Of a stretch of DNA of 64,000 nt, positions 1 to 64,000 are shown piece after piece. The notes under the pieces were generated by a model. The model was not told the DNA's origin and searched no databases. It saw nothing but the letters and a program-made list of their open reading frames with translations. Source of the DNA: Diplonema papillatum (Eukaryota > Euglenozoa > Diplonemea > Diplonemida > Diplonemidae); NCBI GenBank assembly GCA_030068145.1, contig JAPJBO010000379.1:1-64000 (forward strand), read 5' to 3'. Position 1 is the stretch's first letter. Every line of letters begins with the position of its first letter. The translations under genes were made by a program, and so were the position numbers.

Positions 1-6
1 AAAAAA

Positions 7-1431
7 GGGGTTCTGTTCTGTTCTGTTCTGTAGGGCGGAACGAAGCCCGGGCAAGACGAGGCAAGACGGTCTCTAACGGGCAAGCGTACAGTGGTTCTTT
101 GTGCCACCATTTACTCCGTTGTGTTGTTTGTGATGGAGTGATGACTACTACTTGTTCGTTTATCGGTTTTTTGTTTCACGTTAATTGTTTTTCCTTCTGG
201 CTTCGGCTCTTGGCTCTCGTTATTGGGTTCGCTTTCTGGTAATGGTTTTCGGTTTACGTAAATTGGTTCTCTTTCTGTTAACGGTTTTCGGTTCACGTAA
301 AAGTTTGAGGTCCTACTCCAAGTCCGAGGGCGTGGTCAGGGCGCGCAGCTTTTCATGTTTCAATGCTGTCTCCTCCGAGCCGTACCTTCTCGGGTGAGCA
401 TCGGACCTCAGTTTTGCTTGCGATGCTTGAGGCACCTATACGTACTGGGCAAATCAATTCGCTTTTCGCTAGTAATGCCTCTGCTCCTCTTTCTACTTTC
501 TTGGTTCAAAGTGTCAAGTGCAAGGTGCCGGAGTAGAATTCTCTAGCTTCCTACTCTCGTTCTCCATTTGTACTTCGCTTCGCTTTGCCTTCGTTTCGTC
601 GCTCTTCGAGGTTGCTTCGACGTCGGGGGTCGTCACGCAGTCACGGTCGTGACTGTTCCTCGGACGCGCTCTCGTGGGCCGGGGGGAGGTTGTCCCTCCG
701 ACGGACGAGGCGGGGCCCGGTATGCGGTGGTTGTCTCGGGGCCGAGTCCGATTTCGGGCGTGCAAAACCGCTGGCCTCGAGTTCGCGTGTTTGTGTCGCG
801 GTTCTCGTGGCGGGCGGGCGGGATTCGGTGGGCTACTCGTCGGGTGTGGTCGGCACGAGTATCCGGTACTCCTCCAGCAGTCCGGTCCCTTGCAGGTACT
901 CGAGTGCCGTCTCCGGGTGTTCGAACAGCAATCTCCACAGCTGTTCGTGTCTCGGTATCCACACCGGTTGGCCACCCTCCCGCCGTAACGGGGAGGCCAC
1001 TTCCCACATCAGGTCACGCTTCCCTTGCGTCCCCTCATGGCCGCAGTCCAAGAAAAGGTGCGAGACCGGGCACTCGGCTACCTCTCCGCAATGCGGGCAG
1101 GGACGATTCGAGCTCCGTTCGGACTTCGCTAACGCGTCGTAGTCCTCCCGGCACCAATTGCGAAGGAGGCGGTGCTGGCCCGTGCGGATCTGCCTGATCT
1201 CACGCTCGGCCCGTCGCGTGAGGTGATCATTTTCTGGGAGTTTCCTCCCGTTGACGATCTGCGCGTGTGCGAGTTTCCCGTCGTAGTGGGAGCCCAACTC
1301 CGGGTGGGCCTTCAGCACGCCTGCCGACCACCTCTTCTGCACATAGCTCTTGTGCCTGGCCGCCGCCGTCGATCGCGTGAGCGGGGGACGGGGTCCCCTT
1401 TCTCCTGGCGAGCTGGCGCCGGCCAAACCTC
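7..1431 (-). mobile_element. LINE-A copy 1, 5'-truncated non-LTR retrotransposon
   Basis: A minus-strand LINE remnant with its coding end at 833-1431, followed by about 800 bp of 3' UTR. It ends in four CAGAA units (seen as TTCTG, 11-30) rather than poly(A). Almost the same 3' UTR recurs at 5070-5800, which defines the family. Its truncated 5' end meets the 5' end of a SINE at 1432, head to head. Confidence 0.75.
833..1431 (-). pseudogene. LINE-A ORF2 C-terminal fragment (zinc-finger region)
   Basis: The open frame encodes only the tail of a LINE polyprotein. It has an arginine-rich block of the type RRAEREIRQIRTGQH, then a CX2CX9HX4C finger (CPHCG...SHLFLDC), then a region ending EEYRILVPTTPDE. 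The same order and finger spacing occur at the C-terminus of LINE-B, C and D in this window, downstream of RNase H, so the family assignment is firm. No endonuclease, RT or RNase H remains. The frame ends at a TAG at 833-835; LINE-A copy 2 has a glutamine codon there and reads about 26 codons further, so this copy has a premature stop. It is not functional on its own. Confidence 0.75.
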
Positions 1432-1690
1432 GGGGCACACCTGGTACAGCGGTCAGGGCGCCAGATTGTTAACCTGAGGGTCGCTGGTTCGATTCCCTGA
1501 CTGGCCAACTTCTCCAGGCGTTTGGGGATGAACTCCCAGATGCAAGCCCTAGTTCAATAGCCGAGCGGAAACTGGTCCGCGAAAGGATGGCTTCCATACC
1601 TAGTATGGTTTCCCAACCATCCCCATCAAGGGGACCTCAAAGGAGTGGAGTAAGGTGCCCTGGTGGCCTGAAAAAAAAAAAAAAAAAAAA
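1432..1690 (+). mobile_element. SINE-1 copy 1 (tRNA-headed SINE)
   Basis: A short element with a tRNA-like head and an A20 tail (1671-1690). The head has a perfect pol III A box (TGGTACAGCGG) and B box (GGTTCGATTCC) and an anticodon-like loop TGTTAAC, which suggests tRNA-Asn(GTT). The body contains a conserved hairpin (CCATAC-CTA-GTATGG) and ends GGTGCCCTGGTGGCCTG before the tail. Other copies lie at 17776, 23431 (minus), 23692 and 55485. Tick SINEs such as Ruka are tRNA-derived; identity with Ruka was not tested. Confidence 0.85.
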
Positions 1691-1691
1691 C

Positions 1692-1910
1692 TTTTTTTTT
1701 TTTTTTTTTTTTCATCAGCGCCCCATGGTTTTATCGGGGGTAGGTGTACTGTTCCTACATTACTCGCGGTCGGCCGAGCCGTCGGAGCTACCGGTTTCTT
1801 CGGGGAGCTCATCCCCCGACGCCTGGAAGTTCGTCAGCAAGGAATCGATCCTACGACCTCTGGGATAGTACGCAGGCGTCTTGCCACTGGACCAGGTGCC
1901 CGGCTTCCCC
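1692..1910 (-). mobile_element. SINE-2 (second tRNA-headed SINE family)
   Basis: On the minus strand this begins with a tRNA-like head carrying an A box (TGGTCCAGTGG) and a near-consensus B box (GGATCGATTCC), followed by a body of about 130 bp and an A21 tail (T at 1692-1712). The 3' end reads GGGGCGCTGATG before the tail, resembling the other tails in the window. Only one copy is visible. Its tail abuts the tail of SINE-1 with one intervening base. Confidence 0.7.
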
Positions 1911-1911
1911 A

Positions 1912-2125
1912 TTTTTTTTTTTTTTCCATCAGGCACCTTCCTTTCCACCGGCCCAACGGACCGCGATTCTAAGAAAAGAACAGCCGCTCTGTGAGCCGGC
2001 TTCGAGGTTAGGCCGGCTGTACTGGGCCGCTTGTTTGCCGGTTTGGGTGAAAGCAGAAAGAAAAGAGTGATTGCTTGATTGTACGTTTTTCGCTCGGTGG
2101 CTTCCCTGCGCCCACTAGGTTCAGT
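1912..2125 (-). repeat. 213-bp A-tailed repeat, copy 1 (probable LINE-B 3' end)
   Basis: About 200 bp plus an A14 tail (T at 1912-1925), almost identical to 27008-27220. The two copies diverge after CTAGGTTCAGT. Because it lies directly downstream of the LINE-B coding region on the same strand, it is probably the end of the LINE-B 3' UTR, with the second copy an extremely 5'-truncated LINE-B insertion. A separate short element is the alternative. Confidence 0.6.
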
Positions 2126-2696
2126 TGAGCGGAGGTTCCATCATTGCATGTCTTCAAGTTCTTGAACTTCGGCGTACTTATGTAGGTGGTTGCGTGTCTG
2201 TGGGTGCTTGTGGGTGGCTCCTTCCGATTGCTCGGGGTGCCTTTCCTCCCACTACGTTCGCGTCGCTGCGGGTGGGCTTTTCTTGGTTGCCGCCAGCACC
2301 TGCGCGGCTTCTCCCCATCGGGGCCTGTACGGCCGGGTGACGAATCCGTGGTGCCGCCGCGGCAAAAGAAAACTGTTTGGTTGTTTGGTGACAGTGGTTC
2401 TCACCAGCCTCCCCGGCCTTGTTTCCGACACAGTTGTTAGTCGTTTGGTGAGGAGTGGGCATTCCTTCAGCTCGAAGTAACAACCGGTTCTCTGTTGTCG
2501 CCCTGGCTGGCGGCTGTGTTTGTGGTTGCCGGTCACCGGTCTGGCGTTCCGGGTTCTCGTCCGTCGGTGTGGGGTTGTTACTTCGATAAGCGGCTCACTC
2601 CGTGACTCTATCACGGGGCTGTGCGGGGCCTTGGTAGAGGTGGGAGGGGTGTTGGGAAGGAGGGAAAGGAGTAAAAGTCAGCCAGAGTAGAAGCTT

Positions 2697-5069
2697 CTAG
2701 AGCCGCCAGTCGTCCGCTTCGGCCACCATAACCAGATCGCCTTCCGGTTGCTGCGATTCAACTGTCTGCTCGTCCGACATGTCTTCCGCCTGTGACGAGA
2801 TGTCTGAGGCGGCGTCCAGCACGCTTTGAGTCGACTGGAGCTCGGGCTCGGACGCTGAGGATGCGAGGATGGTGTAGTGCGGGAGTACTCCCGCACGCTG
2901 CAGGTATGCAAGCGCGAGTTCGGGGTACTCGAACAAGGTGCACCACAGTTCGTCGGCCGCGTTCGGGAACCCGCCCTTGTTGCGGTGTTCCACCTGGTTG
3001 CGCATCGCGAGCCTGAAGGGCGCGGTCGCGTCGTCTGCGCACGCCTTGAACAGGTGGAGCACAGGGCTGGTCGTGAGCGACCCGCAGATCGGGCACGGGC
3101 GGAAGGTTCGGGCGCGCTCGGCTGTGCTGAGCGCGCGCATGTCCGGGGTGTACATCGTCCGGATGAGTGGGTGATGCCCGGTGCGCAGCTGGCGAATCTC
3201 CCGTTCGGCCCGAGGCGTCAAGTGCCGGCGCCGCTTTATCGTCCGGCCGTTGACCAGCCTAACGAACGGAGTCGTGTTGCCGTCCTTATCCGCCCGGTAG
3301 TAGGCTTCCCTGGCCTGTCGTTCCCTGTCTAGGTTCAGGTATGCCTTGTGTCGATACTTGACGTCCGCGGCGCTAATTTGAATGGCAGGTGGAGGTGTGG
3401 CATGTGTCGCGGCTGCGCGAGCAGTAGATTCTTGGAGCTCAGCTGCCGCCGCCTTGGCCAAGGAGTCCGCCATGTCGTTGCCCGCGAGCCCACAGTGAGC
3501 GTACACGAATTGCAGCGTTATCGCGTACCCCCTCGCTCTGAGCTCGCATAGCAGCAGCCAGATCCTAATGTTGGTTGGATCCTTCTGCTTATACGACCCC
3601 AGACTGAGGACTTTGAGGAGCGACTGAGAGTCGCTTAGAACGACGATGTGGCGCGGTTGAGAGGTTGCAGGTAGGTGTTGCTGGAGGAGGTGGAGGGAAG
3701 TACAGATCGCAACCTGCTCGGTCCGGAAGCTGCAGACGTATCGGCCCGCTTTTACCGACTTCTGGATTGTCTTCCGGCCGGTTTGCAAGCATCGGGCCAC
3801 GAGCGGTTGGTCGTCCACCTCCTCGAATGTCACGGTCGGGCCGATTTCGCAGAAGATGCCTGCACCACCCCAGGTGGGCCTGTCGACGAACCGCCTGATC
3901 CACGGCCGCAAGTCCTCGGAGCGATACGGGTCGCATACCGTGGCCGGCGGGGGGTCGCTGCTCACCACAGAGCCGTCAGTCCAGACGCAGCAGTCCGCCG
4001 GTGGCAGTTTACTCAGCTGCCTGAGGACCCGGCTCAACTTTTCTGCCTTGCTGGCGTCCCGCTTACCCGGGAGCGAGGCGTTTATGACCACGTCAGGGCA
4101 AGGCTGCCAAGGGGCAAAGGGGTTGAAGAGAAAGGTCTCCCGTCCACATAGGTGCGTTCCCGATAGGTTGTCGATGCTATCGTACGCGTCGCTGAGCGTC
4201 GTCTTGAGGCCCAGCTCGTGGTTCCAGAGCTGCGGTCGGTGTCGCATCCTCTCCCTGAGGGCGGCTATGCGCGCTTGGATGATCGCGCGGATCGGAAGTA
4301 CCCCGGCTTCTTGCTGGGCAGTGAAGTCGTTGAGGTTCTTCCTGCACCCCAGCACGCAGATGAGAGCCCGACGGTGAAGTCGTTCGAGCATCGTCACTTG
4401 TGGTTCCGCAAGCGAGTCGTACGTTAGAAGGAAGGGGCCGTATACCCCGAGGGCGTACGTGAACGTCGGTAGCACATACGTAAGGTAAAGGGTGCGCAGC
4501 GTGCGGGTACTGAAGCCGTAGGACTTCCCCGAGAGGTGGCGGAGGAAGTTCAACTTGAGTGAGAAATTGTCTACCACCCTCTGGACGTGTGGCACAAAGG
4601 AGAAATCCTGATCGATCCAGAGTCCCAGCAGTTTCGTCTTCTCGACCCAGCGCAGGCGGACAGCCACCCGGAGAGTTACCACCGGGGCTTTCGGGTCGGC
4701 GTTCAGCGCATCGGAGATCTCAGCTCTTGTCACCTGGGTTTTCGTACTCTTGCCGTTGATGGAAAGAATGTGCTTCCCGTGATGCTCGAGCCACGAGGAG
4801 CCCTCTCCCCAAACTGCGTGCGGTGTACTTCTGGTGATTCGCCGCAGTACTTGCGCAGCCGGGATCTCCAGTTCCACCATAGTGGATTCGAATACCACTA
4901 TTGGGTGTTGGCGACTCAGTTCTCCTGGCGCTTGGATAAGGACGCCTTCTGTCTTGAGTTTCGACAGCTGCATGCCCGCACGGGCTGTCCACAACTCTAC
5001 AACGTTGACCACTTCTTGTGCATGGGTTTCAAGTTCCTGGGGCGTCTTGGCGACCACTGCTACTCCCCA
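2697..5069 (-). pseudogene. LINE-B ORF2 fragment: RT thumb, RNase H and CCHC finger
   Basis: The protein begins just after the RT catalytic YADD position (GVAVVAKTPQ aligns with the residues following YADDD in LINE-D) and runs to a TAG at 2697-2699 without a stop. In order it contains the RT thumb and connection region (LRTLYLTYVLPTFTYALGVY), a complete RNase H (WTDGS, RTEQVA, LSDSQS, GNDMAD supply the D-E-D-D set), and the C-terminal finger CPICG...LHLFKAC (CX2CX9HX4C). Endonuclease and RT motifs A-C are missing, so it cannot retrotranspose itself. The lack of frame damage implies a recent insertion. The predicted upstream residues in this frame come from LINE-A antisense sequence and are not part of the protein. 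Confidence 0.85.
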
Positions 5070-6219
5070 TTCTGTTCTGTTCTGTAGGGCGGAACGAAGC
5101 CCGGGCAAGACGAGGCAAGACGGTCTCTAACGGGCAAGCGTACAGTGGTTCTTTGTGCCACCATTTACTCCGTTGTGTTGTTTGTGATGGAGTGATGACT
5201 ACTACTTGTTCGTTTATCGGTTTTTTGTTTCACGTAAATTGTTTTTCCTTCTGGCTACGGTTCTTGGTTCTCGTTATTGGGTTCGCTTTCTGGTAATGGT
5301 TTTCGGTTTACGTAAATTGGTTCTCTTTCTGTTAACGGTTTTCGGTTCACGTAAAAGTTTGAGGTCCTACTCCAAGTCCGAGGGCGTGGTCAGGGCGCGC
5401 AGCTTTTCATGTTTCAATGCTGTCTCCTCCGAGCCGTACCTTCTCGGGTGAGCATCGGACCTCAGTTTTGCTTGCGATGCTTGAGGCACCTATACGTACT
5501 GGGCAAATCAATTCGCTTTTCGCTAGTAATGCCTCTGCTCCTCTTTCTACTTTCTTGGTTCAAAGTGTCAAGTGCAAGGTGCCGGAGTAGAATTCTCTAG
5601 CTTCCTACTCTCGTTCTCCATTTGTACTTCGCTTCGCTTTGCCTTCGTTTCGTCGCTCTTCGAGGTTGCTTCGACGTCGGGGGTCGGCCGTCTCGCGGTC
5701 ACGGTCGTGACTGTTCCTCGGACGCGCTCTCGTGGGCCGGGGGGGTTGTCCCTCCGACGGACGAGGCGGGGCCCGGTATGCGGTGGTTGAGTCGGGGCCG
5801 AGTCCGATTACGGGCGTGCAAATCCGCTGGCCTCGAGTTCGCGTGTTTGTGTCGCGGTTCTCGTGGCGGATGGGCGGGATTCGGTGGGCTGTTCGTCGGG
5901 TGTGGTCGGCACGAGTATCCGGTACTCCTCCAGCAGTCCGGTCCCTTGCAGGTACTCGAGTGCCGTCTCCGGGTGTTCGAACAGCAATCTCCACAGCTGT
6001 TCGTGTCTCGGTATCCACACCGGTTGGCCACCCTCCCGCCGTAACGGGGAGGCCACTTCCCACATCAGGTCACGCTTCCCTTGCGTCCCCTCATGGCCGC
6101 AGTCCAAGAAAAGGTGCGAGACCGGGCACTCGGCTACCTCTCCGCAATGCGGGCAGGGACGATTCGAGCTCCGTTCGGACTTCGCTAACGCGTCGTAGTC
6201 CTCCCGGCACCAATTGCGA
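5070..6219 (-). mobile_element. LINE-A copy 2, 5'-truncated
   Basis: A second LINE-A copy with the same 3' UTR as copy 1 and three CAGAA tail units (5070-5084). Its coding remnant is 5808-6219. The tail runs straight into truncated LINE-B, and its 5' end runs straight into a tRNA-Ser-like sequence at 6221. Confidence 0.75.
5808..6219 (-). pseudogene. LINE-A ORF2 C-terminal fragment, copy 2
   Basis: This encodes the same LINE C-terminus as copy 1, starting at NWCREDYDAL, with the CPHCG...SHLFLDC finger. It reads through the position where copy 1 has TAG and ends ...ELEASGFARP, so it preserves the longer native C-terminus. Residues predicted upstream of 6219 in this frame derive from the tRNA-like sequence and are not LINE protein. 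Confidence 0.7.
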
Positions 6220-6220
6220 T

Positions 6221-6301
6221 GCAGACGGCAGGATTTGAACCTGCGCGGGCAGGGCCCAATGCATTTCGAGTGCAACCCCGTAACCACTTGGGTACGTCTG
6301 C
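6221..6301 (-). tRNA. tRNA-Ser(CGA)-like sequence, probably a relic
   Basis: Read on the minus strand it folds as a class II tRNA. It has a 7-bp acceptor stem (GCAGACG/CGTCTGC), a CCC/GGG D stem, an anticodon loop CTCGAAA giving CGA, a long variable arm (GGGC/GCCC) and a T arm GCAGG-TTCAAAT-CCTGC. The anticodon stem has one mismatch. No run of T follows the 3' end; LINE-A sequence starts after a couple of bases. That placement and the missing pol III terminator suggest a captured tRNA copy rather than an active gene. No encoded CCA is present. Confidence 0.75.
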
Positions 6302-6317
6302 CTTCCCCATATTTTTC

Positions 6318-7218
6318 CCTTTACTCGGCCCTTGTGTTTCTCCGACAACATCTCGCCCCGACGTCCCGCCCACTCCACATCCTCGTCCTGAGCGACTCCC
6401 AGTCGTTTCTAAAAACTCTCAGCGCCGGCCCCCATTCACAAGTCGAACCACTGGCGATAGAGTGCTGGACAATCCTGTCGGAAATGGAGGCGAGGGGATA
6501 CGACGTCACCTTGCACTTCGTGTACGGGCACTGCGGGCTGGAAGGCAACGACGCGGCGGACGTGCTGGCCAAAGCTGCAGCTCTCGGGTACCGACGGGCC
6601 GCCGGAGCCTCTTCCTCGGATCACCCCGAGCCCTTCCCCCTAACCGTCGCTGGTGCAGTCTGCCGCTATCGGACGTATCTGCGGCTGAACAGCAGCGAGG
6701 CAGGTGCCAAGGAAGCATTCGAGCGCGCGGACGGCCACGGGAACCTCTCGCCGTTTGCCCGGATTGTTCATGGCCGGCCGATCCCCCGACGCCGTCATCT
6801 CACGCCGAGGGCTGAACGCGAAGTGCGCCAGCTGAGGACCGGGCACCACCGCCTGATCATGACGCTGTACGCCACGGACTGGCGCTCCTTCAGCGAGGCC
6901 GAGTTGCAGTCCCATTTCCTCCCGTGTCCGGTCTGCGGGGTCCGCTCTACCAGCCCCCTGCTGCACTTGTTCGTACACTGCCGTGACCTAATAACGGCAC
7001 CCTTGAGGGCGGCGATGCGACATGATATCACGAGGCGGATCAAAAAGGACCCAGGCGGTCCGATCGAATCCCTCTGGTACTACCTGTTCGTCCATCCCGA
7101 GCACGCCCTGTTCTACCTCCAGAGAGCTGGCGCCCTCCCACCCTTCCAAGTCCTTGTGGAGTCTGACAAGGACGAAGCCCCCCCGAACCACGAGTACGGG
7201 CTCGTGCCCATCATGTGA
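6318..7218 (+). pseudogene. LINE-C ORF2 fragment: partial RNase H and CCHC finger
   Basis: The frame enters RNase H after its first two catalytic residues (ALVFLRQHLAP...), keeps the aspartates in VLSDSQS and GNDAAD, then the arginine-rich block (PRRRHLTPRAEREVRQLRTGHH) and the finger CPVCG...LHLFVHC (CX2CX9HX4C). It stops at TGA after HEYGLVPIM, exactly as LINE-C copy 2 does. No internal stop is seen, so it is a young, 5'-truncated copy. The predicted N-terminal residues before 6318 come from the antisense of the tRNA-like sequence. Confidence 0.8.
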
Positions 7219-7689
7219 GGCAACGTCACCCGTCCACGCAGCGGCTGCAGTCCGAGGCAGGGGATCGCCGGGGCCTGGGTACTCTCGCGCCGGCCATCCT
7301 GAACCCGTCACCTGCCACGGTGCTCTCGCAGTTCGCAGCACGTCGCCGTCGACGCCGGACGACGCCGCACCGCCCCGCGCAGCCCGACTGAGGCTCCGCG
7401 TCCAGCGCGCGCTTCGTACGCATCGCCAGAAGAGGACGCAGGCTAACCGCTGAGCGAAATGTGCACTCGTCTTATTTTCTTAATTGGTACAAACGTGCAC
7501 TCGTCTTATTTCACAAGACTCTTGTCGAGATCGTACAGTTCAGTCTGCTGCGCTCCAGTAAGCACCACTCGGAACCCGGCTGGAAGGCCCTAAAGGGGAG
7601 TAGTCGGTGCCAGCACTTTATTGTTGTCCATCCCCACCCGGACTCCTCCGTCAACGAGTCCCAACAAACAACATCAATCGGTAACCCCC

Positions 7690-8283
7690 CCCTCGTCCCT
7701 ACCCCAGCTCGCAGCCGGAACAGCTCGGTGAGGACACTCAGCGCGTCGTTGCAAAGGTTCGTCGCGAATTGAACGCCAACACGGCAACGAGTTCAGCACG
7801 AGCAAAAGCACGACGAGCAAAGCGCAGTGCCGCTCGAAACCACGGAGCAAGTCGTAGCGCAGGCAGAACCCGAGAGACAAAGCCGTCCACAGCCCAGACT
7901 CCGGTCAGGGCCAAACACACCCACGACGGTCCTCGAGGGCATGCCAAGCTAACGAAACACCTCTTTTTCGTCACAACACAACCAGTATCCCCCCTTATCC
8001 CCCCTCGTCCCTTCCCCAGCTCGCAGCTGGAACAGCACGGTGAGGGCACTCAGCGCGTCGTTGCAAAGGTTCGTCGCGTATTGAACGCCAACACGGCAAC
8101 GAGTTCAGCACGAGCAAAAGCACGACGAGCAAAGCGCAGTGCCGCTCGAAACCACGGAGCAAGTCGTAGCGCAGGCAGAACCCGAGCGACAAAGCCGTCA
8201 ACAGCCCAGACTCCGGTCAGGGCCAAACACACCCACGACGGTCCTCGAGGGCATGCCAAGCTAACGAAACTCTTATTCGTCAC
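7690..8283 (+). repeat. Tandem duplication (~308 bp unit) in LINE-C 3' UTR
   Basis: Two direct copies starting near CCTCGTCCCT at about 7693 and 8003, each running through AACGCCAACACGGCAACG to GGGCATGCCAAGCTAACG, with few differences. Apparent ORFs here are by-products of the repeat. Confidence 0.8.
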
Positions 8284-8438
8284 AATTTTATCATCCGCCC
8301 CCCCCCCCCACTCCCTCCTAACCCCTAACCTGTGGACCTGTCACTCGTGCGCGTGTCTCTTGGCGCAAATAGGCTAGTAACGCCTGACCTGTTCCAGACG
8401 CGGCTCTTCTGAGCAGCGGATGGACGGTGCTTGTTTTT

Positions 8439-8458
8439 CATTCATTCATTCATTCATA
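8439..8458. repeat. (CATT)n simple repeat
   Basis: About five CATT units just before the presumed LINE-D 5' end. It could be the tail of the preceding LINE-C or a slipped microsatellite. Confidence 0.7.
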
Positions 8459-8677
8459 TTTTACTTTATTGGTATGGGAGTTTGGTTGGGAGGGAAGGTG
8501 GCGAAAACAAGTCGACTGCAACGTTAGGTGAACCTGTGCCCTGTCCGTGCACCGCCTGAAGCGAAGGCAGACGCCGCAAATTCCTCGCCGGCCCACCGCC
8601 AGAAGCTTACCCGCCGACCGTGGGACATCAACACTCTACGAATCGCGGTACAGCTCATCACCAGAGGGTCCGCTCCG

Positions 8678-11600
8678 ATGATGCTAGCTTACCTTTGCAT
8701 CGGCCTTGCGTTCATCCCGGAGTTCGAAGAGCGCTCCATCCAGTGCTTGATGGACGCTGGGTCTGCACCTGACGCGATACTGACACACCCGCGCCCGCCT
8801 CTGTTCACCCTTTCCGACGGGCCGCCGCAACCGCCGAACCTTCCAACACCAGCTGACTCGAACCCGGCGGCGTACTACCTCCAGGACGACGACGACCGGA
8901 ACTCGTGGGCCGTGGCCAACTGGGAAGAGGAGACGTGCATCCGGTTCACGAAGTGCAGCAGCCCCTTCACGTGCGAGGAGCCGTTCATGGTCTTCGTCTC
9001 GGACGCCAGCCGGTGTGACGCGCCGGTCGGAACTTCCGGCTGCGTCAGCGAAGTCAACATCCGGACTATCCGCTACCAAGGTTGGGTCGCTCATGTGACC
9101 GCGCACGCCCTGGGCCTCTCGCGCGAGAACACGAGGAACGACAGGGACGGGTACGTGACCCTCAACGAAAGCAACATCTGGTCGAAGTCGGAACGTGCCG
9201 CCGACCGCTGCCGCGCTATCGCTGGCGGTGCTGCCTTCCGGCGTGGACGTGGCGAAGAAGACGGATTTGTCGAGTTCCACAGCGAGGGTCACCTGCAGCC
9301 CGTGGTGCATGAGGCTCCAGTAGTCGTACGGGCCCGGGTCGCGCCCCGAGGGGCCAAATTACTCGAAGTCGCCGGCTCCTTCTCCACCAACTTCGCCGTC
9401 ACGATCTCCGACGTGTCGGTTGCAACCTGCTCGGTCGTCGCGCGAATGGCTGCAGGCACAACAGACGCGCCGCCGTCCGCCGTCCCACAGACAGCAGCTC
9501 CCGCACCGTGCACATGGCATGCCGCATCTGCATCTCCCTCGCCCCCTAGAGCATACGGCGGCTGGTTCGAACGCGACCGCTACGGCTCGCACTCTGCTGT
9601 CGGGTGCTGCGAGGACCGTCCCTGGACGCGACCTTCATCTGTCACTGCCGCCGACACCGTTTGGGATCCCCTGATCCTCCCTGACCTTACCCACGCCATC
9701 GACGCGCCCTGCCTCCCGCGCCTACCGCAGCCCCCTCGTTCCATACTACGGAGTCTGCCAGCGAGACAACGAAGGTTGATGAGGGCGGCTGTCAGGCGCC
9801 GGAGCATGCTCCGAGCTCAACGTGCCACGCTCGAAGGCACCACTGACAACGTCCTTGTCCCCCACGCTCGTGCATCACCGTTGGTCCTCGGCGGCGGTTG
9901 TACGCAAAACACGTCTGTTGCGGTCAACCCCGTGCGACCCCCGCCCTCGACTACAACGCTCGCAACAACGTCCGTCCCGCCTGCCCCCGACACTCCTGCA
10001 CTGCTGTCGTTCTGGGTCTGTGACCCCTCCGGCAAGCACCGACACTGCACGGTGGACAGTGAAACTGTCGTCGGGGACTTCTTCGCGCAGTCGACTTGGT
10101 TTGACCCCGACGTGTGCTGGATTTCGCAGGGAACCAGGCAACTAGTCCTCTCGGACTCCTTTGCCGAGAACGCCGTCAACCGCGACGACACACTGACCGT
10201 GATGGTCAGGCTCCTCGGGGGAGGTGGCCGAGGTAGTTGGCGCGGCGGCAAGGGAAACAGGGGCGGTAGGGGCGCTGGGTCCTCGGGTACCAGCGTGCCA
10301 AGTGCCCCCGCTGGGGATGCGAGCTCCGGGACTAAGGGGCACAAGGGCGGAAAATCGCGCAGGGGGAATGGACCACCCGATGGCCTCGTGTGGAGTGATG
10401 GCGCAAGGGACTGCGATAAAGCTGACCTGTATCGCGACTGGGAGTTCCCTGAGATGCGCTTTCGAGCCGTCTTCCCCCTGCACGTGTTCGACGGCGACGT
10501 CACCCATGCGTCATGGGAAGAAGTGTCGGGCTCCCCGTTCCAGTGGGGGCAGTACTACCTGCACAGCGTCCTGACCCGCGGTGCAGTTAACTCGTGCTGG
10601 GATGCTGCAGCCAAACAAGAGTTCTCCCGGGGCGAAGTTTACCAGACCTTGGAGATACACTTTTCGGCCAACGCAGCAGATGAAGTCGACATTCTGCGCG
10701 CAAGCGGGTACCAGGGTGCGTACTTTGAACCGCTGAACTCGCAAGATTACCGTGTCCTACTGGTCCCGGATAGGGCGGACATGGGGGAAGTCAGCAGCAT
10801 CGCAGCCAAGATAGACCATCTCCAACTGGGTCTTTCTTACTGCAGAGGGGAATTGGGTGTTCGAGTCAGGGCATCCTCGTACGCCGAAGCCCGTCAGCTG
10901 TTACCGGATCTACCCGCGGAGATCGCCTATTTCGCGGTGGCTGGCATCCCCTGCGGTTCGAACGCAAACACGCTGCAACGGAACTTGACGCGCTTGGGGT
11001 GGAACGTCACGCCTTTGTTCAAGACGGCCAAATCGGGACGATACGCCGAGTGGGCTGTCAAGTCCGAGACGCTCCCGGGAAGGTTTGACTGCGATCTCCT
11101 CAACGGCATGCGCATCACCATCAAAAGGGTGGATCGGTACCCGATCCAACCCTCCAGACATATCGCGTCCGTCCGCCTCTCGTCCTCATACAGAGACGAA
11201 TCGAACACGCTGCGTTGCGACGTACATGAAGGTTCAACACCGGTTCCGTACAGCGTATTCCTCGAGCGCTACGGCAAAGCTGCCAGTACCCTGTGGGAGC
11301 TTGCTGGTAAGAGCAGTACCACGGATGGTGCGGACGGATCTTCCTTTGGCAACGACGGCACCCCTCTAGCCGGCGGGAGCGAGGTCGGGCTGACGTCCTA
11401 TGCAAAAGCGACTCTGCGGCCTTGCAGCTCGCCCCCGCCGGCCCGTGCAAATCCCACCTCATCGTCCTCACCGTCGTCCTCGCCAGTTAATCCGCCTAGG
11501 GCTGTCGCCGACATCGACGAACTCGAGCTGCAATCCCTGGTTCGCAGCCTTGTTAAAGAAGCAACCTCGTCCACTGCCTCCGCACCTGTTCCGCGGGTCG

Positions 11601-12370
11601 CACCCCTGCCCGAACAGCCCCCCACGCAAGACGCTGCCGCGTTCAAAGAGTTTGTCGGCAGCATAGTGCGGGAGAGTGTTGCCGACATGGAGAAAAAGCG
11701 TGCTCCCACCCTTGGTGCATGTGAGGTAGCAACCCTGGTCGAAAACTCTGTCGGAGCATGTGTCGCGCAGAAAGTGTCAGAGGCCGTCGCTGGTCCGCTC
11801 CTCGAAGTCACCGCTCAACTGAAGCTGATGGGGGAACGGATGACGACGCTTGCGGCGAGGGTGGATGAGGTCCAGTCGTCCTCCGCTGGTAAGGGGGCTA
11901 ACAACAACAACAAGGGATCGAAAATGACTTCTCCATCCCCAACCCCTGAGCGCGACATGCCCTTAGTGGTACACAATACCTCAGAACAAAGTCAGACCTT
12001 AGTTGCTGCCCCCCCGGCCGAAGCCAGCCTCGGGCTGGTTCCCTACAGCCAGAACCTAGTCAGCACCGAGCTAGCCCAGCCCCTGGTCAACCGGCCCCAG
12101 AAGCTGGATGCGATGAAGGTCGCCATGCCGGTCCTGGACGGGGACAGCGTCAAGGAAAACGTGAAGATAATCACGGCCTTGCACAAGAAAATGAAGTCGA
12201 CGCGGCCGAGATCCCGAAGCTTGACTTTGTCGCAAGACAGCACCGCGTCGCAACACAGCGCCGCTAATCAGGCGCTCCTCGCGGACGTATGCGGCCCGGT
12301 AGATGACGCCCCTTGCTCAGACGCCCCTTGCTCATTTCGCGCCTGCGAAATCGAGCGGGAGCGGATGTAA
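8678..12370 (+). CDS. LINE-D ORF1 protein with astacin-like and ubiquitin-like domains
   Basis: The frame is open from 8528 through a GTG, but the first ATG pair is at 8678/8681, chosen here (1230 codons). A short hydrophobic start (MMLAYLCIGLAFI) is followed at residues ~77-172 by an astacin (M12A) metalloprotease-like domain: WEEETCIRF, a cysteine-bearing middle, and RNDRDGYVTLNESNIW. Its zinc motif HExxHxxGxxHE is degraded to HVTAHALGLSRE (9092-9127): the catalytic Glu is Val and the third His is Arg, so it should be inactive. Residues ~442-517 (10001-10228) form a ubiquitin-like domain starting LLSFWVCDPSGK and ending DDTLTVMVRLLGGGG. An RGG-rich stretch follows, then a possible RRM-like fold (~749-815) and a coiled-coil-prone region (~946-1068). 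RNA binding is inferred from the RGG block and from ORF1 roles in LINEs. The ORF ends TAA one base before an ATG in the ORF2 frame. Confidence 0.85.
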   Translation: MMLAYLCIGLAFIPEFEERSIQCLMDAGSAPDAILTHPRPPLFTLSDGPPQPPNLPTPADSNPAAYYLQDDDDRNSWAVANWEEETCIRFTKCSSPFTCEEPFMVFVSDASRCDAPVGTSGCVSEVNIRTIRYQGWVAHVTAHALGLSRENTRNDRDGYVTLNESNIWSKSERAADRCRAIAGGAAFRRGRGEEDGFVEFHSEGHLQPVVHEAPVVVRARVAPRGAKLLEVAGSFSTNFAVTISDVSVATCSVVARMAAGTTDAPPSAVPQTAAPAPCTWHAASASPSPPRAYGGWFERDRYGSHSAVGCCEDRPWTRPSSVTAADTVWDPLILPDLTHAIDAPCLPRLPQPPRSILRSLPARQRRLMRAAVRRRSMLRAQRATLEGTTDNVLVPHARASPLVLGGGCTQNTSVAVNPVRPPPSTTTLATTSVPPAPDTPALLSFWVCDPSGKHRHCTVDSETVVGDFFAQSTWFDPDVCWISQGTRQLVLSDSFAENAVNRDDTLTVMVRLLGGGGRGSWRGGKGNRGGRGAGSSGTSVPSAPAGDASSGTKGHKGGKSRRGNGPPDGLVWSDGARDCDKADLYRDWEFPEMRFRAVFPLHVFDGDVTHASWEEVSGSPFQWGQYYLHSVLTRGAVNSCWDAAAKQEFSRGEVYQTLEIHFSANAADEVDILRASGYQGAYFEPLNSQDYRVLLVPDRADMGEVSSIAAKIDHLQLGLSYCRGELGVRVRASSYAEARQLLPDLPAEIAYFAVAGIPCGSNANTLQRNLTRLGWNVTPLFKTAKSGRYAEWAVKSETLPGRFDCDLLNGMRITIKRVDRYPIQPSRHIASVRLSSSYRDESNTLRCDVHEGSTPVPYSVFLERYGKAASTLWELAGKSSTTDGADGSSFGNDGTPLAGGSEVGLTSYAKATLRPCSSPPPARANPTSSSSPSSSPVNPPRAVADIDELELQSLVRSLVKEATSSTASAPVPRVAPLPEQPPTQDAAAFKEFVGSIVRESVADMEKKRAPTLGACEVATLVENSVGACVAQKVSEAVAGPLLEVTAQLKLMGERMTTLAARVDEVQSSSAGKGANNNNKGSKMTSPSPTPERDMPLVVHNTSEQSQTLVAAPPAEASLGLVPYSQNLVSTELAQPLVNRPQKLDAMKVAMPVLDGDSVKENVKIITALHKKMKSTRPRSRSLTLSQDSTASQHSAANQALLADVCGPVDDAPCSDAPCSFRACEIERERM

Positions 12371-15300
12371 AATGCAGTCGCCACCGCATCGAGGGGTAAC
12401 CCCCCCCGATGCCCACCACCGCGCCCATCCGGCCGGTCCACCCCCCACCCCTGGCGCACCACCGCGAGCAGCCAACACCAATACTGCTTCGCGCCGGGAG
12501 CCGGCCCCTCCGCCGGGTCGCGGCCGGCGGCGGAGGCGCACCGCCAGTACCTCCGCTGCCGCTGCACCCTTTGACCCCGATAACATCCTTTTGATCGTGT
12601 CGTACAACTGCCGATCATTTTGGGCAAGGGAGTCCATCCCTGGTGGTACCAATAGTATCAGCCGAGGGGTCACCAACATGTCTCCGAGGATCCCGGACAT
12701 CCTGCTCCTTCAAGAGACATGGCTCTCGAGCAAGTCCCTTCCCCCTCGCCTCGACGGCTACCGAGTCTTCAGACGCGACCGAGACGGAGACGCCCGCGGC
12801 GGAGGTGTTCTCACCTTCGTTCGCACAAGCCTGCTCGCGACGGAAATCCCGCCCCCTGATATCGACGCCGACTCCTCTCTAGATTGCGTTGCTGTCGAGA
12901 TCACTCGCATCGGCCTTCCCCCCCTGAGGGTGTACAATGTGTACCGCCCGCCCCGCAAGGAAGGGAGAGACCTGTGCATGGAGCCGTTCCCGATGGACGA
13001 CCACGTGGTCATCGCCGGTGATCTCAACGTCCACCACCCGGACTGGTCTCGGGGAGCCGAGAACACAGGCGGAAAAATCCTCAGGGACTGGCTCGTCGAG
13101 GCGTCTGCCATGACCCTGAACGACCCGTCGGTCTCCACGATGGCCTACCGCCCCCACGCCAGGTACTCCTCTCCGGATGTGGTAATCTCCACCCCCACCT
13201 CCAACATCCGCAATTGGAGAGTGCTGGATTCTTGGGGTACCACCCGGGACCACCTCCCCATGGCGTTCGAAGTTCCCCGGGGGTACTCCCAGCCGCGCGT
13301 CCTCCGCAAAACTTGGTTCTCTTGGGCACGGGCTGACTGGGATGGCATGATGGAGCATCTCGACGAGGAGAGCTCTGTCCTACTCGCAAACCGGCCGGCA
13401 ACCAATGTGCAATTCGCTAAGCGAGTCGCTTCGACGTTCCGCCGTGCTGTACACCAGTTTGTCCCCCGGTATCGACAAGGACGTCCGTACAAGGAATGGT
13501 GGACCCCGGGGCTCTCTGCTCTAGAGCGTGTCAAGGGGGCGGCCTTCACCGCCCTCCTCGCCGACCCTGACGCCCCACACGCACAGCGCGCCTACTCCGA
13601 CGCGGTCGCCAGATTCGCGTCGGCGGCCACGCAGGCGAAGGCGGCTCACTGGAATGCCTTCTCCGGGAGGATCAACCGCTGCACGGACATTGGGCTGCTC
13701 TTCCGCCTGATCCGCAAGATCGACGGTCGAACACAGCAGAACAATATCCCCCCCATCCGGCTCGGTCACTCGTACTATGTTGCCGCAGACGGGAAGACGG
13801 AGCTTTTTGGGGATCACCTCAAACGGGTGTGCGGCGGTTCGACAGCTACCAAACCGCCGCCGTGGTTCCCCGCTAAAGAACCATCCAACGACGACGCTGG
13901 CTGCGGGCTCATCACCGCCGACGAGCTCGATCGGGCCCTCAACAACCTCGACCCGAAGACTTCGCTCGACCCTGACGGGCTTTGCAGTGAGTTCCTCCGC
14001 CGACTCACCGACGGTGCCAGGGCCCTCATCCTTGAGTTGGTCAACATTTCGTGGGAGGAAGGCTTCGTTCCCGAATCCTGGCGAGACGCCCACGTCGTCC
14101 CCGTCCCGAAACCTGGACGGGACCACTCCTTGCCGGAGGGTTACCGGCCGATATCTCTAACGAGTGTGATCTCCAAGGTAATGGAAGTCATCGTGAAGAA
14201 TCGGCTCGAGTACCTCACGGAAAGCCCGCAACATCCTGAGGTCCGGCGTTTTAACTCGCGGCAGGGTGGCTTCCGCAAGGGTCGCGGTCCCGAAGAGCAG
14301 CTGTTCTCGATAGTTTCGGCTCTCGACTCTGCCAGGAACCGTCTGCTCTTCACGTGTTTGCTGTCGTTCGATCTGGCGAACGCGTTCGATACCGTCGACC
14401 ACGGCAAGCTGATGGACATCCTGCAGCGAAGAGGGGTGCCCGCCAAGTTCCTTCGCTGGATCGAGGCCTTCCTACGGAACAGGAAGGCTGCCTACAAAAT
14501 CGACGGAGCGACTGGCCGCTTCTTCGATTTGTATACCGGCGTCCCCCAGGGGACGGTGCTCGGCCCCCTTCTGTTTTTGTATTACATCGACGACCTCGGT
14601 TCGGACCTCGATCGGCTGCAGCGCCGCATCCATCTGGACAACGTCGGGGCGACGATAACCTTCTCCCTGTATGCTGATGATGACGGCGTTGCAGTGGAGG
14701 CCCGCACGTTTGCCGCCCTCGAGCAGTACGCGCAAGATGTTGTCGACGTGGTGGAGCGCTGGACGGCGCAGGCGCTGATGTCCCTGTCCGTTCTGAAGAC
14801 CAGAGGTGTCTTCTTCGTTGGAAAGAACGCAGCCCCTTTCCCCCCACCGAACGTAGTCTTCAAGGCGACGAGGGCTGACGTCCCTGTTCCCCCTGCTGAC
14901 ACCGAACGGCGAGTGTCGGCAGAGGGTAGATTGGTGGGGACGAACACGCCACATGACGGCAAAACATTCGTTGGCATCGCGTTCGGGCCCGTAACAGAGG
15001 CCAATGCCGGGCTCACACTGCTCCACTCGGTGGTTACCCTTCAGTGGGTTGACAAAGTGAAGCTTCTTGGGTTAACCATCGACCAAGGATTCACCTTCCT
15101 CCCTCACCTCCAACGGGTTGTCGATGGATTCTCGCTGAGGATGAACCTCCTTCGACACCTGGCCGGCAAGGATTACGGCTTCAACGGCACGGTTCTCCGC
15201 ACCCTGTATCTCTCCTATGTGCTACCCACGTACACGTACGCACTCGGAATCTACGGGCCATTCATCCTCCCCGCTAATGGGCCCCTCACAACACTTGAAC

Positions 15301-16931
15301 GCATGCATCGTCGTGCCCTTACCCTCATCCTGGGCTGTCGCAAAGGCGTCGCTGAATTCGCCGGGCAACAGGAGACTGGTATCCTCCCGATCCGCGCGCT
15401 CGCAAAGTGCAGGATCGCGGCCCTCCGGGAGAAGGTTGAATTCAACAAGGTTCTGTGGGCGCACGAGCTTTCCCTGGACACGCTCCTGAAGTCGACGTCC
15501 GACAACATCCGCAAGAAAGCGGGCACGGACGGTTGCCGTCGGGAGCTCCGCGACTTCCATTTGTTCGCCCCCTGGGTTCCCAGGCCCGACGTCGAGATCT
15601 ACACGTCGCTGAAAGTCCGCAAGCACGCCAGCAATGCGGAGAAAAAACAAGCGGTGCTGAAACGCCTGGCGGAACTACCCCACCCGGACTGCGTCGCCTG
15701 GCCAGACGGCTCCGTTGTACACGGTGACCCCCCTCTGCCCTCGATCTGCGACGCCAACGCCAGCGCTGCCCTACGCCCGTGGCTGAGGAGCACGGCGGAC
15801 CGTACGACCTGGGGGGCTGCCGGCGTGTTTATTGATCTTGGGCCGTCGGTCACCATCAAGCCGGACCACGGCCTGCCCGTCAAGCTCACCGGCGACCGAC
15901 GCACGTTCGATGCCTCTTTGCCCGCCGGCAAACACCCGCACAGCTACCGCGCCGAGGAGTTCGCGCTCTACAGCTGCCTGAAGTTCCTCCTGCGCCTCCT
16001 CCCGCCAACCCCGACGCCGCTCAACATCCTCGTCCTCAGTGACTCTCAGTCACTCCTGATGACGCTGAGCCACGGCCCCCATTGCCAGACGCAGCCGTAC
16101 CCAATCGCGATCTGGCTGCACCTGGCCGAGTTGGAGTCGCTGGGCTACACCGTGACGCTGCAGTTCGTCTTCGGCCACTGCGGCCTCGAAGGCAACGAGA
16201 GGGCGGACAAGACCGCAAAACGTGGTGCACTCGCGTTCATGCGGGCGGCCACCGACGCCGCGGCCAAGAATCTACCCCCTCCGCTCTCGGCACGCCTCTG
16301 CGCCACGGCCGCTAACAGCCGCTATCGTTCCGTCCTCTGGCTGGAGAGCAGTGAAGCTGGAGCACGAGACGCCTTGGACAGGGCCACCCTCCTCAGGAAC
16401 CCGTCGTCGTTCGCCAGGTTGGTCTCTGGCCGCCGCATCCCCCGCCCCAAGCACTTGGCACCACGGGCGGAAAGAGAGGTGCGGCAGCTCCGCACTGGCC
16501 ACCACCACCTGGTGATGACCATGTACGCCACCGAATGGCGCGACCTCTCGAGGGCGGATCGCAGACAGGCGTTTCTCCCGTGCCCTATTTGCGGCACCCG
16601 GTCGTTGGCCCCGCTACTCCACCTCTTCGTCGGATGTGACGCCCCCGCTGCAGCGCTGTCCAGGCTGACGATGGACGCCGACCTCGACGCGAAGAGCCGC
16701 CTCCATGCGAAGCCGCCGCCCGTCGATGCCATGGAGCGCCTCTGGGCAATCCTCTTCGTTTTTCCGGAACTCGCTCTGGCGTACCTGCAGAGGTGCGGCA
16801 CTCTGCCGAGTTACGGTATCCTCGCCGGCCAGACGTCCGCCGAGCCCGTGGGCGGCGGCGTCAATCGCTCCATAACGCCTGACGCCGCCTCCTCGCGCTC
16901 CGCCGACTCGGACGACGCGATCTCTCGCTGA
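12303..16931 (+). CDS. LINE-D ORF2: APE endonuclease, reverse transcriptase, RNase H
   Basis: A 1542-codon frame encoding the retrotransposition enzyme. APE endonuclease at ~97-320 (YNCRS, LLQETW with Glu138, AGDLNVHH with Asp240, TTRDHLPM with His317). RT at ~520-840 (SFDLANAFD with Asp690, PQGTVLGPLLF, YADD at 790-793). RNase H at ~1130-1305 (Asp1135, Glu1218, Asp1247, Asp1302). C-terminal finger Cys1427, Cys1430, His1440, Cys1445. All catalytic residues are present, so it may be active. It belongs with RNase H-bearing LINE clades such as I or R1; the exact clade is not resolved. The first ATG overlaps ORF1 by 68 nt. A second in-frame ATG at 12372 follows the ORF1 stop by one base (TAAAATG) and is an equally likely start by reinitiation. 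Confidence 0.9.
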   Translation: MTPLAQTPLAHFAPAKSSGSGCKMQSPPHRGVTPPDAHHRAHPAGPPPTPGAPPRAANTNTASRREPAPPPGRGRRRRRTASTSAAAAPFDPDNILLIVSYNCRSFWARESIPGGTNSISRGVTNMSPRIPDILLLQETWLSSKSLPPRLDGYRVFRRDRDGDARGGGVLTFVRTSLLATEIPPPDIDADSSLDCVAVEITRIGLPPLRVYNVYRPPRKEGRDLCMEPFPMDDHVVIAGDLNVHHPDWSRGAENTGGKILRDWLVEASAMTLNDPSVSTMAYRPHARYSSPDVVISTPTSNIRNWRVLDSWGTTRDHLPMAFEVPRGYSQPRVLRKTWFSWARADWDGMMEHLDEESSVLLANRPATNVQFAKRVASTFRRAVHQFVPRYRQGRPYKEWWTPGLSALERVKGAAFTALLADPDAPHAQRAYSDAVARFASAATQAKAAHWNAFSGRINRCTDIGLLFRLIRKIDGRTQQNNIPPIRLGHSYYVAADGKTELFGDHLKRVCGGSTATKPPPWFPAKEPSNDDAGCGLITADELDRALNNLDPKTSLDPDGLCSEFLRRLTDGARALILELVNISWEEGFVPESWRDAHVVPVPKPGRDHSLPEGYRPISLTSVISKVMEVIVKNRLEYLTESPQHPEVRRFNSRQGGFRKGRGPEEQLFSIVSALDSARNRLLFTCLLSFDLANAFDTVDHGKLMDILQRRGVPAKFLRWIEAFLRNRKAAYKIDGATGRFFDLYTGVPQGTVLGPLLFLYYIDDLGSDLDRLQRRIHLDNVGATITFSLYADDDGVAVEARTFAALEQYAQDVVDVVERWTAQALMSLSVLKTRGVFFVGKNAAPFPPPNVVFKATRADVPVPPADTERRVSAEGRLVGTNTPHDGKTFVGIAFGPVTEANAGLTLLHSVVTLQWVDKVKLLGLTIDQGFTFLPHLQRVVDGFSLRMNLLRHLAGKDYGFNGTVLRTLYLSYVLPTYTYALGIYGPFILPANGPLTTLERMHRRALTLILGCRKGVAEFAGQQETGILPIRALAKCRIAALREKVEFNKVLWAHELSLDTLLKSTSDNIRKKAGTDGCRRELRDFHLFAPWVPRPDVEIYTSLKVRKHASNAEKKQAVLKRLAELPHPDCVAWPDGSVVHGDPPLPSICDANASAALRPWLRSTADRTTWGAAGVFIDLGPSVTIKPDHGLPVKLTGDRRTFDASLPAGKHPHSYRAEEFALYSCLKFLLRLLPPTPTPLNILVLSDSQSLLMTLSHGPHCQTQPYPIAIWLHLAELESLGYTVTLQFVFGHCGLEGNERADKTAKRGALAFMRAATDAAAKNLPPPLSARLCATAANSRYRSVLWLESSEAGARDALDRATLLRNPSSFARLVSGRRIPRPKHLAPRAEREVRQLRTGHHHLVMTMYATEWRDLSRADRRQAFLPCPICGTRSLAPLLHLFVGCDAPAAALSRLTMDADLDAKSRLHAKPPPVDAMERLWAILFVFPELALAYLQRCGTLPSYGILAGQTSAEPVGGGVNRSITPDAASSRSADSDDAISR

Positions 16932-17039
16932 GGGCGCTCACCACCAACTTGCGCGCTGCGGGCTGTACCGCTCGGACGCGCCAGACGCCAACTCCTCGCG
17001 GCGTTTCCGAAGACGCCATCTTGCGCCGACGGTCGATCT

Positions 17040-17600
17040 GCAGCTGCTCCCGCCTAACGTCTCAGTAAACGCCTGCTTCGGCACCCCGGCCGCCAAGGCC
17101 CAAAGGGGAGAAGCGCGCTTGACTACAAGCAATAAGCGGTATCGGCGCCCTACAGCAAACAACGGGTCTTCCACCTGACCTCACTCAACCGCCACTAGGC
17201 AGGTTCGAGTGAAAGGCTCAGAAACTGGACACCCACGCACCTAATCCCCCTTGCATAGCCGGGGCAGAGTGAGCGGGCGCCGATCTTCAGACCATGCCCA
17301 GTACACAGCCTCTGACCTCTGACTTCAGTGTCTGACTCTTAGTCGGTCCCCAACGTTTCCCGCCGGTGCCTCGATACCCGGCCGTCAAGGCCCTACGGGG
17401 AGAGGCCCGCAACAAACAAGCAACCGTGGGCTCCGCCACACCATACCAATTCCCACATTCCAACTCCCCCCCCTCAAAGTTCCAGTGGCAGAGAAAGAAA
17501 GAAGCCAGAGAGGTCTCCCGGGTCTTCCACCTGACCTCACTCAACCGCCACCTGGCTGGTTTGTGTGAAAGGCTCAGATACTGGACACCCACACACAGTT
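17040..17600 (+). repeat. Tandem duplication (~355 bp) in LINE-D 3' UTR
   Basis: Two direct copies. The block GGTCTTCCACCTGACCTCAC...GGACACCCAC at about 17164-17240 recurs at about 17519-17594, and the CCGGCCGCCAAGGCCC block near 17085 recurs as CCGGCCGTCAAGGCCC near 17378. LINE-C and E show the same habit of 3' duplication. Confidence 0.7.
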
Positions 17601-17775
17601 ATCCCCCCCCCCCTTGTACCATAGCCCTTCCCACTCTTGCATGTGTCTTGTGTCTCTCTGGCATGCCTTCCGGCCCGAAGAGGCCCGTAAAGCCTGCCCG
17701 AAAACTGGAACGCGGCTCTCCGGAGCTGCCAAAAGAATGTGGTGCCTCTTGCAAAAAAAAAAAAAAAATATTTGA

Positions 17776-18022
17776 GGGGCACACCTGGTACAGCGGTCAG
17801 GGCGCCAGATTGTTAACCTGAGGGTCGCTGGTTCGATTCCCTGACTGGCCAACTTCTCCAGGCGTTTGGGGATGAACTCCCAGATGCAAGCCCTAGTTCA
17901 ATAGCCGAGCGGAAACTGGTCCGCGAAAGGATGGCTTCCATACCTAGTATGGTTTCCCAACCATCCCCATCAAGGGGACCTCAAAGGAGTGGAGCAAGGT
18001 GCCCTGGTGGCCTGAAAAAAAA
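17776..18022 (+). mobile_element. SINE-1 copy 2
   Basis: Nearly identical to copy 1, with intact A and B boxes and an A8 tail (18015-18022). A7-8 followed by ATATT occurs on both sides, so a target duplication including part of the LINE-D tail is possible. It sits directly after the LINE-D tail in the same orientation. Confidence 0.85.
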
Positions 18023-18026
18023 TATT

Positions 18027-18869
18027 GGGGCAGCATGTCAGGAGACAGGGTGAGTAGCGACACCCCCCCTATGCCAGCACAGTGCTAACCTTGGAGCCAC
18101 GGCGTCGTGCCTGGCGTAGCAGACTCAAGAAGATTAGAAAGGAGCCCCTTCAGCCAAACACAACACTCACCAAACCCCTGGGTCAGAGTCCTCCCCCAGG
18201 CTCCCAGAGCGCAGGCACTCTCTTTTGCTCAGAGAAGTAAAACACCCCAGACCCAGGGCGAGACATGTTGTCCGCTTCGAAAGGATAGCCCCCACACCAC
18301 ACACTTTTCCTCTCTGTCACGCACACAACGGCACCGCTTTCCAGGCGCAGCATTTTCAGGGCAGCATGTCAGATGACAGGGTGAGTAGCGACACCCCCCT
18401 AAGCCAGCACAGTGTACCACGGGATTTGGATTCGACGAAAAAGGACGCTTTTTCTCTCCCCCCAGCCCCTGACACACCAAAGCAAGGGCTTTCAGCCCTC
18501 GGAGACCCTGCCTGACACGAAGGACGCGCAACCGACATTTCATTGTCGGTCCCGAGTGTCAGGTCAATCTGCACCTTCACAAGGTCAGAACCCCCTGCAC
18601 GTAGCTCGTCTGACGAGTGCCCGGCGTGTGGGGGGATGCGTAACTTGCCTAACGGGCCGAAACGGGGGTCTCCGCGTGATGCCTATACCAAAGCACTTTC
18701 TACACCCACCCTCCAGGGAAAGCAACCCGCCCTCTTCCAACGCACCTCGACCCCTGCGACACAAAAGGAAAACAAGCGCGTGGCGTGCCTTCCGGCACAA
18801 AGCGGGCCCAGTAACGCCCCTACCTGCGAGGACACTTGCGGGTGCCTCATGTAAAAAAAAAAAAAAAAA
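18027..18869 (+). mobile_element. Element E copy 1, non-autonomous A-tailed element
   Basis: About 825 bp starting GGGGCAGCATGTCAGG and ending GGGTGCCTCATGT before A17 (18853-18869). No coding capacity. A reverse copy with the same two ends lies at 55611-56451. The first ~55 bp (CAGCATGTCAG...GGGTGAGTAGCGACAC) recurs internally at about 18360-18412. It could be a LINE 3' UTR or a defined non-autonomous element; the shared 5' end in both copies favours the latter. Confidence 0.7.
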
Positions 18870-18884
18870 GGAGAGGGGGGCTTC

Positions 18885-21800
18885 TTGCCGCCGGTCGCGG
18901 AGGCCGGGCCTGCCCGGAACGGCCCGTCCCCGGGGGCCGAGCCCGGTGCTTCGGGGGCTGGCTTGGCCCCCGGCGACAAACGCCCGGCGTCGCGCTCACC
19001 GGTCGACACGCCGGCGGCCAGGCGCCGCAAGCAGCCCCACAGCGCCGATGACCCCCTCGCCGGGTGGGAAACGCCCCCTTCCGGCCTAACGTGGGGCATA
19101 CCGCCGGAAGCGTCGTCCCCGACAGGGGGCAGTGCTTGGGAGGGGGCGCAGCTCCCGTGCCCCAGTCCCCCCGCGCCGGGACCGGGAGGACCGTTGGGGA
19201 CGGCGACCCCCGCCGCTTGGACGGCCGGCGACGCTCACACCCCGGCGGGGGCAGCCGGCTCGCCGGACCCGCGCCCACCCGTCAGCCAAGCTTGCCAGGA
19301 CTTGCTGAACGCGGTTTGCGGAACACCGGGGACCCCTGCTAAGCGCCCGGCGTCTCGGTCGCCAGTGGGGACTCCGGCCTCCGTCAGGCGGAAGCCGCTC
19401 GCCGGGATGGGGCGAGGCCGGGGCTTGGGTATAGCGGCGGCGGCCCGGGCCTTGGCCGCTCGGCTGGCGGTTGGGCGGCGCAGCCCTCCAGGACCGGCCC
19501 CAGCATCGGCCGGCCGGGGGAGAGGCACGGCGGCGAGGCGAAGTCCCCCGGCTTCGTCCTCCGCGTCCCTGACGCCTGTCCTCTTCCCGGACAGCGTCCG
19601 GGCCGCTCACGCCCCGGTGCCCCCGCACACGCACGTCTCCCTGGGGAGGGGGGGGGACGACCCCTGCGATGACGGGGACGTCCAGCGCCACCCGGGGCCG
19701 CTGCCGGGGGGCCCCTCGGGGGGCTGCAGCTCCGCGACCGTCTGTGTCCTTTCGCGTGGGCGGGGTGGAGATGATCTCTGCGTGGATGGGGACATCCACC
19801 CCAACCCAGGACCGGCGGTCAGCGACGCCCAGGACCCGGCCCCCACGGTCGCCGAACCGGCGCCGGCCAGCACGGGGCCGGGCGCGGCCGGTCGGCAGAG
19901 CGCAGCGGGGTCGCAGAGGGCACCGGCGCCGGTGTGCATCTGCCGCACGACCGGGGAACGGAGGGGGAGACACCGAATGTGGTGCCCCTGCTCCAGGGCC
20001 TACCGGGAGGCCGTGGCCGGTGGGAGGGAGCCAGCGGCAGTCCCGCCTCGGACTCCCGTGGAGCCATCCGGGGGCGCTCCCAGTGCCGCAGGCCGGGACG
20101 GACAACAAGGGGGCGCAATCCCCTTCTCGTTCGAGGAGGTCGCGACTGCCGGCATTCGCACCCTGGAGCGGGTGCCGGCGGCCGCGAAGCCGCAGGTCTC
20201 AGCTCTCTTCGAGACCGTGCTCAGGGCAGCCACCGATGATGCCGGGTGGCTGCGGGCTTACGCCTTCGCCCCCCTCGTCCTCTCGGCTACCCACCGGGGG
20301 GGGCGGAAAGCGGTGACGGAGGCCCTCCGTCGCCGCGTCCGCCTCTGGAGGGCGGGGCAGCTGGAGACCCTGTGGGCTGAGGCCCGGGCCGTCTCAGCCG
20401 GGAAGGGCGATCGCCGCGCGCGCCGGCGAGCCTACCCGGTCGCAGACGACGCCGATAACAGGCTCGAGCTGCAAACGGACGTCGAGTCCGTGGACGACCT
20501 GGACGGGGCCACCGTGCGGCAGGTCCTCCGGCGGGCCCGCGACCGATGCTACTCGCGGGCCGTCTCTGCGCTTTCCGCGGCGCAGACTGCGCCGGCGGAC
20601 GACGCCACGCTGGCGGCCCTGAGGGAGCTGCACCCCCCTGCCCCCGAGTTGCCTGACGACCGCAGCTTGCGGCCCGTGGCCGTAGCGAGGCCCTCCCCGG
20701 GCGTTATCCGCCGCGTGCTGAAGAAGATGCCGAAGGGCACCGCCGCTGGGCCGTCCGGCCTCTCTGCGCAGCACCTGCTCGACCTGTGGGACGTCTCCGG
20801 GTCGTTCAAAGAGGCAGTGGCGGACGCCGTCTGGGCCCTCTCTTCCGGCAGAGTGGCTTCAGCCGCCCGACCGTACCTCTTCGGGGCGAGGCTAGTTCCG
20901 CTGGTCAAGAAGTCCGGCGGGATCAGGCCCATTGCGTGTGGAGAGATCCTGCGACGGGTGGCCGGCAAGGTCCTCGCTTCCGACCGGGCGATCAAGGACC
21001 TGGGAGCGAACGTCCTTCTGCGGAGTGGGCAAGTCGGAGTCAGCGTTAAGGCGGGGGCCGACGCTGGCGTGCACGCCATCCGCAGGGTTGCGGCCCTGTA
21101 CCGCGACAGGGACGTGGTCGACAGGGGCATCCTGCAGATCGACTTCGCGAACGCCTTCAACACGCTGCGGCGGGAAGCGATCATCTGCAGTGTCAACCGA
21201 CACGCCCCCCAGCTGTTGGGGTACGCACTAGCGGCGTACGAGAAACACTCCGCGCTTGTGGTGGGCGACCGGGGTATCTCCTCCCAGTGCGGAGTCCAAC
21301 AAGGGGACCCCTTGGGACCGCTGCTCTTCAGCCTCGTCATGCACGATGTCGTCGTGCCGCCGAACCCCGGAGAGCAGCCACCCGTCCCGGCGGCCCCGGC
21401 TTCGTCGCAGGCGCCCGTCGAGTCCGCCCCCGCGTCGCTCGGCCAGCCGGAGCCTCTCGATGCCGCCGGGGGGCGGCCCACCCCTCCAGAACCGGCTCAG
21501 GCCCCAGGTTCGGGGGACCCAGCGGTGCCACCGCCGCCGCCGGTGGGGTCCCCGGCGGCCCCGAGGGCCACGGATGGCGCGCTGAGCCAGGCGGGGCTTG
21601 ACCTCCTGACGTTCTTCCTGGACGACGGGGCGGCTGGGGGTGAGCTCGACACCCTCGGTCACTGGCTGCAGGGCTTCGAGGACAGAGCGGCCGCGGTCGG
21701 GCTCAGTCTGAACCGGGGGAAGTGCAGGCTGTCCGTTGCCCCCGGCGCCACAATCCCCGAGGCCCTGCAAGGCATCGAGACTTTTCCGCTGGACGATATC

Positions 21801-23303
21801 CAGCACCTCGGCGTCCCCTGCGGTTCCCCCGAGACGATGCGCGCCTTCGTGGAGGAAGCGGCCAAGAGCGCCGAGCGGAAGATGCGGATGATAGCCTCCC
21901 TCCCCGACGCACATGTGGCTCTGACTCTGCTGAAGTTCTGCGCCGGCTTCGTCAGCGTCGTCCACCTCATGCGCGCTGTGGGGGCTGTCTTCGACTTCGC
22001 GTGCATCGATCAGGCCACGCAGTCTTGCCTGGCGACGATCACGGGCATCGAGACGGACGCTTCCGCCTGGGCTCTGGCTTCCCTTCCCGTCAGGCTCGGT
22101 GGCCTGGGCCTGCACTCCTGCGCCGACACAGCGGCGATCGCGCACATCGCGGCTACCTTTGACGGCGAGGCTTGCCTCCCGTCCCTGGTGACCCCCTACG
22201 TGCTGCCGCACGCCATGCTTCTGGACGAGGACGACACTTTCCTAGCGTCCCTCGAAGACCCGCGCCTTGCACCCTTCGAATCCGTTTTGGAGAAGATCCA
22301 GAACGTTCTGCAGGCACGGGATAACTACGGGGGACGTGGACAGAAAGTGTGGTCCGCGACAGTTCATGACGAGCGACGCAAGGCCCTCCTTATCTCGATG
22401 ACTGAGGAGCTGGGCAGGTCAGGCCGGCTTCAAGGGTCGGCGCTGGCTCTGAAGCAGGTCCAAGTCCGGGCGCGGATCCAAAGCTGCTCCGCCCAACATG
22501 CGTCCGCTTGGCTTTATGGCAACGCGGAGGCGGACCCCAGGCTGTGGCTTTCTCCCGCGGAGCTCGCAGTGGCCATCCGGCTTCGGCTGGGGCTGCCCAT
22601 CGCCCCCATGCCGAGCATCTGTCGCCTCTGCGGGACAGGCTCGGCAGACGTCGACGGAGTGCATGCGCGAAGTTGCTTCTCCGGCGGGCGCCGGACGAGA
22701 ATGCACAACGCACTCCGCGATGTCATCGCTGACTTCGCCCGCCGTGGCTTGCTGGCCCCGGCGGTCGAGCGCCCCGTGTTTTCGAACACGGAGCGGAAGC
22801 GCCCGGACATCAGCTATGTCCGGGACGGCACCACCGTTGTGCTGGACGTCGCCGTCACCTTCCCCCTGCAGCCTTCGAACCCCCAGTACGCTAAGCGGGC
22901 GGCGGAGAAGCCAGGGGGGGCGGCGACAGCCTACGCAACAGCTGTTAAAGAAGGTAAGTACCGCGGCATAATAGACAACGAGCCAAACCCTCGGGAATGG
23001 CTCGCTGTCCCGCTAGTCGTGGACACCTTCGGAGCGTGGTGTCCTGGAGCACTCACGGAGTTGCGGCAAATAGCTCGCAAAAGCGCCCTCCGTGAAGACC
23101 GGACCGCTTCGGCCGCCTGCCAGGACTTCTTCCACCAATTGAGCTTTCAAGTAGCCCAGGGGGTGGCAAGAATAGTCATTTCATCTGGCGGGGCGCGACC
23201 GGACGAAGCGGTCCACCCTGGTGCAGGGGGTAGTGTCACTGCATCGCGGGTTTTTTTACCTGGTCGGACCTGCTTGCTAGCAGGCCAGCCCAGGTCGCAG
23301 TGA
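18885..23303 (+). CDS. RLE-a polyprotein: 2A-like motifs, RT with proline-rich insert, RLE
   Basis: 1472 codons. The first codon is TTG and the first ATG is at 19407, so the true N-terminus is likely lost. The N-terminal third is Pro/Ala/Gly-rich and holds a decayed 2A-like motif (residues 263-272) and a good one (301-310, DGDIHPNPGP). A Cys cluster (CICR...CPCS) follows. RT: LVPLVKKSGGIRPIACGEIL, motif A LQIDFANAFN, motif B QQGDPLGPLLF (from 805), then about 80 Pro-rich residues before motif C FLDDG (911-915), where FADD/YADD is usual. After RT come a CX2CX10HX3C finger (from Cys1246) and a PD-(D/E)XK-type restriction-like endonuclease (RPDI with Asp1308, LDVAV with Asp1321). The RT-finger-endonuclease order matches the R2/CRE-type group. 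It would nick DNA and prime reverse transcription there. Confidence 0.85.
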   Translation: MPPVAEAGPARNGPSPGAEPGASGAGLAPGDKRPASRSPVDTPAARRRKQPHSADDPLAGWETPPSGLTWGIPPEASSPTGGSAWEGAQLPCPSPPAPGPGGPLGTATPAAWTAGDAHTPAGAAGSPDPRPPVSQACQDLLNAVCGTPGTPAKRPASRSPVGTPASVRRKPLAGMGRGRGLGIAAAARALAARLAVGRRSPPGPAPASAGRGRGTAARRSPPASSSASLTPVLFPDSVRAAHAPVPPHTHVSLGRGGDDPCDDGDVQRHPGPLPGGPSGGCSSATVCVLSRGRGGDDLCVDGDIHPNPGPAVSDAQDPAPTVAEPAPASTGPGAAGRQSAAGSQRAPAPVCICRTTGERRGRHRMWCPCSRAYREAVAGGREPAAVPPRTPVEPSGGAPSAAGRDGQQGGAIPFSFEEVATAGIRTLERVPAAAKPQVSALFETVLRAATDDAGWLRAYAFAPLVLSATHRGGRKAVTEALRRRVRLWRAGQLETLWAEARAVSAGKGDRRARRRAYPVADDADNRLELQTDVESVDDLDGATVRQVLRRARDRCYSRAVSALSAAQTAPADDATLAALRELHPPAPELPDDRSLRPVAVARPSPGVIRRVLKKMPKGTAAGPSGLSAQHLLDLWDVSGSFKEAVADAVWALSSGRVASAARPYLFGARLVPLVKKSGGIRPIACGEILRRVAGKVLASDRAIKDLGANVLLRSGQVGVSVKAGADAGVHAIRRVAALYRDRDVVDRGILQIDFANAFNTLRREAIICSVNRHAPQLLGYALAAYEKHSALVVGDRGISSQCGVQQGDPLGPLLFSLVMHDVVVPPNPGEQPPVPAAPASSQAPVESAPASLGQPEPLDAAGGRPTPPEPAQAPGSGDPAVPPPPPVGSPAAPRATDGALSQAGLDLLTFFLDDGAAGGELDTLGHWLQGFEDRAAAVGLSLNRGKCRLSVAPGATIPEALQGIETFPLDDIQHLGVPCGSPETMRAFVEEAAKSAERKMRMIASLPDAHVALTLLKFCAGFVSVVHLMRAVGAVFDFACIDQATQSCLATITGIETDASAWALASLPVRLGGLGLHSCADTAAIAHIAATFDGEACLPSLVTPYVLPHAMLLDEDDTFLASLEDPRLAPFESVLEKIQNVLQARDNYGGRGQKVWSATVHDERRKALLISMTEELGRSGRLQGSALALKQVQVRARIQSCSAQHASAWLYGNAEADPRLWLSPAELAVAIRLRLGLPIAPMPSICRLCGTGSADVDGVHARSCFSGGRRTRMHNALRDVIADFARRGLLAPAVERPVFSNTERKRPDISYVRDGTTVVLDVAVTFPLQPSNPQYAKRAAEKPGGAATAYATAVKEGKYRGIIDNEPNPREWLAVPLVVDTFGAWCPGALTELRQIARKSALREDRTASAACQDFFHQLSFQVAQGVARIVISSGGARPDEAVHPGAGGSVTASRVFLPGRTCLLAGQPRSQ
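19671..19700 (+). other. Decayed 2A-like peptide in RLE-a
   Basis: Encodes DGDVQRHPGP, preceded by GGDDPCD. It aligns with the better motif 38 residues downstream (GGDDLCVDGDIHPNPGP), so the pair looks like an internal duplication. Asn is lost from NPGP, so ribosome skipping is not expected. Confidence 0.6.
19785..19814 (+). other. 2A-like ribosome-skipping motif in RLE-a
   Basis: Encodes DGDIHPNPGP. 2A peptides have the core D-x-E-x-NPGP; here His replaces Glu. GDIHPNPGP forms are known near the N-terminus of some non-LTR retrotransposons. Activity cannot be judged from sequence. If active it would separate the N-terminal ~309 residues from the RT-RLE part. Confidence 0.65.
23269..23284 (+). 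promoter_or_regulatory. Conserved 3' UTR hairpin of RLE-a
   Basis: CCTGCT-TGCT-AGCAGG, a 6-bp stem. The same stem is kept at 27689-27704, 32211-32226 and 43559-43574. In RLE-b (31918-31935) it becomes CCTGCA-CTCAGA-TGCAGG, a compensated base pair. It is a candidate RT recognition structure. Confidence 0.65.
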
Positions 23304-23430
23304 GACTGGCGTTCACTGTGTGCTGAAGAAGCATTTTTTTGGGCTCCCGCTCCGGAAGCAACCGGATACCGGCAGCCCCGCTGTACTAACATGTCGAGTA
23401 CAGTGTCCCGCGCTCGAAAAAAAAAAAATA

Positions 23431-23682
23431 TTTTTTTTTTTTTCAGGCCACCAGGGCACCTTACTCCACTCCTTTGAGGTCCCCTTGATGGGGATGGTTG
23501 GGAAACCATACTAGGTATGGAAGCCATCCTTTCGCGGACCAGTTTCCGCTCGGCTATTGAACTAGGGCTTGCATCTGGGAGTTCATCCCCAAACGCCTGG
23601 AGAAGTTGGCCAGTCAGGGAATCGAACCAGCGACCCTCAGGTTAACAATCTGGCGCCCTGACCGCTGTACCAGGTGTGCCCC
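23431..23682 (-). mobile_element. SINE-1 copy 3
   Basis: A full SINE-1 in reverse, tail T13 at 23431-23443, with A/B boxes intact. Its head faces the head of copy 4 across nine bases (TAAAATATT); its tail faces the RLE-a tail. Confidence 0.85.
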
Positions 23683-23691
23683 TAAAATATT

Positions 23692-23961
23692 GGGGCACAC
23701 CTGGTATAGCGGTCAGGGCGCCAGATTGATAACCTGAGGGTCGCTGGTTCGATTCCCTGGCTGGCCAACTTCTCCAGGCGTTTGGGGATGAACTCCCAGA
23801 TGAAAGCTCTAGTTCACACAGTACTTGTACTGCTAGCGGAAATTGCTCCGCAGTAAAGGATGGCTTCCATACTTGATTGTATGGTCTCCCAACCATCCCC
23901 ATCAGGGGACCTCAGAGGAGTGGAGTAAGGTGCCCTGGTGGCCCGAACTAAAAAAAAAAAA
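23692..23961 (+). mobile_element. SINE-1 variant, copy 4
   Basis: A diverged SINE-1. The anticodon-like loop is TGATAAC instead of TGTTAAC, it carries an extra CACACAGTACTTGTACTG stretch, and the hairpin loop is longer (CCATAC-TTGATT-GTATGG) with the stem kept. It ends GGTGCCCTGGTGGCCCGAACT plus A-tail. The same variant supplies the fragment at 55485-55599. A pogo-like transposon sits in the AT-rich end of the tail. Confidence 0.8.
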
Positions 23962-23969
23962 TATATATA

Positions 23970-24056
23970 CCGTAAATGGAAATATGTTGGACCGGACAAA
24001 AGTCCCAAGTTGCCACTTTTTGGCCGAAAGTCCCAAGATTTGTCCGGTCCAACATT
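23970..24056. repeat. Left terminal and subterminal inverted repeats of the pogo-like element
   Basis: Terminal repeat followed by an imperfect palindrome: TTGGACCGGACAAA ... TTTGTCCGGTCCAA, with AGTCCCAAG repeated in each arm. Likely transposase-binding sites. Confidence 0.75.
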
Positions 24057-24646
24057 TTTCGGGAGGCTTTTGCGTACTTAGCAATTTTCGAGTTTTGGCC
24101 TTCTTGGTTCTTGCTTGGTCCGGATCTGGTGGTATCACATCCCAGGATGGGAAACACTCTGTAGGAGAGTCCTGACTTTGCCCACCAGTGCGATGGCTGC
24201 CACGTTCTCGCGGACGACATCCGTACCTGAGGGCGACCTTCTTCTTCTTCTTCCGGATCCCCTGGACACGGGCTGTAGAGGGACGCTTATCCTACCCGAC
24301 CCGACATCGGGCACCCCTTCCAGAAGTTCGTCAGGAGGTCTCGACAAGCAGTTCGCCGAGAAAAGCCACGTGGCAGGCGTCCCCTTCGTGGAACACGAGC
24401 TCCTCGGCCATTCGCACGGTCCAAGAAGGCCCTGCGCCGGCGCTGCGCCTTCCGCACCGGCACCAGAGGAGTGAGAGATGGCACAGAAAATGATGCTGGA
24501 AACAGTGCAAAACGACAGGCCAACTGCCAAAGGAAACAGATTTCTTTCTCTGCGCACCTAGAGGATCCGGAAGGATCATAGGTCGGGGGTTCGGCTGACG
24601 ATTGTTGATGCTGATGTGTGACATAAAAACAAAAAAGCTCGACAAG

Positions 24647-26863
24647 CTACAAGAACATTGGGTCCCCTTTTGTTCCCTCTGCTGAAGGGAGAGGGTGTTT
24701 CACTTGTGGTGTTCTGCTGGAAAGGGTTTCTGATGTGCGAAGGAGGTGCAGGACATCGTCAAGAAAATGATCGGGGCAGGCAGTGAGTTCCTCACTCCAT
24801 GGGACTTCCAGTGCTGCTAGCTCTAGTGCCCACCACAAACATCTGTATCCACAAGTCCACGTGTCACCGTCTTGTTGCCCAGTCTGCTTGCATTGCACAT
24901 CCCAGTCCGCTAGCAAACATTTGATGCTGTTAACGGCCACGTCTGCAACAGAGGAAGTAGGAAGAGAATCCCAGATTATTGCTTTGGGCTTGTTCCCCTG
25001 TGCGACGCACGTCACAAGCAGCAGCCAGTGGGCTCCTCTTTCTCTGTGAGACGAAGTGTTGACTACCGAAACAGAGTAGTGGCGGGAAAGAAGGAAGTCC
25101 TTTTGAACAAGGTCGAAGGCGAGGGCACCACCGAAGCTGAAAGGTGCCTTACGATTGAGGAATCTGAAGACATGTTCGATTTCACTTCCTGAAAGCCAAT
25201 GGCCTCTGTTGACCAGCATTATTTGCTCATGTTGTTCCTCATCTTCACTGATGGCGTCGACCATCGCATGGAACAGCCGTTCCTCCTCCTGGGAAAAAAC
25301 CTCTTCCTCTGCCTCGAATTCCGCTACCTCCTGAACGTCGCCCTCTGTAGGTTGTGCATCGCCAGGATCAATGATACCAGCCTTCACAAAGCTCGCTCTA
25401 ATGGAGTCTGGCTTCAGCCTCGACAAACTGTCATGCAACCATTTGAAATGCACATCGCGGATGCGCTTGGTTGTCACGTTGAGGTTCTTTGCAGCGCGGA
25501 CGAGGTCGTCGTTCGACTCACCAGTCACCTTCCCTTTCTTTACGAGTTTCTTGTAAAGCTTATTCAGCTTTTTACCGAACCATTCAGTAAAGAACCGTTT
25601 GAGTTGTGTCTTTACAGTTGCGTTGACCCCCAGGTCCATCGGCTGCAAGCGACCCGTGTACCCTGCTGGTATAACGTGCGTCTTGAATCCGATCTGATTC
25701 AGTAAAACACGAACAGCTTCCGTGTTTTGTGCAGTAAACCGGTCGAAGATTAGCAAGCCTTTCTGGCTCTCCTCCAGTTTGTGCTCCTTGATTGTCCTCT
25801 CTCTGAACGGCTTCAAGATTCGGTTGACGTACTCTAAGGTCGTGGCCTCATTGGCCCAATGACGAGAATTTTGTGTTAAGTGCCAACCACTGACGTCAAG
25901 ATCCCCGACATCTGGCAGCACACGCGCCGTCTTCCCCGAATAGATGATCTGGGGCGGGAGAAGGTCACCACAGGCATTTGCCCCCAGTAGTGCTGTGATA
26001 GACCGCTTGTCGTCGTTGTGGGCAATGCTAACGTTCTTCTTTCCGCGGACGTCATAGGTTTTCTTCACAGAGGGAATAAATGGGATGCCAGTGTGGTCAA
26101 TATTCACGATGAGGCAGGTTGGAATTGAAAACTCGTGAACAAGTTCCTTGACTTCTTCAGCAAACCTGCGCACCACCTCGGCGGACACACCCCTTGGTTC
26201 TACAAATGATGACGTAGGCGCACGGAGTTTCCAACCGCTCCGTGTGAGCATCTTTCTTGCCCAGTCGTATGCCAGGGTGTTTTCGTCCGCAAGCCTGTCA
26301 GGGTCGCTGGAAGTCTTCACAATACCCCTCGCAACACTCGATACAACCTGAGCTGTAATCACCCCGCCTGCCTCTCGCATCGCCTTCAGTATCCTGAACA
26401 GCTCTTCCTGTTCTTCTTCTGCAAGCAACCTCGGACGTCCTCGTTTAGCCACGGGAAGGGCAATGCCTCTCTCGTCTCTTTCGTCGTCGTACAGCCTCTT
26501 CTTGTTCACGGTTTTTTTCAGCTCGTCTTTGTATGCGTCATAGAAGCGTCCGGCCGAGCCCTTCGTTACCTTCCGAGCATTCGGCCTGTCATTCCACGTG
26601 GCAACTGCCTTGGTGAGCCCGAGATCTGCGACCAACTTGGCTATCTCAAGCTTTGTATCTGCTGCCCAAGCCTTGTATGTCTCTTGGCCCTTGCGAGGCG
26701 CGCTCGCAACTACCTCCTTGGCAACAGCATCAGCGCGGGCTTCCTTCTTGACCTCTGCCGAAATGACAGCGAACAGTTCACGCTTTACGACGTACCGCAA
26801 CATTTCCCTTTTTTTCCCTTCATTTTCCTTCTGTTTTTGTGGGTTTCCAGTCAAACTTTGCAT
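24647..26863 (-). CDS. Pogo-like transposase fused to a Ulp1/adenain-like cysteine protease domain
   Basis: 738 codons from the first ATG (26861-26863; the frame is open further upstream only through a TTG inside the terminal repeat). The N-terminal third is basic and helical, with a likely helix-turn-helix DNA-binding region before GWKLRAPTSSFVEPRGVS. A DDE domain follows with Asp in VNIDHTG (26096-26098), Asp in IFDRFTAQN (25742-25744) and Asp in LQPMDLG (25634-25636), giving DD35D, as in pogo/Tigger transposases of the DDE_1 type. After an acidic linker the last ~200 residues contain GAHW (His at 25028-25030), IIWDSL (Asp at 24968-24970) and QQDGDTWTCG (Cys at 24851-24853). That H-D-Q-C order and spacing are typical of Ulp1/adenain-fold cysteine proteases. 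Substrate and activity are unknown. The frame is intact. Confidence 0.85.
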   Translation of the reverse strand: MQSLTGNPQKQKENEGKKREMLRYVVKRELFAVISAEVKKEARADAVAKEVVASAPRKGQETYKAWAADTKLEIAKLVADLGLTKAVATWNDRPNARKVTKGSAGRFYDAYKDELKKTVNKKRLYDDERDERGIALPVAKRGRPRLLAEEEQEELFRILKAMREAGGVITAQVVSSVARGIVKTSSDPDRLADENTLAYDWARKMLTRSGWKLRAPTSSFVEPRGVSAEVVRRFAEEVKELVHEFSIPTCLIVNIDHTGIPFIPSVKKTYDVRGKKNVSIAHNDDKRSITALLGANACGDLLPPQIIYSGKTARVLPDVGDLDVSGWHLTQNSRHWANEATTLEYVNRILKPFRERTIKEHKLEESQKGLLIFDRFTAQNTEAVRVLLNQIGFKTHVIPAGYTGRLQPMDLGVNATVKTQLKRFFTEWFGKKLNKLYKKLVKKGKVTGESNDDLVRAAKNLNVTTKRIRDVHFKWLHDSLSRLKPDSIRASFVKAGIIDPGDAQPTEGDVQEVAEFEAEEEVFSQEEERLFHAMVDAISEDEEQHEQIMLVNRGHWLSGSEIEHVFRFLNRKAPFSFGGALAFDLVQKDFLLSRHYSVSVVNTSSHRERGAHWLLLVTCVAQGNKPKAIIWDSLPTSSVADVAVNSIKCLLADWDVQCKQTGQQDGDTWTCGYRCLWWALELAALEVPWSEELTACPDHFLDDVLHLLRTSETLSSRTPQVKHPLPSAEGTKGDPMFL

Positions 26864-26882
26864 TGTGTTGTGTGCCGAATAG

Positions 26883-27004
26883 GAAATATGTTGGACCGGA
26901 CAAAAGTCCCAAGTTGCCAATTTCTGGCCAAAGTCCCAAGATTTGTCCGGTCCAACTTAAGTCCGGTCCAATATTTGTCCGGTCCAATATATTTCCATTC
27001 ACGG
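26883..27004. repeat. Right terminal and subterminal repeats of the pogo-like element
   Basis: Contains the same palindrome as the left end plus two further GTCCGGTCCAA copies before the terminal repeat, so the right end has more candidate binding sites than the left. Confidence 0.75.
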
Positions 27005-27007
27005 TAA

Positions 27008-27220
27008 TTTTTTTTTTTTTCCATCAGGCACCTTCCTTTCCACCGGCCCAACGGACCGCGATTCTAAGAAAAGAACAGCCGCTCTGTGAGCCGGCTTCGA
27101 GGTTAGGCCGGCTGTACTGGGCCGCTTGTTTGCCGGTTTGGGTGAAAGCAGAAAGAAAAGAGTGATTGCTTGATTGTACGTTTTTCGCTCGGTGGCTTCC
27201 CTGCGCCCACTAGGTTCAGT
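27008..27220 (-). repeat. 213-bp A-tailed repeat, copy 2
   Basis: A near-identical copy of 1912-2125 with T13 at 27008-27020, ending at the same CTAGGTTCAGT. If the first copy is the LINE-B 3' end, this is a LINE-B insertion truncated to about 200 bp. Confidence 0.75.
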
Positions 27221-27538
27221 CATACCCTTACCATACTTCAACTTAAACTGAAGCAACCAGTTTCCTGCCGACATACCCACAACCGGGTTTAGAACAAAAC
27301 AAGATCCTCCTGTAAATGACTCACCCGCTATCTTAAACGATAGTGAGAACTAGATAACCTCGATTGCCTTCCGCTCGAAGTTTCACTAACGTCCCTAGGG
27401 GAATTGCCCCCAAGTCCAGGTCAGCTTCTGGTGTATTCGTTCATTCGCTTGCCCAGTCTCCCAACTGACCGCTGGCTTTCCAGCCATGTCTCGTTAAATC
27501 GTCACTCCGCTGGGAAGTCAGTCCCGAAAAAAAAAAAA
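27221..27538 (+). mobile_element. Unidentified A-tailed segment
   Basis: About 306 bp without coding potential, ending GTCAGTCCCG plus A12 (27527-27538). The tail and its tail-to-tail contact with RLE-a copy 3 suggest the 3' end of a retroelement. No second copy is seen here and no A/B boxes were found. Confidence 0.4.
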
Positions 27539-27542
27539 GGCA

Positions 27543-28563
27543 TTTTTTTTTTTTTGGAGCGCGGGACACTGTACAAGCCATGTTGGTACAGCGGGGCTGC
27601 CGGTATCCGGTTGCTTCCGGAGCGAGAGCCCAAAAAAATGCTTCTTCAGCACACAGTGAACGCCAGTCTCACTGCGACCTGGGCTGGCCTGCTAGCGAGC
27701 AGGTCCGACCAGGTAAAAAAACCCGCGATGCAGTGACACTACCCCCTGCAACAGGGTGGACCGCATCGTCCGGTCGCGCCCCGCCAGATGAAATGACTAT
27801 TCTTGCCACCCCTTGGGCTACCTGAAAGCTCAATTGGTGGAAGAAGTCCTGGCAGGCGGCCGAAGCGGTCCGGTCTTCACGGAGGGCGCTTTTGCGGGCT
27901 ATTTGCCGCAACTCCGTGAGTGCTCCAGGACACCACGCTCCGAAGGTGTCCACGACTAGCGGGACAGCGAGCCATTCCCGGGGGTTTGGCTCGTTGTCGA
28001 TGATGCCGCGGTACTTCCCTTCTTTGACAGCTGTTGCGTAGGCTGTCGCCGCCCCCCCTGGCTTCTCCGCTGCCCTTTTAGCGTACTGGGGATTCGATGG
28101 CTGCAGGGGGAAGGTGACGGCGACATCTAACACAACGGTGGTGCCGTCCCGGACATAGCTGATGTCCGGGCGCTTCCGCTCCGTGTTCGAAAACACGGGG
28201 CGCTCGACCGCCGGGGCCAGCAGCCCGCGGCGGGCGAAGTCAGCGATGACGTCGCGGAGTGCATTGTGCATTCTCGTCCGGCGGCCGCCGGAGAAGCAAC
28301 TACGCGCGTGCACTCCGTCAACGTCTGCCGAGCCTGTCCCGCAGAGGCGACAGATGCTCGGCGTGGGGGCGATGGGCAGCCCGAGCCGAAGCCGGATGGC
28401 CACCGCGAGCTCCGCGGGGGATAGCCACAGCCTGGGGTCTGCTTCAGCGTTGCCGTAAAGCCACGCGGACGCATGTTGGCCGGAGCAGCTTTGGATCCGC
28501 GCCCGGATTTGGACCTGCTTCAGGGCCAGCGCCGACCCTTGGAGCTGGCCCGACCGGCCCAAG
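27543..28563 (-). mobile_element. RLE-a copy 3, 5'-truncated
   Basis: About 1 kb of the RLE-a 3' end in reverse: T13 tail (27543-27555), the conserved 3' UTR with hairpin at 27689-27704, then coding up to 28563. Homology stops at LGRSGQLQGSALAL; upstream sequence (28564-28734) is not RLE and shows only a direct repeat of GAGCCCCGGGCT. Confidence 0.85.
27669..28563 (-). pseudogene. RLE-a C-terminal fragment: finger and restriction-like endonuclease
   Basis: Encodes the C-terminal ~300 residues of RLE-a, nearly identical to copy 1: LGRSGQLQG, the finger CRLCGTGSADVDGVHARSC, then RPDISYVRDGTTVVLDVAV of the PD-(D/E)XK endonuclease, ending ...AGQPRSQ. No frame damage. It lacks RT, so it is dead, but the RLE and 3' UTR are preserved. 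The residues predicted upstream of 28563 are foreign. Confidence 0.8.
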
Positions 28564-28734
28564 CCAATCAGGACCCCAACAGCAGAGCGAAGAGCACTCG
28601 AGACGGAGCCCCGGGCTGGAGCTCTCATTGCACTCCAGAGCCCCGGGCTGAGTCAGGTATTTGGCCGGTACCACCACTTACCAACACTTGGGCAGATGCT
28701 GCAGTGTGGACTGCCGAAGCCACCGTTTAGACCA

Positions 28735-28924
28735 GTCACTCCCCATCCCCAAAGCCCCTCGGGGCCTCCTGGGGATTCGCCACAAGAAGAACGCACTCAC
28801 CTGCCCTTTGGAAGATAGTGGAGACCATTATCAAAGACCGCCCCACGTTCCTCCATCGATGGACTCCTCAGTCCGGAGGCTTCCGGGTAGGGAGAGGCAC
28901 AGAGAAGCAGCTCTACACCCGCAA
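28735..28924 (+). pseudogene. Short RT fragment of another APE-type LINE
   Basis: About 190 bp. One frame gives SLPIPKAPRG and, after a frameshift, WKIVETIIKDRPTFL and SGGFRVGRGTEKQL. These match the RT region around the P-x-P-K and QGGFRKGRGPEEQL motifs (compare LINE-D ORF2). It is joined directly to RLE-b at about 28925 in the same orientation, so the apparent N-terminus of the RLE-b frame is foreign. Confidence 0.6.
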
Positions 28925-31870
28925 CTGGACTACAGGGTCGAGCTCCAGACGGCGGTCAGGTCAGTTGACGACCTGGACGGTCCCACCGTGCGCCAGGTCA
29001 TCAAGAGGGCGCGCGACAGGTGCTACTCGCGAGCCGTGTCTGCGCTGTCGGCAGCACAGACGGCCCCGTCGGACGAAGCCACCCTGGCACAGCTCAGAGA
29101 CCTACACCCGGCCGCCGAGGAGTGGCAGGGCGACCCAGCGATGCAGATCCCCAACGTGGCGCGGCCCGCGCCGAGCGCCGTGCGGAGGCTGCTCAAGAAG
29201 ATGCCGAAGGGCACGGCGGCCGGCCCCTCCGGGCTGTCAGCTCAGCACCTGCTAGACCTGTGGGACAGCTCCGGCTCCTTCAAGGAGGCCGTGGCGGATG
29301 CCGTTTGGGCGGTCTCGTCCGGGAGGGTACCGACGGCCGCCAGGCCATACCTCTACGGGGCCAAGCTGGTCCCACTGGTCAAAAGGACGGGCGGGATCAG
29401 GCCCATCGCCTGCGGCGAGATTCTGAGGAGGGTAGCCGGCAAGGTCCTCGCGTCCGACCGGGCGGTCAAGGAACTCGGCCAGAACGTCCTCCTGCGAAGC
29501 GGGCAGGTCGGAGTAGGCGTGAAGGCCGGCGCGGACGCCGGGGTCCTGGCCGTCCGGAGGGTGGCGGCCTTGTACCGCAGGGAGGGCGGGGCAAGTAAGG
29601 GCGTCCTCCAGGTGGACCTGGAGAACGCATTTAACTCCCTGCAGAGGGAGGCGATCATCCGCAGCGCCAGCCGGCATGCCCCCCAGGTCCTGGCCTACAC
29701 CCAGGCGGCGTACGGCAAGCACTCCATCCTGCAGGTGGGGGACAAGACGCTCACATCTGAGTGCGGGGTGCAGCAGGGGGACCCGTTGGGGCCCCTGCTC
29801 TTCAGCCTGGCGATGCACGACGTCGTCTCGCCGCCGCCGCCACCGGCCGAAGCAGCGGCGCCGCCGGCCGGCCCGGCGGACCCACCCGGGCCAGGGGAGG
29901 GCGTCGTGCCGCCGCCACCAGTCGGACCTGCAGGCCCAGCAGGCGCGCCGGTCGCGGCGGACGAAGCGGCGCCCCAGGGACAGCCAGCGCGCGAGCTGGC
30001 ACCAGTTCAAGGGCCACCGGCAGTCCCGGCCCAGGCCGGCCCCCCCCCGGGGGCGGCAGAGCCGCAGGGGATAGCGCACGTCGACCCCGGACCAGCCCAG
30101 GTCCTGCCGGCCCCGGAAATCCCGCCGGCGGTCGAGTTGGGGGCCCCAGGAGCCGAGCCCGAGCCGCAGGGCCCGGAGGGACAAGGGCAGCCGGAAGTCG
30201 GGGGGCCGGAGGCAGCGCTCGGCCATTCAGCGTTGAGCCAAGCCGACCTCGATCTCCTGACATTCTACCTTGACGATGGAGTGTCAGGCGGAGACCTCGA
30301 CGCGATCGCGCGCTGGCTGCAGGGATACGAGCGGCGGGCAGCGGCCGTCGGACTGCGCCTGAACCGGGGCAAGTGCAGACTGGCGATCGCGGCGGGGGCG
30401 GAGATACCCGACGGCCTGCAAGGCATCGAGACGTGCTCGCTCGACGAGATCGAGCATCTGGGAGTCCCGTGTGGCTCGCCAGAGAAGATCCACGCGTTCG
30501 TCGAGCGGGCGGCACAGGGTGCGGAGAGGAAGCTGAGGATGATAGCGTCCCTGCCCGACGCGCACGTGGCGCTCACGCTAACGAAGTTCTGTGCGGGCTT
30601 CGTCGGCGTAGTACATCTCATGCGCGCGACGGGGTCCGTCTTCGACTTCGCGGGAGTCGACCGGGCCACCCAGTCCTGTCTCGCGACTATCACCGGGATA
30701 CAGACCGACGAGGCGGCGTGGACACAAGCGTCCCTCCCGGTCAGGATGGGTGGCCTCGGCCTCCACAGCTGCGCAGACGTGACAGGGATTGCGCACATCG
30801 CGGCGGCACTAGATGGGGGGACGCATCTCCCCGCCCTCGTGTCCGAGGCCCTGGGGCCACGCCTCACGTGGCAGCAGGACGACACCGTCCAAGCGTCCCT
30901 CGCGGACCCGCGCCTTGCAACGTATGAGTCCGTCCTGGAGAAGATCCAGGACGTCATGCAGGCGCGGACCCAGTACGAGGGGCGAGGACAGAAGGTGTGG
31001 TCGTCCGCCTTGGCCACCGAGAAGCGGAAGAACCTCCTCGACCTGCTAACGGAGGAGCTCGCCCGCTCGAGCCAACTGCAGGGAGCGGCCCTGTCCCAGG
31101 CGCAAGACCGGATCCGGGCGAGGATCCAAAGCAGCTCCGGCAAGCACGCCTCGGCGTGGCTGTACGGCAACCCGGAAGCGGATACCGGGATGTGGTTGTC
31201 CTCGGCCGAACTGGCGGTGGCAGTACGCCTTCGGCTGGGGCTGCCAATTGCGGCCGCGCCAGGGGAGTGCCGCCTCTGCGGGCACGGGGCGACCGACGTC
31301 ATCGGCTCGCACGCCCAAACGTGTTTCGGCAGCGGCCGCCGGACGCGCCTGCACAACGCGCTTCGGGACATTGTCGCCGACTTCGCACGTCGAGGGCTGC
31401 TGGGCCCCTCGATCGAGCGAGCCGTGTTCGCGAACACGCGGCGCAAGCGCCCGGACATCAGCTACGTCCGGGACGGCACCACCGTCCTACTTGACGTCGC
31501 AGTCACATACCCCCTACAGCTCTCGCAGCCCCACTACGCGACCAGGGCCGCAGCGGAGCCAGGGGGCGCAGCAGCCGCGTATGCTGTTGCCGTCAAGGAG
31601 CGTGTCTACAACAGGATCATCGCAAATGAGCCGGACCCGCGGGAGTGGCGAGCGGTGCCGCTAGTTGTAGACACGTTCGGGGCCTGGTGCCCAGGAGCAA
31701 TCACGGAGCTGCGGCACATCGCCCGCGCGAACGCCCTCCGTGAAGACCGGACCGCTTCGGCCGCCTGCCAGGACCTCTTCCACCGCTTGAGCTTTTCTAT
31801 AGCCCAAGGGGTGGCGAGGATCGTAATTGCATCTGGTGGGGCGCGACCGGACGAAGCGAATCCACCCTGA
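28925..31870 (+). CDS. RLE-b RT-endonuclease, N-terminally truncated
   Basis: About 980 intact codons starting near YRVELQTAVRSVDDLDG, equivalent to about residue 525 of RLE-a. It has RT motif A (LQVDLENAFN), motif B (QQGDPLGPLLF at 29771), then a Pro/Ala/Gly-rich insert that puts motif C (FYLDDG, 30263) 167 codons after motif B against 108 in RLE-a. Next come the finger (CRLCGHGATDVIGSHAQTC) and endonuclease (RPDISYVRDGTTVLLDVAV). It ends GGARPDEANPP with TGA, earlier than RLE-a. No stops; the N-terminal region including any 2A motif is missing. Confidence 0.85.
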   Translation: MDYRVELQTAVRSVDDLDGPTVRQVIKRARDRCYSRAVSALSAAQTAPSDEATLAQLRDLHPAAEEWQGDPAMQIPNVARPAPSAVRRLLKKMPKGTAAGPSGLSAQHLLDLWDSSGSFKEAVADAVWAVSSGRVPTAARPYLYGAKLVPLVKRTGGIRPIACGEILRRVAGKVLASDRAVKELGQNVLLRSGQVGVGVKAGADAGVLAVRRVAALYRREGGASKGVLQVDLENAFNSLQREAIIRSASRHAPQVLAYTQAAYGKHSILQVGDKTLTSECGVQQGDPLGPLLFSLAMHDVVSPPPPPAEAAAPPAGPADPPGPGEGVVPPPPVGPAGPAGAPVAADEAAPQGQPARELAPVQGPPAVPAQAGPPPGAAEPQGIAHVDPGPAQVLPAPEIPPAVELGAPGAEPEPQGPEGQGQPEVGGPEAALGHSALSQADLDLLTFYLDDGVSGGDLDAIARWLQGYERRAAAVGLRLNRGKCRLAIAAGAEIPDGLQGIETCSLDEIEHLGVPCGSPEKIHAFVERAAQGAERKLRMIASLPDAHVALTLTKFCAGFVGVVHLMRATGSVFDFAGVDRATQSCLATITGIQTDEAAWTQASLPVRMGGLGLHSCADVTGIAHIAAALDGGTHLPALVSEALGPRLTWQQDDTVQASLADPRLATYESVLEKIQDVMQARTQYEGRGQKVWSSALATEKRKNLLDLLTEELARSSQLQGAALSQAQDRIRARIQSSSGKHASAWLYGNPEADTGMWLSSAELAVAVRLRLGLPIAAAPGECRLCGHGATDVIGSHAQTCFGSGRRTRLHNALRDIVADFARRGLLGPSIERAVFANTRRKRPDISYVRDGTTVLLDVAVTYPLQLSQPHYATRAAAEPGGAAAAYAVAVKERVYNRIIANEPDPREWRAVPLVVDTFGAWCPGAITELRHIARANALREDRTASAACQDLFHRLSFSIAQGVARIVIASGGARPDEANPP

Positions 31871-31917
31871 TGCAGGGGGAAGAGTCACTGCATCGCGGGT
31901 TTTTTTACCTGGTCGGA

Positions 31918-31935
31918 CCTGCACTCAGATGCAGG
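31918..31935 (+). promoter_or_regulatory. Conserved 3' UTR hairpin of RLE-b
   Basis: CCTGCA-CTCAGA-TGCAGG. Compared with RLE-a, the loop-closing T-A pair is A-T and the loop differs in length and sequence, while the stem is maintained. Confidence 0.65.
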
Positions 31936-32855
31936 CCAGCCCAGGTCGCAGTGAGGTGGCGTTCACTGTGTGCTGAAGAAGCATTTCTTTGGACTACCGC
32001 TCCGGAAGCAACCGGATACCGGCAGCCCCGCTGTACCAACAAGGCTAGTACAGTGTCCCGCGCTCCAAGAAAAAAGAAATTTTTTTTGGAGCGCGGGACA
32101 CTGTACAAGCCATGCGGGGCTGCCGGTATCCGGTTGCTTCCGGAGCGGTAGTCCAAAAAAATGCTTCTTCAGCACACAGTGAACGCCAGTCTCACTGCGA
32201 CCTGGGCTGGCCTGCTAGCGAGCAGGTCCGACCAGGTAAAAAAACCCGCGATGCAGTGACACTACCCCCTGCAACAGGGTGGACCGCATCGTCCGGTCGC
32301 GCCCCGCCAGATGAAATGACTATTCTTGCCACCCCTTGGGCTACCTGAAAGCTCAATTGGTGGAAGAAGTCCTGGCAGGCGGCCGAAGCGGTCCGGTCTT
32401 CACGGAGGGCGCTTTTGCGGGCTATTTGCCGCAACTCCGTGAGTGCTCCAGGACACCACGCTCCGAAGGTGTCCACGACTAGCGGGACAGCGAGCCATTC
32501 CCGGGGGTTTGGCTCGTTGTCGATGATGCCGCGGTACTTCCCTTCTTTGACAGCTGTTGCGTAGGCTGTCGCCGCCCCCCCTGGCTTCTCCGCTGCCCTT
32601 TTAGCGTACTGGGGATTCGATGGCTGCAGGGGGAAGGTGACGGCGACATCTAACACAACGGTGGTGCCGTCCCGGACATAGCTGATGTCCGGGCGCTTCC
32701 GCTCCGTGTTTGAAAACACGGGGCGCTCGACCGCCGGGGCCAGCAGCCCGCGGCGGGCGAAGTCAGCGATGACGTCGCGGAGTGCATTGTGCATTCTCGT
32801 CCGGCGGCCGCCGGAGAAGCAACTACGCGCGTGCACTCCGTCGACGTCTGCCGAG

Positions 32856-34295
32856 GGGCTGGTGCCCATTACAGCACGGTTTTGTTAGATCGAAGAGAGC
32901 GCTAACTTTTTGCCCATTCTCGAACACTTTTTAACTTTTTGCCCATTCTCGGTAACTTTGTGCCCATTCTCGAACACTATTTAACTTTTTGCCCATTCTC
33001 GAACATTCCAGTTTTTGTGGTGAAAATGTCACTTCCCCGAGACATTTGCCTCAAGTTTCACCGCGAGAACAGCTGCGTTCACTGATTCGAAGACGGTACC
33101 CTTGCTAACTTCAGGCCGCAGCCTCTTCGGCATCTAAACTCGGGTTCTTGGTTGCTTCAAGCTTCTACACGTGGCGGTGGTGTGCGAGCTACCCCGTTTA
33201 AAAACCCGGCACAGACTTCACTGAGTTTGCTCGTCTTGCTTGCAAATTGCGCGGCGGCCATTGAGTGACCTTAGTTCACTGACCTAGGAGAAGCAGCTTG
33301 CAAACTTTGCAGCAAAGTGATTCAAAAAATTTGACCGAAATTTTTTGGGTCAAAAATTTTCGGTCAATTTTTGGGTCAAATTTTTTGGGTCAAAAATTTA
33401 GGACAAAAATTTTGGGTCAAAAATTTTGGGTCAAAAATTTAGGACAAATTTTTTGGGTCAAATTTTTTGGTCAAAAATTCGGGGTCCAATTTTTTTGGTC
33501 AATTTTTTTTCAGAGTTGAAGTGGCGGTTACACTTGGCACATGGCTGCATGATGGCAGGAGAAATGGCTCCTGCCATGCGCCCTGGCGGCTCGCCGGCAA
33601 TTCCAGTCTCTCTCTCAGCCTGCCAGCCTGCGGCAGGGAGGACAAGATCCAGTCACCATCCGCCAGCTCCTGATTATTTTCAGACGACTGGCACTTTTTC
33701 TTTGCAGCTTCTACTGTAAGAGTAGCATCACTCAAATCTTGATTGGCTGCGGCGTTACTTACCGCTCTGAGTCTCTCCCGCTCCTCCTCTGGAGTCATTC
33801 GTGACGTCGCGCCCGTCGCTGGTTACTACTCGTGGTAAAACAGTGGCTCTGATTCTGAAGAGGTTTCGGCACAGAATTAGGAAGCGCTACAAGTAGAACG
33901 GGCTGGTCACTCGCGCATACCTGAATTATGCACGAATCTGTGTTTAGAAAACCGTTTACCCGTAGTCTGCGGTGTCAATGACCCAGTGCGCAACCAGGAT
34001 ACCGAGCCGGGACGCAGCAGCCAACCACAATGCTGGCACCTTGTTCGAGGAACGGATCCGACGGAAATCGGAATCGGAAATGGCGAACCCAAAAATGGCT
34101 GGGATTTTTTGGATGTATGGGTGGTGAGTTCGAATCCCACCCTGGGCAAATTTCAATGTTCGAGAATGGGCAAAAAGTTAGGCGACTGTTCGAGAATGGG
34201 CAAAAAGTTAAAAAGTGTTCGAGAATGGGCAAAAAGTTAGCGAGTGTTCGAGAATGGGCAAAAAGTTAAATTGTGTTCGAGAATGGGAATTAGCC
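32856..34295. mobile_element. Non-autonomous element with terminal 22-bp iterons
   Basis: 1.44 kb replacing about 85 bp of RLE-a. The left end has four copies of TAACTTTTTGCCCATTCTCG (about 32903-33004); the right end has four and a half copies in the opposite orientation, CGAGAATGGGCAAAAAGTTA (about 34160-34288), at a period of about 29-31 bp. The interior has an AT-rich iteron block (33325-33510) and a B-box-like GAGTTCGAATCC near 34128. No transposase frame. The superfamily is not identified. Confidence 0.65.
33325..33510. repeat. AT-rich iteron block (TTTTTGGGTCAAAA)n
   Basis: Roughly ten degenerate copies of TTTTTGGGTCAAAA or its close variants in about 185 bp. Nothing coding is here. 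Confidence 0.7.
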
Positions 34296-34874
34296 CAGCC
34301 ACAGCCTGGGGTCTGCTTCAGCGTTGCCGTAAAGCCACGCGGACGCATGTTGGCCGGAGCTTTGGATCCGCGCCCGGATTTGGACCTGCTTCAGGGCCAG
34401 CGCCGACCCTTGGAGCTGGCCCGACCGGCCCAGCTCCTCGGTCATCGCGTCAATGAGGGCCTTGCGCCGCTCGTCGTGAGCCGTCGCGGACCACACTTTC
34501 TGTCCACGCCCCCCCGTAGTTATCCCGTGCCTGCAGAACGTTCTGGATCTTCTCCAGGACGGAATCAAAGGGTGCAAGGCGCGGGTCTTCAAGGGACGCT
34601 AGAAAGGTGTCGTCCTCGTCGAGAAGCATGGCGTGCGGCAGGACGTAGGGGGTCACCAGGGATGACAGGCAAGCCTCGCCGTCAAAGGTGGCCGCGATGT
34701 GCGCGATCGCCGCTGTGTCTGCACAGGAGTGCAGGCCCAGGCCGCCCAGCCTGACGGGAAGGGAAGCCAGCGCCCAGGCGGATGCGTCCGTCTCGATGCC
34801 CGTGATCGTCGCCAGGCAAGACTGCGTGGCTAGATCGATGCCAGCGAAGTCGAAGACGGCCCCCACTGCGCGCA

Positions 34875-35010
34875 TCGATGTTCTGGTCCCTGACTACTAC
34901 GTTATAGCGTTGAAGTCGAGGTCGACGTGGAAGTTCCTGGAACCGGATGAGCGCTCGCCCTGGCACCAACACCACGGCAAGCTGATCGTCTCAGTCGACG
35001 AGAAAAATGA
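34875..35010 (+). mobile_element. LINE-C scrap embedded in RLE-a copy 4
   Basis: 135 bp identical to the reverse complement of 40722-40852 (encoding LVPDYYVIALKSRSTWKF... on the plus strand). The break to RLE-a at GCGCGC/ATCGATG is the same as at 40852. A run of A follows at 35010-35018. Confidence 0.85.
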
Positions 35011-35999
35011 AAAAAAAACTGGCCCAGCGCCCCCTCAGGGGCGCCCCGGGTTGCCGAGGACCCTGCCGGTGGCGGCGACGCTGCTGGGTCCCCCGAGCCT
35101 GGGGCCTGTGCCGGCACTGAAGGGGTGGGCTGCCCCCCGATGGCGTCGGGAGGCTCCGGCTGACCGGAGTCCCGTGCGGGCGTCGCGAGGGCAGAATCGG
35201 CGGGCGCCTGCGACGAAGCGAGGGCCGCGGGGACGGGCGGCTGTTCCTCGGGGCTCGGCGGAACAACGACATCGTGCAAGGCGAGGCTGAAAAGCAGCGG
35301 TCCCAAGGGGTCTCCTTGTTGGACTCCGCACTCGGAGGAGATCCCCCGGTCGCCCACCACTAGCGCGGAGTGTTTCTCGTACGCTGCCAATGCGTACCCC
35401 AACAGCTGGGGGGCGTGACGGTTGACACTGCGGATGATCGCTTCCCGCCGAAGCATGTTGAAGGCGTTCGCGAAGTCGATCTGCAGTATCCCCCGGTCCG
35501 TCACGTCTCTGTCGCGGTACAGGGCCGCGACCCTGCGAATGGCGTGCACGCCTGCGTCGGCCCCCGCCTTGACACTGACGCCGACTTGCCCACTCCGCAG
35601 GAGGACGTTCGCCCCCAGGTCCTTGATTGCCCGGTCGGATGCGAGGACCTTGCCGGCCACCCGGCGCATAATCTCCCCACATGCAATGGGCCTGATGCCG
35701 CCGGACTTCTTAACCAACGGGACGAGCCTCGCCCCGAACAGGCTGCAGCCAGTGTGAGACTTAGCTAGCTATTTGGCCAGCTAGCTATTTTTAGCTATTT
35801 ATAGCTAAAAATAGCTGCCCAGACGACTGAAAATATGTTCACGTCTTTTTCGTCAGAAAACCTCAGGTAGGTGCCCAAAAATGCAAAAAAATTGCGACGA
35901 AACCAGATTTTCTGCCTCGTTCTCGTTTTCAGAGTCGCCCAACCCCCCCCTGGTACCCCCCCCCGCCCTCTCCGGGCCGTGTCACGGCGTGTGCAGGGT

Positions 36000-37140
36000 A
36001 TCGATTTCCTGGCTGGTGACACTTTCCCGCTGGTCCATGTAGCAAACCTTTTTCGACGAGTTTTTGCTCGTTTTCAGCTCCGATGAAGAGATCCGTGAAG
36101 AATAGACCCGGAGACGAAAAACTATGTGCGTGGTTCGGGGCCCTTTACAAGTTGCAGGGCGCCGGGCGTGGAAGCCGCCACGTGTGGATTGAGAAGGACG
36201 GGAATCGATCCCCTGGGTGGTGGCATTTTCCCGCCGGACCACGCGGCAGGCCTTTTCCGACGAATTTTTGCTTGCGAACAGCTCCGTTGAAGAGATCCGT
36301 GAAAAATAGACCCGGAGACAGAAAACTATGTGCGTGGTCAGTAGTTTTTACAATTTGCAGGGCACCGGGCGGAGAAACCACCAGCCTGATCAGGTGTGCA
36401 TTGAACACGGACGGTATCGATCCCCTGGCTGGTGGCATTCTGTTGCTGGTCCGCGTAGCAGACCTTTGTCGACAAAGTTTTGCTCGCGATCAGCTTCGAT
36501 GAAGAGATCCGTGAAAAATAGACCCGGGAATCAAACACTACGTGCGTGGTCCGTGGGTTCTTATAGGATGCAGAGCACCGGGCGTAGAAACCACCCGGTG
36601 TGCATTGAGCAGGACGGGTATCGATCCCCTGGTGGTGGCATTATGTTGCTGGTTCACGCAGCAGACCTTTTTCGACGACTTTTTGCTCGCGATCAGCTTC
36701 GATGAAGAGATCCGTGAAAAATAGACCAGGGACCATCCAGTATGTGCGTGGTCCGTGGGTTCTTACAAGATGCAGAGCACCGGGCTTGGAAACCACCCGG
36801 TGTGCATTGAGCAGGACGGGTATCGATCCCCTGGTGGTGGCATTATGTTACTGGTTCACGCAGCAGACCTTTTTCGACGACTTTTTGCTCGCGATGAGCT
36901 CTGATGAAGAGATCCGTGAAAAATAGACCAGGGACCATCCAGTATGTGCGTGGTTCGGGGGCCCTTACAAGATGCAGGCACCGGGCTTGGAAACCACAGG
37001 TTTGCAGTGGGAAGGACAGGAATCGATCCCTGGCTGGTGACATTTCTTGGCTGGTCCACCGTGACTCCACGTGGCAGACTTTTTTCGAATTCCTGCTCGC
37101 GATCAGCTCCGATGCGAGAAATGGACCCGGAAATGAAAAG
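36000..37140. repeat. Tandem array of ~205-bp units inside the hAT-like element
   Basis: Five to six units. The phrase GAAGAGATCCGTGAARAATA starts at about 36085, 36290, 36500, 36703 and 36906, with a decayed sixth near 37115. Units differ by small indels. Each contains ATCGATCCC in a near-palindromic context. Reading frames here are not genes. Confidence 0.8.
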
Positions 37141-37282
37141 GATTGTTTGTGGTGCGTCGGGTTTCCCCCCAGGCACTACGATACAAGTCTACCAGCATTG
37201 TTAGCAGAGACTGCCAGAGTGCAGCAAGCCAGACCCAGGTCCAGTCCTACTGTGCAGTAGTCTACAGGGGGGAAGCCCGATG

Positions 37283-37498
37283 AAGGGGGGGGGGTAGCAC
37301 GGTGAACCTCATGCTGATCATCTGCCTGAAAAATCCCGGTAAACTGTGGAAAACGGCACAAAATCCGAGAAAATAGTCTGAATAGTGACATTTCCGTTGA
37401 AAATGCTCAGTCAGCTATTTTAGCTATTTTAGCTATTTTCAGCTATAGCTAGCTAGCTATAGCTAGCTATCAGCTAGCTATAGCTAAGTCTCACACTG
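37283..37498. repeat. Right 215 bp of the hAT-like element, also present at 55272
   Basis: From a G-run (37285-37294) through GTAGCACGGTGAACCTCATG to the right terminus. A near-identical segment, starting at the same G-run, is found alone at 55272-55484. Confidence 0.8.
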
Positions 37499-37912
37499 CT
37501 GCAGCCACTCTACCGGAAGAGAGGGCCCAGACCGCGTCTGCCACTGCCTCTTTAAACGACCCACAGGTCGAGGAGGTGCTGCGCAGACAGGCCGGACGGG
37601 CCGGCGGCGGTGCCTTTCGGCATCTTCTTCAGCACCCGGCGGATGACGCCCGGGGAAGGTCTCGCAACGGCCACGGGCCGCAGGCTGCGGTCGTCAGGCA
37701 GCTCGGGGGCTGGGGGGTGCAGTTCCATAAGGGCCGCCAGCGTGGCGTCGTCCGCCGGAGCACTCTGCGCCGCGGAAAGCGCAGAGACGGCCCGCGAGTA
37801 ACATCGGTCGCGGGCCCGCCGGAGGACCTGCCTCACAGTGGCCCCGTCCAGGTCGTCCACGGACTCGACATCCGTTTGCAGCTCGAGCCTGTTGTCGGCG
37901 TCGTCTGCAACC

Positions 37913-40852
37913 TTTTTTTTTTTTTTTTTTGGATGAGGCACCTTTTCCTTCTATCCTTTCTTTTTTGGAAACAAATTGAAGACATGAGAACACACAAACG
38001 CAAACGGTGGTGCCGTCATCAAAGGAAGAAACCAAAAAAGGAAAGGAGAGGAAGAGGCCAACTGCGCGTTGCTCGTCGTGCTTTTGCTCGTGCTGAACTC
38101 GTTGCCGTGTTGGCGTTCAATGCGCAACGAACCTTTGCAACAACGTGGTGCTGAGTGCCCTCACCGTGCTGTTCCAGCTGCGAGCTGGGGAAGGGACGAG
38201 GGGTGATACTGATATTGGTTGTTCGGGACTCGTTGACGGGAGGAGTCCGAGTGGGGAAGGACAACAACCAAGTGCTGGCACCGACTCCCCTTTAGGGCCT
38301 TACAGCCGGGTTCCGAGTGGTGTTCAGCAGCCGTGCGGCGTGTCAGTGTGTACACATGGGTGTTCCAGGCGGGGTTGCGAGGCTCCGCGGAGACAACGTT
38401 CGCCACTTTAGATCATGTACTATGATGTAGGCACCGACCCTCCCCTTTAGGGCCTTTTGTAACAGCCGGGTTCCGAGTGGTGCTTACTGGAGCGCAGCAG
38501 ACTGAACTGTACGCTCTTGACATGAGTCTTGTGTGCCGTACTAATTAGACGTGTGCACGTTTGTTCCAAATAAGAAAAAAAGACGAATGCACATTTCGAT
38601 CCAGCGGTTTGCCTGCATCTCTTCTAGCGTTGGTGGACGCGGAGCCTCAGTCGGGCTGCGCGGGGCGGTGCGGCGTCATCCGGCGTCGACGGTGTCGTGC
38701 TGCGAACTGCGAGAGCACCGTGGCAGATGACGATTTCAGGTTGGCCGGCGCGGGAGACCCCAGGCACCGGCGGTCCCCTGCATCGGGCTGCAGTCGCTGC
38801 GTGGGTGGGTGGGCCACGTTGCCTCACATGATGGGCACGAGCCCGTACTCGTGGTTCGGGGGGGCTTCGTCAGTGTCAGACTCCACAAGGACTTGGAAGG
38901 GTGGGAGGGCGCCGGCTCTCTGTAGGTAGAACAGGGCGTGTTCGGGATGGACGAAAAGGTAGAACCAGAGGGATTCGATCGGGCCACCTGGGTCCTTTTT
39001 GATCCGCCTCGTGATCTCATGTCGCATCGCCGCCCTAAGGGGTGCCGTAATTAGGTCACGGCAGTGCACGAACAAGTGCAGCAGGGGGCTGGTAGAGCGG
39101 ACCCCGCAGACCGGACACGGGAGGAAGTGAGTCTGCAACTCGTCCTCGCTGAAGGAGCGCCAGTCCGTGGCGTACAGCGTCATGATCAGGCGGTGGTGCC
39201 CGGTCCTCAGCTGGCGCACTTCGCGTTCAGCCCTCGGCGTGAGATGACGGCGTCGGGGGATCGGCCGGCCGTGAACAATCCGGGCAAACGGTGAGAGGTT
39301 CCCGTGGGCGTTCGCACGCTCGAACGCTTCCTTGGCGCCTGCCTCGCTGCTGTCCAGTCGCAGGTACGTCCGATAGCGGCAGACTGCACCAGCGACGGTT
39401 AGCGGGTAGGGCTCGGGGTGATCCGCGGAAGAGGCTCCCGCGGCCCGTCGGCACTCGAGTGCTGCTGCTTTGGCCAGCACGTCCGCCGCGTCGTTGCCTT
39501 CCAGTCCACAGTGCCCGTACACGAAGTGTAAGGTGACGAGGTATCCCTTCGCCTCCAATTCCGACAGATTTGTCCAGCACTCTATCGCCAGTGGTTCGAC
39601 TTGAGAATGGGGGCCGGCGCTGAGAGTTTTTAGAAACGACTGGGAGTCGCTCAGGACGAGGATGTGGAGGGGGCGGGGCGTCGGGGCGAGATGCTGTCGG
39701 AGAAACACAAGGGCCGTGTAAAGGGCGACCTGTTCCGCGCGGTAGCTGTGGACGTGCTTGCCTACCGGGCATGATCGGGTAGTCGTGTGCCGATTTCCGA
39801 TGGCTGTCTTCAAGTCAGCGACGTCGCGCAGGCTGGGCGTGATCGACGGTTCGAACACGAAGTACAAACCGGCACCGCCCCACGTTGTTTTGTCCGCGTA
39901 GCGTTTCAACCATGGGCGATGTCGCTCGTCCCACCTGTCGGCTATCGAGGGCGGCGGCTGGGGCGGGGGGGCACCGTCGAGCACCGAGCCGTCTATCCAC
40001 GCTGAGCAGTCCGGCGGCTCGAGCCGGTTCAGCCGGTTTACGACAATGCGCCTCTTCTCAGCAGCCGAGTCACCCTTCTTCCCCGGCAGGGTGGCGACGA
40101 TCGTCACTTTGGGACTCGGCGTCCATGGGGCAAACGGGTTGAAAACGAATGCCTCTCGTTTGCACTCGACCGTTCCGGCCTTCTCGCACAGGGTGTCGTA
40201 GCTGCGCCTCAGAGTCGTGTTCATGGCGAGGTCGTTCCGCCAGAGCGTGCACCGGAGTCGCATCCTCTCACGCAGAGCGGCGATACGGAGATTCGCTATC
40301 GCTCGGAGCGGCAGAATCCCGGATTCCTGCTGCGCCGAAAAATCCGAGGTGTTCTTCCTGCACCCGAGGAGAATGACCTGGGCGCGCCGGTGCAGCCGCT
40401 CGAGCGTCGTGACCAGGGGGGATGTGGACCGAAGGAGGTATGGGCCGTAGACCGACAGGGCGTACGTATACGTCGGCAGGACGTACGTCAGATACAGCGT
40501 GCGCAGCGTACACGAGTTACATCCGAACGACTTTCCGGAAAGGTGACGCAGGAAATTCATCTTCAAAGAAAACTTGTCGACGACGCGTTGCATGTGGGGG
40601 ACGAACGTGAGCTCCGAGTCTATGACCAGGCCAAGGAGCTTGGTCTTGTCGACCCAGCGTAGGGCGTCGGCTACTCGAATGGTCACCAGGCGGTTTTTGG
40701 TGGCGTCCTTGTCGCCGCCATTTTTCTCGTCGACTGAGACGATCAGCTTGCCGTGGTGTTGGTGCCAGGGCGAGCGCTCATCCGGTTCCAGGAACTTCCA
40801 CGTCGACCTCGACTTCAACGCTATAACGTAGTAGTCAGGGACCAGAACATCG
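37913..40852 (-). mobile_element. LINE-C copy 2, 5'-truncated
   Basis: Coding 38824-40852 on the minus strand, 3' UTR to 37931 with repeated blocks (38161-38340 and 38425-38500 share CTCCCCTTTAGGGCCTT), ending AAAGGTGCCTCATCC and an A18 tail (37913-37930). The 5' edge at 40852 joins an RLE-a fragment head to head; the tail runs into RLE-a copy 4. Confidence 0.85.
38824..40852 (-). pseudogene. LINE-C ORF2 fragment: RT thumb, RNase H, CCHC finger
   Basis: 676 intact codons starting IDVLVPDYYVIALKSRSTW, which lies after RT motif C. Then the thumb/connection (LRTLYLTYVLPTYTYALSVY), complete RNase H (WIDGS, YRAEQVA, LSDSQS, GNDAAD), and the CPVCG...LHLFVHC finger, ending HEYGLVPIM. Endonuclease and the RT catalytic core are missing. 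The frame continues upstream of 40852 through antisense RLE-a and MITE sequence, which is accidental. Confidence 0.85.
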
Positions 40853-40952
40853 ATGCGCGCAGTGGGGGCCGTCTTCGACTTCGCTGGCATCGATCTAGCC
40901 ACGCAGTCTTGCCTGGCGACGATCACGGGCATCGAGACGGACGCATCCGCCT

Positions 40953-42354
40953 TTGTCCGAGCTACACCTTGTCGGACAAGGTGTAGTTGGACGCTCCCGG
41001 ACAAGGTGTAGTTGGCCCAATCCAAAATAGCCAGGGCCCAACTACACCTTGTCCGGGGAGCCCTAACTACACCTTGTCCGGCGGCCAACTACACCTTGTC
41101 CGGCAGCCTCAACTACACCTTGTCCGGCAGCCCTAACTACACCTTGTCCGACAAGGTGTAGTTGGGGCTGCCGGACAAGGTGTAGTTGGGCCAATCCAAA
41201 ATAGCCAGGGGCACCTTGTCCGGGAGCCCTAACTACACCTTGTCCGGCACCCAACTACACCTTGTCCGGCACCCAACTACACCTTGTCCGGGAGCCCCAA
41301 CTACACCTTGTCCGGCAGCCAACTACACCTTGTCCGGCAGCCAACTACACATGGTCACTTCTAATTTATTCGGGGAATCAGCCCATCCGAAGATGCTAAA
41401 CCAGTATTGTGATCAATACTGCGATCCAGGAGTTGGTGAGTTGGGAGTTGGGTCCGAAAGTTTGCCCGCCCGCCCTTGCCCCCTGTGACCTTGGCTTTCG
41501 TCAAGGCTTTCCGTTTTTCCACAGCGTAAAGTACAAACATGCCGATTCTTGCTTTCCCCTTTTCATAGCTGGCAGCTTAAATCGAAGGACAAGGCCGATT
41601 CTCACCAGCTCAGTCCAATGGACTGTCCAGGCCTTGTGACCCTGGACACTGCGCTGGTTACAGCTGCTAAAAAAGGGATAACATGCAGGGGCAGAACCTT
41701 GTGTCTTTTTAAAACGCTCCCGCGGAGCCGATGGCCAAAAAAAAATTTTGGAAAAAAAAAAAATTGCTCAATGTCATCAAAAATTCCTGCAGAGTTTGTT
41801 CCAAAAATTTAAAATTCAAAAACCCCAAATTTTTTCCAAATTTTTTTTTTTTCCAAAAAGACACAAGGTTTTGACCCTGCATGATAAAACAAATGCGAAA
41901 ACATGGAACAAAAGATGAAAATAGAGAGCAAAGAATGTGCCTAGCAGCACACCAGATCAATCTCTGGGACAAAACAAAACGAACAAACTCTGCAGTAATT
42001 TTTGAGGAAGTTGAGCAAATTTTTTTTTTTTTCCAAAATTTTTTTTTGGGGTCCATCGGCCCCGCGGGAGCGTTTTAAAAAGACACAAGGTTTTGACCCT
42101 GCATGCTGCACCTTGTCCGGGAGCGTCCAACTACACAGCCAACTACACCTTGTCTGACAAGGTGTAGTTGGCTGCCGGACAAGGTGTAGTTGGACCAATC
42201 CAAAATAGCCAGGGGCCAACTACACCTTGTCCGGGAGCCCTAACTACACCTTGTCCGGCAAACAAATACACCTTGTCCGGCACCCAACTACACCTTGTCC
42301 GGGAGCCCCAACTACACCTTGTCCGACAAGGTGTAGCTCGGACAAGGTGTAGAC
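40953..42354. mobile_element. MITE made of CTACACCTTGTCC iterons
   Basis: 1.4 kb inserted in RLE-a with a 6-bp duplication CCGCCT (40947-40952 and 42355-42360). Both ends share the inverted sequence TTGTCCGAGCTACACC...; the right end extends nine bases further. Outer regions 40953-41360 and 42105-42354 hold about 25 copies of AACTACACCTTGTCCGG in both orientations, plus three copies of CAATCCAAAATAGCCAGG. A second element is nested inside. No coding. Confidence 0.75.
41683..42105. mobile_element. Nested inverted-repeat element
   Basis: About 55-bp inverted arms: ACCTTGTGTCTTTTTAAAAC GCTCCCGCGG at about 41695-41724 and its inverse at about 42062-42092, extending to CATGCAGGG/CCCTGCATG. The interior has A/T runs and an additional partial arm at 41852-41884. 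Lies within the CTACACC MITE. Confidence 0.65.
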
Positions 42355-42360
42355 CCGCCT

Positions 42361-43593
42361 GGGCCCTGGCTTCCCTTCCCGTCAGGCTGGGCGGCCTGGG
42401 CCTGCACTCCTGTGCAGACACAGCGGCGATCGCGCACATCGCGGCCACCTTTGACGGCGAGGCTTGCCTGTCGTCCTGGTGACCCCCTACGTCCTGCCGC
42501 ACGCCATGCTTCTCGACGAGGACGACACCTTTCTAGCGTCCCTTGAAGACCCGCGCCTTGCACCCTTTGATTCCGTCCTGGAGAAGATCCAGAACGTTCT
42601 GCAGGCACGGGATAACTACGGGGGGCGTGGACAGAAAGTGTGGTCCGCGACGGCTCACGACGAGCGGCGCAAGGCCCTCATTGACGCGATGACCGAGGAG
42701 CTGGGCCGGTCGGGCCAGCTCCAAGGGTCGGCGCTGGCCCTGAAGCAGGTCCAAATCCGGGCGCGGATCCAAAGCTGCTCCGGCCAACATGCGTCCGCGT
42801 GGCTTTACGGCAACGCTGAAGCAGACCCCAGGCTGTGGCTATCCCCCGCGGAGCTCGCGGTGGCCATCCGGCTTCGGCTCGGGTTGCCCATCGCCCCCAC
42901 GCCGAGCATCTGTCGCCTCTGCGGGACAGGCTCGGCAGACGTCGACGGAGTGCACGCGCGTAGTTGCTTCTCCGGCGGCCGCCGGACGAGAATGCACAAT
43001 GCACTCCGCGACGTCATCGCTGACTTCGCCCGCCGCGGGCTGCTGGCCCCGGCGGTCGAGCGCCCCGTGTTTTCGAACACGGAGCGGAAGCGCCCGGACA
43101 TCAGCTATGTCCGGGACGGCACCACCGTTGTGTTAGATGTCGCCGTCACCTTCCCCCTGCAGCCATCGAATCCCCAGTACGCTAAAAGGGCAGCGGAGAA
43201 GCCAGGGGGGGCGGCGACAGCCTACGCAACAGCTGTCAAAGAAGGAAGTACCGCGGCATCATCGACAACGAGCCAAACCCCCGGGAATGGCTCGCTGTCC
43301 CGCTAGTCGTGGACACCTTCGGAGCGTGGTGTCCTGGAGCACTCACGGAGTTGCGGCAAATAGCCCGCAAAAGCGCCCTCCGTGAAGACCGGACCGCTTC
43401 GGCCGCCTGCCAGGACTTCTTCCACCAATTGAGCTTTCAGGTAGCCCAAGGGGTGGCAAGAATAGTCATTTCATCTGGCGGGGCGCGACCGGACGATGCG
43501 GTCCACCCTGTTGCAGGGGGTAGTGTCACTGCATCGCGGGTTTTTTTACCTGGTCGGACCTGCTCGCTAGCAGGCCAGCCCAGGTCGCAGTGA
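42361..43593 (+). pseudogene. RLE-a copy 6 coding remnant with two frameshifts
   Basis: Encodes the post-RT region, finger and restriction-like endonuclease of RLE-a. Compared with copy 1, one base is missing near 42475 (CTGTCGTCCTGG against CTCCCGTCCCTGG) and one near 43244 (GAAGGAAGTACC against GAAGGTAAGTACC), so three frames are needed. The last piece, 43309-43593, ends ...AGQPRSQ as in copy 1. Confidence 0.85.
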
Positions 43594-43871
43594 GACTGGC
43601 GTTCACTGTGTGCTGAAGAAGCATTTTTTTGGACTACCGCTCCGGAAGCAACCGGATACCGGCAGCCCCGCTGTATCAACATGGCTTGTACAGTGTCCCG
43701 CGCTCCAAAAAAAAAAAAAAAAGTTTTTTTTTTTGTGTTACCGTCGATCCCGAAGGACGATCAGTTTGGTGTCTTGCGACCTTTGTTTGTTTGGCAAGGA
43801 GTTTTGGTGACGCGCTTTAGTTAGAGAAAGAAAATAAGAAATAAGATGCCAAAATCAGTTTGCTCGCCCTC

Positions 43872-46800
43872 TTACCGGGTGCTCAGTTCGCTTCTCAGCC
43901 AGTTTGCCCACTCTGCGGCCTTGTCTTCCGACTCTTGTACTCGTATCCGCTCGCAGACGCTCTTCATTGCAGCTTTGTTGCACCGCGAGAATTCGATCAG
44001 CACATCATTTAGCTTCGGCTCTCTACCGTAGATGGATTCAAGCCCAGCGGGTTCTGAAAAGCTCTGGAGGTGAGCCGCGTCGTTGGCTGTGAGGACGTGG
44101 TCTGCGTTTCCCGGCTGCTGACATCCTGGTACCGTGCACTGTCGCCTCGTGTGTCGTGGCATGATCGCCCGCCGCACTAGGGCTTGCAGTATGTCAGTGG
44201 CGCCGTGACATTTTCGTAGACCGGCAAGGATGCGCGGGTTTAGCAGGGCGGCGGGGGTTCCATCCTGCAGTAGCCGCCGTCGCAGGCCCGTGTCCCGTAT
44301 GTGTTCTCGCGTCTTCCTTACAAAACGCCCCGGTTCGTCCATCTGCACATAGTCTTCTTCTTCGTGCGCGCACACGTGCGTGATCCCGGCTGCGTGGTAG
44401 ATCCACTCCAGGTCATACCGGCTGCGTGTCTTGTAGGCGGCGGTGGCGGCTGCATCGGCGGCGTTGATGGCCATGTTCTGCGCGTGACCCTTCGCCCACG
44501 TGATCTCCGGAGCGTCTTTCAGGACGACTGCCAGCGGGTCTCCTCTCCTCGCGCTCGCTGCCCTTGCGATCGCGCTCTTGCTGTCGCACCACCACTTGCG
44601 GAGTAGGGGCGACGAGGTGTTCGCGATCGCGGTTGCTACGAGTGCGATCGCGCAAAGCTCCGCTTGCGTACTTGAGCATATCTTCCCGACGATTTTGGCT
44701 CCGTAGGCCTTGCCGTTCAGGTAGACACCCACAGCACCAACCTGCGCTTCCTCTCGAAAGCTTCCGTCTGTCGCTATTTCGACGACCTGCCCCGTTGCTC
44801 TCTGCAGCGCGCATTCCAGATCTGCGAGGATCTTCGGCTTGGCTCCTGTCCGGACGGGTCGCAGTTGGAAGTCCCTCGCTGGAAGCTGCTGGCTTCGGGT
44901 GTGCGGCCTCGCTGCGATGTGGGCCCGTGTCCTCTGCGCGTCGCAGTAGTCCGATATCCGCGTCAGGCGAAAGCCAATTCCACTAGCCGTGTAGTCTCGC
45001 ACGCCTTTGCTGTTTCTGTGCGTCGGTACCAAGGAGTTGTAGGCCGCGTTCAGCTTCCAATGGTCGGGTTGGAAACATCGAGACAGTACGTGTGCTGACA
45101 GGGTGGGTAGGGCGTGGCTCCGGAATAGGTCGGCTTTCCTTCTTGTCGACTGGAAGTAGGACTGCCGAACTAAAGCACACGCGCGGCTGAATCGTTCCAC
45201 CTTTCCATCATTTCGCTTACATGCCGTGACTGTCTTTTCCGCGTGCAGGCAACCCCCGAGCAGTCGCGCCTGCGTTACCGTCGCGGTGCATCCCAGTCCG
45301 GGTACCTGCAGACTTCGTTGCCGTCGCGCGACAATTTTGAACTTGGCTTTCGCCATACGGAAATGCTTTTCTCGAAGCCACTCGTTGAGTCGTTGGACGT
45401 GCTGAGCTATCTGCGACCATTTTAGGAGGACGGTGAGGTCGTCAACGTAGGCCTTGCAGTACGAGGAGGTGATTTTCGGTGGCGTCGCTGTATAAAGAAG
45501 ATAGAGCACGACACTGAGCGGCGAGCCCTGCAGCAGGCCCTGTTGTGGGAGCATGGCGGGTGTGAAGCCTTCGTGAGTCGTCAGCGTGAAAAGCTGAGAC
45601 CGGACTACTGGCTCCAGCGTGTTGGCCCATGTTTCACCTAGGGAGCACCTGACGACGTTGAGAAGTTGAGTGTGCGGCACCGAGTCGTAAGCTGCCTCGA
45701 TGTCCGCTATGACCACGGCATGGTCATCGTCGTCGCCGTCGTCTGCATCAAGCCAGTCTTGGGCTCTCTGAAAGATCTCGAGCGTCGCGTCTGGCCTTCC
45801 GCAACCGAATTGAAAGTTCTGCTCCCTGATGATCTGTTGACACGTGTGGTTCATTTTGAGGTAGAGACACACGTGCAGTAGTTTCACCATAAGGGGCATG
45901 ATGGCTATAGGCCGGTATCCCGCTGCGGACGTGCGTTTGTGGCCGATCTTCCGGATGAGAAAAATCCACGAGAGCGCGTGTTTTTCCGGTATCCCTTCTG
46001 CAATCCATCTGTTGAACTGTGTTGTAACTATGTCTATTTCTGCAGGTCGGATGGTGGTGAGGAAAGTTGCGGAAAAGTCCGTCGTTCTTGCGGTCTTCTT
46101 CAGGGCGTCGATGGCCTTCTTCACGTCTGCGCTTTCGATGTCGACGATCTTCGCTGGTCTCTCTTTTCTTCTGTGCACAGCGTCGCGAAAGGCTTCCTTC
46201 GGTGCGTTTGATGGAGTGGATGCGTTGTTGACGGCTTTGAATAAGACGGCATTGTAGCGCTCTCGGTAGTACTCCATAACGGCCGGTACGTTAGGAATGA
46301 TAGGTGGCTCGTACGGATGGCGTTTGGGTGCCACTTGGTTGCTCGTCTCACCTCTGGTAATTAACGTGATCTTCCGTCGTATTGATGCGACTTCCACATT
46401 GAGCTGGCGTCTGACTTCCTGGTTCGGTGTCGTACTCCGTTGCAACAGTCGTTTGTTCATGGCGAGCTGCAGTCTAGCTACCTTGGTCGTGCGCCTTTTC
46501 GGTGGGTGGTGCATGTTGGAGCCTGCCATGCCTCGGATGAGGTCGTCAAATGAGGCTGCCTCTGGTCGCCGACCGATTGGGTAAGTCATAGGAGGTATGA
46601 CCCTTTTGATACAGTGGTCGTACTGTAGGCATATCGCCGCATGGTCGCTTCCTCCCGTAAACCTTACGGCTTCTAATGAACAGTTCGACCCGCGTGGCAC
46701 AAAGGCTCTGTCAATCGACGTCTCGCAGTTCCTCCGTCGAAAGGTTCCCCTCTGCCCGACCAATTCTCGGCTGGCGCATGAGCGCACAATCGCTTCGCAC

Positions 46801-47753
46801 GCAGGCACGGTGTTGCAGTTAAAGTCTCCGACGACGACGTACTCATCGGTTGCCCTTCGCATCGTGTTGCATATCCATCCTGCTAGGGATTCCGCTTCTG
46901 ATCGTCGTAGCATGGTGGGTACATAGACGCTTATCACCCTAAGCACCCGTTCCCCTAGCTTGATGTCCGCATAGCAGGCCGTGCGGTGCGATCCCGTTCG
47001 CAGAGTGTGCAAATTTTCTCCCCGGATTGAGACTGCACTCCGCGCGATTTCTGTTTCGTCAGCTGCAACGGCTACTACGTTCCATCCCTTGTGCCGCGCC
47101 ATGTCGTCGAAGACTTGCTTCTGCCGTCCAATTTCGCATGTCGCTAGTATGTGGGCTTCGGGTTGTAGGTCAAAGTACGTTGCTAGGTCTTTTTTTCCGC
47201 AGGCGTTGCAGCTCACGATTCTCACCTTGCTTCCCATTCGAGCAGCTGTGCGTGGTAGCGTCGCTTGGGAGAGGGGCGGGATACTGAGTCGTGGCGGGAA
47301 AACCGTGGTGTTTCCGGGTGACGCGGTTGATGGGATTGCGCCGGTTTGGAGGTTTGAGTCGGTTGGTTGGGCTGGCTGCGGCAGGATAGGCACGGCGTGG
47401 AGATGTTGAGTAATCGATTCGAGGAGGTGGCAAGGTGATGACAAATTATTATCGTCTAACTGGCGTCGTATTGCTTGAAGGTTTGTGGTTTGGCGAGGAA
47501 GACGGGTTTGATCGGGCAGTGGGAGGAGGGGAACGTTCGGAGCTGGTCGGGGGAGGGTGGGAACTAGGTTGCCGGACAGGGGGCGTGTGATGGATGCAGA
47601 CTGATGTTCTCTTGTTTCTGATGCTGATGTGCTGACATGGTTTGGGTTAGAATACGAAGTGTTTGTGGCGACCCTGACATGGGTTGGTCGTTGCTGATGT
47701 GGTTGTGGGTTGCAGGGAAGGATCAGTGGGATAGCGGCGGGTTTCGGTGGCAT
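43872..47753 (-). CDS. LINE-G ORF2: APE endonuclease, reverse transcriptase, RNase H
   Basis: 1293 codons from the first ATG (47751-47753); the frame is open 33 codons further through a GTG at 47850-47852. After a Pro-rich N-terminus the APE endonuclease starts near residue 173 (VRIVSCNACGKKDL) with VVGDFNCN and GGSDHAAI. RT carries LIRKIGHKRTSAAGYRPIAI, IADIEAAYDSV (motif A), LLQGSPLSVVLY (motif B) and YVDD (~769). RNase H from ~990 has ATDGSF, STQAELCAI, WWCDSKSAI and INAADAAA. A Cys/His cluster (CTVPGCQQPGNADHVL) follows. All catalytic residues appear present. It differs from LINE-A-D in motif C (YVDD) and finger. Near-identical C-terminal copy at 50766-51242. Confidence 0.9.
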   Translation of the reverse strand: MPPKPAAIPLILPCNPQPHQQRPTHVRVATNTSYSNPNHVSTSASETREHQSASITRPLSGNLVPTLPRPAPNVPLLPLPDQTRLPRQTTNLQAIRRQLDDNNLSSPCHLLESITQHLHAVPILPQPAQPTDSNLQTGAIPSTASPGNTTVFPPRLSIPPLSQATLPRTAARMGSKVRIVSCNACGKKDLATYFDLQPEAHILATCEIGRQKQVFDDMARHKGWNVVAVAADETEIARSAVSIRGENLHTLRTGSHRTACYADIKLGERVLRVISVYVPTMLRRSEAESLAGWICNTMRRATDEYVVVGDFNCNTVPACEAIVRSCASRELVGQRGTFRRRNCETSIDRAFVPRGSNCSLEAVRFTGGSDHAAICLQYDHCIKRVIPPMTYPIGRRPEAASFDDLIRGMAGSNMHHPPKRRTTKVARLQLAMNKRLLQRSTTPNQEVRRQLNVEVASIRRKITLITRGETSNQVAPKRHPYEPPIIPNVPAVMEYYRERYNAVLFKAVNNASTPSNAPKEAFRDAVHRRKERPAKIVDIESADVKKAIDALKKTARTTDFSATFLTTIRPAEIDIVTTQFNRWIAEGIPEKHALSWIFLIRKIGHKRTSAAGYRPIAIMPLMVKLLHVCLYLKMNHTCQQIIREQNFQFGCGRPDATLEIFQRAQDWLDADDGDDDDHAVVIADIEAAYDSVPHTQLLNVVRCSLGETWANTLEPVVRSQLFTLTTHEGFTPAMLPQQGLLQGSPLSVVLYLLYTATPPKITSSYCKAYVDDLTVLLKWSQIAQHVQRLNEWLREKHFRMAKAKFKIVARRQRSLQVPGLGCTATVTQARLLGGCLHAEKTVTACKRNDGKVERFSRACALVRQSYFQSTRRKADLFRSHALPTLSAHVLSRCFQPDHWKLNAAYNSLVPTHRNSKGVRDYTASGIGFRLTRISDYCDAQRTRAHIAARPHTRSQQLPARDFQLRPVRTGAKPKILADLECALQRATGQVVEIATDGSFREEAQVGAVGVYLNGKAYGAKIVGKICSSTQAELCAIALVATAIANTSSPLLRKWWCDSKSAIARAASARRGDPLAVVLKDAPEITWAKGHAQNMAINAADAAATAAYKTRSRYDLEWIYHAAGITHVCAHEEEDYVQMDEPGRFVRKTREHIRDTGLRRRLLQDGTPAALLNPRILAGLRKCHGATDILQALVRRAIMPRHTRRQCTVPGCQQPGNADHVLTANDAAHLQSFSEPAGLESIYGREPKLNDVLIEFSRCNKAAMKSVCERIRVQESEDKAAEWANWLRSELSTR

Positions 47754-47875
47754 CAGCCCCAGCTCGGCCGCACTCGCGCCAGTCCTCGCTGCAGCTCCCT
47801 TGTGCGATTGATTGTTAACGTCGTCGTGGGATTTCGTCGTCGCCGTAGACACTGTGGCGCTGCTTGTTTACATCG

Positions 47876-48994
47876 CTACAGCCGTTTGACCGGCGTCTTG
47901 TTTGGTGGAGAGAGGCCTGGCTCGCTTGGGTTGCCTCTTTTGCTGCCGGTGAGTTGTTCTACCTCTGCGCTGTTCGCCTCTCCGGTTGGCTCTCGGACAG
48001 CGTTGCTCGCCGGCTCACTGGGCTGGGCGCCCGTCGACAAAGCACTCGGCTGCGGCGCCGGGCTGGCTGGCGGTGTAGCCGCTGCCTCGTCAACGGAGCG
48101 CTCTCCCTCTGCCAGGCTCTCCATCTCGCTTGGGGTGCCTTCATCACGGTCGTTTATGGGTTCCGCCGGCCTCATCAGCGCTTCGACCATTCCGAATCGC
48201 AGCACCGTGCCGAAGGGGGACTGAAACCCCTTTCTTGCGAGCTCGGCCTCGTCTATAGCCCCCAGCCCTCGCACGACATAAGCGACAAACTTGGGGTCGT
48301 CTGGCTTGAGCCCGTAGACGGGGAAGACTCGCAGTTCGCTTTCCGGTTCTACGCCTGCTGTGTGCATCGCCCCCAGGACCTCCATGTGGTACATGACCTT
48401 GTCGACCCCCGTGACTCCATATTCTCCTTTCGCCCTCTCTTTGAACGCTTCCTTCTGCTTGTCCTTCCCTTCCTTCGTCATGATGTACCTGCCGTTGTGC
48501 CTCAGCGCTAGGCCTGGCCCTTCGAGCAGCGCTGCCAAGTCAATCCACTTGGGCTCGCTGTCCTTCGGTACTTTGATTTCGTACCCGTTGGCACCCGTGC
48601 GAACTACTCTGCCGTCGACTCCCAGTGCGTGCAGGGCTCCAACTATCTCTCCAAAAGGATTGATGCTGCCGTCCTTCCGTCCGTCTTTGGTCTGGAACGC
48701 ATCGAGTGTAATTCTCTCCGGATCGGGTAGTGCCCACGTTGCCAAGTACGCCGAGAACCCAGCGTGTGCAGCGACAGAGATCAACCTCGTTACGTCGGCA
48801 TCTTCCCGCAGCTGGCACAGCTTTATGCTGTTGCCCCGGAAGAAACCGGCGACGGTGTGTGTGTGAACGACTTCTGGCATCGACTGCAGGAGCTGCTCGA
48901 ATCCTTCTCTTGGGCCGCACACTGACAGCTGTTTGTCCAGAAGCTTTTCAATGTGAGCGAGCTCTATAACCCGTTTTTCGGATATCGTGGACAT
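47876..48994 (-). CDS. LINE-G ORF1 protein
   Basis: 372 codons, ATG at 48992-48994, TAG at 47876-47878. No CCHC knuckles are visible. The N-terminal half is globular (IELAHIEKLLDKQLSV..., ITLDAFQTKDGRKDGSINPF), with a basic middle (KEGKDKQKEAFKERAKGEY) and an acidic/Pro-Ser-rich C-terminus ending KTPVKRL. By position it is the RNA-binding ORF1 partner of ORF2; the fold is not recognised. Right after its stop lies CG-ATG-TAA, a start-stop pair, and the ORF2 ATG is 122 nt downstream, so ORF2 would need reinitiation or a non-ATG start. Confidence 0.75.
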   Translation of the reverse strand: MSTISEKRVIELAHIEKLLDKQLSVCGPREGFEQLLQSMPEVVHTHTVAGFFRGNSIKLCQLREDADVTRLISVAAHAGFSAYLATWALPDPERITLDAFQTKDGRKDGSINPFGEIVGALHALGVDGRVVRTGANGYEIKVPKDSEPKWIDLAALLEGPGLALRHNGRYIMTKEGKDKQKEAFKERAKGEYGVTGVDKVMYHMEVLGAMHTAGVEPESELRVFPVYGLKPDDPKFVAYVVRGLGAIDEAELARKGFQSPFGTVLRFGMVEALMRPAEPINDRDEGTPSEMESLAEGERSVDEAAATPPASPAPQPSALSTGAQPSEPASNAVREPTGEANSAEVEQLTGSKRGNPSEPGLSPPNKTPVKRL

Positions 48995-49069
48995 GGTTGG
49001 CTTTTTTTTTTTTTTCGTTTCTTGTTTTTTTGCAATAAAGTACAGAAACTGTAGCTTTTAAATCGTTGG

Positions 49070-49930
49070 TTTTTTTTTTTTTTTTAGATGAGGCACCTTT
49101 TCCTTCTATCCTGTCTTCTTTGGTGAACAAAAAGAAAGGAGAGGAAGAGGCCAGCTAGGCTGATTGTTCGTGCCGTGGGGAGGGGTTCTTTCGCTGGTTC
49201 CTGTAGACGTGTTGGTGTGTTTTGAAAAGATGCTTTTGCAGCCTTCTGAAGTATGCTGCGAATCACGTCGGAGACCCTCGTTTCGGCCCCTGAGCTCGTT
49301 ACGCATCCCCCCACACGCGGGGCACTCGTCAGACGAGTTACGTGTGAGGGGTTCTGTCCTCGTGAGTGTACAGATTGACCTGACACTCGGGACCGACAGT
49401 GATTCTTGGATCGAATGAAGTGTCGGTTGCGCGTCCTTCGTGTCGGCAGGTCTCCGTGAGGCAAAGGCCCCGTTTTCCTGTAGCTGTGTGTGCGTTCGGT
49501 TGTTGAGAAAAGAAGGAAGAGCGAAGCGAACAAAGGTTCTTTTGGCGCGAAGAGATCATGCAAGCCGTGTATAGCCGCAACTCGTCTGTCTGCTCTGCAG
49601 TGGCGTGGTTGTCGTGCGGGCTTGTGTCCTTGCTGGAATCCTTTCTTCTGTCTTCTCTATTTCTCTGTGTGTTCCTTCGCGTGTGTGTTCGGTGCGTGAA
49701 AAGAAGAAAGAGTAGTATGTGTGGTACTGTGAGCGCGAAGTGATCATGCAAACCGTGTATAGCCGCAACTCGTCTGTCTGCTCTGCAGTGGCGTGGTTGC
49801 CGTTCGGGGTTGTGTCCTTGCTGGAGTCCTTTCTTCTGTCTTCTCTCCTTTCGCCCGTTCGGCTCGCTTGCGGGGGGTGTCGCTACTCACCCGCCGTTAA
49901 CACGGCTGCTGCCCGTGGTGCCTTGCCTCT
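49070..49930 (-). mobile_element. E2, relative of element E
   Basis: Minus-strand A-tailed element (T16 at 49070-49085) ending GGTGCCTCATCT. Parts match E: CCCCCCACACGC...CACTCGTCAGACGAG and GACCTGACACTCGGGACCGACA (about 49300-49400), and GGGTGAGTAGCGACACCCCCC near 49880. No coding. The 5' limit is uncertain; 49931-50151 has T-rich DNA and no recognised feature. Confidence 0.6.
49540..49845. repeat. Tandem duplication (~186 bp) in E2
   Basis: GCGCGAAGAGATCATGCAAG...CTTCTGTCTTCTCT at about 49546-49660 recurs at about 49734-49848 with few changes. Confidence 0.75.
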
Positions 49931-50151
49931 GATACCGAGTTGTGTGTTTCGGTGTTTTTTTTTTCCCGACGACAACTAGTGTCAGACTAGCCTACCCGAA
50001 GGCAGTTGATTTCTTTAGGCGAGGTTTCTCTACCGGCGGAAGTTGTTTGGGTTAGCGTTTTTTTCTTTTCTTTTTTTCTCCTTCCGTTGATATTGTTAGT
50101 CATTCACTCTCCCTTTTCCCTACCGCTCCGATCACTTCTCTTTCCACTTTT

Positions 50152-50628
50152 CGTTTTTTTTTGTGTTTCCGACGATCCCGTGGGACGTACAGATTGGTGT
50201 CTTTCGACCTTTGTTTGTTTGTAAGAGGTTCAGCTTGGTGCGTGTGGTCGGTGGGCGGGGGGGTTGGTTAGGAAGCTCTACTGTATCGGGCTAGACTTTA
50301 ATTCATGCTTGAGCCAGGATGCCCACTCCGCAGCCTTTCCGCTGGGCTCTTGGTAGCTGATCCGCTCGCATACACTTTTCATTACAGTGGCGCTGCGCGC
50401 TGCGAAGTCGTCCATGATTTGCCAGTACGTCACGTTGCATTGTCCATAAATTCTCGCCAGGTCTGCTTCGGGTCCATAACTCCGCACGTGAAGCTCGTCG
50501 TTGGACGTGAGCACGTGCTTAGCACTTCCTCGTTCAGCGCATCCTACGACGGCGCACGCCTCGCTCGTTCTAAACGGCATGATCGTCCTTCGGACCAGGG
50601 CCTGGAGCAAGTCCGTCGCGCCGTTTTT
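50152..50628 (-). mobile_element. LINE-G2 fragment
   Basis: The 3' end of a relative of LINE-G: tail T-run at about 50152-50160, a 3' UTR similar to LINE-G (GTGTTTCCGACGATCCCGTG against GTGTTACCGTCGATCCCGAA), and coding at 50278-50628. Its truncated 5' end is directly against the short A5 tail of LINE-G copy 2. Confidence 0.75.
50278..50628 (-). pseudogene. LINE-G2 ORF2 C-terminal fragment
   Basis: About 115 codons (LLQALVRRTIMPFRTSEACAVVGC...EWASWLKHELKSSPIQ) homologous to the last residues of LINE-G ORF2 (ILQALVRRAIMPRHTRRQCTVPGC...EWANWLRSELSTR) but clearly diverged, so a sister family. It retains the C-terminal Cys/His cluster and lacks everything upstream. Confidence 0.75.
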
Positions 50629-51246
50629 GTGTTACCGTCGATCCCGAAGGACGATCAGTTTGGTGTCTTGCGACCTTTGTTTGTTTGGCAAGGAGTTTTG
50701 GTGACGCGCTTTAGTTAGAGAAAGAAAATAAGAAATAAGATGCCAAAATCAGTTTGCTCGCCCTCTTACCGGGTGCTCAATTCGCTTCTCAGCCAGTTTG
50801 CCCACTCTGCGGCCTTGTCTTCCGACTCTTGTACTCGTATCCGCTCGCAGACGCTCTTCATTGCAGCTTTGTTGCACCGCGAGAATTCGATCAGCACATC
50901 ATTTAGCTTCGGCTCTCTACCGTAGATGGATTCAAGCCCAGCGGGTTCTGAAAAGCTCTGGAGGTGAGCCGCGTCGTTGGCTGTGAGGACGTGGTCTGCG
51001 TTTCCCGGCTGCTGACATCCTGGTACCGTGCACTGTCGCCTCGTGTGTCGTGGCATGATCGCCCGCCGCACTAGGGCTTGCAGTATGTCAGTGGCGCCGT
51101 GACATTTTCGTAGACCGGCAAGGATGCGCGGGTTTAGCAGGGCGGCGGGGGTTCCATCCTGCAGTAGCCGCCGTCGCAGGCCCGTGTCCCGTATGTGTTC
51201 TCGCGTCTTCCTTACAAAACGCCCCGGTTCGTCCATCTGCACATAG
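50629..51246 (-). mobile_element. LINE-G copy 2, 5'-truncated
   Basis: Nearly identical to 43735-44357 of LINE-G. Tail only T5 (50629-50633). Its 5' edge (CTGCACATAG) meets a T17 run at 51247-51263, then the LINE-F 5' end, head to head. Coding part 50766-51242. Confidence 0.85.
50766..51242 (-). pseudogene. LINE-G ORF2 C-terminal fragment, copy 2
   Basis: 158 codons matching the C-terminus of LINE-G ORF2 without visible change, from MDEPGRFVRKTREHIRDTG to RSELSTR. Too short to contain any catalytic domain. The high identity indicates recent LINE-G activity. Confidence 0.85.
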
Positions 51247-51400
51247 TTTTTTTTTTTTTTTTTGCATGTTGTAAAAGCTACAATTTCTGTACTTTATTGG
51301 TAAACGGTAGAGTAAGCGAATTCGTGGTAGCAAAAAACGAAATCAAGCAAAGCCAGAGGGCCACGAATTCCAACTAGACAAGTAGCACGTTAGCCGCAGG

Positions 51401-52387
51401 ATGGCAGCACAGAATGGTGTCTGGGAAGCAGTTGTCTCGACTAAGGAAGGTCTGGTTCTGGAGGTATTTGAGGTAGTCGATCCCGACCTCGCAGTCTCCC
51501 AGCGCCCCGAAGCTGTGAGAAAGCTCATATCCGAGCGTCTCGAGAAACTCCAGCCGAATGCTGGCCTGAACCTCTTGCGCCCAGAGACTCGACGCCTGGT
51601 CAACGGGAAAAGGGTGTACTCTTGCTTCTGCTTTGCGGAGACGGCTGTCGCGAAAACCTTGATGAAGGCCTCGGGGCGCAGCGGCCTCTTCATCAAACAG
51701 CTGCTCAGCGAGAGCACGTTTGACCGTCGCCGCAAGCTGGACGTCGTGTGGCTACCCATCCGATCGCTCAGAAACGGCAACCAGACGCGCTGGACCGTCC
51801 GAGCCGTGGCTCCACCGCCCGCGAACAAGCTTGATGTCGACGGAGTCGTCCTGACGGTCATCGAAACTGCGCGGCCCCCCCGGTACATTGACGTAATTCG
51901 CAAACCTCGATCACCGCCAAGGCCATCCAGTAACGGGCAGACGAATGATGTAGACACCGATGCGGAGGTGAAGAAGGTGCGCGCAGAGATGCAGGAGGTG
52001 AAGGTGATGGTGCAGCAGCAGGCCGCGGAGAACGTGAAAAGGCAGCGGGAATGGGAGGAACGACAGGACGGCAAATTCACCGCCATGGAAGCGGAAATGA
52101 AGAACGGGTTCACCGGCCTTTTTGCTCAGCTCAACACCACGATGCGCCATGAAATTGTTGGACTAGGCGAACAGCTAAAGGACTCCCTGATAAAGGAGAT
52201 CTCCGGCGCACGCAAGTTGGCCAAGAAGCAAACCAAACGAAGTCAACAAACGGACAGTGATGAAGACACCGACCTTGACTCCAGTGCGTCGCCAGCCCCG
52301 ACCCCGCAAAAAACGAAACGCGGTGAATCCCTCGAGACGGAGAAGCCCAAATCTAAAGCGCAAAAGGGTAAGAAGGGGAAGAACTGA
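51401..52387 (+). CDS. LINE-F ORF1 protein (coiled coil)
   Basis: 328 codons. The N-terminal half is a compact domain (FEVVDPDLAVSQRPEAVRKL..., RVYSCFCFAETAVAKTLM, VDGVVLTVIETARPPRYIDV). A strong coiled coil covers about 185-260 (VKKVRAEMQEVKVMVQQQAA...), and the C-terminus is Lys-rich and acidic-Ser (KKQTKRSQQTDSDEDTD, KKGKKGKN type). No CCHC finger. By position and layout it is a trimerising, nucleic-acid-binding ORF1 as in many LINEs; this is inferred. ORF2 starts 48 nt after its stop. Confidence 0.75.
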   Translation: MAAQNGVWEAVVSTKEGLVLEVFEVVDPDLAVSQRPEAVRKLISERLEKLQPNAGLNLLRPETRRLVNGKRVYSCFCFAETAVAKTLMKASGRSGLFIKQLLSESTFDRRRKLDVVWLPIRSLRNGNQTRWTVRAVAPPPANKLDVDGVVLTVIETARPPRYIDVIRKPRSPPRPSSNGQTNDVDTDAEVKKVRAEMQEVKVMVQQQAAENVKRQREWEERQDGKFTAMEAEMKNGFTGLFAQLNTTMRHEIVGLGEQLKDSLIKEISGARKLAKKQTKRSQQTDSDEDTDLDSSASPAPTPQKTKRGESLETEKPKSKAQKGKKGKN

Positions 52388-52435
52388 AAGACCTCGTACG
52401 TCTCTATTTGCTCATCTTCCCTCACCCCTGCCAGC

Positions 52436-55271
52436 ATGCAACCATCGATCAATCTCCCTGAACTGACGACGCTTCCCTCTCTTCTAGAGTTATACAACAC
52501 CCTCTTTGCTCCCTCAAATTCATGCGCTCCTGATCACCGTGATCAATCATCCAACACCTCGTTTCCAGCGACACCCTCTGCACCTGTACCATGCGACTCT
52601 CCGCCTACCGATTGGCGGTGGCTCTCTAAACTTCTACCCCGACCTCGCCGTTCTACACCACACGGTCAGCTTCTCACACTCTGCGGGGACATCCACCCTA
52701 ATCCGGGCCCTCAGCGGAATGGCGTTCTTCGCGTTCTTTCGTTCAATTGCCACAGCTGGAAGGTTCGCATGGAATATATACTCCACTTGTTGACGATACA
52801 TGATGTGGACGTTTGCCTACTCCAAGAAGTCCTGCTGAAGCCATCTGATTCGGTCATAGTACCGGGGTATCGCGTCGAGAGGCGAGATAGGACTGTACCG
52901 AGGAACTGTATGTCGCCTTCATCAATAGCCGCTGGTGGACTCCTGACGCTGGTTCGAGAAGGCGTGGTCTACGAGCGGAAGGTTGATTTTGCCCTTACTG
53001 GTGTCGACGACCCGACCGAGCGGCTCGACATCCTAGTAACGCTATCTGACAACTCGCCACTCCGACTGGTCAATATCTATCGGCCTCCAATCATGCGACG
53101 CAATCCAGGCGAGACACGAACCGACCGTTTCGACCCGGCCTTCCTACCCACCGTCGACGCCGTTGTCGCGGGAGATTTCAACATGCACCATCCCATGTGG
53201 GAAGTCCACTCAGACGAAGCTGACACCAAGAGCCGCTCCTTTGCAGAATGGATCCTAAACTCCGACCTGGTCTGCCTAAACGACGCCACCGTGCCCACAC
53301 GTCCCTGCTCCAAAACATCACCGGACATATTCCTTGTCCCAGCTCAATTTGAACAATCCGGTTGGAGGACGCTTCCCACAGGTAAATCGGACCACGCCCC
53401 TATGTTGGTTTCACTCGTATATGGGTCCTGCCCAGCAGCGCAAGGAGTAGCGAAACCCTTCCATTGGGCGAAGGCAGATTGGGACGATTACACAGCTCGC
53501 CTCGACAACCTACAACAGCATCTGCAGAGCTTCCGGGACGTCAACAGATTTGCACGCGCCTTTGCCCGAACCATGCGAACAGCAAGAGACAAATGCGTCC
53601 CGCGGGAAAGCAAAAGACGAGGTAAGCCCTGGTACAACCCAGAGATAGACGAGGCGATCGCAGCGCGGGACTGCCTCCGCACCCGACTGGCGAGGCTGAA
53701 AAGCGCGAACCTCAGTACAACTGAAGCTGAAACATCCGTCGCTTCTGCGCAGGAGCGTGTTGCCACTCTGGTTGCGAACTCGAAGAGAGATGCACTAGCT
53801 CGCTCAACTACACACTTGACGCGGCTGTCCTCAACGAAACAAGCCTTCTCCGCGATTCGGCGCTTGGATGGTCGCACCTCAGACCTCTATATCCCGCCTC
53901 TGTACGTCAACGGAACGCTGGAGTTCGATGACTCCCGAAAGGCAGATGCAATGGGTAGACACATAGCTAACGTGTGCTCCGGTGCACCGACTCCTCGTCT
54001 CAACGACACGTCCGAACACCCCTCGCACGACAAGCCGTTCTCCTCACAAGAGCTTGATAGAGGTATCTCGTCTCTGGAACCAACTACCAGCTGCGGACCG
54101 GATGGCATCAACAACCTAATGCTCATCAACCTCGGCACGCAGGCACGGGACACTCTGCTGAGACTGCTCAACCTCTCGTACACCAAGGGTGTAGTGCCTT
54201 TCACCTGGCGGGAGGCTCACATGATGATGCTATTGAAGCCAGGCAAGAGTGCGGACCAGCCCGACGCGTACAGGCCAATTGCGTTAACCAGTTGCGTCGC
54301 AAAACTCCTGGAGCGCCTCGTCCACTGTCGCCTCTCGTGCCACCTAGAGGGCAAGTTGCATCCGACACAAGCAGGGTTTCAGAAAGGCAGATCAGCTGAG
54401 GAGCAAATAGCTACAGTCCAGCTCACTCTGCAGGCAGCGCGCGACAGTGGGAAACGCTCGGTGCTCCTGCTCTTTGACATCACGAAGGCCTTCGACAGGG
54501 TCGTCAAGAGCATCCTCACTAAAGAGTTGCAGAAGAAAGGAGTGTCGGGCCGCATGCTGCGCTGGATCTGCGAGTTCTTGCGCAAGAGACGGGCGGCCGT
54601 CAAGGTCAACGACTCGCTGGGCAGGTTCTACGATCTGGAAAAAGGCGTTCCACAAGGCACAGTCCTCGCCCCGTTGCTGTTCTTGTGCTACATCGACTCT
54701 CTCGCCGCTAAGCTCAACAGCATCTTCCCAGAAATAACTCTCTCGCTCTTCGCCGACGACCTTGCCGTTGTGCTGAGCAGTAGCGACCTGAGCAGGCTGA
54801 GGGAGCAGGCCCAGGCGGTAGTCAACGCCATTGACGATTGGGCCGCTGAGTTCGCCTTGGACATCTCGTATGAGAAAACGAAACTCATGTACGTCCCTAC
54901 GACCGCCGACGTGGACATTGAGAAGATCGACGTCCACTTCCCTTCGTCAAGCCGAACCACTATAATCGACAAGGCCAGGATGCTGAATCTAGACCTACAT
55001 CCGAATGATCTGTTCAGTAACAGCCTCACTTTCGACCTCTCAGAAAAAGCACTCAAGGCTTCTGACGATAAGCTCGCATCTCTAAACAACCGTCGCATCG
55101 TCGAGTGTAATGGTCTAGGTCCCGCCAACTACAATCACCTGCTAACATGCATAAAGATGTTTCCCCGGGTCCTGATCGCCACCTGTGCCTGCATACCGAA
55201 TGTGACATCGGCGCGTTTCCTTGGAGTCACTTTTGACAGCAATCTAAGTTTCGAAGTTCACGTAGCAAACC
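52436..55271 (+). pseudogene. LINE-F ORF2: 2A-like motif, APE endonuclease, RT, truncated
   Basis: 945 codons until the junction. An N-terminal ~82-residue leader ends in a 2A-like motif CGDIHPNPGP (residues 83-92). The APE endonuclease begins immediately after (VLRVLSFNCHSWK, LLQEV, AGDFNMHHP, KSDHAPM). RT carries DAYRPIALTSCVAKLLERL, FDITKAFDR (motif A), PQGTVLAPLLF (motif B) and FADD (772-775). The frame is intact through the RT thumb (SARFLGVTFDSNLSFEVHV) and then runs into hAT sequence. Any C-terminal domain and the 3' UTR are lost, so it is defective although the retained part is undamaged. The type resembles Jockey/CR1-like LINEs. Confidence 0.85.
52682..52711 (+). other. 2A-like motif before the LINE-F endonuclease
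   Basis: Encodes CGDIHPNPGP. It lies between the leader peptide and the endonuclease, the usual place for 2A-like sequences in APE-type LINEs. His occupies the position usually Glu, so activity is uncertain. Confidence 0.7.
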
Positions 55272-55484
55272 GGGGGGGGGTAGCACGGTGAACCTCATGC
55301 TGATCATCTGCCTGAAAAATCCCGGTAAACTGTGGAAAACGGCACAAAATCCGAGAAAATAGTCGGAATAGTGACATTTCCGTTGAAAATGCTCTGTCAG
55401 CTATTTTAGCTATTTTAGCTATTTTCAGCTATAGCTAGCTAGCTATAGCTAGCTATCAGCTAGCTATAGCTAAGTCTCACACTG
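55272..55484. mobile_element. hAT-like right-end segment
   Basis: A near-identical copy of 37285-37498, from the G-run to the terminus CTAAGTCTCACACTG. The left end of the transposon is absent. It lies between truncated LINE-F and a partial SINE-1. Confidence 0.8.
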
Positions 55485-55599
55485 TTAAAAGGATGGCTTC
55501 CATACTTGATTGTATGGTCTCCCAACCATCCCCATCAGGGGACCTCAGAGGAGTGGAGTAAGGTGCCCTGGTGGCCCGAACTAAAAAAAAAAAAAAAAA
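55485..55599 (+). mobile_element. SINE-1 variant, 3' fragment
   Basis: Matches the last ~100 bp of the 23692 copy (hairpin CCATAC-TTGATT-GTATGG, tail GGTGCCCTGGTGGCCCGAACT plus A17). The tRNA head is missing. Confidence 0.8.
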
Positions 55600-55610
55600 T
55601 GATCTTTTAG

Positions 55611-56451
55611 TTTTTTTTTTTTTTTGCATGAGGCACCCGCAAGTGTCCTCGCAGGTAGGGGCGTTACTGGGCCCGCTTTGTGCCGGAAGGCACGCCACGC
55701 GCTTGTTTTCCTTTTGTGTCGCAGGGGTCGAGGTGTGTTGGAAGAGGGCGGGTTGCTTTCCCTGGAGGGTGGGTGTAGAAAGTGCTTTGGTTTAGGCATC
55801 ACGCGGAGACCCCCGTTTCGGCCCGTTAGGCAAGTTACGCATCCCCCCACACGCCGGGCACTCGTCAGACGAGCTGCGTGCAGGGGGTTCTGACCTTGTG
55901 AAGGTGCAGATTGACCTGACACTCGGGACCGACAATGAAATGTCGGTTGCGCGTCCTTCGTGTCAGGCAGGGTCTCCGAGGGCTGAAAGCTCTTGCTTTG
56001 GTGTGTCAGGGGCTGGGGGGAGAGAAAAAGCGTCCTTTTTCGTCGAATCCAAATCCCGTGGTACACTGTGCTGGCTTAGGGGGGTGTCGCTACTCACCCT
56101 GTCATCTGACATGCTGCCCTGAAAATGCTGCGCCTGGAACGCGGTGCCGTTGTGTGCGTGACAGAGAGGAAAAGTGTGTGGTGTGGGGGCTATCCTTTCG
56201 AAGCGGACAACATGTCTCGCCTTGGGTCTGGGGTGTTTTACTTCTCTGAGCAAAAGAGAGTGCCTGCGCTCTGGGAGCCTGGGGGAGGACTCTGGCCCAG
56301 GGGTTTGGTGAGTGTTGTGTTTGGCTGAAGGGGCTCCTTTCTAATCTTCTTGAGTCTGCTACGTCAGGCACGACGCCGTGGCTCCAAGGTTCGCACTGTG
56401 CTGGCATAGGGGGGGTGTCGCTACTCACCCTGTCTCCTGACATGCTGCCCC
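55611..56451 (-). mobile_element. Element E copy 2
   Basis: A reverse copy of 18027-18869 with T15 tail (55611-55625). Its 5' end is GGGGCAGCATGTCAGG as in copy 1. It directly abuts an RLE-a fragment at 56452. Confidence 0.8.
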
Positions 56452-57280
56452 ACCGCCGCCGGCCCGTCCGGCCTGTCTGCGCAGCACCTCCTCGACCTGT
56501 GGGACGTCTCCGGGTCGTTCAAAGAGGCAGTGGCAGACGCCTCTCTTCCGGTGGGGTGGCTGCAGCCGCCCGGCCGTACCTGTTCGGGGCGAGGCTCGTC
56601 CCGTTGGTTAAGAAGTCCGGCGGCATCAGGCCCACTGCATGTGGGGAGATCCTGCGCCGGGTGGCCGGCAAGGTCCTCGCATCCGACCGGGCAATCAAGG
56701 ACCTGGGGGTGAACGTCCTCCTGCGGAGTGGGCAAGTCGGTGTCAGTGTCAAGGCGGGGGCCGACGCAGGCGTGCACGCCATCCGCAGGGTCGCGGCCCT
56801 GTACCGCGACAGAGACGTGACCGACAGGGGTATACTGCAGATCGACTTCGCCAACGCTTTCAATATGCTGCGGCGGGAAGCGATCATCCGCAGTGTCAAC
56901 CGACACGCCCCCCAGCTGTTGGGGTACGCGTTGGCAGCGTACGAGAAACACTCCGCGCTAGTGGTAGGCGACCGGGAGATCTCCTCCGAGTGCGGAGTCC
57001 AACAAGGGGACCCCTTGGGGCCGCTACTTTTCAGCCTCGCCTTGCACGATGTCGTTGTTCCGCCGAGCCCCGAGGAACAGCCGCCCGGCCCCGCGGCCCT
57101 GGCTTCGTCGCAGGCGCCCGCCGATTCTGTCCCCGCGACGCCCGCACGGGACCCCGGTCAGCCGGAGCTTCCTGGCGCCATCGGGGGGCAGCCCACCCCT
57201 TCAGTGCCGGCGCAGCCCTCAGGCTCGGGGGACCCAGCAGCGTCGCCGCCACCTGCAGGACCCCCCCCTCCTGCAGGGCC
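56452..57280 (+). pseudogene. RLE-a copy 7, internal RT fragment
   Basis: An RLE-a segment from ACCGCCGCCGGCCCG (GPSGLSAQHLLD) through motif A (LQIDFANAFN) and motif B (QQGDPLGPLLFSLALHD) into the Pro-rich insert, where homology ends near 57280. A deletion near 56541 shifts the frame at the start (other copies read VADAVWALSSGRVA). No motif C, finger or endonuclease. Both ends are truncated, so it is not a simple 5'-truncated insertion. Confidence 0.8.
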
Positions 57281-57745
57281 TGTGTGCAGCAGGGTGGTGA
57301 CCGCTCTAAGGTGGTTTCCTCAGCAGCGACCAAGAAAAAAAAAATTTTTTTTTGGCCCAAATCCTCCCAAAAAAGCACTCGAAAAAAAAAATTTTTGACC
57401 CACTTTTTCAGGGGTTTTTCCACTCACCTGTTTCGGGCCAAACCCGTGGTGAAAAAAAATTTCACTCCGGCAGAAAAGTTTTTCTGCCGGTGTGGTGTGG
57501 TGTGGGTGCCAGTCGACACGTGCCTGTGTCTGTCTGTGTGTGGTACGCGTCGTTGACCTCGTAGCCCCATAAGCGGGGGTCCCTCTGGCCCTTCACCCCA
57601 CTCAAGTTTGGGGTGCTAGCTCACTCCCTACCCTCTTGCTCCTCTTCAGATCAAGCAGGAAACGGATTCAGAGAACATGCAGAACAGCTACACATGATGC
57701 CGTGAACGATGCAAGTAGAAGATGTAAGTAGAAATCACAAAGGGT
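57281..57745. other. Homopolymer-rich unresolved segment
   Basis: Contains A/T runs at 57335-57353 and 57391-57405 and a near-perfect hairpin CCGGCAGAAAA-G-TTTTTCTGCCGG (about 57467-57490). No gene is recognised. Confidence 0.5.
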
Positions 57746-58006
57746 TCATGCTGAAAGGCCAATTTTGCGCCTCTTGAGCTTAGCTCCTTCCGGGGCGTTG
57801 TCGAGATCGCCAGCAAGGTACATGGTCCGCAGGGTCACGGCCGACAATCCCTGAGCAAACAGGTCTATCACTTCCTCGGCAGTTTCGTCGCTCATTTCCT
57901 TGTTGTCGGCATCAACAATGCGGAACATGGCCCAGAGTGTCGTGTTCAACAAGCGGTTTCGTAGCCTAGTCTTCACCCGAGCCAAGCCGAAGGCGGTGAG
58001 TGACAT
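57746..58006 (-). pseudogene. Possible hAT transposase C-terminal fragment
   Basis: 86 codons with ATG at 58004-58006. ARVKTRLRNRLLNTTLWAMFRI resembles the C-terminal dimerisation stretch of hAT transposases and hAT-derived ZNF862-like proteins (R-x-K-T-x-L-R-x-R-L). The rest (EEVIDLFAQGL...) is not diagnostic. No DDE or zinc-finger part is nearby. It could instead be a chance frame or the last exon of a domesticated gene. Confidence 0.4.
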
Positions 58007-58261
58007 AGTCTTTTTTGTGTCTCAACCCGGCTCTGGTGTGATGTAATGTGATGAATTGATTTGTGATTTTGTGGGCGCTATGCCTGAAAGGAGACAAGAA
58101 CTTGTTCCGGTGGACACTAGGTGATGGAGCTGCCGCCATAAATCTCGTCAAATAGGACGCCAGATATCCGGTCGTTGAATCCGGTCGTCAAATCCGGACA
58201 CTGGTTGACTCGATTTCCGCCTTGGATACGGTCCGCATCATACAGACCTGTTGTTGGGCCG

Positions 58262-58465
58262 CTTAAACCACACCCTGACCACACACAACACGCACCCACT
58301 TCACCACCAGCCCACCACCCACGCCCACCCACACTGTCCACCACAACCCGCGCCCTTACCACCCACAACCCACGCCCCGACCACACACAACACGCACCCA
58401 CTCCACCACCAGCGCCCACCACCCACGCCCACCCACACTGTCCACCACAACCCGCGCCCTGACCA
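58262..58465. repeat. Two-copy CA/CC-rich minisatellite (~104 bp)
   Basis: GACCACACACAACACGCACC...CCACCACAACCCGCGCCC at about 58273-58350 recurs at about 58379-58460. Very C-rich plus strand; ORFs in both directions are compositional. Confidence 0.8.
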
Positions 58466-58489
58466 CCTACACCCAGCAACGCAAAATCC

Positions 58490-60200
58490 CTTTAGTGAAA
58501 AAAGTTTTTTCACCAAGCCCATTTTGGGAATTTTTTTTTTTTAGTGAATTTTTTTTTTTTCACTAAGGGTAGGCGGTTTTTTTTTTTTTGGCCCATGTCC
58601 GTCGGCCCACAGAAATTTACGCGCGCGCGCGCAAAAAAAAAACTTTTCAGAAAAAAAAAACTTTTGCCACAAGACTTTCTGCTACTGGATGTCACACCGT
58701 ATGTACCGGCTACACACCGCTTCATACCGTATGTACCGGCTACACACCGCTTCATACCGTATGTACCGGCTACACACCGCTTCACACCGTATGTACCGGC
58801 TACACACCGCTTCACACCGTATGCCGGCTACACACCGCTTCACACCGTATGTACCGGCTCTACCTACCGCTTCACACCGTATGAATGTACCGGCTCTACC
58901 TACCGCTTCACACCGTATGTACCGGCTCTACCTACCGCTTCACACCGTATGAACCGGCTCTACCTACCGCTTCACACCGTATGAACCGGCTCTACCTACC
59001 GCTTCACACCGTATGTACCGGCTCTACCTACCGCTTCACACCGTATGTACCGGCTCTACCAACCGCTTCACACCGTATGTACCGGCTCTACCTACCGCTT
59101 CACACCGTATGTACCGGCTCTACCTACCGCTTCACACCGTATGTACCGGCTCTACCTACCGCTTCACACCGTATGTACCGGCTATACTACTGGCCGGTCC
59201 GCTGTTGGCACTTTTGTGCCCGTTGTTGGTGGAATTCCTGGACGATGAGCTCAAAGATGAATGTGGTGAGCTTGATGTGTCCGAGGGGTTGCGGTGGCAG
59301 TCTAGAGTTCAACAGTTCCATAGTCGAAGGCTGCAGAGGATAGACGATGCCACAGGAGAAAAAACACTCGGGTTTAAACTCGAGATCGCGGTTCGCCGGG
59401 TACGCCGCGAACGATAAAGCAGTGAACCAGAGGACTGTCGATTGTGCGGGTGTCCGTCAATCTTGTATCTCTCTTCTGACATGCCCCATTGCGATGTCAC
59501 GGTCCGAGTGCCGTTTTCTTCGCAAATATACCTCGGCACAAGCATTGCCGCCGGTCAAGTGCAAAGCACTATGTCGCAAGCACCGCGAACGCATCGCTTG
59601 CCCTGCGTCCTTTTAATGCCTCCTCAGTCGAGTCTCAGATACGTCCCTACTAGTAGCTGCTCCAGGCGTCGGAAGGCATAGACGCGTGCACTGCCCGCGG
59701 ACTGGTTCTGTGTGATAATCGCACCACAGCGGCAAAAAAACCCCCCGACATGCCTTGCCGGTAAAACCGCGCACGGTTTCGAGGCTGAGGCTGTGCTTGT
59801 ATCCCGCGTGCTTCGACTGCGTCCAGCAGGAGCTGGCTAAAGCTACGCAAATCTTGCTGTTTAGATTGGCACCAACGTCAAAGTATCACGATATTGCTTG
59901 CCCAGCGCACCAACCCAGCACCGGGCATAGTCGGCTTCAAAGTCAATACACACTGAGGTAAACAACGTCTACGCGATTTGCATCGCCGTGAAGTATCGGT
60001 GTGAGGAACAGGTTTTCGACTTTTCCCGAGCCGGACACGCTCGTGACTACGCCTGCAGTCGCTCTCACGACCGGTTCCAATGCACAGATCCCAAAAGTTT
60101 TTTTTTTGCAAAAGTTTTTTTTTTCCGGGGGGTTCCAAAAATTTACGCGCGCGCGGACATGGGCCAAAAAAAAAAAACCGCCTACCCTAAAGGGGAAAAT
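58490..60200. mobile_element. Fold-back-like element with long imperfect inverted arms
   Basis: Left arm (about 58566-58675): AGGGTAGGCGG, T14, GGCCCATGTCCG, an alternating CG run, two A10CTTTT blocks. The same blocks occur inverted at about 60087-60192. The 1.4-kb interior holds the minisatellite 58692-59185 and unassigned sequence 59190-60085. No transposase. Target duplication not identified. Confidence 0.5.
58692..59185. repeat. 30/32-bp minisatellite (TACCGGCT...CACACCGTATG)
   Basis: About 16 units. The first five are ~30 bp (ACCGGCTACACACCGCTTCA plus TACCGTATGT type); the rest are 32 bp (ACCGGCTCTACCTACCGCTT plus CACACCGTATGT). Because 32 is not a multiple of 3, all plus frames stay open, which explains the repetitive ORFs. 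Confidence 0.9.
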
Positions 60201-60277
60201 CCCTGCACTTTTTCCACCATTTCACCTTAGAGAATTTAGCTAAGGTGGGTCCCACAGTAGGTCCACAGTGGGTTGCA

Positions 60278-60690
60278 CCAGGGGGGGGGGTACCCACCCC
60301 CACCCAGGGTTAGCAACTTCGTTTTGGGTCTCAGGCTTAGTATCAGCACTGCCCCCCCCCCCCATAAATGGAGGCCGGGTCTCAAAAAAATGGGGTCTGA
60401 AAATCGACTTATTTTTTCTCGGCATGCAGGAACAAGTCAGATTTGACTCGCCACAGAAATCTACGGGGGTGCCGATATGGTTCAGTGACAGAACTACGCA
60501 GTCTCCAAAAATTTGGCGGAAAATCCCGAAAATGAGCTTCAACATGGGGAAGGTGTAAAAAACATTTTGGTAAACATTGTTTACCGATTTTTCAGAAAAG
60601 GGGGGGGGGGGCAGTGCTGATACTAATCCTGAGACCCAAAACGAAGTTGCTAACCCTGGGTGGGGGTGGGTACCCGGGTGCGGGACGTTG
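60278..60690. mobile_element. MITE with ~80-bp terminal inverted repeats
   Basis: Left arm 60289-60361 (GTACCCACCCCCACCCAGGG then TTAGCAACTTCGTTTTGGGT) and right arm 60600-60675 are inverted copies with few mismatches, each ending in a C or G run of about 12. The ~240-bp interior is non-coding. Confidence 0.75.
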
Positions 60691-60694
60691 CCCC

Positions 60695-60865
60695 CGTTGC
60701 ACGGTGGACCGGTCAAGGGCTGGCGCGGTCAATGACCGCACCACGCTGACCGCAGTAATGTTGACCGGTACCTTGCGGTCATTGACCGGTAGGGTACTGG
60801 TCATTGACCGCACCCATGCGGTCATTGACCGCAACATTGCGGTCAATAACCGGTACTTATGACAG
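60695..60865. repeat. Cluster of GCGGTCATTGACCGC palindromes
   Basis: Seven or eight full or half copies of TGCGGTCAWTGACCGCA in about 160 bp, alternating with ACCGGTA variants. Each full copy is a 16-17-bp palindrome. Confidence 0.75.
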
Positions 60866-60974
60866 TTTGCAAGGTAAAATAGGCAGCAAAGTGAACCCAT
60901 GCAAGGCCTAATTCTCGAAGTACGCACTTAACAACTATACGTGCCCCCCCCGTGTAAGTGGCTCACCCTTTTTA

Positions 60975-61027
60975 CCCGTGAAAGCGTCTCAGACCGACCT
61001 CGCAGAGGAATGAGACACTTTCACGGG
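60975..61027. repeat. 53-nt hairpin
   Basis: CCCGTGAAAGCGTCTCA pairs with TGAGACACTTTCACGGG with one mismatch around a 19-nt loop. It could be a small MITE relic or a structured RNA. Confidence 0.65.
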
Positions 61028-64000
61028 CAGCTGACAGTGTTTTGATTGGCAACGAGCCTGGTGGTGTAGTTCTCTCAAACGATGCGACGGTGAGCCCGTG
61101 CGAAGAAAGACACGGGACGCCATGCACCTTTCCATCGTAACAGACGATGTAAAACCCAAGGTTGACTGTCGACCTTTGCAAACTCTTCGATGCAACGAGT
61201 GCCTCCAGTCTCGCAAACAGTTGTGTCCGGCGTACACAAAAATTAGTGTGGCGTCCACTACTATGAGAACAGATGATTTCAACAGGAAGGCAGCCTTTGC
61301 AAATAGCACAATATCTCTTCAACGAGAGAAAGTGCGAACAAAGGCTGCGAGCGCACAAACAAAGGCAAGTTGTCGACAAAGATTCTACTTGTCGACAGCG
61401 GAGTCGCAAACTTTGCTGTCGTCAGCTCGGCAAAGAAGATGTGCTGCGGGACATCTCTACGGGGCCCACATCGCCATGCTCTTCGTATTGTCTGACGAGA
61501 ACTGCCCAGAAGTAAGAACACGTCTTTGTAACTGATATCACTAGCGCAAGGGAATGTTGAGTGACTGCCTTAACCCGGGAAACGAGCTTGGGCGAGGTCA
61601 CCTTCCATCCACCACAACGCCAGTGAGAAACTGCCTCACCGTAAGTACAATCGAATCGAGCATCAGCGCCAATCATGGTCAGCGGGTTGAGGGAACCGAT
61701 TACTGACTCGGTTTCCACATGAGGGAAAAACGTTGCTCGCCACGTATCGTCAAAGCGACAAAGAGCACACCCGGAATGCTACCTGAAGCAGCAGAAGACA
61801 AACAACATCAGAGACCCGCAACATCAACATTAAAGCCAGCGGCGAGGGTCAAGAAGACGGTACTGACGCGAGCGAAGAAGCGGACGAACTCTGCGTCGGA
61901 GCCGACAACAAAACGGCGTAGAACGCCCATCGAAGCGCGGCCATCGCCCGAGGGGGCTAAAGAGGCGAAAGCGTGACACATCACGTGCGAACCGGCGATG
62001 CAGATTATCGCTACAGATTCTTGCATGCTATCCCAAATCTCTTTTCGACTTTCGTGGTGCATCAACTCCCTGTGTGCAACTGTGAGAGCCCACCAGTCCC
62101 GCCCGTCCCTGCGTGCTGGCATCGGACCACGCCTCCACCACATGTGTGGGAACCGCTGGACCACGTGCTAAAAAAAAGCGGGCCATTTCTTTTCGGGTTC
62201 GGGTGGTTCTCAGAAATTATTGAAACCGAATCCGAGGAAAATGCCATCGACAGCGAAATCAAGCAGTAAGATTGGACTCCCGGCTTCAGGAGTGTTCCAC
62301 ATTGAACTTCTCTCGAAAAAGACAGGCGCTTCGTTTTGTTTGTGCGTGCCGGTTGATCGTTTTCCCACTTGTATTTACCCTGTGTGTATTCAGGTAAGGA
62401 ATTCTGATCAACCACCAAAACACGCTGCCTACGTCTTTTTAGCCTGCACAATACATTGAAGGGCAACCCACAAGATTGTTAGTACTAAAAAGAAGCTGCT
62501 CTCAAGTGGGGAAGCCCGCGGAAACCCCTGCAAACCCCCACTGAGGACAAATAATATTGTATTCCAAGACTATGCTCACCAAAACCCCCTTTTCAGCGTA
62601 CCTATTGTATTTGCCAATAATATTGTATTTGACTACCTACAGTATTTGACCCCCCCCAGTAGGCGAGAGCGACGACCTCACAGGCCGGAAGCGGCGCGCG
62701 CCGTCCCCGCCCGGGGCACCTGTTGCAACGAGACTCAAGCACACTGAAATTGGTACAAGTTTTCTACGCACTTGGACCTGGAATTCAGCATGGGTGAGTT
62801 CACTGGCGGTGAACTTCACCTGACACTTGCGTTCACGGGAGGGGTTTTCTTCACAGGCCTTTGAACACCGAGGATGAGACACCAATGAATTCGGCTAAAA
62901 ACGAGCTCAAAACACGCGATTTCACTCACCACAGGGAGAAAAGTACGTGCGCTCGGCTAAGGCCGGCGCGTGGCGAGACTGGAGGCAGCAGTTAAATTTC
63001 GGGGAACAGCAAAGTTCGGGCGAAGCTAAGTTCGGATCGCGGATAATGACTCCATTGCAAATGCGACATGATCATGTCCGCAAAGTGGCAAACCCGTTGC
63101 ACAAGATTGGCACCGACCCGTGCACCAGTTGCAGTCGGTTCCTTGGTGGGGACTTCATCGATTACATTGCAAGCAACCTACAGCAGCTCCTGGACTCAGG
63201 CTGGAAGCTGATTTCACCGTCAAAGTTCACCGTGATGAGAACACGAAACCGAGAGTCGGGCAAGCACATGACTGGCGCATTGCAGGGTGCAGAGTACTCG
63301 GTACACTGCGCAGCGGTGCTGCCTGCCAAGCGTCAACTCATTCCGATCCTGAACGCCGAGCAAAAGTAAGGCAGCTGGGAAGTCTCCGGCCGGACGATGG
63401 TCACCGGTCTCGCGTCGACTGGGCAGTGCTGCGACGGCGATGCATATAAGTCGATCTTTGAGTGCGTTAGCCCCTCCGAAGAAAGGTCCATCACACTATG
63501 CAGATGTTGCGCACCGCAGTGTTGTGCTCGGCCCGGTGTGCTTCACCCACAGTTGCAGGGGTGTGGCTTGAGCTGAGCTACTTGGGCTTTAGCCGTATCA
63601 AACGATGCGGAACCGTGTCCAGCAAGCTAGTCAAAGGGGAAAGTGGTACGTCGGACAATTGGGTTTGCAGGAAACGTGTACAAGGTGCAGAGCTCATCGA
63701 CAAGAGATTAAGGGAGGCTATGGAGCTAGGTGTGGCGCGTGGGCAGAGGGGCTACAGCAACAATACAACCCCTATAAGGGCGTCGCTCCATTGTTGCATC
63801 AGATGATGACAATCACAATACACGGTCCAACGGACGACACAAGGTCATCATGGCGTCAGCAGAGCGCCACAGTAGCAGCTCCGACCCACTATTCTTTTAG
63901 CGTTATTTCTTTGCATGCTGCAGGGGACCGTTACGATCTTGTCCCACGTGAACGTCTTCTTCTTCATGCTTCTGATGCGATGCGTTCAGCACAACAAGCA
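61028..64000. other. Unresolved region without a supported gene
   Basis: Lower GC and no match to the families above. Frames at 61719-61976 (85 codons, Lys/Arg/Pro-rich), 62947-63369 (140 codons) and 63498-63806 (102 codons) have no recognisable domain. TATATAAG-like sequence at about 63443-63449 lies 50 bp before the last frame. A C-run is at 62651-62658. This is the most likely single-copy DNA in the window. Confidence 0.4.

Follow-up and report, generated by a model that had tools for sequence, protein, structure and literature searches.

The ORF1 locus

The window, a stretch of 64,000 nucleotides from the genome of the marine flagellate Diplonema papillatum, contains a LINE (non-LTR retrotransposon) copy on the forward strand at 8461..16931; the first coordinate marks the approximate 5' end and the second is where ORF2 stops. 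The 5' end was placed at about 8457-8462 because near-identical copies L028, L035, and L036 begin to match the window at 8461, 8457, and 8462, respectively. ORF1 (8528..12370, +) is 1280 aa long when read from stop to stop; a stop in the leader frame lies just before 8528 in the window copy, and the same frame is open in L028, L035, and L036. ORF2 (12303..16931, +) overlaps ORF1 by 68 bases and carries an endonuclease and a reverse transcriptase that pass the Pfam cut-offs, together with a weak RNase H match under its cut-off. Assignment to the LINEs is based on this arrangement, in which an ORF2 with an APE-type endonuclease and a reverse transcriptase follows ORF1. The genome searched here comprised 271 Mb, and the published assembly is about 280 Mb (PMC10161547). 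All relatives of the ORF1 protein among the matches listed in three protein searches, whose candidates were limited to a preselection by shared words (7990 scored in one of them), came from D. papillatum.

Two other features were observed. Positions 6317-7240 and 38802-39725 of the window are inverted copies, each of 924 bases, with 94% complementarity; the first arm (6317-7240) lies in the frame 6199-7218, and by eye the product of this frame looks like the C-terminal end of ORF2. Elsewhere in the genome, L013 is a recombinant element in which a divergent ORF1 (65-67% identity upstream) is joined to a stretch 99.2% identical to window positions 11978-13331.

The ORF1 protein (ORF1p) follows a plan of variable leader, basic motif, predicted ubiquitin-like domain (Ubl) ending in Gly-Gly (GG), Gly/Arg/Lys-rich linker, and a core that is tentatively RRM-like. 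The leader contains an astacin-like segment (residues 127-223; 8906..9196, +) that matches Pfam PF01400 with an E value of 1e-13 and has a degenerate catalytic motif. The basic motif, which begins PPRSILRSLPARQRRL (9731..9865, +), lies upstream of the Ubl and is recognizable in five of the six ORF1 proteins compared, P0009 being the one in which it was not found. A preliminary description of this DNA had noted a ubiquitin-like stretch of about 76 residues at 10001-10231. This stretch is real, in frame, and repeated in the genome (70 matches), and its residues 442-517, numbered from the ATG at 8678, correspond to residues 492-568 of the stop-to-stop frame 8528-12370; the part equivalent to ubiquitin is slightly shorter, at 73 residues ending in LLGG (10004..10222, +). 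Its GG (10217..10222, +) is the first two of four consecutive glycines. The linker that follows is 68 residues long and fast-evolving (10223..10426, +), and the alpha/beta core, tentatively called RRM-like from a structure model and searches, lies at 10451..11131 (+). No match to eS30 (PF04758) was present among the Pfam hits of ORF1, and the C-terminal partner of the Ubl is the LINE ORF1 core.

Fold and sequence affinity of the domain

AlphaFold2, given an alignment of only 7 rows, produced a Ubl model with high pLDDT over the core and a tail disordered from the GG onward; two of the five models were poor (66.2 and 42.8). The predicted topology is the beta-beta-alpha-beta-beta of the ubiquitin fold. 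Ubiquitin was the best structural match among 350,542 chains, with the GG in register with G75-G76 according to the structural alignment ranges and with an identity of about 16-23%, and ISG15 was among the close matches. The beta-grasp fold expected from the preliminary description is therefore what structure prediction returned. A model of 433 residues was poor, with a mean pLDDT of 54.5 and the Ubl part near 30-45.

The sequence searches gave weaker signals. Pfam did not recognize the ubiquitin family in the LINE Ubl of either lineage (types A and B, described below), as the PF00240 cut-off was not reached, and the only Pfam match of the window domain was to Gln-synt_N, another beta-grasp family, at an E value of 0.09-0.11, below the cut-off. 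Searches with single LINE Ubl sequences found nothing ubiquitin-like, and none of the 106 genome matches to PF00240 was a LINE copy. A 12-row profile compared to 177,635 PDB sequences gave 16 hits (best E value 0.0083), of which 9 were FUBI or FUBI-eS30, 2 ISG15, 2 ubiquitin, and 3 other proteins; the GG was aligned in this search, which reached both FUBI and ubiquitin. Two column-shuffled control profiles gave 10 and 1 hits, and none of these 11 belonged to the ubiquitin family. Profiles of a single type each found one ubiquitin-family protein, among 7 and 13 hits. With hhalign, for which small profiles were used, type A against type B scored above all 200 column shuffles at a probability of only 21%. 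For type A against the host ubiquitins, 1 of 200 shuffles scored at least as high (probability 6.9%), and for the joint profile 2 of 200 did; type B against the host ubiquitins showed no signal (196 of 200 shuffles were as good).

Given the structural match on the one hand and the weak profile and Pfam results on the other, kinship with ubiquitin is well supported by the predicted fold and modestly by sequence. Judged from these models, the LINE Ubl very probably has the ubiquitin fold. That the predicted fold is an artefact, the segment being some other small alpha/beta domain or a linker, could be argued from the 7-row alignment, the weak sequence match, the low confidence of the longer model, and the sub-cut-off match to Gln-synt_N, but it is highly improbable in view of the high core pLDDT, the top rank of ubiquitin among all the chains, and the separate profile search that also reaches FUBI and ubiquitin with the GG aligned.

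Conservation of the domain and its terminal glycines

Among the 70 Ubl matches in the genome, 66 aligned to the last query residue, 1 aligned to residue 75, and 3 were half-domains. The GG was kept in all 36 loci read of this lineage (type A), many of which are near-identical and some front-truncated. Representative type-A subfamilies share 63-82% identity with the window, and their last residues are LLGG, VLGG, or MLGG. For three subfamilies compared to the window, the dN/dS of the Ubl was 0.08, 0.19, and 0.20, with synonymous change (1.2-1.6) close to saturation. The flanking linkers are less conserved than the Ubl in three comparisons, at 29-35% identity upstream and 41-49% downstream. In two of these, the RRM-like core was 67% and 70% identical and the Ubl 81% and 64%; in the third, which involved the chimeric P0008 family, the values were 38% for the core and 64% for the Ubl. 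Upstream of the complete Ubl, L010, L011, L012, and L013 carry a second, partial one that covers only the front half and has no GG; in three of the four it was also hit in the genome search, and it is perhaps a trace of module exchange.

A second lineage (type B) was found with another subfamily as the query. In P0009-P0012, the equivalent segment starts FIVTGVDGKRHCLTANL or FFVTGVDGKRRCVSASL and ends VLGG. Type B is 20-27% identical to type A and, among the rows of the 12-row alignment, 18-26% identical to the window. Type B has at least 150 genome matches (scored, out of 192 candidates), and all 150 aligned through the LGG columns. The GG was present in 15 of 15 type-B loci read; the position after it is occupied by G, K, R, D, or Y, and in no case by Pro. 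Since the GG is kept before K, R, D, or Y, it is more than the start of a glycine run. Nine distinct complete Ubl sequences of type A and 14 of type B were compared. In the alignment of both types, only a Phe and the terminal GG are invariant in 12 of 12 rows; the rows had been cut off behind the GG, and the untrimmed type-B translations agree. The type-B rows L073, L074, L075, and L077 also contain an inner LGG. A predicted Ubl with a conserved GG is thus present in two divergent ORF1 lineages, and the glycines, whose constancy among copies the preliminary description had left to be checked, are conserved in both.

Exchange of leaders and modules

The window and P0009 are 98.8% identical over residues 72-329, the astacin-like leader, but only 23% identical in the Ubl and 38% in the core. 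Because they share a leader yet differ in what follows, leaders have been exchanged between the lineages upstream of the Ubl. P0008 combines a type-A Ubl and linker with a type-B core. Its Ubl is 63% identical to the window and 77% to P0006, its linker 43% and 66%, respectively, and its core is 64-69% identical to P0009, P0010, and P0012 and 38% identical to type A. This combination indicates that the Ubl and linker also move as one unit, with the breakpoint of the swap after the linker and not at the GG. The leaders of the window (8528-9516) and of P0009-P0012 contain astacin-like and hydrophobic, signal-like segments that are near-identical across the divergent ORF1 lineages.

The zinc site of astacins (M12A) has the motif HExxHxxGxxH. 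This motif is missing from the window and from five of the six other astacin-bearing relatives, and P0010 keeps it intact. The astacin-like character of the N part, as first described, therefore holds as a PF01400 similarity and does not extend to an intact zinc site in the window. An active astacin that splits ORF1 was rejected for the window family, as the zinc motif is degenerate.

A candidate cleavage site and its alternatives

The GG in the middle of ORF1 looks like a built-in cut site for host ubiquitin-removing enzymes. By analogy with known fusions, we consider it rather likely that a host enzyme, either a deubiquitinase or a Ubl protease, cleaves ORF1p after the GG, in the way that USP36 cuts FUBI-eS30. 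The leader would be translated together with the Ubl as one ORF1p, and the host enzyme would then cut after 10222. The cut would free the RNA-binding core, beginning with its Gly/Arg/Lys-rich arm, from whichever leader a copy carries, and the leader could change without damage to the RNP protein. Of the internal ubiquitin junction originally suggested to split ORF1, the ubiquitin-like domain and the conserved terminal GG are supported, and the cleavage is a proposal drawn from them.

This proposal is favored by the structural match, in which ubiquitin ranks first, its glycines align with the GG, and the tail is disordered from there, by the profile hits on FUBI, ISG15, and ubiquitin, by the GG being kept in all loci read of both types, by the low dN/dS of the Ubl between poorly conserved linkers, and by the exchange of leaders upstream of the Ubl together with the type-A Ubl and linker on a type-B core in P0008; FUBI-eS30 and the 2A of L1Tc are precedents. 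It is weakened by the P0008 breakpoint lying after the linker instead of at the GG, by the failure of Pfam to see ubiquitin here, by the weak sequence signals, and by the poor quality of some models. Host USP genes were found in the D. papillatum genome by a PF00443 search.

Integral Ubls are common, for instance in shuttle factors. In another explanation, the LINE Ubl would likewise stay uncut for good and serve as a docking domain for host ubiquitin receptors, the proteasome, or chaperones, with the GG being only where a flexible RGG-like linker begins. In the families read, the Ubl is indeed followed by glycine-rich linkers, and type A shows four consecutive glycines. This explanation is possible but doubtful since the GG is the most constant dipeptide of the domain and is kept before K, R, D, or Y. 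The freed Ubl and leader could also act as a modifier that is conjugated to host or element proteins via E1 and E2. Arg72 of ubiquitin has a role in E1 choice, and type A keeps Arg at this position (...VRLLGG); ISG15, a conjugated Ubl, is also among the close structural matches. However, type B lacks the Arg72 equivalent and a leader on the N side would be odd on a modifier, making this reading quite improbable. A host-deubiquitinase cut after the GG would be the most economical reading of the mechanism.

Comparison with known systems

The nearest parallel is FUBI-eS30 (FAU), in which a Ubl of about 74 residues ending in RMLGG precedes a basic RNA-binding protein; its sequences also came out nearest when the profile was compared to the PDB. 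The RMLGG tail is identical to that of type-A subfamilies such as L017 and L018. The GG is reported to be required for removal of FUBI, and USP36 performs the cut (PMC8354635); removal by USP36 is also described in a second study (PMC10611586). In contrast to FUBI, the LINE Ubl is internal to ORF1, its partner is not eS30, and its cut is a putative one. The host has five eS30 frames that pass the cut-off; at 72-76 aa, none of them is long enough to include a Ubl in the same exon, so a host FUBI-eS30 gene as the source of the LINE Ubl is unsupported as far as the same exon is concerned. Polyubiquitin genes are present in the D. papillatum genome. The LINE Ubl resembles host ubiquitin and polyubiquitin in its predicted fold and C-terminal GG, but its identity is low (about 16-23%) and PF00240 does not see it. 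By eye, K11 is the only one of the seven ubiquitin lysine positions that holds a Lys in it, and residue 11 is the sole Lys of the 73 residues.

Ubiquitin insertions in pestivirus polyproteins serve a replicating RNA element as a cut site. There the host ubiquitin was captured recently, whereas the LINE Ubl is diverged and found in many families. The 2A is a short peptide that acts during translation. L1Tc, a kinetoplastid LINE, carries a protein-separating 2A (PMC4748587) and so provides an example of such a device in a LINE from a related phylum. A 2A site as the device that splits ORF1 was rejected, as the NPGP motif is absent from ORF1, ORF2, and the relatives checked.

The published LINE ORF1 types I-V include RRM, coiled-coil, CCHC zinc knuckle, PHD, and esterase domains, and both an RRM-like core, tentative here, and shuffling of ORF1 domains have counterparts among them (PMC4120745). 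A Ubl is not among these types, and the main text of that paper does not contain the word "ubiquitin" (PMC4120745). Neither "ubiquitin" nor "astacin" occurs in the main text of the D. papillatum genome paper (PMC10161547). No report of a Ubl or ubiquitin in LINE ORF1 or in diplonemids was found among the titles and abstracts listed by full-text searches of the open literature, several of which listed part of the matching papers.

A multicopy USP element and implications

In the PF00443 search, which scored 149 of 935 candidates, at least about 95 USP domains fell into three classes of equal score (85.9, 85.3, and 76.5 bits), 13 of them in 1562-aa frames and 12 in 1585-aa frames. A copy read in part matched Pfam UCH with an E value of 2.7e-24, and its best PDB relatives were USP12, USP36, and USP46. 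The USP domain lies near the C-terminus of the 1562-aa frame (13 contigs), and the sister family has 1585 aa. Pieces of this element were read as L088 and L091 (C1244:33100-34200 and 35400-35800). In 13 of 13 contigs with the 1562-aa frame, the distance between its second piece and the USP domain is 1350 bases. The USP carrier has no blastn match in the window and is a multicopy element different from the LINE. The other, N-terminal part of the frame gave no Pfam or PDB hit in the one piece read, and may resemble a Penelope-type reverse transcriptase. Another weak multicopy Ubl-like frame occurs at C2345:6324, C2735:6600, and C1514:40431 (PF00240 21.4 bits, below the cut-off); of its copies, L082 and L083 were read, and neither ends in GG.

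A more speculative and, in our view, unlikely extension is that this LINE group as a whole splits a polyprotein by means of a ubiquitin-GG cassette that is folded and exchangeable and that shields the RNP protein from changing, captured leaders, and that the multicopy USP family could supply or compete for the cutting, amounting to a Ubl/deubiquitinase contest between mobile elements and the host.

If ORF1p is cut at the GG, the LINE would depend on the ubiquitin system of its host to make the RNA-binding protein, in addition to the known routes of separate ORFs and 2A, and the free change of ORF1 leaders would be accounted for. The domain would also be a case of a diverged Ubl that has passed beyond the reach of Pfam with its GG kept, and the cut would provide an experimental entry point to the LINE biology of marine protists that form an abundant group.
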